A stretch of 64,000 nt of DNA. Source: Candida dubliniensis CD36 (Eukaryota > Ascomycota > Pichiomycetes > Serinales > Debaryomycetaceae). The notes beneath the pieces were generated by a model. The model saw only the letters and a program-made list of their open reading frames with translations. It was not told where the DNA came from and searched no databases. This document shows, one piece after another, positions 1 through 64,000 of the stretch (position 1 is the stretch's first letter; each line of letters starts with the position of its first letter). The stretch covers positions 2,232,001 to 2,296,000 of the forward strand of contig NC_012860.1 in assembly GCF_000026945.1 (NCBI RefSeq), given 5' to 3'. A program made the position numbers and the translations under genes.

Positions 1-274
1 TGGTGTTGCTATCATTGGTGTCTTCTAAAATTAAACTATTAAAGGAACGTGAAAACTGGTTATTGGTAAAGTACTCCAATTGATTAATGTAAGGAGATTG
101 TTGTGAATGAGAATGAGAATGAGAATGCAATTGCTGGTGCTGGTGTTGTTGTTTCCTCAAACCAGTATTGGACTGGTTATGGGCCGAATTTATGCTGTCA
201 TTTATGGGATTGCTGTTGACCATTGGTGTGCTATTGGTATCACCCGATACGTCTTGACACGGGTTTAAATCCAT
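1..274 (-). CDS. N-terminal 91 codons of a partial gene (possibly SWE1 by gene order)
   Basis: The reverse strand is open from an ATG at 274 to the window edge, giving 91 codons with no stop. The product begins MDLNPCQDVSGDTNS and is polar and low in complexity, with a Q/H-rich stretch (KQQHQHQQLHSHSHSHSQQ) at about residues 42-60. No domain is visible, so function cannot be read from this piece. In C. albicans the gene next to SFU1 on this side is, as I remember it, the Wee1-type kinase SWE1, whose N-terminus is a long disordered region. That fits but is only a synteny inference. The gene is divergent from SFU1, sharing a 2.8-kb intergenic region. Confidence 0.6.
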   Translation of the reverse strand, partial: MDLNPCQDVSGDTNSTPMVNSNPINDSINSAHNQSNTGLRKQQHQHQQLHSHSHSHSQQSPYINQLEYFTNNQFSRSFNSLILEDTNDSNT

Positions 275-3094
275 TGGAGCTTAATTTTTGGCACAGAGAT
301 GTGGTTTTGGCTGTAATGTTGTTAGTTGTGTAGTTGTCTATCTTTGGTTGTAAAATTGAAAAAAAAAAGAGAGAGTTCTTTGTTTATACTTTGGATGATG
401 ATTATTTTTTTTTTTTTTTGCTCGCACTCTCAGTGTCATCTGGGCTTCACCCTTTAGTTTTTTAATATATAATTAATCATTATTGTGTTCCTTTGTGTTT
501 TTTTGCTAGCGTTTCTCACAAAGAAGAACAATTATAATCACTCATAAAAAAAGACCACAATGCTCTACAGTGTCAGCTCAACAATCGAGTAGTGGTTATA
601 GAAACAGTTACAAATAATGGGTATGAGAAAAGACGAAAACAATGCTTACAATAAAACAGCTGTTTAAGAACAGTGTTTCAATACAAATAGATACCCAACT
701 ATTGACTAATCGGCAATTACCATATTCTTTTTTTTTTTAATAATGAACGACGTTAAGCTGACAGTTCATAAAGAGTATTTACTGTTAGAATATATATAGA
801 TACAATATCTCTATATCTATAATTTATATGTCCTTCGAAGGAGTTACTACATAAAAAGAAGAACTCGCATGGGAACTAAGGAAGGAGGTGGTCAGGAATA
901 ATACAGCGACCTTTACTGCCAAATGGAAATAAATTACCACCTTTGTGGAAGTACAGCCGCCACCCCCTTCTCCCTCCTCCCCTCCAAAAAAAAAAAACCC
1001 AAAGCTTGTGAGCAAAACCAAAACCAAAACATAAACAAACAAACAAACGCGCGCGATAAAAAAAAATAGGAAAATCTGGTGTTTTTTTTTTGGACGTGAC
1101 TTTCTCTGCAAAATCAAAATTCAGGTGCTGCATTTATCAATTTTGATTCTTTTTGGTACCACCGTATCAGATATAAAGACACAACAACGTGATAAAGATT
1201 CAAATCCAAAAAAAGTTTGAAACTTTCAATTTTAAAGGACAATTAGAGATTGTGTCCAGACTGTAACAACACCAATTGAGAAATTTTATCTGTAAGGCAA
1301 TGATGGTTGAAGAATCAGAGCAATACAAAAACCATCAAAAAAAAAGTGAACTGAATCAACAAGCGAAAGAAGAACTGAGTCGAAATCTAACATCGTCGTG
1401 TAAACCAAGTTCTAAAGTAGAGTGAGAGTAAAAATATAAGGGGGTGCAATCGTATTACCTTTACAAAAGAAGTTGTGGTTGTTGGGTTATCTGCATGATC
1501 ATTCAAACATTTCAATTGATAAAATATTAATGACCCGTGATGTATACTTGTCAAAAAAAAATAAAGCGTGTTTTTGTAACCAGTAAAGTCTTATTCCCTT
1601 GGCCCGTGTTGACTTCCCAATTAGGTAATATACTGTTTCTATTAAAAGCATAATTATGTAAGACCCACCTAATCACGTGCCAACAACAGCAAAAAAATAA
1701 AAGTACCTTATTAGTAATCCAATCAATTCTATTGGCTGAAAAATTAAGAACTAAAAGAGAAATTAAGCTGAATAAATTAGAATTATGCAGGTTGGGCAGA
1801 TTGAAATAATAAAGTCTGGAATAACCGAGAGAAGAAAAAAAAAAGAAAAAACGACTTTCCCCATCAGTGCTAAACAATAGGTGCTTTGATTTATCTGATT
1901 AAGTATTGATTGAAACACTTTGTAAGAGATAAAGTGATTGTCTCTTCATATATGGGGACACTTTAGCACAACAGTTGAATATTAATTAGATGTATCAATT
2001 TGATATGATCCATGCAATATAGTTCGGAAATTTGCTCTTCTTGGGTATTGTGTTAAATTGGAGTAAACAGTTTAGATCGGAAGTAGGACACTCTTTTTTA
2101 GTTAGAATTTTCATATTCTTACGTCAAACGGTATTAATGGATTGGCATACTTTTTACCATTGTGACAATACACAAAAGGAGACGAGAGGCAATACTGAAG
2201 GTAAAGTTTGATGTAAAACAAACCAATAACAAATTCTAATTGAGCAAATAAAGCCACCCACAATGGCGTTTAGTCAATTTAGTTTTCTATATTTCCTGTT
2301 TGAACATAGTTAATATTATTCTTCCACAGTTTGATTTGTCAGAATTTGCTCTTACTTATCATAGATTTTGTCCCCTTTCTTTTATTTTTTTTTGTCATTA
2401 GGTTTGCATGCATGCATTTACATGTATTACATTGCCGATATATATATATATATATATATAAGTGCTTAATATCTGTGTATTTCAAAAATATTTGCTCACA
2501 CCCTAAGTCACTTTTTGGGTTTTTTTTTTTTTTTCATTTTCTTTCGTTGTTGTATTTGCTATCATTATTGTTACGTCTCCTATTAATTCAAGTATTAGTT
2601 ACATCTATTTGAGAATATATATATCACTTTATTTATTCAACTTGTTGGTTTCATTTTAGTTCTTTAGAAGTCCCAGTTGATTTATATTTTTTTTTGTTTT
2701 CACACCCACACATTTTTATCAGAATCACCTCATTCATAGTGTATTTTGTATTCCATTCTGAAAGAAACAAACCAAAGGAAAAAAAAAAAAGGTCCGAATA
2801 TAAATACATATATTTTTCAAATCCCAGATTATTTACGATAGAAAACTTTCATTTTTAGATCATTCACATTATAACTTCTTTTTTCATTCCAACACTTTAT
2901 AAATCATTTACCCTCCCATAGGCTGCCTATTCACATATACAAAGAAGATCATCAAAATTTCAAAGTCCTTGGAACAAATATAATTTTACCCACTTTTCTC
3001 ATTACAAATCAACACTTACAACTTTGACTTTGGTTTTCTACAAAGTCAACTACCGTTTATGAATTTAACACTATAGTAATATCTTTATATTTCG
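275..3094. other. Divergent intergenic region between the left-edge gene and SFU1
   Basis: This 2.8-kb region holds no convincing gene; its open frames are built from poly-A/T runs. It carries a (TA) run near 2440-2461, T/A homopolymers near 405-419 and 2521-2534, and a GC-alternating ACGCGCGCG at about 1048-1056. The last contains the ACGCG core of the fungal MluI cell-cycle box. That would suit a G1/S-regulated gene on the left, but it lies about 775 bp upstream and is a weak call. Confidence 0.6.
3059..3076 (+). promoter_or_regulatory. Candidate 5-codon upstream ORF before SFU1
   Basis: An ATG at 3059 opens a 5-codon frame (MNLTL) that stops with TAG at 3074-3076, only 18 nt before the SFU1 start. 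It is so close to the start that it is probably in the mRNA leader, though the transcription start cannot be seen. Ribosomes would have to leak past it or reinitiate. Confidence 0.45.
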
Positions 3095-4666
3095 ATGTCC
3101 ACCTCACCTACAGAATCAATACAGAATTCTTCAACTAAAGAACAGCCAATTCTACCGAAGATGTTGCCTACGGCAAAATCACCGCACACAACACCATCGC
3201 AGCTGCCTCAGGATTCCAACCACCACCACCACCAGCAACAACCAACAGATGGTCAACAGTGTTCTAATTGTGGAACCACCAAAACTCCTTTATGGAGAAG
3301 AGCACCCGATGGCACGCTAATATGTAATGCGTGTGGCTTATACTATCGATCAAATAATACTCATCGTCCTGTAAATCTTAAAAGGCCACCAAACACAATA
3401 GCAGTTGTCAAAGAGGAAGAAGGTTCGTGCAAAGGTGATGGGAGATGTAATGGTACTGGAGGATCTGCTGCCTGTAAAGGATGTCCTGCTTACAATAATC
3501 GTATAGTGGCGAAAAAAACGTTGGAAAAATCACCGAAAAACGATTCAAGAGCTCCTATTGATAGGAGCTTGAAACGAAGTACAAGTAGTGATGGTGCTAC
3601 TGAAGATGAAAGTTCTTTAGCTATTGCATGTTTTAATTGTGGAACAACAATAACTCCATTATGGAGAAGAGATGACGCAGGTAATACGATTTGTAATGCC
3701 TGTGGTCTATTTTACAGATTGCATGGATCTCATCGTCCCATCAAAATGAAACGACCCACTATTAAACGAAGAAAAAGAAATGTCTCAGACAAAAAATCAA
3801 AAGATGAGGTTCAATTGCATTTATCTGATCAAAGCCCCATTGTTGCAGCAGACCCGATATCTCCGACTCCACAAAATAATGAAAACAATATTGATGTTAG
3901 TAATGCTATAACAAAGAAAACTCCGACAAGATCACCTCACTATTATCAACCAACAGTACCACCACCACAACAACAATATCCATATCAACAGAGTACAGTA
4001 TATTCGACTACTTCATCAGTCATTAATCGACTCCCTCCTATCCCATATCACTTGCCATTCCAAACAAGATCACTGTCTCAATCACCAATGCAATCATCAT
4101 CGTCATATTCCTATTCTCCAAGAGTTTCGTCGGTGATCTCTTCATCATATTATCCACCTTATAGCGGATCAGGAAGAATACCTAATGGACCCGGACCTGT
4201 CCCTGGCCCACCGCCACCACCGCCACCACAACAACAACAAACTACTACTTCCCCTCAATCACAATCATTTGCTTCTTTGAATGCTCCAATACAAATAACA
4301 AAGAGGAATTATACATCAGAAAATATAAGATTACCATCTATTCAATTGACATCTTCATCTTCATCTTCAACTTCATCCAACAACCAAACAAAATTACCCC
4401 CAATAACTAATCGTACTGAGAAATGTTGTTCTAATTGTGCTGGACCGAAAACATTAGCACCAATGGCAATTGATTTCACAGCCAGTTATAGATTCAATAA
4501 TAATAATAATGATAATAATAATTCACCACAAATTAAATTAACTAAAGAAGATCAAAATGATAGTGAAGGGGCGTCACGTGATAATGATATAAGAGATGGA
4601 AATAAACCAATAAACCAAGAAGAACATCGAAGTGCCCTTTCTATTGGGAAATTGTTGAATGGATGA
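3095..4666 (+). CDS. SFU1: GATA-type iron-responsive repressor Sfu1 (SRE/SREA/URBS1 family)
   Basis: 523-residue nuclear transcription factor that represses iron-uptake genes when iron is plentiful. Two class IV GATA zinc fingers are visible, each C-x2-C-x17-C-x2-C: Cys56/59/77/80 and Cys179/182/200/203. Both contain TPLWRR and CNACGL and are followed by basic tails. Between them lies the cysteine-rich motif C-x5-C-x8-C-x2-C (Cys112/118/127/130), which defines the iron-sensing fungal GATA factors and separates them from nitrogen GATA proteins. The rest is disordered: polyHis/Gln before finger 1, and Pro/Gln/Ser-rich with a polyproline run near residue 373. A late CCSNC cysteine cluster lies near residue 447. 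The first in-frame ATG is used. In C. albicans this protein acts with Sef1 and Hap43 and promotes gut commensalism. Confidence 0.93.
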
Positions 4667-4843
4667 AAATTGGTGGTTAAGGTTTTGTGTATGTATATAG
4701 GTATTATGAAGTTCATTATGTATATATAGCAAGACAGACTTAATATAGAGTATGCCAACATCAACAACAACAACTCGTTTATAATTTGTGTTTGTTATGA
4801 GCTTGGTTTAATTTTGTGTAATGAAATTGGAAAGAGAAAATGA

Positions 4844-4870
4844 GATGAGTTTTAGCATTGGAAAAATTTT
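4844..4870 (+). promoter_or_regulatory. PAC and RRPE-like ribosome-biogenesis promoter elements of DBP3
   Basis: GATGAG (PAC core) lies at 4844-4849 and TGGAAAAATTTT (RRPE-like; consensus TGAAAAATTTT) at 4859-4870, some 65-90 bp upstream of the DBP3 ATG. A second RRPE-like TTGAAAAATATT follows near 4878. This paired arrangement is the known signature of fungal rRNA-processing genes and fits the function of DBP3. Confidence 0.65.
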
Positions 4871-4934
4871 ATTCTTTTGAAAAATATTCTCTTTGCAGTT
4901 AATTTAACAAAAGTATAAAACAAAACAATAAATT

Positions 4935-6551
4935 ATGAGTAAAGATAAAAAGGAACACAAGGATAAGAAGAGAAAGCATGATAATGAGGATGTTGAAATA
5001 ACAGACTCTAAGAAACAAAGAAAGTTAGAAAAGAAAGAAAAGAAAGACAAAAAAGAAAAGAAGGACAAGAAGGACAAGAAGGATAAGAAGGATAAGAAGG
5101 ACAAGAAGGACAAGAAAGATAAGAAAGACAAAAAGGAAAAGAAAGATAAAGATTCTGAATCAAGCTCAGTTGAAACAGTCTCTAACGATTCATCAATTTC
5201 TACCAACTATACTCAATCTTCGAAATTATCATCTGTTTCGCAATCAGATATCGATAAATTCCTTACTGATAATGAAATAACGGTTGAAGATCCTTCATCA
5301 TCTTCATTACGTCCTATTTTATCATTTGATCAAATTCAATTAACTTCAGTTATTACATCAAAATTATCCAAATTTGATAAACCAACCCCAATTCAATCAG
5401 TTTCGTGGCCATTTTTATTATCAAATAAAGATGTGATTGGAGTTGCTGAAACTGGATCTGGTAAAACATTTGCCTTTGGTGTACCGGCAATCAATAATAT
5501 CATTACTACGGGGAACACAAATACATTATCAGTATTATGTATTTCACCAACTAGAGAATTAGCATTACAAATCTATGATAATTTGATTGAATTGACAGCT
5601 GATAGTGGTGTTAATTGTGTTGCTGTTTATGGAGGGGTTTCCAAAGATGATCAAATCAGAAAACTTAAAACTGCTAATGTTGTCGTTGCTACACCAGGTA
5701 GATTGGTTGACTTGATTAATGATGGTGCCATAAATTTGGGTAATGTGAATTATTTGGTTTTAGATGAAGCCGATAGAATGCTTGAAAAAGGGTTTGAAGA
5801 AGATATTAAAACCATTATTTCGAATACTAATAATGCTAAAAGACAAACATTAATGTTTACTGCTACTTGGCCTAAAGAAGTAAGAGAATTGGCCAATAAT
5901 TTTATGAATTCTCCAGTTAAAGTAACCGTTGGAGATCGTGATGAATTAAGTGCTAACAAAAGAATCACTCAAATTGTTGAAGTGATTAATAAATTCGATA
6001 AAGAAAAGAAATTGATTCAATTGTTACGTAAATATAATGCCAATGAATCTTCCGATAACAAAATATTAATCTTTGCTTTATATAAAAAGGAAGCATCAAG
6101 AATTGAAAATTTTTTGAAAAGAAATAGATTTTCAGTGGCTGCTATTCATGGAGATTTATCTCAACAACAAAGAACAGCAGCTTTAAGTGCATTCAAATCA
6201 GGTCAGAGCAATTTATTATTAGCCACTGATGTTGCTGCTAGAGGATTAGATATACCCAATGTTAAGGTTGTCATCAATTTAACTTTCCCATTGACTATAG
6301 AAGATTACGTTCATAGAATTGGTAGAACAGGAAGAGCTGGTGCTAAAGGTACTGCTCATACTTTATTCACTGAAGATGAAAAACATTTGAGTGGGGCTTT
6401 GTGTAATATCTTGAGAGGTGCTAATCAACCTGTACCCGATGAATTATTAAAATTCGGTGGACATACCAAAAAGAAGGCTCATAGTGTTTATGGTGCCTTT
6501 TATAAGGATGTTGATATGACCAAAACTGCCAAAAAGATCAAATTTGACTAA
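4935..6551 (+). CDS. DBP3: DEAD-box RNA helicase Dbp3, pre-rRNA processing
   Basis: 538-residue ATP-dependent RNA helicase of the nucleolus. In yeast Dbp3 promotes cleavage at site A3 of the 35S pre-rRNA during 60S assembly. Motifs appear in order: Q motif FDKPTPIQS (about 148), motif I AETGSGKT (171-178), Ia PTRELA, Ib TPGR, II DEAD (277-280), III as TAT (309-311), [13 protein letters not shown] (from 430) and [12 protein letters not shown] (460-469). The N-terminus to about residue 73 is an extreme Lys/Asp/Glu run encoded by AAG-GAC/GAT repeats, typical of nucleolar Dbp3 and likely a localisation and RNA-binding tail. The first ATG is used; the gap from SFU1 is only 268 bp and contains PAC/RRPE-type elements. 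The N-terminal repeat length is probably polymorphic. Confidence 0.94.
5029..5150 (+). repeat. Coding AAG-GAC/GAT hexanucleotide-like repeat in DBP3
   Basis: A purine-only coding strand made of lysine codons alternating with Asp/Glu codons, giving reiterated KKDKKDK. The complementary strand is a long pyrimidine tract, which creates a spurious Phe/Ser/Leu-rich antisense frame. Confidence 0.8.
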
Positions 6552-7812
6552 ACCAGGGGGAGGGTTGTACAAAAGAGATTCCAACACAAATAACATTACA
6601 TATAGACCAAAATGTACAAATATACTTAATTGAAATTATCTCTGAAGTATGTACTCAAAAAAAAGGAGTTAACTTTACCTCTCTCTCTTAGTTAACAAAA
6701 TGACACGTATCTAGGCGTGGACTTGTTTGTAATCTGTTCATCAATTTGACAATCTCATTCATTCATGCAAACATATTGGTGGCAAAAAAAAAAAAAAACC
6801 AGAAGAAACAATTGTAAACAAAATCAAAATCATCTGATTTATGACCATCCTGCATACGGCTACAAATAAAAGTTTTGCTTACGTGTTCACTTGGGTTATT
6901 AATAATTTCGGAGATGCTGACAAATATAGAATCACCGAATTGAAGAAGAATATCTGAAGGAAACTATATGAATTGGGGTTTTGAAAAGAGTATAGTTGGT
7001 TTGATTGTCTAGTAATTGAAGTGTATAGACGGTGTAAGAGTATAGATATCATTCCGATTTTAGTGATCGTATAAATCGGAAACTAACTTGCTTTTGTCAG
7101 TGTACCACGATGGTGCCAGATGCCATCGAAAAAAAAAAAAAAAAAAAAAACCGAATCAAATTACAATCTAGAATATTCTTCAGCCTTTTTGCCACTTGAG
7201 TTAAGTTATAATGTAGGGAGAATACAGGTGATCTGTTTCACTTTTCAGATAACGTGTCAAGATTAAAGTTTTTGCCGCCATTTGTACAGTAGGACAGATT
7301 TGAATGCAAATCCCACCACCGCCGCCGCCTTCGCAATGATTAGTAGGAGAATCAAAAAAAAAAAAAAATCAATTTCCGGAAGAAGAAGGGAAGTAACAAA
7401 AAAAAAAAAAAAGAAACAAACAAACAAACAGTAAAACAATTGACAAAAAAAAATTTCAAATTGTATAAATAATATAAATAAGTTATATCACCAGCACAAC
7501 AATCTGATTTGATTTCTTTTCTACTTTCTTTTCCACCTATCAACAAATTTCAAATAAATACAACCACCTCCCCCCCCCCAAAAAAAAAAAAAAAATATCT
7601 TTACTTTCTTTTACTTAGTTTGGCATCCATTTTTTTTGTTTAACAGTTTTTGCCTCAGTCCTCAGTTTAATTAATATCCATATTAGAGATCTTATCTTTT
7701 TGGTTTTTTTTTATTTGAAAAGTAATACCAATAGACTCACTGCCCCATTTAGAACATAAACCACAAAAAAAAAAAAGAACTCCATTGTAAATTATCCATT
7801 TTTTTTTGCCTT
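6552..7812. other. Intergenic region DBP3-ERO1
   Basis: 1.26 kb containing the DBP3 3' end and the ERO1 promoter. It holds an A-run of about 20 at 7131-7150, C-run/A-run junctions near 7569-7594, and (CCG) triplets near 7317-7328. No ATG occurs on the plus strand between 7339 and the ERO1 start, consistent with a leader of up to about 470 nt. No gene is seen. Confidence 0.6.
6880..6885 (+). promoter_or_regulatory. Candidate UPRE-2 (Hac1) core TACGTG upstream of ERO1
   Basis: TACGTGT matches the yeast UPRE-2 core TACGTG(T/G), bound by Hac1. ERO1 is a classical unfolded-protein-response target. The site is about 930 bp upstream of the ATG, far for yeast, and a hexamer is expected by chance, so this is a weak call. 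Confidence 0.25.
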
Positions 7813-9540
7813 ATGAAGTTTTTCAGATTAATTTCCCTACTAATCGCACAATTTATCATAAATACTACTATTGCAGTATCTCCTGTATCGGCAATTTTAC
7901 CAAAACTGAGTTTCACTCCATTTGATTCACCAGAATTTTGTTCACAAATCATAACTTCTACTTGTAATACAACTTTCACATATATTGATGAATTGAATAA
8001 AGAGATTCGTCCTTATTTGTCGGAATTAGTCAAGACTCTGTATTTCCGTTATTTCAAAGTTAATTTAGATAAGCAATGTCGGTTTTGGAATGCTCAACAT
8101 TTTTGTGCTAGTGAAAATTGTGCAGTAGAAATATTGGAAGATTTTAATTGGAGTCAAGTTACTAATGATAATTTGAAACCTTCAGGTTTAGGTAAGATAT
8201 CTTTACCTGATAAATCATCAATTGATAATCCTATTGAAACTGAAGAAGTTCAAACTTGTGAAGATTTAGATTATAGTGAAATAGATGATGATCATCATTG
8301 TGTTTATGTCAATTTAGTAAATAATCCAGAAAGATTTACTGGATATGGTGGGAATCAAAGTTTTGATGTTTGGAAGGCAATTTATCTGGAAAATTGTTTC
8401 CCCAATACTAATCCAATGTCAATGACCAATAATGATGATGGTGGTGAACAATGTATTGAAAAAAATTTGTTTTATCGTTTAGTTAGTGGTATGCATGCTT
8501 CAATTGCAGTACATTTATCAAGAGAATATTTGAATTCTGAAACTGGTGAATTTTATCCTAATTTAAAAGTATTTATGGAAAGAGTAGGTATGCATAATGA
8601 CAGATTATCTAATATTTATTTCAATTATGCCTTAGTGTCTCAAGCTATAGTTAAATTGAGTGAAATTTTACCATTAAGAGAATTCATCCAACTGGGTTAT
8701 GATGACATTACCCCAGCACAAAAGCAACATTTATTGGCTAATAATGATGTCGAATCAGTTGAAGTTTATGATCGTTTATTGTTGGATGATATTATTCCCA
8801 GTTTAGAATCAAATGTTGTATTTAATACTACTAATTTATTTGATAATACCAATTTGAAAGATGAATTTAGATCAAGATTTAGAAATATTTCTGCTATTAT
8901 GGATTGTGTTGGTTGTGATAGATGCAGAATGTGGGGGAAAATCCAAACTATTGGTTATGGTACTGCTCTTAAGATTTTATTTGAAGATGATAATTATGAT
9001 AATCATAATTTGAAATTTAGAAGAATTGAAATTGTTGCTTTGATTAATACTTTTGATCGTTTATCTAAATCAATTGAAAGTATTAATATGTTTAAAGAAA
9101 TGTATTTACAACATCTTAAAGATGTTGCTGAAGGATTGACTCAACCTGGGGTTTACGACAATATACAAAATAAAAAACCAGGTAATGGATTTGCCTTCCC
9201 ATTTGTTAGTCCATTACCTCAGAAGAAAATTGATCCAACTAATTCACAAAAAAATCAACCTCAATCAACTGACAAGAAAAGACTTACATTAGAAGAAATT
9301 GCTCATACAAAACCAGAAGATCGAACTTTTATTGAAGACTTTAGATTATCATTTAATGAAGTTTGGCAAGCATTAAAATTTGTTTTAACTAGTTATCAAA
9401 GATTTCCAGAGGTATTGGGTAGATTCACTTTAGTGCAATTGAATGAATGGTGGAATAAATTACTTGGTAAACCAACAGTTTATGAGTATGAAAGTGCTAT
9501 AGATGTTGATGCCCAACAATACACTCAAGTAATTGGATAA
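7813..9540 (+). CDS. ERO1: ER oxidoreductin Ero1, FAD-dependent thiol oxidase
   Basis: 575-residue ER-membrane-associated flavoenzyme that makes disulfides with O2 and passes them to protein disulfide isomerase. An N-terminal hydrophobic signal covers residues 1-22. The active-site motif C-x2-C-x2-C is CVGCDRCRMWGK, Cys365/368/371. The conserved upstream features are also present: a C..CNTTFTYIDELN stretch, FWNAQHFC..ENCAVE (shuttle cysteines), NPERFTGYGG and SGMHASIAVHLS (FAD-binding region). The C-terminus has no HDEL and ends in a long helical tail, as in yeast Ero1, where the tail mediates membrane association. A CTG codon in the AIY-x-ENCF stretch would be Ser in this clade, which suits a polar position. 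The ATG at 7813 begins the signal peptide. Confidence 0.96.
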   Translation: MKFFRLISLLIAQFIINTTIAVSPVSAILPKLSFTPFDSPEFCSQIITSTCNTTFTYIDELNKEIRPYLSELVKTLYFRYFKVNLDKQCRFWNAQHFCASENCAVEILEDFNWSQVTNDNLKPSGLGKISLPDKSSIDNPIETEEVQTCEDLDYSEIDDDHHCVYVNLVNNPERFTGYGGNQSFDVWKAIYLENCFPNTNPMSMTNNDDGGEQCIEKNLFYRLVSGMHASIAVHLSREYLNSETGEFYPNLKVFMERVGMHNDRLSNIYFNYALVSQAIVKLSEILPLREFIQLGYDDITPAQKQHLLANNDVESVEVYDRLLLDDIIPSLESNVVFNTTNLFDNTNLKDEFRSRFRNISAIMDCVGCDRCRMWGKIQTIGYGTALKILFEDDNYDNHNLKFRRIEIVALINTFDRLSKSIESINMFKEMYLQHLKDVAEGLTQPGVYDNIQNKKPGNGFAFPFVSPLPQKKIDPTNSQKNQPQSTDKKRLTLEEIAHTKPEDRTFIEDFRLSFNEVWQALKFVLTSYQRFPEVLGRFTLVQLNEWWNKLLGKPTVYEYESAIDVDAQQYTQVIG

Positions 9541-9910
9541 ATTAAAACAAAAACCACAACCTCAAAGAAAAAGAAAAAAAAATATCTGGTAAAAGTTTTA
9601 AAATTACTATAACATGAACGTTTGAATTTATTTTCTTGTTTTGTTTTGAGTTTTTCTTGTTAATATCATCATGTTATTGAATTAGGAGTTTATAGAGACT
9701 ATGTTATATTGCTTTAATTTTTTTTTTTCTTTTTTTTCCGTACGAGATCATCTTCCTCTCGATTTAATTTACGTCAACTTGATAATTTCAATACAGTCAA
9801 AGTGTTATGCAAAAAACCATGTAATATTTATTGTAATGCCCAATACAATTTGTTTCTTACAGGGGCAGGTAGAGCGGGCGGGGGGGGGGGGGGGCGGATC
9901 CGATTTAGTC

Positions 9911-9941
<31 letters not shown>

Positions 9942-10017
9942 TTCTTCTCTACACCAGAAGTTTTGCACCCGTATCATCAACTTTTTTGCCACCATTGTTA
10001 GTTTTTTCTTGAATCAT

Positions 10018-10051
<34 letters not shown>

Positions 10052-10306
10052 CTCAACTTGCCATCTGAACGTGGAATTGACAATTGCATTAGAATACTTA
10101 ACAACTACAAGTATAATTCTATACATTATTTTTTGGAAGTGGTTCAATTTGTATCCCAAGTATTATGGTAAACCAACTTTATAATCATTTGATTATCAAC
10201 AATCTTGTCCTAAATTTCATATTATTATTATTAGTCATTTAACATTGATATTACAATTTATTTATTCATTTTGTTTAAATTTTTTTTTTATATATAAGCT
10301 TGTTGT
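9541..10306. other. Intergenic region downstream of ERO1 with homopolymer blocks
   Basis: Contains a G15 run (9880-9894) followed 16 nt later by a T28 run (9911-9938), then a (CAT/ATC) trinucleotide tract at about 10016-10050. No gene is seen. The two small reading frames across it are products of the homopolymers. Confidence 0.7.
9880..9938 (+). repeat. G15 followed by T28 homopolymer pair
   Basis: A pure 15-G run and a pure 28-T run lie within 60 bp, both prone to slippage. Long G runs are very rare in this AT-rich genome. Exact lengths may be affected by sequencing error. Confidence 0.85.
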
Positions 10307-11170
10307 ATGAAAATAAGGAAAACAACAAGTGATTCCATCCATTTAATTACTATGATATTATCAATATTCGTTTCAATAACTTCATGTTCTTCTTCTTCTG
10401 CTTCTCCTTCGCATTCCCATTCCCATTCAAATTCACATTCACATTCTACTTCCATTTTGATTTCCTCTCTGCTGACTTCAACTTTACCAAATATACATAT
10501 TAAAAATGATATAAATGAATTAACTTATTTTGATTTATCATCAATCACCACCAACACCGTATACAAAATAAATAACGATCAAGCATTAATATATGAAAAT
10601 AATCAATGGATACATGTTCAAACCACATCAACACCCATCACTCATTCTAAATTTATTCCAATTTCTCATTGTTTAAATCAAAAATGGGGTGATGGAGGAG
10701 CAATTGATTTCCAAACCACAACAATCTATACTATGATTAATACATTTGATTTAGCATTGACATTAAGTATAATATTTTATTATGAGAAATTAACTCATAC
10801 TTGGGAATTCAGTAAAGTATTAACATTAAGAGATATATATTATTGTAATGTTTCTCCAGGAGAAATTGGACAAATTTGGATTGATTTACAATATCATGAA
10901 TTTAAAAATATTAAATATCGATTATTATTAGAAAATTCATCAAATAATAAAATTAAATTAAATGAAAACAAGTGGAAGAAGAAAAAGAAATTGAAATTGA
11001 AATTTGGCAAATGGAAAAAAATTAGTAAAATATTTTTATTAAATGGGAAAAAACTGCCAATTATTCGTTGTATAACAACAACTAATAATGATAATAATGA
11101 TAATAAAAATAAACAATTGGATTGTGAAGGTAAATCATTATTAAAACTTAAAGAATTTAAAATATTTTGA
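10307..11170 (+). CDS. Predicted secreted protein of unknown function
   Basis: 287 residues, not recognised. The first ATG gives a short basic start, then a hydrophobic stretch (residues about 13-28, IHLITMILSIFVSITS) that looks like a signal peptide or signal anchor. This is followed by CSSSSASPSHSHSHSNSHSHS. A more ordered region (residues about 70-215) contains several aromatic segments: YFDLSS, LIYENNQWIHV, CLNQKWGDGG, FYYEKLTHTWEFSKV and YYCNVSPGEIGQIWIDLQYHEF. At least four Cys lie after the signal, and the tail is Lys/Asn-rich. A few N-x-S/T sequons are present and there is no clear GPI signal. It follows ERO1 by 766 bp on the same strand. It may be a cell-surface or secretory-pathway protein; I would not assign a function. 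Confidence 0.7.
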   Translation: MKIRKTTSDSIHLITMILSIFVSITSCSSSSASPSHSHSHSNSHSHSTSILISSLLTSTLPNIHIKNDINELTYFDLSSITTNTVYKINNDQALIYENNQWIHVQTTSTPITHSKFIPISHCLNQKWGDGGAIDFQTTTIYTMINTFDLALTLSIIFYYEKLTHTWEFSKVLTLRDIYYCNVSPGEIGQIWIDLQYHEFKNIKYRLLLENSSNNKIKLNENKWKKKKKLKLKFGKWKKISKIFLLNGKKLPIIRCITTTNNDNNDNKNKQLDCEGKSLLKLKEFKIF

Positions 11171-11648
11171 ATATAGTAAATGAAAATACATGATAAAATA
11201 TACATTATATATATACATATGAGTATATCTTTCTTTTTGTGCCATGGTCACATGATTAAGAAGTTTTTCTTAGCCATGGTAATTTTGTGTGGGGTAAAAA
11301 TGAGGGACCCACATATATAAATAAATGATAAGCGCGCTTCATTGTAAGATAAGGTCCCAGGTCCGTTGTTCCGGGTTCTTGATTTTTGCTTTACTTTACT
11401 TTACTTCTCAAAGATAACGAAATGAGTATCAAATTAACAGACCAATGTATATTAATATTATCTCATGATAATAATAATAGGCAGCAACTACAAGTTTTTC
11501 ATTGAATTAACTTTTTTATTTTTATTACATTTATAAAGAATAGATAAAATCAAGATAAAAATCAAATCAAAAATCAAATTACTAGCAAAAATTGTAAGAA
11601 ATATGAATCAAAACGTAGCAATAATATAAATCATTAACTTCCTTCCAA
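11171..11648. other. Convergent intergenic region
   Basis: 3' ends of the secreted orphan (+) and the small orphan (-) meet here. It contains a hairpin, TAAGAA-GTTT-TTCTTA (11257-11272), flanked by two copies of GCCATGG (11241-11247 and 11273-11279), and a (TTTAC) repeat near 11388-11406. The hairpin could serve as a 3'-end signal. No gene is seen. Confidence 0.55.
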
Positions 11649-12176
11649 TTAACTGCTTGCTTTTAATTTTTGAGCTTTAAATTCACGATGTAATTGTTTT
11701 TTCTTATGAATAGATTTTTGTTGTTTTAATTTATAACTTTTACTTTTATTATATTCATCACCAGATTTTATTGGTTCATCATATTGATAATTAATTTCAA
11801 TATCCATAACTCCACCATGACCATTTTTTTCACCATCTTCATTATCATTAATATCTTTATCATTTAATACATTGAATTGATTCTTATTGATCACGCCTTT
11901 ACTAGGTTTGGCCATATTGGTTTGTTTCTTATTTTTACCTAATGAAGCAACTTCAGCATAACTCAAAGGTTTGGTTTCAATATCAATAAATTCATCATCA
12001 TCATGTTGAACATTATTCATTGATACATTAATCAATTTATTATCAGTGTTTGATATAGTAAAGTTCTTAGGAATAGTACTTGGATCAACAACAACAACAT
12101 TTGATTGTGTGGATGTTGATGATTTCTTGAACCATGAGGGAATGAAATTGTTGGAAATGAAAGATGATTTAAACAT
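11649..12176 (-). CDS. Small conserved-looking hydrophilic protein, unknown function
   Basis: 175 residues, not recognised. The N-terminus has aromatic residues (FIPSWFKK). A central acidic segment (DDDEFIDIE) is followed by PLSYAEVASLGKN (about residues 69-81), and then by NKNQFNVLND about 20 residues on. The tail is strongly basic and coiled (KSYKLKQQKSIHKKKQLHREFKAQKLK). LSYAEVA followed by FxVLxD is a short motif pair seen in several fungal proteins, which suggests a peptide-type interaction region. No membrane segment or enzyme motif is visible. The ATG at 12176 is preceded by an in-frame stop (TAA). It is convergent with the secreted orphan. Confidence 0.7.
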   Translation of the reverse strand: MFKSSFISNNFIPSWFKKSSTSTQSNVVVVDPSTIPKNFTISNTDNKLINVSMNNVQHDDDEFIDIETKPLSYAEVASLGKNKKQTNMAKPSKGVINKNQFNVLNDKDINDNEDGEKNGHGGVMDIEINYQYDEPIKSGDEYNKSKSYKLKQQKSIHKKKQLHREFKAQKLKASS

Positions 12177-13792
12177 TTAAGATAGATTGATGTTCCAATA
12201 AAAAGGAAAACGGTAGTAGTAGTAGTATAAGTGTATGCAATAAAAAACGAAAGATATAGTTAAATACCCTTCTATATGGTTTTCTTATTTTGTTGAGTAA
12301 GTGAGTATGTGGATTTTAAAAATTACTCTTTGTCAATGTGTGTAAACTAGCAAAGAGAAAAGGTAAAAAAGAAAAAAAAAAAAAAAACAATCTAAAGAAT
12401 TGAAAACAGCAAAAGTAAAATAAATAAAGAAATATACCCAAAAAGAAAAAAAAAAGCAAAATCAAAAATCAAGGAATAATTGTGGTTTATTTATATGTTT
12501 TTTTGTTAAATCAATTTTACACATGTGGTGGTGAGTTTTGTTTTATCTCAATTTGTATTTTGTTTGTTTGTTTATCATTTCGAATTTTAAGTATGAGTAA
12601 GTGTGGTACTGCATATAGACATCTGATAATATATACATTTTTTTTTTTTTAGTTTGTGGATTCCTCTTATCAACGTGTTTTGTAAAATTTATGACCCCCC
12701 AACACACACCCGTACACAACTTCACAAACTCACAAACTCACAACCTTACCCCCCTAGAAAACAGTCACCCACATTGTAACCACTAACAACCACTAATAAC
12801 GGGGGGGGAGAAAACTGCCAACCTTATAAATTACTCATAAATTTCTTTTTAGAATTTTAGAATTTTTAAACGTGAATGTTTAAATGAAAGTGGTTATGGA
12901 TTGTATATATGTATTAACATACACACACCCATTGTTGCTTTTTCTTTCACATTCTCTTTCTCTGGATGTTTTTCCTTAACTATCCGTGTCCGCCCCCCAC
13001 ATTTACTCCTATTTAAAACAATGTGTAAACTCATTTAAATTTTTATAAGAGAATATAAGAGAAAGCTGTAAGAACAATACCTGTTAATCAATTGGTTAAA
13101 AAAATGAAATTACGAAAAGATAATCAAACAAGAAGAATATTCTATGTAGTAGTAATAGAATAATAGTTTAGTCACGCTTTTGGTTTTACATGATAATGTA
13201 AATACAATAAAAAAAAAAAAAAAAAATCTAGTAAAATTTGCTAATTAAGTTTGTTGATCATCTCATTCCAATAATTCTCTTTGTATATATGAAGCCATAC
13301 TAAAATGTCCGAGGATGAGGATGATGTTGAGTCACGAATGACTTCTATTTCTTCTTCTTGATTTCCCCAAGTTGGTTTCTTTTTTTTCTAAAATATAATC
13401 GTGTATATATGTACAATATAATGACTAAAAAAAAGAGTTATGACATCACCAATAAAAACAAACAAGTACTAATTTAGTCATAACTTTAATTAGAAATAAA
13501 CAGACTTTGACATGTATATATGTCCTGTACAGCCTGGTGATAGCGAATTCAACTATAAACAGTAAAAGTTTAACAGAGAGTTGATCTCAGATATGGTACC
13601 ATATTATAAGTTGATCTTGTAAAAGTAAGTTTGATACAGTCAAGTAAGTATTGCAAACCATTCTGTCCCGTAGAACAACAAATATAACTGTTTCCTAATA
13701 AGTTACAATATTATTTTATTAAATTATACCATCTGGACGTGTCTCTATTTATTTATTGGATATCTATTATTATTATTATTATTATTATTATA
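12177..13792. other. 1.6-kb intergenic region between the small orphan and MNN23
   Basis: Both flanking genes are on the minus strand, so this is the promoter of the 175-residue orphan plus the MNN23 3' end. It has A-runs (12370-12387, 13209-13226), a G8 run near 12801 and an (ATT) tract at 13767-13790. A protein-like minus-strand frame at 13241-13387 is listed separately. Confidence 0.55.
13241..13387 (-). other. Candidate terminal exon of an unannotated small gene
   Basis: The minus strand reads 48 codons ending in TAG at 13241-13243. It starts right after a TATATTTTAG that would be a good splice acceptor (AG at 13388-13389). The peptide has protein-like composition: a basic start, PTWGNQEEE, a Ser run, then an amphipathic aromatic end (ILVWLHIYKENYW). 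No convincing first exon, GTATGT donor or TACTAAC branch site was found in the roughly 400 bp up to MNN23, so it may be a relic or chance. Confidence 0.25.
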
Positions 13793-15637
13793 TTAATTTT
13801 GAGATTTGCTAAGCCAAGTTACTTGGTTTTCTATAAATTGACATAATTCATTCATATCATTATCAACAAAATGAGTGAAATAAATCTTTTTCAAACATAA
13901 TATATCTTGCATATGTTGCCATTGTTGTAATTCAAAATCAATTTGTACTTTATTTGTTGTTGTTGTTGTTGATGATGATGCTTCAGTATCTGATTCACCA
14001 TCTTTAACTACTTCTTTGGTATATTTCAAATTACCATATAATCTATACTTCAATTGCTTATTTTTTGAATCATAAAGATCTTCTCTTGTCATGTATAACT
14101 TTGGATCCAATTTAGGATAATTACAATGAACGGTAAATAATGGAATAGAATTATGTTGATCAAAATCTTTATTTTCAAATTTTTTCATTTGTTCAATTTG
14201 ATCGCTAATTGACAATAATTTGAATGAATCTTTTTCAAGTAAGGCAAGAACATGATCTTCATAATGTTTACGATCAATTAAAGGATTCCTTTGTCCCATA
14301 GAAACACCTTGAAAATTGTTATTAGAATCACTATATCCAAAAGTCTTGATAAATGATTTAACTTGATAATAATCTTGTCTAGTTACAACTGCAGCAGCAA
14401 CAAATGTATCTTTATCTCCTTCACCTTGTTCACCTAATGAAAATAATTTATAAAATAAATTAGGTCCATAAAAATTGTAGTATAATGCTAATAATATGGT
14501 TTGACCATGAGTATGTTTATTAATAATCAATTGACCTGACTCGGTAGATAATTCAGAAATTGATCCTTCTAAATCATGGAAAGGAACCTCTTGACGATCT
14601 TGTTCTGTAAAAATATTACCATGAACATTTGGTGCATTATATAATGGGAATCTATTATATCTACTTCTTTTGTTTTCATTGACTTCAATTTCAGCCACAT
14701 CGTAAAAAAGTGGAGATATGGTTCTTTTCCAATAATCTGGCCAAGTGATCATACCATATTGATGATATAATTTACTCTCAAATATTTCATCAGGATTAGA
14801 TACAATCATATTATCAGAATCTAATAATAAAATATGTTCAAATGATGTAACAATTAACGCTAATGCTTTAAATTGATAACTTGCAAATTTTCTATCTTTC
14901 ATAACCGCTTCACCCAATACATCTGGTAAAATAACACATGAAGCTTGTAATTCTGGTAATGTATTTTCACAAAATTCCAATTCTTTTTCATAATCTTCTC
15001 GTGTAGGCATAATAATTTCAACGGGTAATTTTGATCCCACATTTCTTAATTGAACTAATGCTAAATAAGCTAACCAAGAGAATTTACCACCACCAATTAT
15101 AACTACTCCTTTGGAACCTTTATTATATACGGAACCTGGCATGACTGATGGTAAATCTTCAACTACGCCAGAATGTTTTTCTTTTAAATGTTTCATCAAT
15201 TCACTGGAAACAACTGCTTTGGAAAGTAATACTTCTTTATTAAGAGGCCCCTGTTTTTGTTGTGATTTATCAACGTATGATACGGCACTTCCTGGATCTT
15301 TTCCTAAATCCAATTTGTATTGATCAAAAGTATCAAAAATACTCTTCCAAAATGTGTGTGCAGCTGTCATGGAATTTGAAGCTGTAGTGTCAGTTTCATC
15401 ATCTCCTTGATTATTAAATACAGAATGAGGATCTTTGACATTATCAATATTATCATTATCATTATCATTATCGTCAAATATTATTGAAGGAGATAATTTA
15501 TTGCCATAATCAGAAATATCAATATCAGTAGTGATGATTGAAGAATATAAGATAACATATATAAGCACACAAGTAACCGATACCACACCGATTATTTTAA
15601 ATCTGTTTCTAGGGATTGATATAAAGTTGATTGGCAT
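13793..15637 (-). CDS. MNN23: MNN2-family alpha-1,2-mannosyltransferase (GT71), Golgi
   Basis: 614-residue type II Golgi membrane protein that adds alpha-1,2-mannose branches to N-glycan outer chains, using GDP-mannose. It has a short cytosolic tail, one membrane anchor (about residues 15-36, IGVVSVTCVLIYVILYSSII), an Asp/Asn-rich stem, then the catalytic domain from about residue 175. The family hallmarks are GVVIIGGGKFSWLAYLAL, LPVEIIMPTREDYE, the metal-binding DxD as LLDSDNMIV (D273/D275), MITWPDYWKR, and ESGQLIINK...LLALYYNFYGP. Length is typical of Mnn2/Mnn5 proteins. The paralogue name MNN23 rests on memory of the C. albicans gene order and is less sure than the family. The ATG at 15637 precedes the anchor. 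The lysine-rich KDKDTF region follows the usual family pattern. Confidence 0.85.
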   Translation of the reverse strand: MPINFISIPRNRFKIIGVVSVTCVLIYVILYSSIITTDIDISDYGNKLSPSIIFDDNDNDNDNIDNVKDPHSVFNNQGDDETDTTASNSMTAAHTFWKSIFDTFDQYKLDLGKDPGSAVSYVDKSQQKQGPLNKEVLLSKAVVSSELMKHLKEKHSGVVEDLPSVMPGSVYNKGSKGVVIIGGGKFSWLAYLALVQLRNVGSKLPVEIIMPTREDYEKELEFCENTLPELQASCVILPDVLGEAVMKDRKFASYQFKALALIVTSFEHILLLDSDNMIVSNPDEIFESKLYHQYGMITWPDYWKRTISPLFYDVAEIEVNENKRSRYNRFPLYNAPNVHGNIFTEQDRQEVPFHDLEGSISELSTESGQLIINKHTHGQTILLALYYNFYGPNLFYKLFSLGEQGEGDKDTFVAAAVVTRQDYYQVKSFIKTFGYSDSNNNFQGVSMGQRNPLIDRKHYEDHVLALLEKDSFKLLSISDQIEQMKKFENKDFDQHNSIPLFTVHCNYPKLDPKLYMTREDLYDSKNKQLKYRLYGNLKYTKEVVKDGESDTEASSSTTTTTNKVQIDFELQQWQHMQDILCLKKIYFTHFVDNDMNELCQFIENQVTWLSKSQN

Positions 15638-16939
15638 TGCAAAAATATCTCTCTATATTGTTTATATCAATTGAAAGGGGAAAGGATAGTGGGGCTGCAA
15701 GCTATAAGTGGGTGGGAATAAAAAAAAAATAAAATAAAACAGTCAAACCTCCTAAATGTGATTCTCTATCAGTTGGGTATTTTTAGGGGACTTTGTTTTT
15801 ATATTAAACACATGTATTTCACTTTAACCAAGTATCAATAAATGATCAATAGGAAATGGGCAAATATATATTTGAAAAAAAAATAATGAATAAAGAAGAA
15901 CAATTCCTCCTCGTAAGTAGAAAGATTTCAAAAAATTTTTTTTGTTGCTAGTTCTGCTGTGGGGGGAGGTGTGTCAATCATTAGAGTTTTTATATAAACA
16001 AACATGGCCAGAAAAAAATAAAGAAAATTTTTTTTGGCGGAGAGTAAGACCAAATACGTAAATGTTTTTATTTTGTTTATATTTCTACAATCCATTGAAT
16101 TTGTGTGTTCTTTTTTGTTAATTTCGTTTATATCAACAACCATAATAGATTGAGTAATAAACCATTCCATTACCTCCCCCCCTTTCATTGTTTCAATGTT
16201 TGTTAAACTGAAAAACAGTTGTGATTTGGACTTCTTCAATTTGATGAGGCGATATTTTGGTTTCCCGTAATTTGTAGTAGACCACGATCTTTCTCGATTT
16301 GAATCTCATCGCGTGATTTTCCGGATTTAGTTCTATTTGACAAGATTACACTACCCACTTTCTTTATTGTTGTTGGTTGAATTCCGCGTCAGCTTTCATT
16401 GTTTGTGATAATACCAAGTCTCCACCACAAAACTACTATACAAGAATGTGCTATTGTTCTTATTCGAGCCATTGTAATGAGATTTCTCTTGGTTAGTAAC
16501 AAGTCTCACAAAACTTGTTAAGAGCTATTGATAGATGGTACTCCTTTTGTTCAGATCTATACTTCCGGTTAACCTGGCTGTGTTGTGTATCCTCCACACC
16601 AATAAGAAGATTGTACAACAACTGCTGGTGTATGGTGTCTCCTCTCATGTAAGTGTAGTTTCTTTTCAGTTCTGCTTTTTTAAAATCCCAATCAAAATTA
16701 AAAAATTTAATATAGCAACAGTGTAGAAATATCAATATCACTATTTTGAACTGTGATATCCTTTGTAGACTTAAACTACAAATATATATTTGATTAGATT
16801 TACAATTTTCAAAAATCTAAAAAAAGTTGCGCCCCAGAGGAAGAAAAAAATAGAACACGAAAAAAAAAAAAAAAAAGAAATCTTTAATTGACAATACACT
16901 ACTCTTCATCTTCATCTTCATCATCGTCTTATTATCATC
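15638..16939. other. Divergent promoter region MNN23 / CWC21
   Basis: 1.3 kb without a clear gene. The part from about 16250 to 16740 is less repetitive and more GC-rich than its surroundings. Short frames overlap on both strands there, but none has protein-like features or a domain. It could be an old insertion remnant; I saw no terminal repeats. A (TCTTCA) tract lies just before the CWC21 ATG. Confidence 0.5.
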
Positions 16940-17410
16940 ATGTCATATAATGGTATAGGATTACAATCTGTTAGAGGTTCAGCGACTTCTGGTCATATTC
17001 AAAAAAATATTGCTAATAAAGTATCGAAACCAGGGTATTATGAATCAAGAAAAAACCAAAAATCATTAATGGCAAACAAATCCAATAATAATTTTAACCT
17101 AAATAATCAAGAATCCCATAAACAAATCAAATCTGAATTGATTAAACATGAACAACTACGAAGAATTGAAGTCAAATGTATGGATTTACAGGATGAATTG
17201 GAAGAACAAGGAATCGAACCAGATGAGATAAAATTGAAAGTTGATGAATTAAGAAAGAAATTGAAAAACAAAGAGTCTAAAGAGAATGACGCAAAATCAC
17301 CACAACAACCAAAAAATAAACATTCAAAACAAGATGTTGAAAACAAAAACAACAACAACAAGGATGAAGTGTTTGAGTATAAAAGACGATATTCTGACAA
17401 AAGAAACTAA
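16940..17410 (+). CDS. CWC21: Spliceosome component Cwc21 (cwf21 domain)
   Basis: 156 residues. The N-terminus MSYNGIGLQSVRGSATSGHI matches the highly conserved start of the Cwc21/SRRM2 family, which binds Prp8 and Snu114 near the catalytic centre of the spliceosome. The cwf21 domain follows at about residues 60-112 as a helical segment (HEQLRRIEVKCMDLQDELEE, IEPDEIKLKVDELRKKL) that contacts Prp8. The C-terminal third is Lys/Asn-rich and disordered and lacks the long RS domain of the human homologue, as in budding yeast (about 135 residues). It is convergent with AIM21. An (AAT) tract of about 11 units follows the stop. Confidence 0.92.
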   Translation: MSYNGIGLQSVRGSATSGHIQKNIANKVSKPGYYESRKNQKSLMANKSNNNFNLNNQESHKQIKSELIKHEQLRRIEVKCMDLQDELEEQGIEPDEIKLKVDELRKKLKNKESKENDAKSPQQPKNKHSKQDVENKNNNNKDEVFEYKRRYSDKRN

Positions 17411-17417
17411 TGGAAAC

Positions 17418-17453
<36 letters not shown>

Positions 17454-17826
17454 GAAGATAGAGTTGGCCTGGTGATGGTTTATCCAATCTTATCTACTTT
17501 GCTATTCCATCGTCCATCGTAATTATGCATAGAACGTTAATGACACATGGAAAATGTTGGAATGACTAGTTGTACAATGGATCTTGCGAAGAATAGAAAC
17601 TGATACAGTAAACAAACATCTCCAATACGTAAATATATAAACAAAGAAAACAAGAGAACAATAACCTACACTAAAGTAGCAAAATTGTAAATATAATGTG
17701 AATATCAAGTAAAATATATGTTTTTGGTAAATAACTACAAACACCAATAATAGACCACTTTTGGTGATAAAATAACTTCTACTTTGTATCCCCCCTTAAA
17801 CACTATTCGTACTTCCATTGCTTTGT
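17411..17826. other. Convergent intergenic region CWC21-AIM21
   Basis: 416 bp holding an (ATA) trinucleotide tract at 17418-17452 and the 3' ends of both genes. No further feature is seen. Confidence 0.65.
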
Positions 17827-20370
17827 TCATAAAGGTTCATCATCAACATCTTTTTGATCCTCGATTGTATCAACTGTATTTACAGTAACTCGACGAATTG
17901 GAATATCAACAGAATCCACTTCAAGTTCTTCTTCTTCTTCTTCTACTTCTTCATCTGTTGAATGTTTCTCAGTGGTAGTTTCCAGTGCAATAGTTCTTTC
18001 AATACCAACATTTGAAATCTCTTCATCTTTAATAAATCTTTCATTTACCTCAGGTGGTACATCATCATCATCATCATCGTCAACATCACCGTCATTATCT
18101 ATGTCAGCAGCAGCAGAAGCGATATTCACTACATCATTATGTTCTAATTTATCCCCAATTGTGTTTTCTTGGGATTCAATCACTTCATTCTCAGCTGCTT
18201 TTTCTTCACCATCTCCATCAGCCTCGACATCATCAACAAGAATCTTTGACTTTTCTAAATCTGAATGACCAATTTCTTTTTCTTCTTTTATTTCCCTTTT
18301 AAACTCAAGACTCCATAATTTGCCCAGTTCAATGGTAAATCTACTTTCCGTTTTAATCTCGGCATCAGCAACAGCTTTCGGTAATTTCTTACCTCTTGGA
18401 CCTCTAGTTCTTCTAACTGGTACATTTGCTGTTACATTTTCCTCTTTTTCCTCTTTTTCCTCTTTATCATCAGAAGTTTCTTCCCCATGAGATATAGAAG
18501 GTTTGGGCATTTGATTAGGATTAAACATACCTGGTAAAGGGATTGCCTTCCCACCAAATCTCAGCAATATACTATTTTCAGTAGATCTCTTTCTAATACC
18601 AGGTTCCGGTTGTTTTGACCCGGTTGAACCAACATCTTCCTCAGATGAAGCATTCATTGGGTTGAACAATTGCTGTTGAAAAGCAGCAATCTTGGAAGAT
18701 AATTTTTTAGGTTTTGGTGGTGGTGGTTTCAGCTTTATAGATGTTTGAGTATCTCTTGGAATTGATTCTAACTCTTTATTTCCTGGTCTGTTTGGAACGA
18801 TTGGCTCAGGGTCGGATTCACCAATTGATGGAGCTTTCTTGATTGATGGTCTAGTTGGTATTGTAGGTTCAAGATTAGACAGAGATTCCTCAGAAGTTGG
18901 TCTTTTGGGTACAACTGGTTTTGGTGGTTTGGAGGTGTTGTCCAATGACGTTAACGAGTCATCAGTTGTTGCTCTTGATAAAGACTGTTTCTTTGGTGGA
19001 CGTTGAGGTATTTTTGGTGTGCTAGTAGCTGGAACAACATCCTCTTTCTCCTTGTTTTGCTGCTGCTCCGAGTATAACTCACCAGAGTCTGTATCATCAC
19101 CGTCTCTCTCTTCAATTTCACCAGATTCAATGATTGTGGTTTCAAATTGTGGATCTTCACTTTCTTGGACATTTTCTCCTGTTGTTGTTTCTTGACGATG
19201 ACGGCGATCTTCTTCACGATCCTCTTGATCTTGTGAAATTGTCTCCATGTCATCGTCAAAACTTGATGAGTCAGTTCTGTTGTTATTTTCTACATCTTCA
19301 TCGCTCTTAAATGTTGCTTTGGTATCAGAATTCCCTGGGGTGATTTCTCCATCACCAAAAGTATTTGAATTGTCCAAGGAATTCAATTCCGCCTCAGATC
19401 CAGTAACTGGTGTACTTGTTGATATTGGTCCACTACTTTGTTGCATATGTAAAGGTAATCTGAAACCCCTTGTTGATGCTGTCGGTTCGGCTGGGGGGTC
19501 TGTGCTGGTAGTTGGTAATGCTTGTTTATTTGCAGTTTCACCTTCCTTTTCTTCTGGTGGTACAATACTTTCAGCTTCATAAATTGGTTTCGAGGTGTTG
19601 TTATCATCAGTGTGTCTTTTATTCTCTTGGTTTTTAGACAGGGATTCACCATCCAATTTATCTAATTCTTCATTCAAATGCAACTTTTCTGTTTTGGTCT
19701 GTGGACGAGTTGGAATCACAGGTGTATTTGAAACTTGTGGCTTGTGTTCATTCTGTGTTGGTGCAGTTTGTCTTTGAGGACGAGCGGGAATACTAGGGGT
19801 GGTTGACGCTTTTGTATTGTCAACTTCAGAAGAATCCAAATCTCTGTTTTGAGGACGGGAAGGAACATTGGGGATAGAAGGTTTGACATGTGTACTATCC
19901 TCGTCAATGGGCACCTGATTTTCCAAGCTTTCCTTATTGGCAGTCAGATCAGATTTCGATTCAAGACCATTGTTTTGGTCGACCATTTCTGTTTCAATTG
20001 TTTCCTTTTTATTCGTTGGACGCAGTGGAATAACTGGGTGTGCTGACCCAAAATCCTGTTCTTTGTGTTCTGTTTGTGTTTCATTCGGCTTTGCCGACGA
20101 TCCATGTTGAGGACGAGGTGGAATCACAGGATCGGTTAAAACTTTCTCAATTTCATGAGCCAATTGGTCCAACTCATCTTGAGGTTTTTCTAATGGTGTC
20201 TTGTCATTTGAGTCTTGATCAGTAGGTACCTTTGTTGTTGTTGTTGTTGTTTGTTTCTGTGGTCTTGATTGGGGACGGGCGGGAATACTAGGAGTGGTAG
20301 ATGGTTTCAATTGCTCTAAATGTGAGTCGCTTTCGTGATTCAATGATTCCGACGGTTCTAAGTCTGACAT
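17827..20370 (-). CDS. AIM21: Aim21-like actin-patch regulator with an SH3-ligand repeat array
   Basis: 847 residues, almost wholly disordered and rich in Pro, Glu, Ser and Thr. The defining feature is a repeated proline motif, P-x-(I/V)-P-x-R-P, seen at residues 27, 81, 112, 192 and 217, a variant at about 164, and four more around 450-530 (PKIPQRP, PVVPKRP, PTIPTRP, PIVPNRP). These are class-type SH3 ligands. Further on lie PPPPKPKKLSSKIAAFQQQL, the conserved Aim21 segment that follows the SH3-ligand array, and an acidic Glu/Asp-rich C-terminus. In yeast Aim21 with Tda2 binds actin barbed ends at cortical patches and is recruited by SH3 proteins such as Abp1 and Bbc1. The name rests on these motifs, not on alignment. 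It is encoded divergently from no gene: NTF2 lies upstream on the same strand. Confidence 0.78.
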   Translation of the reverse strand: MSDLEPSESLNHESDSHLEQLKPSTTPSIPARPQSRPQKQTTTTTTKVPTDQDSNDKTPLEKPQDELDQLAHEIEKVLTDPVIPPRPQHGSSAKPNETQTEHKEQDFGSAHPVIPLRPTNKKETIETEMVDQNNGLESKSDLTANKESLENQVPIDEDSTHVKPSIPNVPSRPQNRDLDSSEVDNTKASTTPSIPARPQRQTAPTQNEHKPQVSNTPVIPTRPQTKTEKLHLNEELDKLDGESLSKNQENKRHTDDNNTSKPIYEAESIVPPEEKEGETANKQALPTTSTDPPAEPTASTRGFRLPLHMQQSSGPISTSTPVTGSEAELNSLDNSNTFGDGEITPGNSDTKATFKSDEDVENNNRTDSSSFDDDMETISQDQEDREEDRRHRQETTTGENVQESEDPQFETTIIESGEIEERDGDDTDSGELYSEQQQNKEKEDVVPATSTPKIPQRPPKKQSLSRATTDDSLTSLDNTSKPPKPVVPKRPTSEESLSNLEPTIPTRPSIKKAPSIGESDPEPIVPNRPGNKELESIPRDTQTSIKLKPPPPKPKKLSSKIAAFQQQLFNPMNASSEEDVGSTGSKQPEPGIRKRSTENSILLRFGGKAIPLPGMFNPNQMPKPSISHGEETSDDKEEKEEKEENVTANVPVRRTRGPRGKKLPKAVADAEIKTESRFTIELGKLWSLEFKREIKEEKEIGHSDLEKSKILVDDVEADGDGEEKAAENEVIESQENTIGDKLEHNDVVNIASAAADIDNDGDVDDDDDDDVPPEVNERFIKDEEISNVGIERTIALETTTEKHSTDEEVEEEEEELEVDSVDIPIRRVTVNTVDTIEDQKDVDDEPL

Positions 20371-20706
20371 GATCGATCAATAACTAATATCGAGTATGTG
20401 TGTATGTTTTTAACAACAAGTAGAAAAATAGACAAGTAAGTTTGTTTTTTAGTATTCTATTCTATTTTTTTTTTTTTTTTGTTCGGTTGTCGTGTGGGTA
20501 GAAAATAGCAAAATCCAGGGAACGTTTGTTGGTGTTTTGCCGAACTTTCACACTAAACTGAACGAGAGAGTTTACACCAGAAGTTAAACATCCGGCCAAA
20601 AGCGTACCGTAAAAACCATGAATTATAATTAATTATTTAATTATTTATTTATTTATTCAAAAATTTTCAATTAACTACATTACCTTGAATCTCTTCTCCA
20701 ACTTCT
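20371..20706. other. Intergenic region AIM21 promoter / NTF2 3' end
   Basis: 336 bp with a T16 tract near 20465 and (TTAA/TTTA) repeats near 20625-20655. No gene is seen. Confidence 0.6.
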
Positions 20707-21198
20707 CTAAGAATAATTCAATCTAAAGATATCATTGAACACATAATAAGAACCATTATCTGGGATCAAGTGGAAAACTTGTGAATAACGTTGGGCGTTT
20801 TGTTCTTCGTCAATCAATAATTCCCCAGTGACCATGACTAAAATATCACCATTTGCAGAAGCTGGTTGGGCATCCAAAGTAGAAATTCTGTGAGCAACTT
20901 TTTGAAATGGTAATGATGCCAATTTTTCAACAATATCTCTAGCACCTTGTAATTGAGAAGTTTCAAAAGTCAACATTGACTCATTTCTGTACAAGTTACC
21001 TAATTGTGATCTGTCAGAATCAAATTGGTTGTAATAAAAGTTACAGAATTCAGTGGCCACAGCGTTAAAATCAACTATACCATCATAATGTTGTTAGTAA
21101 ATATAACTGTTCTCAAAAAAAAAAAAAAAAAAAAACAAAGCAAGTGCCAAACTTCTTGCCAAAATGACATTATATGAATTGATTCACATACCAGACAT
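20707..21198 (-). CDS. NTF2: Nuclear transport factor 2, with one intron
   Basis: Homodimeric carrier that brings Ran-GDP into the nucleus through the nuclear pore. The spliced CDS is complement(join(20707..21074,21192..21198)), 124 residues, against 125 in S. cerevisiae. Exon 1 is only 7 nt (ATGTCTG), so the product starts [13 protein letters not shown]. The intron at 21075-21191 (117 nt) has a perfect GTATGT donor, a perfect TACTAAC branch site (plus-strand GTTAGTA, 21093-21099) and a TAG acceptor. Exon 2 carries the near-invariant [49 protein letters not shown] and the C-terminal [21 protein letters not shown]. Without the intron the gene would lack its conserved N-terminus. Confidence 0.98.
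21075..21191 (-). other. NTF2: Spliceosomal intron of NTF2
   Basis: 117 nt, donor GTATGT at 21191-21186, branch TACTAAC at 21099-21093, acceptor TAG at 21077-21075. An A/T homopolymer (plus-strand A20 from about 21115) sits between donor and branch. It interrupts codon 3 after the first base. Confidence 0.95.
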
Positions 21199-22324
21199 GA
21201 TACAAAATGGATTGATTGATAAAGTTAAAGGTTGATGAGATTAAGTGACTGGATATTGGAAAGACAAATTTTTTTTTTTTTTTTCCCTCTCCTCCCCCTT
21301 CTGGTGTTGTTCTTCTGAGGTTTATGTATTTTTTTTTTTTTTTTTTTTGTTAACCTAAATCGAGATTTGTTATTATTGCACGAAATACACCTGATCTCAC
21401 ATTAATCTCTTATTTATTTACCACCAACAAGAAAGCAAGCAAAAAAAGAATGATTCAAACATCAGCATGACTTCATGCTGCCACTAGGTGCAACCAAGGA
21501 CGTAAATAGTGGACATATAGTAATAATTAAAGCTTTGGTTTGATTTTACTCTGGAAGAAAAATGGTCACACATTACAGGAAAGGTTTGGTGAGTGGAGCT
21601 ATATTCGTTTTCATCTTTGCTCTACTTGATATACCTAGAGTAATAAAGTTATTATATGTTACTAATCATAGTAGGCATTGTTACATTAACATATTTGATA
21701 TCTTTTTGCAAACTATGTTTCTCAACAATGTTAGATGTTTTGGTATAAAATTTCAACAAAAAAAAAGGATTCTGAAATTTTACAACTTACAAAATACAAC
21801 AAATTCAGAGCAAATTTAAAATAACAAGCCAAATGACTTTTCTTCAAGATTAATTTCTAAATAGGATTAAGAAAGGTCCAGCAATGTTCTAATGAACCAA
21901 TTTGTAACAAAATATTTACTCAACGCTACCAAACTACCATAATCACAAAATCAAGAAGCAGCAAAAAAAAAAAAAGAGAGAGAGCCTCACCTCTTTCAAA
22001 AACGCAAACATGAAATTCGTCGTCTAATTTATAAACTTGTACAGGATAATTTAGAAATTTTTATTGGCCATTACCGTAATGTATTACTAAAAGAGCAATA
22101 TTCTTAGTAGATACCCTGTAAATTTTTAAACATGTCGTTAATTAAATTACTTTATTCGACTAAGTTGATGGCAGTTTTTTTTTTTCTGTAAAATTTTGTC
22201 AGATTTTCTTGTTTTAAAGAATAAAATAATATTTCTTGACACATTCCCAAAGAGTTTTGTTTACAAAACAACAATAACAATAATAATAATAATAATAAGA
22301 ATAATAATAAGAAGAATAGTAATA
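21199..22324. other. Divergent promoter region NTF2 / GRDP-like gene
   Basis: 1.1 kb with T-tracts near 21269-21285 and 21330-21347. A short frame at 21562-21819 begins with ATG but shows no domain, and its second half is random-looking; I do not call it a gene. Just before the GRDP ATG is an (AAT)-type tract, which extends that reading frame artificially. Confidence 0.55.
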
Positions 22325-24553
22325 ATGGGTATCAACAAGAATGGAAAAACCGACATTGACACTAAACTCAATTTTTCTGGGTTAACGTTGACAACTGGAT
22401 CCGATACTCTGGAGTCAAACGAAGAACCTAATTTTATTGATATTCTTTACAATAGTAAATTATCTGATTTTCTGAGTTTCCAATACAATGCTTATTATCC
22501 ATCACAACAACAACAACAACCAGACATTAATACTTCTTTGGAGATAACTCCCCCTAATTTTCTTCCTAGTGTGGCTGAAGCCATTGTTCATCTTAAATTA
22601 TTGAAAGCTTTTTCTGTTTTGAAAACTAAAATCATTGGTAATAATAATTTAATTCCTAATGAATATGATATTAAAAAATGGCAAATTTATATAACTGATG
22701 CATCTAGAAGATTTATAATATTTATATCTTCAATAAGATCAAAATTTGGTATTATTAAAAGTGATGATGAAAAAGAAATTTATAATGATGGGAATACCAA
22801 AAATGAAAAGTTCATTTCAATTATGAAAGAATTAATGCCACCATTGGATGTAATAATGGTATGGCATGCATTTTTATTAAACCCTAAATCAATGTATGAT
22901 GTATGTATTAGAAATAAAATTTATCAATTTGCCAATTATCCTTTACCATTATATATTATTGATCAATTTATTGATGATTATACTTTTGAATTTCATATTC
23001 CTCAATCATATAAAGAGAATTATTTAAATTTATTAAGATCATTTACAAATAATCCCATTGATTTATTATATGATAATAGTAAAATCTCCATGAATGAACA
23101 TTTGATAACACTTTATTGTCCTAAATGTCATGAACCAATGACTAAACCAATACCAATTACCAATGATGAAAATACTGGATTTTCCGATACAAATTTTCTG
23201 ACAATTAATATAGGTCATAAAAAACTGAAATGTTATCATGGTACACCTTTTAATTTTAATCATGATGAATTAAGAAAATTACAATTATATTGTGATATGA
23301 CTAATCTGAAATCATTACAAGGAACTCATAAATATTTTTCCAAAGTTATATGTCCACCAAAATTTACTAAAAGAAATCCATTTCTTATTAGTGATGATGT
23401 TTGTAAAACATTAAATAAACATTGGGATGTCAATAAATCATTGGATGAAATTTTGAAATCTTTAAATGCAAAGCATAGACGTGAATTAGTAAGACAAAGA
23501 GTATTGTTGAGAAATTATTTACAATTTAATTTGATTAGTTTAACAGTACGTGGAGAAAGAGAAAGAGAAAGAGGAGGAGGAAGTGTTGAAGTGGGAGAAG
23601 ATTTGGTGGGGTGTGTATTACGTCAAGAACGATTTGTTGAAAAAATGAACAAATTTGATTGGTTACATTCACCTTTAGTATTTAAAAGTCTACAAGAAGC
23701 AGTATTACGATATTCACGATTTTTTGAAATGTTAACTGATGCAAATTTACGACAAATGTTGGTACCGACTTTAGATATTGATTTGATATGGCATACCCAT
23801 CAATTGACCATGTATGGTTATTTCCGAGATTGTCGAGGATCACCAATACATACGGTGATTGATCATGATGATAAAGTAGATGAAGGTAGATTAGATGATG
23901 GATTTGCATTCACAGCGAAAAAATATAAACAATTGTATAAAGAAGAATATTCAGTTTGTTTTTGTTTATATTGTACTTCAAAACGGTCTGATAGTCTTCG
24001 TAAATTCAGTAATTTTTTCAAAACGAAAAAGCAAACCAAAAAGCAAGAATATCTTCGACAATCACATCCATTATTTAGTAGAGGTGAAGGGTTTTCACAT
24101 ATTAGTGCCCATAATTCGGTAAGATTACCAACAAATTTAGCAAGTTCAAGAAGAGAAAAAAATCCCGCTCCATGGGCTGATAATACTTATTTACTTTATA
24201 CTACCCCTTTACTTTTTGTTATTCCTCCAATTGCTCCCATAAATGAAGATCAATGTGATTTTTATGGTAATGGATTGTGTACATCAGCAACAACCCTGTG
24301 TTCTAGTATTGGTGGTACATGTTGTACCATAGCACCTTGTTCAGGTAACAGTGGTGCCGCATGTTTTGGTACTGGACTCAACCCTGGTACTTATGGCCAT
24401 GCCAGAATTGGTGGTAGTGTTGCTGAAATAGGTGGTGTATGTGGTGCCGATAATAATTCCACTACTGCAGGTTGTGCTGGTGCCAGTGGATGTGGTGGAG
24501 GAGCAAGTGGAAACTGCAGTGGTGGTGGTGGTGGTGGAGTAAGTGGGTTTTGA
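22325..24553 (+). CDS. GRDP-like (glycine-rich domain protein) family member with Cys/Gly-rich tail
   Basis: 742 residues from the first ATG at 22325; upstream in-frame codons lack ATG and are an AAT-repeat artefact. Two segments carry the family's WHA/WHT motif after a hydrophobic P-x-L-D stretch: MPPLDVIMVWHAFLLNPKSMYD and VPTLDIDLIWHTHQLTMYGYFRD (the second near residue 480). These are typical of GRDP/DUF1399 proteins known from plants and fungi. A CPKCHEPM cysteine pair lies between them. The last 100 residues (from DQCDFYGNGLC) switch to Gly/Ser/Ala with more than ten Cys and end in a Gly run. That tail has high local GC for this genome. The molecular role is unknown, and no signal peptide is seen. 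A short REREREGGG insertion near residue 410 looks like repeat expansion. Confidence 0.8.
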   Translation: MGINKNGKTDIDTKLNFSGLTLTTGSDTLESNEEPNFIDILYNSKLSDFLSFQYNAYYPSQQQQQPDINTSLEITPPNFLPSVAEAIVHLKLLKAFSVLKTKIIGNNNLIPNEYDIKKWQIYITDASRRFIIFISSIRSKFGIIKSDDEKEIYNDGNTKNEKFISIMKELMPPLDVIMVWHAFLLNPKSMYDVCIRNKIYQFANYPLPLYIIDQFIDDYTFEFHIPQSYKENYLNLLRSFTNNPIDLLYDNSKISMNEHLITLYCPKCHEPMTKPIPITNDENTGFSDTNFLTINIGHKKLKCYHGTPFNFNHDELRKLQLYCDMTNLKSLQGTHKYFSKVICPPKFTKRNPFLISDDVCKTLNKHWDVNKSLDEILKSLNAKHRRELVRQRVLLRNYLQFNLISLTVRGERERERGGGSVEVGEDLVGCVLRQERFVEKMNKFDWLHSPLVFKSLQEAVLRYSRFFEMLTDANLRQMLVPTLDIDLIWHTHQLTMYGYFRDCRGSPIHTVIDHDDKVDEGRLDDGFAFTAKKYKQLYKEEYSVCFCLYCTSKRSDSLRKFSNFFKTKKQTKKQEYLRQSHPLFSRGEGFSHISAHNSVRLPTNLASSRREKNPAPWADNTYLLYTTPLLFVIPPIAPINEDQCDFYGNGLCTSATTLCSSIGGTCCTIAPCSGNSGAACFGTGLNPGTYGHARIGGSVAEIGGVCGADNNSTTAGCAGASGCGGGASGNCSGGGGGGVSGF

Positions 24554-24685
24554 TTTTATATATATATAAATAAATAAATAAAAAAACAAAACAAACAAAA
24601 AAAAACAAACTTTAGAAAACTCGATAATTGTACTTTTAGTTTAATATATTTGTATATTCTGTACTATAAGTGTGTTTGTTTTTGG

Positions 24686-25555
24686 TTAAACCAATTGAGA
24701 ATAATCCTTTAAAATACCTTTCATATGAGTATTTGTAATTTTCCCTCTTCTAGCTTTCTTTTGTTTCTTTTCCTTTTGTTGTGGTTGTTTTTTAATTAAA
24801 TTAGGATCAGCTCCAGTTGGTTTTAATCCTTGATCTAATAATTTTTGATATAATATATCTGATTCTGGTAATTTCACTTGATCCCACATAATTTTAAATT
24901 CATTATCAATATAACCCAATTCACCACCATTATTGGCCCATACTAATCTTGGAGCATTTTCTTTTTTATTACGTAACACCAAGATTTTACCTTGTGATTC
25001 TAATTCATCTATAGCAATAATACAACCGGTCCAACCATCTTTTAATTCTTTTACTGAAGTTCCTTTAAAAGTAGTTTGACGTCTTAAAAATTCTAATAAA
25101 TCATCACTACTACGAATATTATGTAATGAAACATATTCTAAAGTTCCTTTAGATTCATCATATTTGACTCGATCAATTTCATTTAATAATGGTAATAAAG
25201 TATGAGATATATCAAATGATAAATAATTTTGTAATTTCTCTACTGATATTGGTTGATCATGTTCTTTAATATATTCAACCGCAAGATGTAATTGGGTTGA
25301 TAAATGTGATCCGGTCATTTCTCCCATATTTGCCTTTTGTTTCTTCAAAACTTGAGTTACTGAATCTGTAGTTGATCTTTTTTTCACATTGACATCATTC
25401 TTCAATGTTGTTGTTGTTGTTGTGGTGGTGGTAGATGATGTTGATAATGGTGATGATGGAGATTGGGTAAAAGTTGCCTTTCTAGGAACAATTACCGATG
25501 GTCCACTTTTGATCTTATTCTTAAAAGCTGAAAGTTGAGCTGATAAGTCGGACAT
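24686..25555 (-). CDS. TFA2: TFIIE small (beta) subunit Tfa2
   Basis: 289 residues from the ATG at 25555. The reading frame stays open upstream, but only as low-complexity hydrophobic codons without relation to the family. Tfa2 pairs with Tfa1 as TFIIE, which recruits and regulates TFIIH at RNA polymerase II promoters. Visible are a Ser/Thr-rich linker, then tandem winged-helix domains (about residues 100-180, HLSTQLHLAVEYIKEHDQPI, and 180-225, LLEFLRRQTTFKG..VKELKDGW). The conserved C-terminal end is KKARRGKITNTHMKGILKDY, which in yeast also ends with KVTNTH.KGILKDYS. It is convergent with the GRDP-like gene, 132 bp away. Confidence 0.93.
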   Translation of the reverse strand: MSDLSAQLSAFKNKIKSGPSVIVPRKATFTQSPSSPLSTSSTTTTTTTTTLKNDVNVKKRSTTDSVTQVLKKQKANMGEMTGSHLSTQLHLAVEYIKEHDQPISVEKLQNYLSFDISHTLLPLLNEIDRVKYDESKGTLEYVSLHNIRSSDDLLEFLRRQTTFKGTSVKELKDGWTGCIIAIDELESQGKILVLRNKKENAPRLVWANNGGELGYIDNEFKIMWDQVKLPESDILYQKLLDQGLKPTGADPNLIKKQPQQKEKKQKKARRGKITNTHMKGILKDYSQLV

Positions 25556-26287
25556 TTTTATGGAATTATGGACAAGGAATAAGAGTCGGAAAAGAAAAAG
25601 GAAATTATACAACAACACAGTTGGTTTTGTTCTTGGTTTTTTTTTTTTGTTCTTCTACTTCATGTTTTGTTATCGCATTTTGTTTAGAAATGGTCCTTGA
25701 AAGGTAGTGTAAAGTTGGTATAAAACGTACTGTTGTTGTTAGTAGTAGATGATACTTTGTTCAATTAGCTATAAAAAAAAAAAAAGAATCACCACAGAAA
25801 AAATTTTTTTTTTTTTCAACTTCTTCTTCTCTTTTTCCTTTTCTTCCTTCTTCATGGATTTTTTCAAACAACTTTTTGATCTAACCAATTTCTTATATTT
25901 TTAAGGTAGTTTGTATTAACTTTTTTTCTTTTTTAGTTAATGACAATAAGGGTTTTGAAAAGTATTGTTTGAATTTATCTTAGATAAATTATTAGTATCT
26001 TATTTTTAGGAGCAGTCCTTTTTATAAGATCCCAGCTTTAAAACCATCGCTATTGGAGGTCGCCGCTAATTATTTCTTTTTTTTTTTTTTAATTAGGTCA
26101 GGCTGATCCATGAAATGGTGATGACCTGATGTCTGGTACATTTTTTTTTTTTACATTTTTTTAGCTTACAAGAAACAAATTTAACTATGAACCCATAATA
26201 ATAAATGATAATTATAAAAAACTATACAAAGTTACACTTATCCTATAATGCCATATTTTTTGTTTGTTTTTTCTTCTTTGCATCTGT
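25556..26287. other. Intergenic region TFA2 promoter / F-box gene 3' end
   Basis: 732 bp with T-tracts near 25637, 25804-25817, 26075 and 26141. No gene or RNA gene is recognised. Confidence 0.6.
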
Positions 26288-28588
26288 TTAAGCTAAATAG
26301 TTTGCTGCAATAGCGCCTCTTCTTCTTCGTTCACGTCTTAGAGCTTGCTCTTGTGGTGTCATTAAATCGTTGTTGATAATCTTGTTGGCCAATTGACACC
26401 CTTCAAAACTATTAAGATCTATTTTTTTAGCCCATGGTAAGCTCTTATACATTCCAGAATCAGTGAAATCAATAACCAAATTCTGCTTGTAAATAATTGG
26501 ACATTGTCTTTCCTCTTCATCATCTGAGTCTGAGTCCGAGTCTGAGTTTGAGTTTGAGTTTGAGTTTGAGTCTTCATAGTCATAGTCGTCATCAGAATCT
26601 TGTTCGTCATTATTAGAGAACTCATCGTTATAATAAATACCATATATATTCAAATCTGGTGACCTTTTCGTAAGTAATCTAGTCAAAAACTTTTCAATCA
26701 ATTTACGATTCAACCAAATCATTGACGATAAATTAATATATTTTAATGTGCCGGCAATATCAACATTCAATGGTGTTGGAATTTGATAAAGCAGGGTATC
26801 ATATTCAATTAATTTTTTACCATGAACATTTATAATGGCTGACAAAATTTCATCTTCATTGATCTTTTTCAAATAAGCACTATTAATTTCTTTCAAATTC
26901 AAATCGGAAAGATACACTTTACCATCTCCTTTATTTAAATATGATATATCAGCAACAGTTTGAGGTAATGGAGGTAACAAACTATTGTATTTCCTTATTG
27001 GTTTTGAAAATGTTGTTACCGAATACACTGAAGATGCAGTTGAAGCAATTGATTGATTTGATTTAAACAAGATTCGGTTATTGTTATTAAGATTATCAAA
27101 ACGTAATACACTCCCATTAATCGAATAAACATCATCAACATCATTTAATCTCATAATGTTATCAATTTTGTAAATCAAATCTTTGGGATAATTATTAATC
27201 AAATCAAAATTCTGATACTTGTGAATAGTGGAACGGGAAATTTCGTAATCAGTAGAAAGGGACAAATTTCCTAAATTAAGATTCACAATATTTGGACATA
27301 AATTAATCATATGTAAAATATAACCTATGGGTAAATCTTTGGAAGTTGAATAATGAAGTAAAAACTTGTTAATTAATGGATGCAGGTTAATTCTCTTATT
27401 CCAATTTGATGAATTCTGATCCAATTGAAGTTGTTCCAATCTTGGTGATTTCCTTTCAAGTTTTGTTGTTCCACTATAAGACATTCTTCTCTTTTTTGAT
27501 TTAAAATATTTAAATGGTTTAACAAATTTTTTGGTTGTTGATAAAGATGATTTAGAATTATTTGATCGAGATGATTTACTAGAAACATTCAGAAATTGGG
27601 AATTTGATGCAACTTTTGTCAATGAAGGTGATGGATGAATAGTATACAATGGATTATTTTTGAATTTCCAATCTCGCCAACCAGCCAAGATTTTTCCTCG
27701 AGGGAATTGATCCACTTTTTCATGATGAGGATTATCAACAATTTCTCCCAATAAATAATGATGATCTCGAGCTCCACCTACAATTCCTCCTCCATTTTCA
27801 TCTTCCCCATTTTCAACATTTTCATCTTGACCTTCTTCTTGTTCATCTTCATCATAACCTGGTTTGATACCAGACAAATCGATTGATTGGACATATTGTC
27901 CCACTTCTGAGTTCACTCTCAAATATGTAACAAATTGAGCAAATCGATAAGTTGATGTAAACACCAAATTTTCATAATAATAAGGTTTTGCTAAAAAATA
28001 AAATAATTTACATGTATACATACAACTTTTGTAATCCATAATGTCATCAATCAAATAAAAAATATAATCTAAAATCTCAATGGGGAGATTTTTAATATGT
28101 AATTCAGCAGGAAATAAGGGCAATTGATTTTGAATTTGATTCTGCAGTGAATTATTTATTTTGCTGATACTGGATGATGTTGTACCTGCACGATTCAATA
28201 AATTACCACAGGGAGTTGATAAAGTAGAACTAGATGATGGTGGTGGTGGTGGAGGAGGAGATAGTAGTACACTATTATTGTTGTTGTTGTTGTTGTTATT
28301 GGTGTTGGTGTTGGTGTTGGTGTTGGAAGACGATGATAATAGATTTGAGTTACTTAATCTCATTGTAATTGTTCGACTGACATCACTCAATAAAGATTTA
28401 TATTTCATTTTGAAAGCAGATGGTGGAGTTTCCTTCTTCTTTTGGAAAGCAATTCGTAATAAATTCAAATCATTTTGAGTCAATGGAATAAGGGTATGAG
28501 TCCGATAATCATATCTAGCATTAGGATTTATTAAAGACCGATAAGGAGGTAGATAACTGTGGAAATCAAGTGAATCGGTTTTTAACAT
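26288..28588 (-). CDS. F-box protein with degenerate leucine-rich repeats
   Basis: 766 residues. An F-box is visible at about residues 162-210: LHIKNLPIEILDYIFYLIDD, then YKSCMYTCKLFYFLAKPYYYENLVF. It would dock to Skp1 in an SCF ubiquitin ligase. Downstream are leucine-rich-repeat-like segments (NLCPNIVNLNLGNLSLSTDY; LKYINLSSMIWLNRKLIEKFL) likely to bind substrate. Low-complexity insertions interrupt the protein: Asn/Pro-rich at 88-120, acidic Gly-rich near 245-265, and a (Ser-Asn/Asp) acidic run near 695-715 encoded by a GAGTCT/GAGTTT hexanucleotide repeat. It ends with a basic RRERRRRG segment. I cannot name a yeast orthologue with confidence. It is the left neighbour of the giant WOR1 upstream region and transcribed away from it. 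Confidence 0.83.
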   Translation of the reverse strand: MLKTDSLDFHSYLPPYRSLINPNARYDYRTHTLIPLTQNDLNLLRIAFQKKKETPPSAFKMKYKSLLSDVSRTITMRLSNSNLLSSSSNTNTNTNTNNNNNNNNNSVLLSPPPPPPPSSSSTLSTPCGNLLNRAGTTSSSISKINNSLQNQIQNQLPLFPAELHIKNLPIEILDYIFYLIDDIMDYKSCMYTCKLFYFLAKPYYYENLVFTSTYRFAQFVTYLRVNSEVGQYVQSIDLSGIKPGYDEDEQEEGQDENVENGEDENGGGIVGGARDHHYLLGEIVDNPHHEKVDQFPRGKILAGWRDWKFKNNPLYTIHPSPSLTKVASNSQFLNVSSKSSRSNNSKSSLSTTKKFVKPFKYFKSKKRRMSYSGTTKLERKSPRLEQLQLDQNSSNWNKRINLHPLINKFLLHYSTSKDLPIGYILHMINLCPNIVNLNLGNLSLSTDYEISRSTIHKYQNFDLINNYPKDLIYKIDNIMRLNDVDDVYSINGSVLRFDNLNNNNRILFKSNQSIASTASSVYSVTTFSKPIRKYNSLLPPLPQTVADISYLNKGDGKVYLSDLNLKEINSAYLKKINEDEILSAIINVHGKKLIEYDTLLYQIPTPLNVDIAGTLKYINLSSMIWLNRKLIEKFLTRLLTKRSPDLNIYGIYYNDEFSNNDEQDSDDDYDYEDSNSNSNSNSDSDSDSDDEEERQCPIIYKQNLVIDFTDSGMYKSLPWAKKIDLNSFEGCQLANKIINNDLMTPQEQALRRERRRRGAIAANYLA

Positions 28589-29337
28589 TTAAAGTGGATT
28601 TATAAAACAGAACCAAACAGAACAGAACAAAACAGGAATGAAAAAAAAAAAAAAAAAAATTTTTTTAATTCTTTAGCTGAACTAAACAAAACTTGTATTT
28701 GATTTGATTTAATTTGATCAATTGATTGAATCAAAGGATGGCCCAAAAGATGTAAGAGTTGTTACTACTGTAAGGGTTGTAAAGTTGAGATAACAAACCA
28801 AAACCAAATCAAAACAAAAAAAAAAGGAGATAGAATAAAAGTGTGGATTTAAAAAATCTTGTGCTATCAGTAAATATTTATATATAGGTGCAGATAAAAA
28901 AAAAAAAAGAAAAAACTTAAATAGGGGGGGTTGGAGTAATAGAAAGAAAGAAAGAAACAATTCAAATTTTTGTGGCCCTTGTTCTTTTTTTTTTTTTTTT
29001 TGGGCTTTTGGTTTTGGTTTTGTCTTTGTTGTTTAACTTGACAATGCAGAATAAATATCGAGGTCTCGAGTCAACAAAGGAAACAATTACAATATATATT
29101 ATTATTTCTAACGTGATGGTTGATGGTTGAATGTTGTAGTAGTGTTATTAATTATGGGGAAAAGTGGTGTTAATACTTTTTCCATGGTTATACTTGCCCA
29201 TATATTATATGGGATCAAAACTGAAACTGTTTCAACTAGAAGCAGCAAATAAGAAAGAAAGAAAGAAAGAGAGATAGCAAACATTGAATGTAGACACTGA
29301 TTGTAGTAGTAGTAGTAGTTGATATTGTTGTGTACTG

Positions 29338-29346
29338 TTAAAGTTT
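29338..29346 (+). promoter_or_regulatory. WOPR-type site TTAAAGTTT
   Basis: Exact match to the 9-bp core recognised by WOPR-domain proteins (Wor1, Mit1, Ryp1), 12.4 kb upstream of the WOR1 ATG and 750 bp upstream of the F-box ATG. Confidence 0.4.
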
Positions 29347-31009
29347 GCGCTGATCGTAAATGCTACAAATATAGTCTAGACAACAATGAATTAAAAACCG
29401 AGAAGCAACAAAATACTATCAATGTTTATCTTTATTAAGAACTGTCAAATTCTTTTTTTAGTTTAATTGGTGATTAATCAAACTAGTCATTTTTTTACTT
29501 CTTTATCTATACTATAAGCCCTGGTTGGTGATTTTGACAGTCTTTGAAATATTGATCAAGATTGAAGGTTGAAACCAAGAAAAAAAAAAAAAGAAATAAA
29601 GTAAGCCCCTAATATTTCTATCTATTGCCAAGTGGGGCAATGTGTGTGTATGTGGGGAGGTGCGGGAAAAAAAAAAAGAAATTTGTTTTTCTTTCTTTGA
29701 TGAAGGCGGGATTTGGTTTTGATATTGAAATATACACACTCACACATACACACAGACAAACTCAAACACAATTGTCTCCACAGCAATCATCAATTTTTCC
29801 ATAATTCTTGTTGTAAATCAAGAAAAATTTTCCAAAATTCATATCTCTATATAATTCAACATTGCCTTACATATTGATAAACACAAATTCATTACTTTTG
29901 CTATTTTACTTTTTAGCAACAACACAAGACTTGAAATTGGAATTGGAATTCTCTAATGATAAAGATAGGAGAAAGTATTAATGTTAACAATATTGCGTTA
30001 TTTTTTTTTTTTTTTTTTTTTTCAATTATTTTCTTTGTTTGTTTGTTTGTATTTCTTTCTTTCTTTCTTTTTCTCTTCAATATTGATATATAAGGATTAT
30101 AGACACCGGTGTACTTTCAAGCTCGGGTTATTGTAAACTCTTTTGACCACTTACTGCATCAACAATTAGACATCTAGAATTGTTTGCAGAATAAGGGCGG
30201 GGCACATAAAAGCTAAAAAAAAAAAAAAAATCATCATCATCACAAGATCTATTGGTTTTTCTAGACCAATATACTTGTAGGATATAAAGATAGTCTCAAG
30301 ATTATTTTGCAGTTTCATGTTCCAAATTCAACAAAAGCCATGCCAAATGAGAGAATTCTTTTTTTTTTTTTGTATTTCATATCAAGTAGGCTTAGTTGTT
30401 GTTGTTGGAATTGCCTTTTCTAAAAATAGAGAATGACTGCTCGCCTATTATAGGTAATGCAGAAAACCACCAATAATTAGTTTTGTGCTTTAACACCACC
30501 ACCATCACAGAATGCAAGATTTAATTACTACTACTCACTCACTCGCTATTAGCAACCAAATAACCAAATAACCAACCAACCAATTACGCCAAGTAAGATC
30601 TGTAATTATAGAATGAGATATACTTCCTCCATATAGTTAATTATTATAACAGAACCCCAAGAGTTACTTGTAATTAAAAACTAATGAGATAACATTTTAA
30701 TTTTTGGAATTCTAGTTTTCCACCACTAGAGGAACCTAATAAAAAATCTCGAGATATTTAATTGTCACATTCTACAAAAGGAGTAAAATCAAAAGGAGTT
30801 TTCTGTTTTACATGGCCAAAATATCTTTATGATTATAAAATCAACTCTGTAATATCATCATTTGAATATTACAAATAATAACTGAATATGAATGAATATT
30901 AATAATAGAATAATAATTTGTGAATTTGTTCATTATTTGTTCATTATTTGTTGATTTAATCAATGACCAACCAAAAAAGAAGAAGCTACAAAAAAAAAAA
31001 ATCCCAAAG

Positions 31010-31051
31010 AAAGTTTAAAAATTATTATGATAATTATTGCTAAAAGTTTAA
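31010..31051 (+). promoter_or_regulatory. Pair of near-consensus WOPR half sites
   Basis: AAAGTTTAA occurs twice (31010-31018 and 31043-31051), 33 bp apart. It shares the AAAGTTTA core with the Wor1 motif but lacks the leading TT. Confidence 0.25.
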
Positions 31052-32525
31052 TACTATTACTATAATAGACATAACCAGAAAAGGATAAATTTTTTTTTTC
31101 CAAAGATTAAAAGGTTTTAATTTTATTTTATTTTAGAATAGATAGAAATAAGAATAAAAATGTTACATTAACCCCCAGTACTATAAGTGGCAAATGAGAT
31201 CTCTTAAAACTTCCTATTGGGATGGTTTTCTCTTTTTTTTATTTTTTTTTTATTTTTTTTACAAATTGAACCTGAAATATAATTCCCAATACTTGATGCA
31301 TTTACGAACAAAGAAGAAGATGAAGAAGAAGAAGAAGATGATGATGATGATGATATATGCTGAGTTTCTTAATAAAGACACTGATCAACAAAATATTTTA
31401 TACAATTCTGCATGAGTAATACTGCCATATACAATTAACTAACTAACTCCTATTTACTATGTACTTGTCAAGGAAATACCTACGGATCTCAGTAGTTGAT
31501 ACAAACAAGCCCAGAATCCAGAGAATCCAGAATTCCAACGTTAATAGACTTATATAATAAACTCCATGGTGATCGTGATATAACTAGAGTTTTTTTTTTA
31601 AAAAAAAAAAATAAAAAGAAGCCTTAAATGTGAAATAAGGTGTTTCCCCTTTTTGACTTTGACTTTGACTTTGACTTCTGGGGTCCTCATCACCCCTCAC
31701 CACCCCCACCACCACCACTACTACTACCTTTGCCACTCACCCTCCCGCCCCGCCCTGCCCCTATAATTACTACTTTATTAGATTATATCATTACTATAAA
31801 AGCAAAAAAAGGTTAGATAAAAAATATATTGAGATTAACTTCTTACTAAAGTTTATCTTCAAAATCCCCCCCCCCCCAAAAGTAAAAGTAAAAGTAAAAA
31901 AACCAAAAACCAAAAACCAAAAACCACTAAACCTAAGATAAGATTATGGAATAATAAAATTTTGAGTTTTGTAGTAGTACTTTAATTATCTATCATGATG
32001 ATGATTATGAATGAATGATGAGAATGATGAGAATTATGAGAATTATGAGTGAGTGAATATGAATGAATGAATATTTTAGGATTTATGACAAAATAGATTT
32101 GTAATAAATATCAAATACGCTGTTTTTTGTTTTTTTTTTAACGAAAACAACAAACTAATAAACTAATAAACTGATCATGATCAAAAAAAAACAAAGATAA
32201 TATAGATAATAACTATAGTATTATTAGAAAGAATTAATTTTAACACACTTAAGAGGAAATTTTTTTTTTTTTTTTAGATCAGATAATGCAATTACTATTA
32301 TTACTCTGACTTATATATATACATATATTTTTATTCTTGTTATTCTTTTGTTTTGGTGGTAGAGTTGAATTCTGATTATGTATTTGATATCTATATTACA
32401 AATTAATGAAATATCATGAATTTTAAATTTGTCTAAATTTTAATACCAAAAGAGAATGAAAATAAAATACTGAATTACTGAATTACTGAATTATTGAATT
32501 CTTCACAACACTATTGGATATTCAC

Positions 32526-32571
<46 letters not shown>

Positions 32572-32612
32572 AAAACAACAAATTAGATAATGGGGGTTCT
32601 TTTGAATAATAC

Positions 32613-32621
32613 AAACTTTAA
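32613..32621 (-). promoter_or_regulatory. WOPR-type site (AAACTTTAA on plus strand)
   Basis: Exact reverse complement of TTAAAGTTT, about 9.1 kb upstream of the WOR1 ATG. Confidence 0.4.
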
Positions 32622-33428
32622 CAACCGTATATGTTCAAAGTAATAAATCACTATTATTATCAATAACCAACAACAACAACAACAAAAACAACAGATATAT
32701 GTATTCTATTGGTCAACTGGTTGTATTTCTTTAAAGAACAATAGAGAGTGAGGTTATATAAATATACACATATACACATAAGTAATTGATTGGGATTTTG
32801 GGAAATTGTAAAGTTTTAAAGTTGTAAAGTTTTTTTTTTTAAGTTTTTTCACATTAATGTTATTATTGACGACGATGAATGCCACAATTTTAATCCCAAT
32901 AGTTTAACTTCTTTTTTTTTTTATTTTGAGTTTTCATTTTTTCATTTCTTGTTTTATATATTATTATAACTATAACTTTATTTCAATAGTAGTAATTTTT
33001 TTTTTTAAAAGAAAAAACAACCATATACGTATGTGTACTTTGAATTTGTTATTGTTGTTGTTATTGTTGTTGTTGTTGTCTTGTCAGTGGTTCCTGAAAC
33101 AGAAACAACTAATAGAAATGACCATTTGAGAAAGAAATTCCACTATACTACCACCACTACAGGAGATAAGAAAATATCCACGATGAGTTTTTTTTTTTTT
33201 TAATAGAATTAAAGAAATATTAAGAATACTAAGAATATTAAGAACCACCAAAATATACCGATCATCATCATCATCAACAACTATGTGTATGGAGGGTGTA
33301 TAGAAAAAAATAACCCCAAAACGTAACTATATCGTTTCAAGTTGTAATACATAAAACAACAAATCCTGCATTGATCAGATGAAACTATAAATGAAGAAGG
33401 ACAAAAAAAAAATATGAATGATACTAAC

Positions 33429-33459
33429 CTATACTTATACCTATACCTATACCTATACC
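33429..33459 (+). repeat. (CTATAC)n hexanucleotide repeat
   Basis: About five tandem CTATAC units, the first with one mismatch, immediately followed by CCCTAACCATTAACCC. Confidence 0.8.
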
Positions 33460-33647
33460 CTAACCATTAACCCAAAAAGCAAAAAGCTAAAACGGTAAGA
33501 AAAAGACTAATGATTTGTTTTAGTTGTTGTTGTGGTGGTGGTGGTGGTGGAGGAGGAAAATGTTAAAAAAAAAACAACAACTTCAAGTTAAAACTCTTTG
33601 TAACTACATACTATTGAAAAAAAAAATGTTTTGTTTTTGTTTTTTTT

Positions 33648-33657
33648 TTAAAGTTTA
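33648..33657 (+). promoter_or_regulatory. WOPR-type site TTAAAGTTTA
   Basis: Exact 10-bp match. A further AAAGTTTAAACTT partial palindrome lies 110 bp downstream at 33766-33778, making a local cluster. Confidence 0.45.
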
Positions 33658-34646
33658 TGGTTGTGATAATGATAATATCAAACCGTATCCAAAAAGAAAG
33701 ACAAAGAAGAAAACAAAAAAAAAAAGACGGGTGGGAAAGAAAGAAAGAAAGAAACAACAATAACAAAAGTTTAAACTTAAAAAACTATAAACTATAAAGT
33801 ATAAAAATAGAAATAGAAATAAATGACACAACCCATCAAATCAATAGCTGATTAATAAATTATTATTATATTCATACAATCTAAAAAAAAAAAAAACAAC
33901 CTAAGATATGATATGATATGATATGATATGACAGAAGCAAAAAAAAGAAAAACAACTGCTGTATAGTTATTATTTATGACGGCTAATACTTGTTTAATTA
34001 ATAGATTTTGATGTGATTTTTAACACGTTCTGTAAGAATGCTTTTACCTGTATTTTTTCTTCTCCTCCCTAATTATTACAACAACAACAATAAGAAATCT
34101 ATTTTGTTTGTGGTGTGTGCATTACATTATGTACGAACTAAAACAAAAAAGGAAAGCGACAAGAATTGTTAGATGTTAGAGAAAGAAACTAAGGGTGCGT
34201 GTATGTGTGTGTGCGCGCGCGCACGCTCGACGGAAGAGGAGTAAGGGGGGGGGGGTGCAAATATTAATGAAATGAGTTTCATATTTTCATCACTATTTAG
34301 TGTTCCATTAATTAATTCATGAGAAAGGGGAAGGGGGGGAATTAAAGTCAAATCATAAACTCTTTTTTTTGTTTTTTTTAATATTATTGTGATTAGGGTG
34401 TTTACTAAAGTTTGGTTTCAAATAGTCAAATAAATTGTTGTTGTTGCTGTTGTTAACAAAAAGAAAAGAAAAGAAAAAAAAGGAGGGGGGGGGGGGAAAG
34501 GGTCCACATTATCATTGGATGGAGTCCGGGATATACCAACAACATATACATATATATATATATATATTTGCAATCCAAATAAAAATTACAAAATTGTTTT
34601 TTAATATTCGATGCATCTATTATATATATACAGGAGAGAAGTATAT

Positions 34647-34678
<32 letters not shown>
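34647..34678 (+). repeat. (CTAA)n tetranucleotide repeat
   Basis: Eight consecutive CTAA units, followed 12 nt later by four CATTAA hexamers (34690-34716). Confidence 0.85.
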
Positions 34679-35937
34679 TTGACCCACGCAACATTAACAT
34701 TAACATTAACATTAACTGCAAATATTAAAAAACAATTTGTAACTTTTATAGTTGTTGTTAAGACACAATAATCCTCTTTTTTGTTTTTTTTTGGGGGGTG
34801 GGGGTTTCTTTTTGTTTCTTGTTTCATAACAAATTTTTATAAATGACGCCAAAAACAAAACAAAAAAAAAAAAGAAAAAAACCATAATCTATACTATTGA
34901 TGCATTTTACGAATTTGATCATTTTGGGAAAAAAAAATAAATCTATTTGGTACGTATCGAAATCAAGTTTTATTATGATTATTGTCTAATTTCTTATCTC
35001 ATATACATGAATACAAATCATATTTTTTTTGATTTCGAAACTACATGCTTTATTTATTTTTACTTTTACTCCTGCGGGGGTGGGATTTGAAATAATCTTG
35101 TAATGACTTAGAAAGAATTGGGTACATTTCTCTTGCATTTTTGTTTCAGTTTTCAGTTAAGTTATTTAGTTCCAATTTCAAAAACTATACCCCATTGATG
35201 GTGGTGGAACCAAGGTCCAAGGTCCAATATATAAATCATTTTGAGATGTCAACAACGACAACAACAACAACAACAACAACAAATTCAACAATACTAATAA
35301 TAATATTAAAGATCAACTCAACCAGTATAGTTGTGTGTTGTAAAACACCCAAGGTGATAATTCCCAAGGTTTTTAGGACTTAACAGGATTTGATACACTA
35401 CTCTACACTACACTACACTACACTACACCAAGAAACAAACAAACAAACAAACAAACAAACAAATAACCCCATATGTTACACAAAATGAGAAAGAACGTAG
35501 AAAATTTCACATTTCATTTCACATTTCATTTTTTTTCTTTTTTTTTTTGGAACAATTCAAGTTGCAACTAATACCATCGGAAATAGAACAAATAGAACAA
35601 ATAGAGACCACCATCACCATCACCATTAAAGAAAAAGAAAAAGAAAAGATTCAAAGATTCAAAGATTCAAATGGGGGGAGGGAGGTTAGGGTTTTAATTA
35701 ATGAATATCCGTAACGGAAAAAAAAAAAAAAAAAAAAAACCAGAAGTTAGACAAAACCAAAAACCAAAGCAGAAAGAAAAAGAAAAAAGAAAAAGAAAAA
35801 GAAAAAAAGGGAATTAAAGTTATCTTTTAAGTTTTTGGTTGTTAGTTATGTATGTTCTAAAAAAAAAAAAATTCAATGTTACAAATCAAACAATTTTTTA
35901 TATAAAGTTTATGTGGCCTTATTCTAAAACAAATTTT

Positions 35938-36003
35938 ATTGGTTATTGGTTATTGTTATGGTTATTGGTTATGGTTATGGTTATGGTTATGGTTATGGTT
36001 ATG
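35938..36003 (+). repeat. (GGTTAT)n hexanucleotide repeat
   Basis: GGTTATTGGTTATTG units change into at least six perfect GGTTAT units. Confidence 0.85.
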
Positions 36004-36528
36004 ATGAATAAATAAATATAGAAATAAATATAAAGTTATAATAGATTTTGCATTCATTATGTACAAAATTCAAACTTTATATTTATATAATATATGAAAC
36101 ATACAGTAGTATAATAGTGATATCAATAGGATAGTATAGCTAATATCCAAAGTTTCAAAATTCCAAAGTTCCAAAGTTGCAAATTCTCGAATTTTCTCGA
36201 ATTTTCTTGATTTTTTTTTTTTTTTTGTTTTTATGTTAAGAATTGATTTGAAACAGTAATATATTACGAAGAAAGGAAAGAAATACACGATGACGAGTAA
36301 ACAAGTAAACAAGTAAATAAATAATAATTATCTCCATTAAAACAAATTCCTATAGTCACCAAGAAAATACGAAGAAAAGAAAAGAAAAGAAAAGAAAAAA
36401 AAAGATAAGTGACTTGAAAATAGAGATGGAGTTAACTTCAATAGATTTGTGATTTGTGATTTAATCAATTAATATATATATATATATATATCACACACAC
36501 ACATACATATCCCATGATGAGTTTTAAC

Positions 36529-36537
36529 AAACTTTAA
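36529..36537 (-). promoter_or_regulatory. WOPR-type site (AAACTTTAA on plus strand)
   Basis: Exact reverse complement of TTAAAGTTT. Related AAAGTTTA/CAAACTTTA sequences occur at 35904-35911 and 36071-36079. Confidence 0.4.
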
Positions 36538-38420
36538 ATAAAGAAAATTATTTAATAAATTCCTCTTTTGTAACCCCCCCCCTTCTTCTTCTTCTTCTTT
36601 TTTTTTTTTAAACCATCATTCCCTGTAGATTCACAACCATGGTTAATATACCTCCCTCTACCTTTCTACCTCTCTACCTCTCTACCTCTATACCCCTCTC
36701 TATCGCTAGATCCGCGATTACGTAAGTAATGAGAATATTATCAAATGACATAAAACATCCTTGACATGATTATCAAAAAAAAAAAAAAGAAAAATAGAGA
36801 AGTAAGAAATGAAAACCTATACCAGTTCTTTTTTTTTTTTTTTGCAATATTTGCAATATTTGAGTGTGAATTACGCCTCTTGCACCCCAGTGAATTTATT
36901 ATTTATTTACGCGGAGGAAGGAAGAAAAGTTCCCGAAATAAATTATAATATATTTTATAATAATAATAATAATAATATTCTTTACTTCAGTTTCAAAACG
37001 GAAAAGAAAAAGAAAAATTTTATATTTCTGTGATAAATTTCAATCCTCTAAAAAAGAAGAAGAAGAATAATAATTTCTGTATTGGTTTCACTAACAACGA
37101 CGAGGGATGGTGGTAGGGAACGGGAAGAAAGAAAGAAAGAAAACAAACAAAGAAACAAACAAATAATATTGTTCTATTCTATTATATTGTAAAAGAAAGT
37201 TCACACAAGAAGGTAAGAAAGTAAATTGATTGATTAACTAACTAACTAACTAAAACTAAGAGTCCACAATTATTGATATTTGGATTTATATTTGGATTTA
37301 TTATTTCCATTATTATTTCCATTATTATTCCGTAATTATTTTTCCATCCATCCATCCATTCTTTGTATCTTTGTATCCTTGTTTGTTTCTATGTTTCTAT
37401 GTTACAATAAATATTATTATTATTATTAATATTATTCCTGTCAAGAAATTTCTATACTTTTGTTCATGTTACCACCCCCGAATATCCGCCCTACCCTTCT
37501 CCCCATCCGTCTCTTCTACCTTATCTTAACCCTGATGAAACCAAAAAAAAAAAAAAAAAAAAGAAATAAGTAATAAATAATAAGTAATAAGTAACTTGTT
37601 TTATTATTCTATTCCTTCAATATAATATACTTTAATGATGATGATTATGATGCTTGATTCCAAATAAAAAAAAGAGAGTTCAAGATTTAGATTCAGTTTG
37701 AAATGGGTTTAAATTCTAATTTTGCCACTTTCTTTAAAACCAAAAAAAAAAAAAAAACTTTGACAGGGTGAGTAGTATCAGTCTATATCTATACTCCATA
37801 TATATTCTATATTCTATATGCTATTCTATATTCTATATTCTAGTATCGTAATCAAAAGTTAATTGCAATTAATTATTTTAAAAGGTAAAATTGTCTTGTA
37901 ACATTGAAAAATAAGAATATAACTGTCATCGTATATCACAAATCTGGAAACATATACGGAGAAAAAAACAAAAAAAGAAAGTTTTTTTTTTTTTTTTCTT
38001 AACTTTGGTTTGAAGTTTATTTTCCATTTTTGTTTCGTTTTGTTTTGTTTAGTTTAGTTTTGTTTAGTAACTTTTATTGTTTGTATTAATCATTTCTTCT
38101 TCTTCTTCTTCTTTTTTTGTCATATGGGAATCTAAATTGGTGATGTATTGATATTGATATTGATATTGATATTGGTAGTAAATAATAATATCAGTTTGTA
38201 CACAATTCAAATTATTAATGGGGACTACCAAATGTACTAGGTAGGGTTCAAGATTAACATTAAGAGTAAGAGTAAGCAAAAACAAGAGATAATTATTTTC
38301 GGAAGTTTAGTTAAAATATAAAGACAGAGACAGAAAGACAGAAAGAGAAAGAGACAGAAAGAGAAAGAGAGCCGAAAAAAGAAAATTAAAGGTTAAAGGG
38401 AATTATTACACAAATATATA

Positions 38421-38453
38421 TGTCTATATGTCTATATGTCTATATGTCTATGT
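38421..38453 (+). repeat. (GTCTATAT)n octanucleotide repeat
   Basis: Four tandem copies of the 8-mer, all with internal ATG triplets, lying just upstream of the ATG-free WOR1 leader. Confidence 0.8.
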
Positions 38454-38630
38454 TTGTGTTTGTGTATAGTCGGTGCAGTTCTAAAACACGGGCTGCATAA
38501 CTATGCATAGACAAATTACAACTACAACAACAACTACAACATCAACTTAAAAAGAGAATACTTATACTTATTAACTTTAAAAATACCCAACCAACCAACT
38601 AAACCAACCAACTAAACAAACTAAACAAAC

Positions 38631-38640
38631 TAAACTTTAA
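38631..38640 (-). promoter_or_regulatory. WOPR-type site (TAAACTTTAA on plus strand)
   Basis: Exact reverse complement of TTAAAGTTTA, about 420 bp upstream of the predicted WOR1 TATA box, so in a classical promoter position. It follows a row of TAAACAAAC repeats. Confidence 0.5.
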
Positions 38641-39000
38641 ATAATGGAAAAAAAAACAAGGAACAAAATTAAATGAAATGAAATGAGAGAAAAAAAAGGT
38701 TAATAATTGTTGGATTTACAGTTTTGGGTTTTTATTTTTTGAAAGTTTTATTTTTTTTAAGACAAAAAAGACAACCACAACAACAACAACCACCACGACA
38801 TTCACGACTACCAAGTAACACAAACCCTCTTCTCCCTCCCTCTTCTCAATGGGGGGTTTGTGTGTGAATCTGTCACACTCAATGTCAGATAGACATTTCA
38901 TTTAATCACACACCCATACATATACATATACATATATACATATATACATACATATATATACAATAGTCATTATATAGGAAGGCATGCACTAACAAAAATC

Positions 39001-39067
39001 TTTTTTTTTTCTTTTTTTCTTTTTTTCTTTTTTTCTATTTTCTTTTTTTTTTTTTTTAATATAAATA
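39001..39067 (+). promoter_or_regulatory. WOR1: Predicted WOR1 core promoter: pyrimidine tract plus TATA box
   Basis: A pure pyrimidine tract of T7-8C units except for one A (39001-39057) is followed at once by TATAAATA (39060-39067), a full match to TATAWAWR. Poly-dT tracts exclude nucleosomes in yeast. The last ATG before WOR1 on this strand is at 39073-39075, 6 nt past the TATA box, and none occurs afterwards. Transcription would start some tens of bases downstream, giving a leader of about 2.5-2.6 kb. The published C. albicans leader is about 2 kb. Confidence 0.6.
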
Positions 39068-39075
39068 TTGAAATG

Positions 39076-41733
39076 TTTAACACAACTTTGAATAACCAAT
39101 ATTTTAAATCTCAAAACTTTTTTTTTTTTTAGGTTTTGAATTTATTCCTTATAATTTTAACTCTTCAAGTCAATCTACTATCAATTAGATCATCAACAAC
39201 TATCACCAACAACTATCAACAACTATCATCATTAGTATTATTACTACTACTACTACTACTACTTCTGGTACTACCTACTACTAATTCAGCCCTGTACTAG
39301 CTACAATTATTAATATCAAATTAAATAAATTAAATAAATTACCATCCCCCCACCACTCCACCCCCACCCCTCAATTTGTCTTTTGGATATACTTTAGATT
39401 AACCAATAGATCTCCCATCATCATCATCATAATCATCATTTATTGTTAGTTTCAAAACAATTACAACTAAGGATATTTTTGAAAATTTAAATACATTTTA
39501 TTTTCTTGTGGCAAATATATCTGTATTATCAAGTAATTGTGTGTACAATAAAGTAGGAGATACACACATAAACAAGATAATACTCCCCCCTTCCACTCCC
39601 ACTACCTCCTAGAAAAGAAAAAATTTCCCTTTTTTTTCTACTAATTATATCTATATCGATTATCTTAGTTTTGTTTTGAGATTTGAAGTTTGATCATTCC
39701 TTTTTTTGTTTTTTTTTTTTGGTTGGGTCTTTCCTTAAATAATCATAATAATTGTTTAAAAAAAAGATCTAAAGAAATCTCGGTTAACTGGTTAATTTCG
39801 AATTTCAATTTTAGTCAGATATATTATACAATACAGATATATTCATATTCATATTGATATTCATATTCATATTCAATTTTTTTTTTTAAAAAAAAACATC
39901 TGACATTCCTTAACAAAAAACCCCCTTTTTTTTTGGGAAAAGATAAAAATTGAACCCTGACATCATCTTTGTGGAATTTGGGTTTTTTTTTTTTTTTTTT
40001 TTTTTTTCAAAATAATATATATATTTCACCTATTGTCTATTGATACCGCCACCCTATTGTTTTATATATATTTATTACAAAAGGTTAAGCCCGTTTATTA
40101 TTTAATTGGACAGAGAAAAAAAAAAAATAAAACAAATTCATACCCTGCATAAGAATTCAATTCAATTCAATTCAATTCAATTCAATTCCAACCACACCAA
40201 ACCAAACCAAACCAAACCAAACCAAACCATCAAATTAACAAAAAAGAAGAAGAAAAACAACAACAATCTAGATTAACTTCCAACAGATCAACTTTATTCT
40301 GAGTTTAAAATTTAGAAAGATTATTGTTCAACAAGCATAAACAGTTTATTGAATTTAATTTAATTTAATTTAATTTTTTTGTTTCTGTTTTTGTTTTTGT
40401 CTTTGTCTTTCTTTATTAGTTTGCGCTTTTAACTATCCGTTTTCAGGGGTCGGGTGTCCTTATATTCTAAAGCGGTATCTGCAAGATTTGTTTTTTTTTT
40501 TTCCAGTTTCCAACTTTTCCAAGTTTTTCCAAGTTTTTCCAAGTTTTTCTCGGTTTTCCGTGGTATTCTTGGTTTTCTCGGTTTTCTCAGTTTCCGTGGT
40601 TTCTTGTTTCTTGTTTCCGTTTTCCGAGTTTTTTTTTTTTTTTTTTTGAAGGGGGTTTATTTGTTACTGTTTGTGTGTTCTTTAATTATATAACACAACA
40701 ATAACTTTTTTTTTTTTTTATCAGGGATTAATTATACTCAATTAAGTAAATACAATCTTCCCTTAATTAGAAAACAATTCCAAACACACAACACACAACA
40801 CACAACACAACAACGCAACAACAACATACAACTAATTTACTAAACTTCATTGCAGCAACGGTTTTTATTTTCCCACATAAAAAAAAAACCGTTTACACAT
40901 ACATACATACATATAAAGGAACAAAGCATCTTAGACCTTACAGATTTTTCTTTCTTTTTAATTAAACCATCTAAATCAAAAATATTTCACAATTGGAATA
41001 TATATATATAATAACAATAACAATAAAGGAAGAAGAAGAAGAAGAGAAAGAAAACCAAATAAAAAAAGAAACCAATTATTATTAATATTAATATTATTAT
41101 TAATATTATAATTAATTCAAATTCCCATTTGTTCAATTTTTATTTTTTTATTTTTTTTAATTTTTTTTTTTCACCAAAAAATTTTTTTCTTTGTTTTTTG
41201 AAACCCTTGCCGTTCCTTTGTTTATTGACATTTATTTTGGTGATAATTATTTATTATATTATATTATATTCTTTTTTTTTTTTTTGTTTTGAACAAGAAG
41301 AAGAATTCATTCATTCATTTATTCATTCAATAAATTATTTAAAGAATATAAATCTTCACAATATTTGCATTACAAGGTATTAAAACAACTTATTAACTCA
41401 ATTAATTCAATCAATAACAACCATTCCTCAAAAGAATAAAAAAAAAAAAAAACCTGTTTTACTACGCCCGCAAAAAAACGTGGAACCACTCTCCTTCCCT
41501 ACCAATCCTACCAATCTCTTAAGTGACTAATCAAATAAGTTACTTAATTATCAAAAAACAAAGGAAAAACAAAGGAAAAGGAAAAGGGACAAAAAAAAGA
41601 AAGGATCCAAGTTTCAATATCTGTGTTTTCCAATTGTGGGTTTTTTTGTTTTTTTTTTTCTTTTTAAGGGGGTTTGAAAATTTTAATATTAATTTTGAAT
41701 TTTTTAAAAAAACAAAATAGTAATACTAAAATA
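39076..41733 (+). other. WOR1: Predicted long 5' UTR of WOR1 (ATG-free)
   Basis: Reading every line, I found no ATG on the plus strand in these 2,658 nt, while the reverse triplet CAT occurs more than 40 times. The strand is poor in G and rich in CAA, T and A runs, (AATTC)n at 40153-40189 and (CCAAA)n at 40196-40228. It has an AAGTTTTTCC triple repeat near 40521-40549 and (TTCA)n near 41306-41328. The pattern fits a very long mRNA leader kept free of upstream start codons. In C. albicans a leader of about 2 kb lowers WOR1 translation. Confidence 0.7.
40153..40228 (+). repeat. Adjacent (AATTC)n and (CCAAA)n pentanucleotide repeats
   Basis: Seven AATTC units are followed by about six CCAAA units, separated by six bases, inside the predicted WOR1 leader. 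Confidence 0.85.
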
Positions 41734-42722
41734 ATGTCTAATTCCAGTTTAGTCCCCACATATAATGGATATATCCATAACACAAGAGATGCATTAGCTG
41801 TGATTCAACAAGTTATTGATAAACAATTAGAACCAGTTTCTCGAAGACCTCATGAACGTGAACGAAATCTGCTTATAGTATCAGGAAATGTATTTGTATT
41901 TATTGAACAAATGTCAGGAATAAAAAGATGGACTGATGGAATTTCATGGTCACCTTCAAGAATTCAAGGACGATTTTTAGTTTATGGTGAATTGGATAAA
42001 AAAAATTTGATTGATAAAGATAAGAAAAAGAAAAAGAAACGTAAGTTTGGTCCTAATGATGAATACGATAATAGTGTTAATGATTCAGATTATGGCGGTG
42101 GTGTTGGTGTTGGTGGTGGTGGTGGAGGAGGATATAATAACCACCTTCATAACGACAATACAAATCATCTCAATAGAAATGCTCGATTAAGTTCAATGTT
42201 ACTTGGGTCTGGTACTGGTAGTATCACTCATAATATACTAGATAATAAATCATTATCAACTACAACATCAGCAACAACAGCAGCAACAACAACAACAGGA
42301 ATGATTACTTCTTCAAATCATAACAATAATTCAATGCTTTCTCACAATGTTATCCCTGCATCAAGTTCATTTTTATGTGATTATAAAACCAGTCTAGGTA
42401 ATGGACCTATGGTATCAACTGCTATACTGCAAAATGGATTAGTGAAAAAAACCATCACTGTGACAACTACAACCAAAGAATTAAATATGGAAGGTAAAAA
42501 TGAAACTCAAACAATTCATCTTGTAAGTTATTATAATAAAGAAGATGTTGATTCAGGGAAATTACAACGTCCTTCAGAATCTGATTTAAAACATGTTCAA
42601 ATTTCTCCAACATTATGGACCCTGGTTCAAGAAAATTCATTAGGAGGTAAAGGTCCAATTGAAGATGAAGAAAGTTATGGAATCGATATTCATAATCAAT
42701 ATACAAATGTTACTTATGTTCC

Positions 42723-42766
<44 letters not shown>

Positions 42767-44574
42767 TTCAACAACAACAACATCAGCAACTTCAACATCA
42801 ACATCAACATCAACCACTTCTTCATCATTCTCCATCGGTAATAGGAAGTACAACCAGTATTGTCAATAATAATTCATCAATATCCAATGGAAGTTATGGT
42901 AATAGTTATTCGAAAAATATGTCACGTTCATACAATAAATATTCCAATTCCCAAGTTTCTCAATTACTGTATCTGTTACCACCTTCTCAATCAGATTCAT
43001 TGATTACAACAAATTCAATTGGAACAACATCTACAAATGTGAAACGTGAAGATGATTCACATAACAATAATATTAATTCATCTAGTGGAAATGAGAATCA
43101 ATATATAAATGCCCTTGGTCATCTGCATACTTTGTCATATGGTGGTCAAGGATATACAACTGATACTACTACTACTGGTACTGGTACTGGTACTGGTACT
43201 GGTATGGCAACACCAGCATATAATAATTATTCACAAACAACTACAAATACAAACATCACTACACCTTTGCAACAACAAAATCAATATGGTCAATATGTTC
43301 AATATGGGGTGGCTCCAAGTACCATAAGTGGTACCAATTCTAATTCCAATTCCAACTCCAATTCCAACTCCAACTCCAACTCCAACTCCAATAATAATTC
43401 CAATAATAATAATAATACTATTGGTGGTGGTGGTACTGTGGCGCATAATATTCCTCAAGATGTTTATTCTGGTCATTATACAAGTTTTACTCAACCTCAT
43501 TATCCCCAACAAATTTATCCTCAATATCATATGACTACAAATAATTCAATTGATCAATATAATACAAATTCAATTAATCATCATCAATATCACTCAACCA
43601 TTAACACTAACACTAACACTTCTACTACCAACAACAACAACAACAACAATAATAATAATAATAGTTTTTCTCGTACAACAGGAGTAGGATCTAAACGTAA
43701 ATCAAGTGTTATTAGTAATAGTAATAGTAATAGTACTAGTGGTGGTGGTAATAATAACAATAACAATAATTATAGTTATAGTTCAAATAGTTCTATTTCA
43801 ACTACTCGACCACTGATAATTAGTACTAATACAACAACAACAACAAATAGTACAACTACTGGAAATTCTAGTTTTAGTGGATCTAGTAATAATATAACTA
43901 CAAATTCATTAATGAATAATCCTTGGTTTAATAGTGCTACAAATATGGGATTAAATTCAAATTATATTACAAGTTCAAATAATAATAGTACTAGTGGTGG
44001 TAATCATGGTGGTGGTGGTGGAATTGGAATTGGAAATAATGAATATGAACCAATGCCTTTAACTAATAGTAATACTACTACTACTGCTGGTGCTGGTGCT
44101 GCTAATATTCCTGGTTACTATCAACAGCAACAACAACAACATATTCCTTCTCATGTTGGTTCTATTACTCAACAACAACAACAACAAGTAGTTAGTGGAG
44201 TGACAACATCACATATTATTCATAATCATCCTTATCTTCATCATCAAACATATGGACAAGGATCTAATAATTCTAATTCTGGTGATAATTCAATTCTTAG
44301 TGGCAACAATAATAATGGTGGTAGATCAAGTAATAATAATAATAATATAATTACTAGTTCTTCAGGTATCACAAGTTCTTCTTCTTCTAATAATAATAAT
44401 AATACTAGTGGTGATAGAACTTTAATATCTACTGGAACAACAACAGCAACAACAACAACAGCATCAGCAACAACATCAGCAACAACAGCATCAACAGCAA
44501 TAACAACAACAACAGCACAAGAAGAATCAGTAGGTGGTAATTCTTCAGGTTCATATTATACTAGTACTAATTAA
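41734..44574 (+). CDS. WOR1: Wor1, WOPR-domain master regulator of white-opaque switching
   Basis: 946 residues from the ATG at 41734, the only ATG for 2.6 kb. The DNA-binding WOPR box has two parts. WOPRa is about residues 7-95 (YNGYIHNTRDALAVIQQV, RRPHERER, FVFIEQMSGIKRWTDGISWSPSR, GRFLVYGEL). WOPRb is about 220-297 (NGLVKKTITVTTT, QTIHLVSYYNKEDV, LQRPSESDL, LWT..QENSLGG). A basic DKKKKKKRK between them is a likely nuclear signal. From about residue 325 the protein is a Gln/Asn/Ser/Thr/Gly-rich prion-like domain with polyGln/His, (Ser-Asn), (Gly-Thr) and polyAsn runs. Such domains let Wor1 form condensates. Wor1 activates its own gene. C. albicans Wor1 is about 785 residues as I recall, so the tail is longer here. 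CTG codons shown as Leu (for example codon 45) are Ser in this clade. Confidence 0.97.
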
Positions 44575-44591
44575 AAAAAAAAATGCTTAGT

Positions 44592-44617
44592 GGGGTTGGG
44601 TTTGGGTTTGGGTTGGG
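44592..44617 (+). other. G-quadruplex motif in the WOR1 3' UTR
   Basis: GGGG-TT-GGG-TTT-GGG-TTT-GGG-TT-GGG: five G-tracts with 2-3 nt loops on the sense strand, starting 17 nt after the stop codon (44572-44574). It meets the canonical G3+N1-7 rule with one spare tract and is followed by a T14-type run. Confidence 0.85.
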
Positions 44618-46027
44618 TGTTTTTTTTTTTTTTTTAGAGATTTTGATTGTAAAGCCACCCCTCTCCGCCGCCGCCGCCGCTTGTTTGCTTGCTTGTTTGA
44701 TTGATTTGTTTGATTCTTACATATGTCCAAGTGTACAAAGGTAATGTGTGTTGTGATTTGATTTGATTTGATTAAAGTTCTAATTATTATTATTATTATT
44801 ATGATATCTTATTTTCAATATTTTTGTGTTTATATAAATAGATATATATATTGTGGATTTCTGAATTATCACTCTTATAGTATTTACAGTCTTATTGTAT
44901 GTGTGTATGTTTTGATATATATATATATATATACTAATATACTAATATACTAATATACTAATATAGGTTTTACATGATTAATATATTTACTGTGCTTTTT
45001 TTTTTTTGGTACGTAATATTATTATTATTATTATTATTTGTAAATTCATTTGCAATCAGGTGAAGTTAAAAAAAAAAAAAAAAAAAAAAAAAGGTGCTGG
45101 AGAAAGAGTATTCTTTGTGGGGGGTGATATTGAATAAGAGAGAGAGAGAGAGATATATAAATGAATAATAATGATAATGATTATGTATTAACCATTTGTC
45201 ATTGCAAAAATCAACTTTGATATATATGAAGTCAAAACAACAAAAAAAAGGAAATAGAGAAATGGTGGATGTTTTGTATATATATATTTATATATATATA
45301 TATTTTTTTTCTTTTTGAACAAAAGGTTTGATTTAAAAATATTCGAAAAAAAAAAAAAGAAAAAAGTACACAAAAATCATAAAGATAATATCAAATCCAT
45401 ATCCATATCCATATCCATATCCATATCAATTCATAACCCTATTTCATGATTAACATACTTTTATTATACGTAAAGCCAAAAAAAAAAAAAATAATAATAA
45501 TAAAATAAATTTATTTATTTAAATCCATGAAAACTTTAATTCCAAATTCAGAATTTTAAGTATCGAACAAACAAACTAACAAACTTACAAACAAACTTAT
45601 AAACTAACAAACTAAGAAACTAACAAACTAAGAAACAAACTAACAAACTAACAAACAAACTTACAAACAAAAATTTGAAGTAAATATTTTTTAAAAAAAA
45701 AAAATGAAAAAAAAAAAAGAAATTTTATTTAATTGAAGATCTCTCGTTTTTTTTTATACAATATTTTTTAAAAAACTATCGCTACCACTAATAATAATAA
45801 TAATGATAATAATAATAAGAAGAATCAAAATTTAGAGTTTTATAAGTTATAAGTTATAGTTAATAGGTTATGTATAATAATTTTTTCATTACTTTTAACA
45901 TTAATTTTTGACCAATAATGAAAAAATAAATAGATAGAGTTTGTGTGTGTGTGTGTGTGACAAAAAAAATAAACCAATTTTAATGCAATGAAGAAAGAAG
46001 AAAGAAGAAAGAAGATAAAATCCTTGG

Positions 46028-46060
<33 letters not shown>

Positions 46061-46088
46061 GATTTATTTATTTATTCCTTTAGGGGCA

Positions 46089-46091
<3 letters not shown>

Positions 46092-46149
<58 letters not shown>

Positions 46150-46169
46150 CTAGTAGTAGTAGTAGTAGC
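46092..46169 (+). repeat. (AGT)n trinucleotide microsatellite
   Basis: About 26 units with a single interruption (TACTAG at about 46148-46153). Non-coding. Confidence 0.95.
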
Positions 46170-46491
46170 AAAAGAACCAAAAAAAAAGTTGCAGCATTAA
46201 GGCGGTATATTGCAGTTTAAGTAATTTTGCAGCTTTGACAATATGCAGTACCGCCAAAAAAATTGGGGTTTAGGTGTTGGTGTTGATTGAATTTGGATAT
46301 ATTTACGGATTGAAAGTTCAAAGATTATACACACTATCGCCTCCTCAAATAGTTCCATTATGGTAGTATGGGCTATTCCCCCCGCCCCCCCCTTTTCAAT
46401 TATTCATCATTGATTTAATTTCCTAAATAATAATAAAAAAAAACAAAAAAAAAATGCCTCAAAGTCAACTTCTGGTGGTAAATGAAATTTG

Positions 46492-46492
46492 G

Positions 46493-46550
<58 letters not shown>

Positions 46551-46560
46551 AGTTGTTGTT
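46492..46560 (+). repeat. (GTT)n trinucleotide microsatellite
   Basis: About 23 units with one interruption (AGTT near 46550). Non-coding, 330 bp from the AGT array. Confidence 0.95.
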
Positions 46561-47966
46561 TTGCCACTTTTATATGGTGAGATCAATTCTCTTCATTCTT
46601 ATATTCCTTACGATATATTATATTTCTTACAACACTATTAATATAAAGGTATATATTCTGTTTTGGAAAAGATTTACTAGTTTATTCTAACAATACTGCT
46701 AAGAGTTTGTTTAATATATTTTTGAAATTGACTTGAAATAGATAAGTGGTGAGAGGGGGAGGATAAATGTTCATGAATTTCTTTGAATAAAAAAAATGAC
46801 AAAGGATTTATTTCATTATTGTTTTCACTAGATTATAGATTCACAGATATTGTTTGTAAAAATCTATTAAGTGTATTATTATTAAGAATGGGAAATGTCT
46901 TGTTGTGAATTACAAGATTACAAACAAATTACTCCATTCCCAAATTCAATAAATCCTGATTTTGATTGAAATCTTGTTTGACTATAGTATTGACAATATA
47001 TAGGAAGACAAAACAATATCACTTCAAATACATATCTATAAATTTTGAATCTAATAATATTATAATTAAATTAATAACTAGAGGGTGTTCAAAGTTCCAA
47101 TTTAATCATTTTTTCTGGACACACACACAATTCAAAATATTTCCATTACCCCCTTAAAATTAATCTTCATTATTTTATTTAACAATACTAGTACTACTAC
47201 TACTTACAAAAAGGCAAAGGTTTTTTGATTTATTTTTTAACATACAAATCAAACAAAGTTAACTTTATTATTATTATTATTATTATTAGCATGATTCGGC
47301 TATTTTTTCTGTCATCCCTTTTTTTGGGTAAAAATACAGTTTTCATTCTTTTGGTTTGTTTAACCGAATTCAATTTTTTTTTTCTTTTTCTTTTTATGAT
47401 AATTAAACTGTGTGTTGGGGATACAATTGGTTTTAATAAAACTATTAAGATCAACAATTAAGTTTAAAAATTAAGTTTTTAATTAAAAACTTTGATACTT
47501 CTATACATTATTGTTATTGGTCTATTACCAAAAAACAAAAAAAAAAAAAAACCCAAACAACCAACAACCAAAACATATTTTTTTGCAACAATGGCTAATT
47601 AAAAAAAAAAAAAAAAAAGGAAAAGCAAGAACTAGATAATTAGTACTGATTCAATACAAAACGTTTATTATTATTTGAGACAGGTTAATTCTCAATTGAT
47701 GGTTTAAATTGAAGAATGAACGAGTATTGGAACCTCAGTTAATAAAGTAAACTAGAAACATATTGAACCTGGCATATTAATGTGAATAGGATTTAATCAA
47801 GAAGTTATCAACTGAGCTTTCTCTGAACCAAAAAATTTCTAAACTGGATGAATTTCAGGTTATTACTTACTTCTGAAGAAAGTTTTTGTAATATGCTACT
47901 TCTAAATATTAGAAATTTATAGTTGATCAACATTTGAGGTTTATTTCTCATATGTCCAAAAAGCTT

Positions 47967-47968
<2 letters not shown>

Positions 47969-47998
<30 letters not shown>
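47969..47998 (+). repeat. (AT)n dinucleotide repeat
   Basis: Fifteen AT units. Confidence 0.9.
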
Positions 47999-48000
<2 letters not shown>

Positions 48001-49001
48001 TAGGAAATTATTAATTCTAGCTTAACTACAGATTTATTTCAAAGAGACTACTCTAATTAAATGACATGCTACAGTTTTTGTCCACCTAAATTCCCTGTAT
48101 CATGAAGTACCATAAATTTTTGTCAAAAATACAACTTGTCTCTTATTAATAGCTTACTAAACATACAACCAAATAGGGGGGGTTTTTCTAGTCATTGAAA
48201 ATCACAAATGACCAGTAAATTAAGAGAACCCCATTTTTTCAATGATTGCAAAAACTGTCTAAAAAAAAAAAGGAGAGAGAAAAATGTTTCTTTGCAACAC
48301 AGCTTATAAAAAGTTTTGCGTACGTTTGTGATTAATAGATTGATCATTTTTTGTTACACATAATCGGTTGTCAATATAAATAATTTGACCAATCAGAATC
48401 ACAGAAAAAAAAAATTCTTTAATGTTTAGTTTTTTCCTGAATATTCCGGTCGGATCTAAATGTTTCTTTTGTGATGTAGGTACCATCTTAATCAACAATA
48501 TTTTTCAAAAGGGTCACACCTTTATTGATTATCATCAACTAGATTTGCCACAGTCTTTTTTTTTTTAAAAAAAAAAAAAAAATAAAGATGGTTATGGAAA
48601 TTCCAATGCAAAGTCTGTGTGTGTGCATGTGTGCGTGTATGACCCAAAAATAATTGGTTGTAAATGAAAAAGAAGAAGAAGAAGAAGATGTGTGTGTGCG
48701 CGTGCGTGCGTGCGTGTGTGATCTATATATATATTTTTTATTTTTTTGGATCAACGTTGTCACTGTTTCATACTCTCTCACTCAATCTATTTAATATTAT
48801 TTGATTGGTTTTCATTTCATCATTTTCAACAAAAACACACACACACTCTCTCTCTCTAAGAAAACAAAGAACAATACAATACAAAAAAAAGAAAAGAAAA
48901 GCAAAAAAAAAATTTCCATCAAAAAAATCCCTCCTCTTCTTTTTTTTTTTTTTTTTTTCAAATTCATCAAGATTTAATAGATCATTAATAACTATTCAAT
49001 A

Positions 49002-49925
49002 ATGTCCACTCCAAGTGAATATAAACTCCCTCAATATACTGTCAAAGATTACGCTTCATTTGCTTTAGCTGGTGCTATTGGTTGTGGTGCTACTCATGGT
49101 GCCATGACTCCAATTGATGTCGTCAAAACTAGAATCCAATTAGAACCAACCGTTTATAACAAAGGTATGTTGGGTTCTTTTAAACAAGTTGTTCAAACTG
49201 AAGGTGCTGGTGCTCTTTTAACTGGGTTGGGTCCAACTGTTTTGGGTTATTCTTTACAAGGTGCTTTCAAATTTGGTGGTTACGAATTATTCAAGAAAAC
49301 TTTTATTGAATATTTGGGTTATGACACTGCTAAACAATATAAAGATTCAATTTATATTGGTTCATCTGCTTTAGCTGAATTTTTTGCTGATATTGCTTTA
49401 TGTCCATTGGAAGCTACTAGAATTAGATTGGTTTCTCAACCAACTTTTGCCAATGGATTAATTGGTGGATTCTCAAGAATTTTGAAAGAAGAAGGTGTTG
49501 GTTCATTCTATAATGGATTCACTCCAATCTTATTCAAACAAATTCCATATAATATTGCTAAATTCTTGGTTTTCGAAAGAGCTAATGAAGCCATTTATAA
49601 TGCTATTCCAACTCCAAAAGTCGATTTATCCAATGCTGCTCATACTGCTGTTAACTTGGGTGCCGGTATCATTGCTGGTTGTGCTGCTGCCATTGTTTCT
49701 CAACCTGCTGATACTTTATTGTCTAAAGTCAACAAAACCAAGAAAGCTCCAGGTCAATCCACTGTTGGTTTGTTGGTCCAATTAGCTAAACAATTGGGTG
49801 TCACTGGTTCATTCGCCGGTTTACCAACAAGATTGGTTATGGTTGGTACTTTGACTTCCTTACAATTCACCATCTACGGTTCATTGAAGAAAGCTTTGGA
49901 CTGTCCACCAGCCGTTGCTTTGTAA
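49002..49925 (+). CDS. MIR1: Mitochondrial phosphate carrier Mir1
   Basis: 307 residues, inner mitochondrial membrane. It imports phosphate with protons (or in exchange for hydroxide) for ATP synthesis. Three mitochondrial-carrier repeats are seen, each opening with its signature: [10 protein letters not shown] (about residue 37), [10 protein letters not shown] (about 135) and [10 protein letters not shown] (about 235). Paired helices are Gly-rich ([58 protein letters not shown]). The length is that of yeast Mir1 (311). Codon choice is strongly biased (GGT, GCT, AGA, CCA), as expected for a highly expressed gene. The first ATG is used, after a T18 tract and an A/T-rich leader. Confidence 0.96.
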
Positions 49926-51673
49926 GCAGGTTTGTGATAAGGATTTAGTTTACCATGAATGAATAAGCGGGATTTAGGGAGAGGGGGAGTAGGAGGAGGA
50001 AGAAGAAGAAGAATATAATGGAAAAACGTTTAGAAATATGAGGAAAGTGAAGAAAAGTATAAAGATTTTGTATGTTTTGTCAATTGGAAGATATTTTTGT
50101 TACAATCTTACTGTGAATAATTATTTATTTTTACTATTATTATTTATTTTATTTTATTTTTTATTGTTTTTATTATTCTTATTATTATTTGATTTGATAG
50201 AGAGACATTATTAGAAAGAAAGAAGAAGAAGAACGATTCCACCCTTCCAAATAATTTTGAATTATGTATATATGTAGTTGTGGCTGTTAATCAATTGCAA
50301 AAGAAGAACATTTAGATCAATTATTTATTTTTATTCATTCTATTTCATTCTTATTGATGTTTGTATAGTCCTTTGTTTTATTCATTCTAGTTTATTTAAC
50401 CTTGTTTAATAAAGTTAATTATACAAAAAGTTGATGTAAAAAAAAATTGAAAATGGATTGTTTTGCACATCTTATCTGTTCTTTTATTTTTTAGTCCTGC
50501 AACCATTATGAAAGTTGAAAGTTGTAACTACAAAACTTCTTTGTATAAATTGGTTAATCCTCCAAATGATTTTTCCAATAGATACTCTAAATTAATACTT
50601 TCTATTGTTGGTATATGAAATTCTGGTGTAATTTCTAACCAAATGTTTGGAGCACGTGCAATGGAATCTGCCAAGGTTTTTTTAAAAAATATTCTACAAC
50701 TACTGTTTGAGTTTTCATTTAATATTAACAACTGTAGATTACCAACAAGTAAAGGTTTCCCCAAAACCTTTTCTTTCGTCACATAAGGATCTTTTCAAAT
50801 GGATTTCCTGGTTTGTTTATTTGGCCATTTGAACGATGATGTATGGACAAAAAAAAAAAAAACGGATCATAATATGTTTATCGTCTAATAGAGATCAATT
50901 GGGAATAAACCAAAAATCACAAAGCAATCACTGGAATTGACATATTTAGAGATAAAGCATGGTTTTTATATACTAGTTACTATCGCCTTGGTTATGTAGG
51001 CAAATTATCGGCTTTATATATGGCTTATATCCCGCCAGGTTATCCCAGTTTTTACCTCTTTATAGTATTGATACCCACGTTATAGGCTTAACAATAACCT
51101 ATAATACATCCTTAATTGACTTTTAAAGAATATTAATGGCAATTGGATTTCCTGTTTAAGACGATATTCCCTTTTTTTTTTTTTTTTTTTTTTTTCTCTC
51201 TCTTCGGTTATTGTATGCTTATGGGCTATGCCATGCTATGGTATGCCATACTATGATTTATTAACAAACACAAAAAACCAACAGACGAAAGACAAAAAAA
51301 AAAAAATCACCCTTTTCTTACTTCAATTCACATAATTTTACTTTCGTCTCGATTTTTGTTATGAAAGCAATTATAAACAAATATATATATATATATATAT
51401 ATCAAATAACGGTTCTAGTTTTTATATGTTCAACTTCTCTTTGGCAGGGGGAGGGGGGTGGGTTCTTTCCTCCGGAAACCAATTGCCCTGACTACCCGAA
51501 AAATAGAGACATAAAGAATGGCGGCAAAAACGGAACAGTATTAATTAATTGATATATGTACCCAACCAAAACCAAGTTATTGTCTAACAATATATGAATT
51601 GCTATTGTATATTTACACCCCCCTTCCTCCCTCCCATTAAGGTCATTACTATTAATTCCCCTAGTCATCCCCT

Positions 51674-51709
<36 letters not shown>

Positions 51710-51833
51710 CAAGTTATCTTATATTTGCGTAATTGAAATTCTCTTCTTGTTTTTCTTTTTCTTTTTTTTAAAAAAAAAAAAAAGTGAAGTACAAAATCCG
51801 ATTTTTTTTTTTTTTTTTACAACTACACACGTT
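49926..51833. other. 1.9-kb intergenic region after MIR1
   Basis: MIR1 3' end, a probable gene relic on the minus strand (50528-50848, listed separately), and the promoter of the cell-wall-like gene. It has a T25 tract at 51171-51195, imperfect palindromic GCTATGCCATGCTATGGTATGCC at about 51223-51246, and (AT) runs near 51381-51401 and 51681-51708. Confidence 0.55.
50528..50848 (-). pseudogene. Probable relic of an unidentified gene, with an apparent frameshift
   Basis: The minus strand reads more than 85 codons ending in TAG at 50528-50530. Its composition is much more protein-like than the surrounding DNA (for example KPLLVGNLQLLILNE, then LADSIARAPNIWLEITPE). There is no ATG start, and an in-frame TGA lies about nine codons before the GTG at 50782. 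Reading continues protein-like in the neighbouring frame upstream (NGQINKPGNPFEK), so a one-base loss in the TTTT run at 50792-50795 would join the two. Upstream it dissolves in a homopolymer. I do not recognise the family. A missed intron is an alternative, but no good splice site was found. Confidence 0.4.
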
Positions 51834-52610
51834 ATGAATTTTTTTGCAACATTTTTATTATCAATTTTATTAATTTTCAATCAATATCTTCAAATTGAAG
51901 CGTATCCAATATTATCGAAAAAATCATTATTATTAACTCCAACATCACCAGTTTTCACTTTACTTGCTGTTCATAAAGGGAATTTAACTCAAGCTGATAT
52001 TGTTACATTTAATAAATCATCAATTACTATTGGGAATCGAGGATCTCCATTATTTGGTAGAATTGATGGTAAAAATAATTATACTTTAAATATTGCTTCA
52101 TTTAATAACCTCACCACCAGTACTAATACTAGAAACTCTACAATTTGGTCAATCAATGCATATATTGATAGATCTAGTAATTTATTAAGTGCTGCTGCTG
52201 CTGCTGCTGGTGCTGCTGCTATTGCTGAAACAACTCATAAAAATAATGAATCAATAATTGTTGAAAGTAATGGATTTGCTATTGAAGATGGTTATTTATC
52301 ATTTGAAAATTCAACCAATTTTTTAGCATGTCCAATAACTACATCAATCACTAATTCTACAACTACCAATGGTAATGGGAATGGAAATAATTCTACCAGT
52401 AGTAATGGCAATAATAATAATAATAATAATAGTAATGGAGCAATTGCATTTGAAATTTATGCTAATCCAAAAGGTAAAACTGTTTGTCCAAAAAATATTC
52501 AAGGTTATGATATTAAATTATTAACAGAATTGATTGTAACTTATTCATATTCGGAAAAATTCAATTCTAATGGATTTTTCAAAAGACAAATTACAAAAAA
52601 TTTAGAATAA
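51834..52610 (+). CDS. Secreted, adhesin-like cell-wall protein
   Basis: 258 residues from the ATG at 51834. The frame is open further upstream, but that part is low-complexity promoter DNA. A signal peptide covers residues 1 to about 23 (MNFFATFLLSILLIFNQYLQIEA). The mature part resembles yeast covalently bound wall proteins: FTLLAVHKGNLTQADIVTFN, SSITIG, GRIDG, a late GFAIEDGYLSFENSTNFLAC, then FEIYANPKGKTVCP. Two conserved-looking Cys (ACP, VCP) flank an Asn/Ser/Thr/Gly-rich spacer. An alanine run (about residues 120-133) and many N-x-S/T sequons are present. No C-terminal GPI signal is seen; a KR dibasic site lies eight residues before the end. In C. albicans the gene beside ECM21 is, as I recall, annotated as adhesin-like. 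Confidence 0.7.
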   Translation: MNFFATFLLSILLIFNQYLQIEAYPILSKKSLLLTPTSPVFTLLAVHKGNLTQADIVTFNKSSITIGNRGSPLFGRIDGKNNYTLNIASFNNLTTSTNTRNSTIWSINAYIDRSSNLLSAAAAAAGAAAIAETTHKNNESIIVESNGFAIEDGYLSFENSTNFLACPITTSITNSTTTNGNGNGNNSTSSNGNNNNNNNSNGAIAFEIYANPKGKTVCPKNIQGYDIKLLTELIVTYSYSEKFNSNGFFKRQITKNLE

Positions 52611-52817
52611 TTTTTTTTTTTGAAATGTACAATAAATTCTAAGAAAAAGTATGGTTTATTTGGTTTATGGCCACCATTTATTAACTTGTTTCTTTAATTT
52701 CTTCACTATTATTAGGTTTAGTTTTTTTACCCCTGCCCCTGTCCCTGCCCTCCCTTTTTTTTTTATTAATATTCTATATCCGTTATATATATATATATAT
52801 GTATTTTTCTTATTTCT

Positions 52818-52849
<32 letters not shown>

Positions 52850-52973
52850 CTAATCTTCTAATATATATATTCAATATTTACATCACTAGGCAAATATCTA
52901 TTACAATGTTTGTTGAATTTTTTAGTTGTTGCTGTTTTTTTTTTTTTTTTTAACTAAAAATACAATATAAATA
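52611..52973. other. Convergent intergenic region
   Basis: 363 bp of mostly T-rich DNA including a T30 tract at 52820-52849, another T tract at 52937-52951 and an (AT) run near 52784-52800. It likely serves as the 3'-end region for both convergent genes. Confidence 0.65.
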
Positions 52974-53226
52974 TTATACAGAACTATAAGGAGGAGGAGA
53001 ATCTTCTTGACATTTTGAACTAAGTAAAACAATGGGTGTATCAATAACCACTTCATAATGATGCATTTTATTATCAATATCAGGTTTAGAAATTCGGAAA
53101 GTAACTTGTAATCGATGTTTTATTTCAATATGTCGAAAATTAGAATCAGGGAATAATGTATGATCACCAATTTCATTTAAACTAGCACCACTAGTTTCCA
53201 CGGCTCCTAAACGTGGAGATAAAGGG

Positions 53227-53264
<38 letters not shown>

Positions 53265-55295
53265 GGTACTATTATTATCATTCATACTGATGGTTGATCC
53301 CCTTCTTGATGTATGAGGCAGATCTGAACCTTCTTCTTCTATGGCTGATGTCATGATTAAACTATCAGACATGGTAGTTAAAAATGGTAAAGAAGCATTA
53401 ATCTCTAAAGGTGTAGCAATCATTGGTTGATCTTTATTATTCTTTTGTTTGACATTTTTGGGGTGGTGGTTACAATTATTATCATTCTCAATTTCATAAC
53501 AAGAAAATAAAAGATTGTTTTCTGGACATTTTATAACTTCTTGTTTATATGCCTCAAGATATCCACCAGAAGATTGTTTGCTTTTCGTTTTCAATTCATA
53601 CAATGATACAACTCTTTCACGAACTTTATTCTCTTTACAAGCAGGATGAATACAAAATGGATCTTCACTATCATAATCATATTCTCGTGATAAGTTCCTC
53701 GAAACATAAGTTATTCTCTCCAATACATTAAATTTAATACGTTTAATAACCACATCTTTCACCATTGGCAGTAATTTCACATTTATCATATGTTCACAAC
53801 CTAAAGTGACATATTTTCTTGGGAAAGTTATAATATAATGTACGGCATCATTCCAAACCCTATTGACATATATTGGTTTATCAGCAATTGAATTACCAAT
53901 ATTTGGTGGAGTACGAACCATAGGTAAATTATAAGATGCTGACACTTTTGATTTCCGATTGAACTTATCAGTATATTTATTGAATTCAACCAGTAATGTA
54001 TGGGCTAATGTACCATTAATAGAAACAATTGAAGCAGGTATATGTTCTGGTAATAAAATGGGTAACAAAAATACATAAAGACCAGCTTTATATGAATCAG
54101 GGGTAGAAGAATTAGATGTTGAATTTGTTGATGTTGAACTTGATGTTGGTGAAGTTGATAAAGGTGATGTAATATTATTTATATCCAAATCATCATCCAG
54201 TAAACTATTTGATGAACTTTTGGGTTCATCAATATTAATTAATTTATATTCTCTAGTCCGATTAATAAGGTCTTCTGGTCCTAAATTTTTCAGTTTAACA
54301 TCATTAGAATTAGAACTATTAATATAATAATCAGCATCACTCAAAGAAGTGCGCCATTCCATGTTTCCAATAGGAAATTTCTCTTTGGCATGAGTACGAT
54401 TATATGTATCCCCTGTTGGCCATAATATAGTGGTTAAAGATTGAAATTGGAAATGAAGATCTTTGATAATCAAGGAATCTTTAGTTAATTCAATAATCAC
54501 AGCAAATGTATGGGGAATTGGACATTCTGAATCTATCTTTGAAGTCAAGTAATTTGGTGAATGGAATGATTTCATTTTAGAAAATAAATCTGGTGGTGGT
54601 GGAGAATCCAGGAAATCAGTTTGTGAATGATTTGTACTGTCAACTGGCAGTATGGTATTAGTAGACATTGGTATTTGGTCGTCATTCCTATCCTCGGCGA
54701 TTATTACACCCCCATTTTCATCGTCTTCATAAGTAAAACTTGTTGAGCTTGCTGCTGGTAAATAAATACAATTATTAGTGTTGGACACATAAACTTTACA
54801 AAATTTCGTTTCTGATCCTTGTGATATTGTCTTCAACGCAATAGGGTTTTGTAAATCCAAATCTTGTAACATGTTGAGTAATTTCTTCAGAATGATATGT
54901 GCTGTTTCTTGTTTCACTAAATCTTTAGTTTTATTTTTGGAAAAATAAGCTGGTGATATTGCTTCTCCATGTCCAACTGATTTAGAACGTGAACGGGATC
55001 GGGATACTCTTGCCCCATTAGATGTGAGGGGATCAACAGTATAATTATCGTAATTATTTTGATGATGTTGGTGGGAAATAAATGAAAATGACCCAGCACG
55101 CTGTCGTAAATTATCAACAACATTATTTAAATGATGATGATTAGTTGATTCTCGAACATAACAATGACCATTATCCATACTTAGCCTTCTCGATTTATTT
55201 TGAGAATTAGTGGCAGCAATTTCCAAGATTGATGGTTCAGATTGACGTCTATGAGTGCTAACCTTGCTTATGAATTTATCAAACCCAAATGTCAT
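52974..55295 (-). CDS. ECM21: Ecm21-like alpha-arrestin, Rsp5 adaptor
   Basis: 773 residues from the ATG at 55295; the open frame upstream lacks ATG. Alpha-arrestins of the ART family recruit the ubiquitin ligase Rsp5 to plasma-membrane transporters for endocytosis. The PPxY Rsp5-binding motif is at the extreme C-terminus (SPPPYSSV). The N-terminal part is Ser/Arg-rich (RVSRSRSRSKSVG; RRQSEP), likely phosphorylated. Arrestin-type beta-strand segments are visible in the centre (PHTFAVIIELTKDSLIIKDLHF; LPEHIPASIVSINGTLAHTLLVEF; MINVKLLPMVKDVVIKRIKFNVLERITYVSR). They recur near the end (FRHIEIKHRLQVTFRISKPD; YEVVIDTPIVLLS). A polyAsn insertion near residue 695 comes from a GTT tract at 53227-53263. 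It is shorter than yeast Ecm21/Csr2. The name follows C. albicans synteny from memory. Confidence 0.8.
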
Positions 55296-58135
55296 AGTGT
55301 ATTTGAATAGTATTGGTTTGCTAGTATTATTCAAGGAGGAAGAAATAAGGGATATTAGTTAATCAAAATATTATGGACATCCACCAGGATATAGGTTGAA
55401 ACTTTTTGGATTGGGAAAATTTTAGTTCGATAAGAGACAAAAAAACAAAAAAAGAAAGAAAGATATATATGTGTTGGGGTGTATAAACTCTTCCAAACAA
55501 AGTAAACAGAAGGAACTTTTTTTGAAATAAAATTAGTCGAATGATTGAAAACAATACTTTGAGTTGTTAACTTTCCTTTTGAATATGTTTTGTTTTTACT
55601 TTTTTAGAAGTTTAATTTATTTTAATTTATGTGTATTATCCTGTTGATCTTTTCTTTTTTTTTTTTTTCTCTTTCTTTCCGTGGCGATAGTTAACAGTGG
55701 TGGTCGTGGTGGTCGTGGTGCGTCAAAGGAGGGGCGGGCCAATGAGGGAATAAAAAAAAAAACTAATTTGAATGACTCGTCGTATGTGTAAGGTTGTGTG
55801 GGTATTGGTTTGTTTCTTTTTCTCCTTATTCAATTTTAAATTTTGAAAGAAAGAAAGAAAGAATCAGTCGTTGTCAAATTGATGATTAAAATATTGTTGG
55901 CAGAAGTGACAACTACGTAACTTTTTAGGTATAGAGATTTCTAAATCGACAATATGGCTCTTATATATATATCATTCCACTTTTCCCCCTCAAGTTTAAG
56001 CAAGTTTGATTGTTTACATGAGAACCCCATAGGATAGGATATTGATAACGAAAAACACCAAACCAAGAAAAATATCGCATACAAAAATTCCCCAAGCCTA
56101 CAATAAGGTGCAAAAATAAAGCATATGTTTATTTTTAGTATTGAGTCTAAATTTTTTTTTTAAGATATATGATGATGACCCGCCCCAAAAATAGTCAAAA
56201 CATCTACGATAACAGAAATGAACTGATGTATTGTGTAGCTATACCTCTCCTTCACTACTACTATCCCAAAGTGGTGGTGGAAGAGGTTGTTTCCGATAAC
56301 TGCAAAGTAGCGTATCTTGAGGTGTGCTCTTGTCACCGAGTAATCAAGAGAGTTGGTGCAGAATCGGCAAAATGATTTCGATTTATGACACGAAACAAAA
56401 GCTTTGCTTTCTTGACACATGGTTATACTCTTTAAGATTGCATCAAGTGAAACTAAATGAACAACTAAAAACTATGATTAAATGAAAGTAGTTTCAAATT
56501 GAAAGTATTAGGCCTATGATGTAATAAAAGATGATTGATAACCACGCCACGAACATGCACAACTGGTGCATTGGTTTCGCGTAGGAAATGCTCGCTCTCT
56601 TAAATTAGATTCTGGTTTTTTTCTTGTTTCTCGATGTTTCCTTCCCCCCTCCCCTCTCCCCCCACAATCTATCCCCGGTTCCTTAGATACAACTAATTAC
56701 GAATACACCAAATAACAACAAATGAAAAAGAAAGGAAATGTAATAATAGACGTAACAGCGTAACACCCAATGTTGAAGCCTTGTAATTGAAACAGGGTTT
56801 TTATTTCCCATATCAGAAACAAAATTTACTAATCTATCTTTACACCAGTTGGATTGGACTCTGTTGGTAGACCTTTTCCTCTTATCAAAAGATAACAATA
56901 TACAACAAGGCTGAGCTAAAAGTTTTCAATTTTGGTGGTTATCTTAATTTCCCTCCCCTCACATATACACACTTACATTACTAGTTGATATGTTTTTCTT
57001 GTTTTCCAAGTCCTTTCATTAATAAAACTGGTTTGGGTAGCAACCTAAAGTCAAGAAATCCAATCAAATAAGCGAAACAAGAAAAAATAAAAACAACCAC
57101 TATAATATAACAAGACAAGAAAAATAAAAATGTAAATTAATGACTTATAATAATAGTTGATTATTAAATGGGCCAAGTCATGATTCGAAAGTTTTTAAAT
57201 ATCTATTCATGACTCTTTTTTTAGTTTTTTTGGTAACATTTTGCGTCTACTTCGTAGTAAATATTTACGAATGCTAAATTGTGCACTTTCCCATTATGAG
57301 CTCTCATTAGTCACTAGCAGTTTAGCCCACATATCGATATTTGCAGTTTAAAAAACAATTATTCCCCCATAGATTTGAGATTTAAATTATCATTATGATT
57401 TCTAGTATATGCAACTGGTAGCAACAAGTTTACGAAATTATTAAGTAATCCCAGGTAGCTGCTTTCAATGTAATGTGAATTACAGTAACCCCTTTAAAGT
57501 CAATTCACATAAAATTCAAATCCTTTAGGATTTGTGTTTTGATTTTAATATCTATGGAGATAGATTTATACCATTGACTCAATGTGTGAAATGATATTTT
57601 ATGAAAATTTATTCTGATTATGTAAAATATTTGGAATCTGGGATTATTCTTTTTGATCAACTAGATGTATAATAGTTATTCTGAAGTAATATTTGAATTG
57701 AATGGAAAATTATAGTTGTTGGTTCTTGCAACCAAATTACATCTCAACAAGATTTCTACAGTTTATGGAATAAGATGGTCGTGTAATAATGCTCAACAAA
57801 TAATTGTGGAAACCAAAAATAGTAATTACTTTGTACCCCCCCCCCCCCCCCTTCAGACCGAAGTAGTAACATCATATTCAGTATAGTTCCCATATATATA
57901 TCGTTAGGAAGATGATATATTGAATTAAATATAAGTATGGTGCTCAATTGCAAAGATTGATGTAAAGAAAACAACATTTGGCAGCAACTACTACCACTAC
58001 CACGACTTTGCTAGACAAGAAGAAAAAAATACTCTTAAGAAAAGGAAAAAAAAAAAAAGTTCTGATGACAAAAATTTATCAACAACAAGTATATCCAAAA
58101 TATAATTCACTCATCAACAATCTATACTACTTATC
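55296..58135. other. 2.8-kb divergent intergenic region ECM21 / mRNA export adaptor
   Basis: No convincing gene. The stretches at about 56,160-56,900 and 57,000-57,735 are unusually free of low-complexity DNA, and the second ends with a perfect hairpin, TTGGTT-CTTGC-AACCAA (57719-57735). Overlapping short frames on both strands near 56,160-56,420 show no domain. A C16 run is at 57836-57851. Old transposon or LTR remnants are possible, but no terminal repeats or target duplications were found. Confidence 0.5.
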
Positions 58136-58154
58136 ATGTCATCGAATATTTTAG
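58065..58154 (+). promoter_or_regulatory. Candidate overlapping upstream ORF of the export adaptor
   Basis: An ATG at 58065 opens a 29-codon frame that overlaps the main ATG (58136) out of frame and ends at TAG 58152-58154. If transcribed in the leader it would lower translation. The transcript start is unknown. Confidence 0.3.
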
Positions 58155-58918
58155 AACAGTCATTAGACGATATAATTGGTGAAAAACAACAACACCAACA
58201 TCAAAGGAAATTTATTCCTAGTCGTAGAAGAGGAAATCCAAATTTCCGTCGTGGTGGTGCATCCAGTAGAGGTAATCGTCATCATCCTTATCGATCAAAT
58301 CCTTCAAATAGAAGAGACACTGATTCATATATTCCTAGACCTAGCTCTTTTTCATCATCATCATCAGTACCAAAACAAGTATTAATATTAGCTAATGGTC
58401 GCCCAACATTACGGATTAAAAACATTCATCCTGAATTAAATGGTGAAGATTTATCAAATTTATTTTCAAGTATATCACCAGTTGATTTTGTTAAATTTGA
58501 TGATGATAATGATACTATTGCATATATTTGTTTCCAAAATGATTGTGAAAGAAGTAATCTGGAAGCAATTGAAAAATTTGATGGGAAAAAAGCTATGGGT
58601 AAATTACTTGTTGTTGAAAATACCACCAGTTTATTAGATAGAATTGATACTCGAAATTTGAATAATAGAATAAAAATTGGATCGTCGTTGTCTAATAGTT
58701 CTTATTCTCATCCTAGAGGAATTAGTTCAGGTAGACGTCCTCCAAGAGAAAGAAAAATTGGTGGTAGGTCTGCTAGACCCGCTAAAAAGACAGCAGAAGA
58801 TTTAGATAAAGAATTGGAAAATTATATGCATGAAACAACAACAACAACAGAACCATCACTGGAACATACCACTGAACAAGTTGTTACATCCACAAATGAT
58901 GAAATGACTCTTGATTAA
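58136..58918 (+). CDS. Aly/REF-type mRNA export adaptor (Yra1/Yra2-like)
   Basis: 260 residues, nuclear. The N-terminus MSSNILEQSLDDIIGEKQ fits the conserved REF helix (LDDIIG) that binds the helicase Sub2/UAP56. It is followed by an Arg/Gly-rich region (RRRGNPNFRRGG, SSRGNR). An RNA-recognition motif spans about residues 90-168, with RNP-like strands TLRIKNIHP and TIAYICFQ and the acidic/hydrophobic helix SNLEAIEKFDGKKAMGKLLVVE. A second RG-rich stretch follows (PRGISSGRRPPRERK). The C-terminal helix KKTAEDLDKELENYM is the second Sub2-binding motif. This order is that of Yra1/ALYREF. Whether it is the Yra1 or the Yra2 orthologue cannot be settled here. No intron is seen, unlike S. cerevisiae YRA1. 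Confidence 0.88.
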   Translation: MSSNILEQSLDDIIGEKQQHQHQRKFIPSRRRGNPNFRRGGASSRGNRHHPYRSNPSNRRDTDSYIPRPSSFSSSSSVPKQVLILANGRPTLRIKNIHPELNGEDLSNLFSSISPVDFVKFDDDNDTIAYICFQNDCERSNLEAIEKFDGKKAMGKLLVVENTTSLLDRIDTRNLNNRIKIGSSLSNSSYSHPRGISSGRRPPRERKIGGRSARPAKKTAEDLDKELENYMHETTTTTEPSLEHTTEQVVTSTNDEMTLD

Positions 58919-59127
58919 AAGACATAACTATTCATTGATTTGTATAAATGAATTTAGTTATTTTTGTTAATGCAATTGAATTAATATATTATAAAATGCT
59001 AAATAATTATACAAACAAACAGACTCTAAAAATATGTCTAAATTATACTTGTAAAAAAAAAAAAAAACAAATATAGTATTAGTAGTAACACTAATAATAA
59101 ATGTATCATTATATTTATTTCTTTGAT
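58919..59127. other. Short convergent intergenic region
   Basis: 209 bp, AT-rich, holding the 3' ends of the export adaptor and the MFS transporter. It contains an A15 tract near 59053-59067. Confidence 0.6.
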
Positions 59128-60885
59128 TTATCCCATTCCTTGAGTCAATTCAACCATTGAAACATAAAGTCTTCTGGTTTTCTTTCTAAATGTTTTACCA
59201 TAATATAAGAATGGGAAAACCAAGGCAATTGTAGCAAAATCAATAATTGATAAGGCAATATAAGTATTTTGTGTTCCTGATCCATCTAACCAATAAGAAC
59301 AAGCAAACGTGAAAACACAAGCCAAAGTATTATTAATAATACTTACACCAACCATACCTTGAATGACAATATCAGGATAAGCATCCATTAAATAAGACAT
59401 TGAAGTATCACCAATTGAACCCCACCCAAAACCAATAAAACCTAATCCAACATAAATGACTTGCCAAGGCCATTCTCTGGCAGCTCCAACACCAAACATA
59501 ATTAATCCCACTGGTGAAATGATTAATGTAATCACCAATAAATATAGTCTATATTCAGCTTCCATAACTCCATTATTCCGTTTAGCTAACCATATGACAT
59601 GATAATCAGAAAATAATCCTGATACAATACATCCAATTACGGCACCAATTAATGTAGCTACATTCATAATTGCTACTCCAGCAGTAGATTTATTCCATGG
59701 AGGATTATAAAAATAAGTATCTTGAGTAGTTAAAAAAAATGTCATATAAGTATCTTGTAACCCCCATAATAATCCTGAAAACCAAACTGCTGGTAATGTA
59801 AAAATTTTGAAATAAATAATAAATCTTTCTAAATATTGTTTTAAACCTAATCCTTGTAAATAAGGTGCTGGAGTAATAATAGCAATTCTTTGCCAATAAG
59901 ATTTTTTCTTTTCAATTAAAGTTTCTGGATCAATAGGGACGACAACAGCAACATTATCTTGATGGTCATTATTGTTATTGGTGATAATTTCATGAGATAA
60001 TTCTTGTTCCATTGAATTTTTCTTTTCCTGAGGAGTAGTATTATCTAGGTTTTTATCTGATGATGATGGATCAGAAATTTGGGTGAAATTTTCTGATTCT
60101 AATATTTTAGTATATAATTGACGATCAAATACTGTTTCTTCACAACCGAAAATGATTACTATTAAAGTGGCACCACATATAATGGCACCCCACCAACCAA
60201 CCCATCGGAAAGTTTGTGCTTGAGCAATATATTGAGCAATCAATGGACCCAAAAATGTACCAATGGAAGTAGCAGAAATATAAATTGTCAATACGGTACC
60301 TAATTGATGAGAAAAATATAGATCGGTTAATGATTGTTGTACTTGAGCTTCAGCACAAGCTTCACTCATCCCCACAAATGCTTGTGACCAAATAGTATCA
60401 GCAGTTCTTTTAGAAAGAGCAAACCATATACAACCTAAAGTCCCGGCTAATAAACAAATAATATAAGTTATTCTTCGACCATATAATGAAGATGCTGGAG
60501 CGAAAAACATACATGACCATCCAATAAATATAAATAATACTCCAGCACCAGTATTCATAGAATCATAGGAAATCCCATATATTTCATTCAATGAATCTTG
60601 AGTAGCACCAGCATCATTTGAAGTTGCCGCAGTTAATGCCGTTATAAATGATAATAATATCAATTGAGCAAATTTACGTATTGGTGACCAATTTAATGGA
60701 TCATTAGGTGATGATGTTGGTTGAGGCATTAATACTAACCCAGTTTTCGGGTCACGTTTTAATGATTTATTGGTAGTTATTGAAGATGATTCATCAGTAG
60801 TGGCTTTACCAGTTAAAATATTGGTAGTACCAGGAATAAAATTTTCATCATAATATTCTTGAGGAGCAGTAGTATCAAAAGTCAT
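59128..60885 (-). CDS. MFS transporter, fungal DHA1/Hol1-like family
   Basis: 585 residues, plasma membrane, probably 12 helices with proton-coupled transport; substrate unknown. The soluble N-terminus carries the fungal signature SPNDPLNWSPIRKFAQL before helix 1. Helix 1 starts LILLSFITALTAATSNDAGAT. The motif-A-like loop SSLYGRRITYIICLLAGTLGCIW lies between helices 2 and 3. The WRWVG-like segment TFRWVGWWGAIICGATL and the EETVFDR segment precede a charged central loop (about residues 255-325). The second half includes WFSGLLWGLQDTYMTFF and VAIMNVATLIGAVIGCIVSGLFSDY. The TM5-like SATSIGTFLGPLIAQYIAQ fits the antiporter pattern. The family includes Hol1-type cation/polyamine and drug antiporters. 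No specific gene name is assigned. Confidence 0.88.
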   Translation of the reverse strand: MTFDTTAPQEYYDENFIPGTTNILTGKATTDESSSITTNKSLKRDPKTGLVLMPQPTSSPNDPLNWSPIRKFAQLILLSFITALTAATSNDAGATQDSLNEIYGISYDSMNTGAGVLFIFIGWSCMFFAPASSLYGRRITYIICLLAGTLGCIWFALSKRTADTIWSQAFVGMSEACAEAQVQQSLTDLYFSHQLGTVLTIYISATSIGTFLGPLIAQYIAQAQTFRWVGWWGAIICGATLIVIIFGCEETVFDRQLYTKILESENFTQISDPSSSDKNLDNTTPQEKKNSMEQELSHEIITNNNNDHQDNVAVVVPIDPETLIEKKKSYWQRIAIITPAPYLQGLGLKQYLERFIIYFKIFTLPAVWFSGLLWGLQDTYMTFFLTTQDTYFYNPPWNKSTAGVAIMNVATLIGAVIGCIVSGLFSDYHVIWLAKRNNGVMEAEYRLYLLVITLIISPVGLIMFGVGAAREWPWQVIYVGLGFIGFGWGSIGDTSMSYLMDAYPDIVIQGMVGVSIINNTLACVFTFACSYWLDGSGTQNTYIALSIIDFATIALVFPFLYYGKTFRKKTRRLYVSMVELTQGMG

Positions 60886-62052
60886 TTCGAAAAAATAGAA
60901 ACCTAGTAAAAATGATGTTTTTTGATTTTGGGGGGTTTATTTTTTTAAAAAAAATGAATTAACTGTTGGTATTCTAGTTGGGATGGGTAAAAAAGGGCAA
61001 ACAAAAACAAACAAACAAACAAGTACTGATTATATATATATATATATATTCCACTAGATTTATGATTATAATTGTAAATGAAAAATCTTAGTATGAAAAA
61101 TAAAGCTATTATTAAGTTATGTCAGCAAGCCATCATCGTGTGACTATAAAGGGTAAATATCTATTATATGAAGATGCCAAATAAATAGTAAGTAAATAGT
61201 GTATGCAAAAATTGATTAGTAGCCCTTATTGTAATAATCTTAAGTTAGTTTCTGGAACCCACCCCTGTTAATCTTTAAGTTATTATTATTGTAGTCAATA
61301 TAGAATTGATTAAAATAAGAAAGAAAGGGAAGAAAAGAAGAAGTTTAGAAAGTTTATTTGGGAGAAGGAATTTGAAAAAAATTTTTTTTTTTTTTTTCAC
61401 TCACTTCACTCTCATTGATCTTTTGACATATTATAATAATACTTGTGCCGAACACCTAAATATAGCACTACCAAATGAAATAAAATTAATTAATTGTCAA
61501 AAAGCAATTTAAAAAAAAGATAAGCAATTTTAGAACACAGAGAAACAAACAAACATCTAATCTTTATTTTTAAAAGAAATTGATTGGCTAATGATCTATC
61601 TGTGTATGGTATTGTTCCGTCCTCATGTCATCTCTTCTCTTCTCTTCTCAATTGAATTTTTAGCCTCACCCATTTCTATTCCACACACCACACGCCTCAT
61701 TCATTAATACGAATTAACTTAATGAAGATTACAGGGAAAATTTCTGTTTTGGCCCCCCCATTTTTCATTTCACACGACCCAACCTTCCCCCTTCGGAAAC
61801 CCTTTTCTTTTCATTGAAGTATTATTTAGCCAACTTTTAAATTACATTAATATTATTATTGATATTATTTATTATTATTTATTATTAATCAACAGTTAAA
61901 TACTTCTAGAATATTGTCTCTAAACTAATAAAAAGAAAAAAAAAAAAAAAAAAAAGAAAAACTAACCATGCACAACACAACACACCCATATAGACTTACT
62001 TTAAACAATGGAATTGAAATATTACTTCTTTTTTTTTTTTTTCATGTAATCT
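60886..62052. other. 1.2-kb intergenic region upstream of the MFS gene
   Basis: MFS promoter and CLA4 3' region. It has (AAAC) repeats near 61004-61021, an (AT) run near 61030-61049, (TTCTC) repeats near 61633-61650, T-tracts near 61381-61397 and an A20 tract near 61936-61955. No gene is seen. Confidence 0.6.
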
Positions 62053-64000
62053 CTATGCAAATCCTGTATCCAGTGTCTCTGGTTTATGATGTTGATGTTT
62101 TTGTTGTTGTTGCTTTTTCCATTCTAATAATGGAGCCAATTCTTCAATTTTCCCTGATTTATGTTGAATAAATGAATGTTCTAATAATTCATCAGTACTA
62201 GCTCGATATCTAACATCAACACAAAGACAAATTGATAAAAATTTCTTAATTGAATTAGATAATAATTCTGGTTTTTTCAATTTTGGTGTACCATTAGTAG
62301 CTATAAGATATAATGCTTTTAATGGTTCTTCATTTAAATATGGTGGTTCTCCTTCAATCATTTCAATAGTCATAATACCTAATGACCAAACATCAACTTT
62401 TTCATCATATTCTTTTTGTTTAACCACTTCAGGGGCCATCCAATATGGCGTCCCCACCATAGTGGCACGTTTATTTCTTTGATCAGTTAATTTGGCACAA
62501 AATCCAAAATCAGTAATCTTGACATTACCATAAGCATCTAATAAAACATTATCGGATTTAATATCACGATGAATAATATGTTTCTTATGTAAATGTTGTA
62601 ACCCCTTTAAGGTTTCAAAACAAATGGTGGCAATTTGTTTTTCATTCAATTTAAAATCATTATTTTCAATGATTTCTGTTAATGATCCACCTTGCATATA
62701 TTCCATAATTACCCATAATTCATTATCACCAATTAAATATGAATCCAAAAAATTAACAATATTTTTATGTTGACTATCTTTCATAACCAAAATTTCATTA
62801 ATAATTAATTCCTTACGTGGTTGAGCATCAAGATCCATTTGTTTTATGGCAATCTTACGATTATTATCTTTTATCATTTCCGCTAAATAAACATTACCAC
62901 TAGCTCCTTGACCAGCTTTTTCAACAATTCTAAATAAAGGTTTAGGATCTTGATTATTAACCACTGTTTTCAATTTAGCAATGATTTGTAAATCATTCAA
63001 TCTTTCACGTTCTTTCTTAAGTTGTTTAGCCGTCTTGGTCACTGCTGGACCCGTGGTAGGAGCTGTTGGTTTATTTGATTTATCTGTTGGTGATGGCGTT
63101 TTCAGCACCAGCAGAGCTTCATTCAATGCTTCTTTAGATTTGGATGATTTCAAATTTAATGGTTTGATTGCATCATTAACTGGATTCAATGGTTTAGTAA
63201 CTGAATGTGAAGTGCCCATTAATCCATGCATTCCCATTGGTTTTTGTTGTTGCTGTTGTTGTTGCTGTTGAGATGAAGGTGGTGAAGGTTGTTTTGATGC
63301 CAATTGTTGCTGACTCTTTTTCAGTTGTAAATTAAATGGTTTGATAAATTGCTTAGCTTCAGCATCAACTTGGCTAGTATTAGCACCGCTACTCTTAATA
63401 TAATTATTTGTGCCTTGTTGAATCTTAAGATCAGGATGAATTTTAGAAGGCATGGATTTTCCTGAAGATGAAGAAGAAGAAGCCAGAGTGGGTGGTCCGG
63501 CTGATGGTAATGTGGGAGGTACTTGTTTCGGAATATGTGATGGTCCACCTTGATGCAGAGATAATGGTTGCTTTTGTTGTTGTTGGGATTTCTGTTGATA
63601 ATGATGCTGCTTTTGTTGTTGCTGTTGTTGCTGTTGCTGTTGTTGCTGTTGTTGTGATGGGTCATTACGATGCAGACGTTGTTGTTCATATCCAGATCTA
63701 TCTTGATGGGTTTTATTAGAATATGGATCTGAAGAAGTGGCACTTGTTGGAGGTGGTGGTGCTCTTCTAGCAGGAACAAGTTCTGATTTATTCATCAAAT
63801 TATTCAAAGGTGAAACACTTTTATTGTTATTGTTGTTACTATTATTATTCCCAGAACCAAGGTATGAAGTAGACGTTGATGCAGGTAGATTGGATGAACC
63901 ATTTAATTGTGTTAAATGATATGGAGTCGGGGGTTTTGGTGCAGCTCGACTAGGTTTGAATTGTGAAACTGTAGATTTCGCAGGAGGTTTTACCCATTCT
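62053..64000 (-). CDS. CLA4: PAK-family kinase Cla4, C-terminal 649 codons (5' end outside window)
   Basis: Ser/Thr kinase effector of Cdc42 acting in septin organisation, polarity and hyphal growth. The frame is open to the window edge, so only about two thirds of the roughly 970-residue protein is seen. The N-terminal PH and CRIB domains lie outside. The visible linker holds SRAAPKPPTPYHL, a PPPP SH3 ligand, and three polyGln blocks (CAA/CAG, near 63594-63657 and 63241-63272). Kinase motifs: G-loop GQGASGNVYLAE, VAIK-type IAIKQMD, IIHRDIKSDNVLL (catalytic loop, about 62535-62573), DFGFCAKL, and activation/substrate segment MVGTPYWMAPEVV, then DVWSLGIMTIEMIEGEPPY. It ends LLEWKKQQQQKHQHHKPETLDTGFA. 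The assignment to Cla4 rather than Cst20 rests on the linker and on synteny. Confidence 0.94.
   Translation of the reverse strand, partial: EWVKPPAKSTVSQFKPSRAAPKPPTPYHLTQLNGSSNLPASTSTSYLGSGNNNSNNNNNKSVSPLNNLMNKSELVPARRAPPPPTSATSSDPYSNKTHQDRSGYEQQRLHRNDPSQQQQQQQQQQQQQQKQHHYQQKSQQQQKQPLSLHQGGPSHIPKQVPPTLPSAGPPTLASSSSSSGKSMPSKIHPDLKIQQGTNNYIKSSGANTSQVDAEAKQFIKPFNLQLKKSQQQLASKQPSPPSSQQQQQQQQQKPMGMHGLMGTSHSVTKPLNPVNDAIKPLNLKSSKSKEALNEALLVLKTPSPTDKSNKPTAPTTGPAVTKTAKQLKKERERLNDLQIIAKLKTVVNNQDPKPLFRIVEKAGQGASGNVYLAEMIKDNNRKIAIKQMDLDAQPRKELIINEILVMKDSQHKNIVNFLDSYLIGDNELWVIMEYMQGGSLTEIIENNDFKLNEKQIATICFETLKGLQHLHKKHIIHRDIKSDNVLLDAYGNVKITDFGFCAKLTDQRNKRATMVGTPYWMAPEVVKQKEYDEKVDVWSLGIMTIEMIEGEPPYLNEEPLKALYLIATNGTPKLKKPELLSNSIKKFLSICLCVDVRYRASTDELLEHSFIQHKSGKIEELAPLLEWKKQQQQKHQHHKPETLDTGFA

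Follow-up and report, generated by a model that had tools for sequence, protein, structure and literature searches.

The WOR1 locus

The window, by which we mean the whole 64,000-nucleotide stretch analysed, is a portion of contig C2 of the Candida dubliniensis CD36 assembly (14,618,422 bases, 8 contigs). The product of the reading frame at 41734..44574 contains a Gti1_Pac2 (WOPR) domain (169.6 bits), and its homologs carry the name White-opaque regulator 1. The nearest in-frame stop lies 69 nt upstream of the start codon, and the next upstream frame of at least 150 aa is found at 26288-28588 on the minus strand, 13.1 kb from WOR1. The locus contains the following features:

28589..39072, plus strand: upstream region of normal ATG density (177 ATG against 182.7 expected, counted over 28589-39075, 10,487 nt)
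39060..39067, plus strand: TATA box TATAAATA, read in the sequence, at the upstream edge of the ATG-free stretch
39073..39075, plus strand: last ATG before the stretch, starting 13 nt after the TATA box begins
39076..41733, plus strand: ATG-free stretch (0 ATG against 22.1 expected), putatively an unspliced 5' leader on the WOR1 transcript
41734..44574, plus strand: WOR1 coding sequence (946 aa with CTG translated as Ser), with WOPR domain and named homologs

The WOR1 protein has long Ser-Asn, Thr and Asn runs and exceeds in length its best-matching full-coverage homolog (787 aa); repeat expansion seems to have lengthened the gene. Eight TTAAAGTT motifs, which we take to be Wor1 sites, occur in 28589..39072 (both strands) and none in the ATG-free stretch, an absence that is not significant by itself. 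A search for Wor1 relatives with the first 98 amino acids in genome-contig and viral-contig collections returned none.

The TATA box that the original prediction had set at the edge of the ATG-free stretch is present there. Given the usual TATA-to-start spacing in yeasts, the ATG at 39073..39075 is probably upstream of the transcription start, because the box begins only 13 nt before it.

Absence of ATG upstream of WOR1

The plus strand has no ATG between the one at 39073 and the WOR1 start codon at 41734, a gap of 2661 nt that leaves an ATG-free stretch of 2658 nt. CAT, the same triplet on the other strand, occurs 44 times there. Both counts agree with the original prediction (no plus-strand ATG in 39076-41733, more than 40 CAT), and its rough base frequencies were close to the measured fractions of A 0.353, T 0.392, G 0.092 and C 0.163. 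Its estimate that 25-30 ATGs would occur by chance was near the mark as well: in 2000 dinucleotide shuffles of the stretch, the ATG count averaged 22.1 (sd 3.7) and never reached zero, the minimum being 10, and the longest ATG-free gap across all of the shuffles was 1216 nt. At the rate of the adjoining 10.5 kb upstream, 44.9 ATGs would be expected. The statement that ATGs are common before 39073 held for the upstream region as a whole, although the one cited near 38641 sits at 38644.

Among the 64 triplets, ATG alone is an outlier in this stretch, with a z-score of -4.7, the next lowest being -2.2. The CAT count is slightly low (56.4 expected; 40 of the 2000 shuffles had as few or fewer). Elsewhere in the window the largest ATG gap is 637 nt, a quarter of that at WOR1, and the largest CAT gap is 597 nt. 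The exclusion is thus strand-specific, ATG-specific and sharp-edged. The length of the ATG-free stretch, taken by itself, puts the excluded stretch at no less than 2296 nt for WOR1 and 4464 nt for UME6 (described below), as 95% lower bounds. An ATG would be created in the WOR1 stretch by 432 of the 7974 possible substitutions, a mutational target so large that any selection must be persistent.

Content of the stretch

A hidden coding gene was ruled out, there being no long frame on either strand; the longest sense stop-to-stop frame has 106 aa and is of low complexity. An Rfam search gave nothing at the gathering score. The splice consensus motifs GTATGT, GTAAGT and TACTAAC are absent from the plus strand of the stretch, a search that covers consensus introns only. 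Upstream of EFG1, TACTAAC occurs at -1349 and -680, but GTATGT and GTAAGT do not. The novel introns reported for C. dubliniensis lie mostly in 5' UTRs and non-coding transcripts (PMC3626586).

Folding was compared with 40 dinucleotide shuffles in each 150-nt window. Mean z was -0.94 for WOR1 (6 of 34 windows below -2), -0.08 for UME6 (6 of 62), -0.23 for EFG1 (0 of 20) and -0.25 for CZF1 (3 of 29). Strong leader structure was therefore rejected, with a modest excess over shuffles in WOR1 only. All four of these leaders are G-poor, and windows on their sense strand are less strongly folded than those on the antisense strand or in distal DNA.

There was no clear sign of selection against near-cognate start codons in the pooled ATG-free stretches, where observed/expected was 1.42 for TTG, 1.74 for GTG, 0.98 for CTG, 0.75 for ACG and 0.81 for AGG; the missing ATG accounts for part of the rise in TTG and GTG. 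TTG has A at -3 less often in these stretches (51 of 275) than in distal DNA (106 of 386), which may be a composition effect.

Other regulators of the genome

Other regulators were found by domain searches, and the upstream DNA of some was examined. The names WOR1 and UME6 come from named homologs; the other gene names rest on domain, length and chromosome and are to that extent provisional. The signature is not special to WOR1, and UME6 (C2:1345500-1353500) is more extreme, with 4745 ATG-free nt where 50.7 ATGs are expected and with CAT at 98 against 96.8 expected. Upstream of EFG1 there are 1595 ATG-free nt (13.9 ATGs expected), and the corresponding stretches are 1647 nt (15.7 expected) for the RFG1-like gene, 1082 nt (12.4) for the CPH1-like gene and 828 nt (7.0) for the CPH2-like gene. 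CZF1 (C5:1555400-1561400) has 669 ATG-free nt, then a lone ATG at -672, and the next only at -2299, so that a single ATG occurs in 2296 nt. This ATG opens a 28-codon frame and has T at -3, and it is a candidate leaky or regulatory uORF. Beyond these stretches ATG returns to the expected frequency (observed/expected 176/182.2 for WOR1, 10/9.3 for UME6, 42/45.5 for EFG1, 54/47.8 for CZF1 and 60/57.7 for RFG1). The absence of ATG, its confinement to one strand and one triplet, its sharp edge and its recurrence at independent genes are observed directly.

Sellam and coworkers name 10 regulators with long 5' UTRs (PMC2926782). Six were examined here, three of them (CPH1, CPH2 and RFG1) added once the list was known, and none has fewer than 579 ATG-free nt: EFG1, RFG1, CPH1, CPH2, CZF1 and NRG1 (579 nt). 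CRZ1, CRZ2, SSN6 and FCR1 were left out.

Long upstream DNA by itself makes no desert of this kind. The TEC1-, BRG1- and NRG1-like genes, each with more than 6 kb of upstream DNA, have 378, 463 and 579 ATG-free nt, respectively, followed by dense ATGs. The ORF at position 49002 of the window (4427 nt upstream) has 311 ATG-free nt, and ORF 30536 of the C8 piece (4133 nt upstream) has 95. A 13.9-kb stretch of C8 was dropped as a further long-promoter control, since it reaches the end of the examined piece and carries copies of a repeat of about 2.1 kb. That region, at about 146000-160000 of C8, has no frames above 150 aa and contains pairs of 140-aa frames recurring every ~2.1 kb, a tandem repeat that is perhaps the major repeat sequence of Candida.

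We also noted a bZIP gene of 365 aa near 1324000 of C2 with 1060 ATG-free nt upstream (10.6 ATGs expected). A long leader is predicted for this unnamed regulator.

Genome background and leader boundaries

The ends of each ATG-free stretch are set by the first ATG, which makes counts within those ends circular. Outside boundaries avoid this circularity, and for these we used leader lengths from papers on C. albicans, another species, as plain distances: 1978 nt for WOR1, 3041 for UME6, 1173 for EFG1 and 2071 for CZF1. The four leaders so bounded (8263 nt) contain 1 ATG against 81.1 expected, an observed/expected ratio of 0.012 (95% interval 0.0003-0.069), and 161 CAT against 170.7 expected.

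In 345,656 bases (overlaps included), counting on both strands the gaps flanked by ATG on both sides, nine ATG-free gaps exceed 700 nt, and all nine are sense-oriented upstream of a gene. Eight end at the start codon and one at the lone upstream ATG of CZF1. Among 92 distinct gene starts, the ATG-free distance has a median of 160 nt and a 95th percentile of 910, and five starts exceed 1000; the CAT-free distance reaches a maximum of 309. This set, from which 16 ORFs without an in-frame upstream stop were left out and in which duplicates were merged, is enriched for transcription factors, most loci coming from searches for such domains; the CPH2-like and RFG1-like genes were added later and are not counted in it.

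For a set not chosen by function, we took 37 genes from the window, minus WOR1, and from 60 kb of C8. Their ATG density per kb is 0 in the last 25 nt before the start codon, 3.2 at 25-50 nt, 7 to 9 at 50-300 nt and 14 to 17 beyond, in bins that hold 37 genes near the start codon and 9 at the farthest point. This profile is the ordinary constraint on short leaders; the median 5' UTR of C. dubliniensis is reported as 74 nt (PMC3626586). The text of that RNA-seq paper makes no mention of WOR1.

For C. albicans, the WOR1 leader is given as 1,978 nt in one paper (PMC2924316) and as 2,978 nt in another (PMC6034079), and one of these figures may be a slip. Taking the shorter, the ATG-free stretch extends 680 nt beyond the reported C. 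albicans 5' end at WOR1, where 6.6 ATGs are expected and none is seen. It extends 1704 nt farther at UME6 (13.4 expected), about 420 nt farther at EFG1 (past mapped starts at -1112 to -1173; 3.7 expected) and 225 nt farther at CZF1. The original prediction, which read the whole stretch as leader and would be weakened by a transcription start well inside it, is partly touched by these overshoots at four genes. They would be explained by longer leaders in C. dubliniensis, by minor distal starts, by both, or by a further cause of exclusion beside the leader. TATAWA occurs within -80 to +20 nt of the edge at all four genes tested (product of background fractions 0.0019, for a window chosen post hoc). 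Longer leaders are favoured because a TATA-like element lies near all four edges, and we infer from the DNA that transcription of WOR1 in C. dubliniensis would start near 39.1-39.4 kb.

Alternative explanations

An accident of composition, in which T-rich, G-poor repeats simply happen to lack ATG, would suit the G fraction and the abundant homopolymer runs of the WOR1 stretch. Yet not one of the 2000 shuffles had fewer than 10 ATGs, TG is used freely in TTG (55) and GTG (14), and the same pattern is found at UME6, EFG1, RFG1 and CPH1 and nearly so at CZF1. The shuffles and this recurrence refute chance, and we regard the accident as next to impossible. The stretch could instead belong to a separate non-coding or antisense unit, or an ATG-containing motif could be avoided at the level of DNA, and antisense transcription opposite the WOR1 leader has been described in white C. 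albicans cells (PMC2924316). Antisense transcripts, however, would leave sense ATG unaffected. A DNA-binding motif should be shunned in both orientations, whereas antisense ATG comes close to the expected count at WOR1 and at UME6. The nine large gaps, moreover, all stop at a gene start or within the CZF1 leader. We consider both variants highly improbable.

If ribosomes entered internally near the start codon, the outer leader would go unscanned. Leaders of this length do impose a heavy scanning load, and some yeast mRNAs of stress or starvation are described as carrying IRESs (PMC6034079). Entry near the start codon would nevertheless relax selection on the distal part, and the outer 680 nt of WOR1 and the outer 1704 nt of UME6 are as free of ATG as the rest, which makes this mechanism quite improbable. 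It is also conceivable that the true leader is about 2 kb long, as in C. albicans, and that the outer 0.7 kb is free of ATG by chance or through rare distal starts. The reported length of 1,978 nt (PMC2924316) speaks for this, as does the overshoot at four of the four genes compared. Against it, an outer 680 nt free of ATG would arise by chance with a probability of about exp(-6.6), the edge meets the TATA box, and there is the figure of 2,978 nt, itself possibly a slip (PMC6034079). A leader of this shorter length we think unlikely.

A probable AUG-free leader scanned from the cap

Selection on the leader against upstream starts, as originally predicted, is the only explanation we found that fits the strand specificity, the ATG specificity, the way the stretch stops exactly at the start codon, and the recurrence at other regulators whose C. 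albicans orthologs are reported to have long leaders; it is thereby supported. Translation initiation is implicated because sense AUG is excluded, near-cognates show no clear loss and the other strand is nearly ordinary. Scanning from the far end is implicated because the exclusion spans the full length, the outer part of which would be freed by entry near the start. Very probably, then, the WOR1 stretch is an unspliced, cap-scanned 5' leader under strong selection against upstream AUGs. Small ribosomal subunits would load at the cap and scan the entire leader; an AUG newly arisen by mutation would capture them and be purged by selection. Both the continuous scanning and selection as the cause of the missing ATGs are what we infer from the pattern of exclusion. 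The same scheme would hold for UME6, RFG1, EFG1 and CPH1, and for CZF1 apart from its one weak upstream ATG.

The leader could damp translation by its length, by structure, by bound proteins or by weak non-AUG starts. Repression by the WOR1 leader cannot come from AUG uORFs, because it contains none. The candidates that would remain at WOR1 are the length of the leader itself, its homopolymer tracts and bound proteins. Leaders of the GCN4 kind are alike in that a regulator's leader exerts translational control, but the GCN4-like gene here has three upstream ATGs (-221, -260 and -418) in the 720 nt of upstream DNA examined, compared with none in 2658 nt at WOR1, where no AUG-initiated short upstream ORF was found.

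The literature searched, which did not extend to the two primary papers on these leaders (Guan and Liu 2015; Childers 2014), gave no description of near-total AUG exclusion over kilobases as a signature shared by these regulators. Filamentation and white-opaque regulators are known to have long 5' UTRs (PMC2926782, PMC2924316, PMC6034079). In C. albicans, translation is reportedly lowered by the leaders of WOR1 and UME6 (PMC6034079), with a further such report for WOR1 (PMC8546583). The long leaders of C. albicans belong to the same genes (UME6, WOR1, CZF1 and EFG1), and in both species UME6 has the longest and EFG1 the shortest. The ATG-free stretches here are longer, and the order of WOR1 and CZF1 is swapped if the 1,978-nt figure is used. 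The available passages of the C. albicans accounts discuss structure, IRES and uORFs as mechanisms and do not mention the absence of AUG as a signature of the class; the EFG1 5' UTR of strain SC5314 is reported to lack a short uORF that another strain has (PMC6034079).

Upstream AUGs in eukaryotic 5' UTRs are likewise known to be under purifying selection (PMC7889888). Our observations match this in showing a sense-strand, AUG-specific depletion before start codons, which is also seen here at ordinary genes. Ordinary depletion is partial, however, with 1,003 uORF-containing genes reported in C. dubliniensis (PMC3626586), whereas the exclusion is total over 2.66 kb at WOR1 and 4.7 kb at UME6. 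Avoidance of upstream AUGs and long leaders are thus already known; the length and completeness of the exclusion, shared by these regulators, we did not find described in the literature searched.

These results bear on the range of 40S scanning in vivo and on the means by which kilobase leaders damp translation. Total exclusion of AUG over 2.7 to 4.7 kb provides evolutionary evidence for scanning to the start codon from far upstream. It argues against repression of WOR1 and UME6 by AUG uORFs, and it allows long leaders and their 5' ends to be sought from DNA alone. More tentatively, a class of cell-fate regulators in CTG-clade yeasts may carry AUG-free scanning tracks of 1 to nearly 5 kb that are kept clean by selection, with scanning distance and time, and not uORFs, giving a low and delayed output that would serve as a threshold for opaque or hyphal commitment; we hold this to be possible, though doubtful. 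If it is true, few leaders known to be scanned in nature would be longer than these tracks, and the length of a leader could be predicted from DNA alone by the length of its ATG-free stretch.
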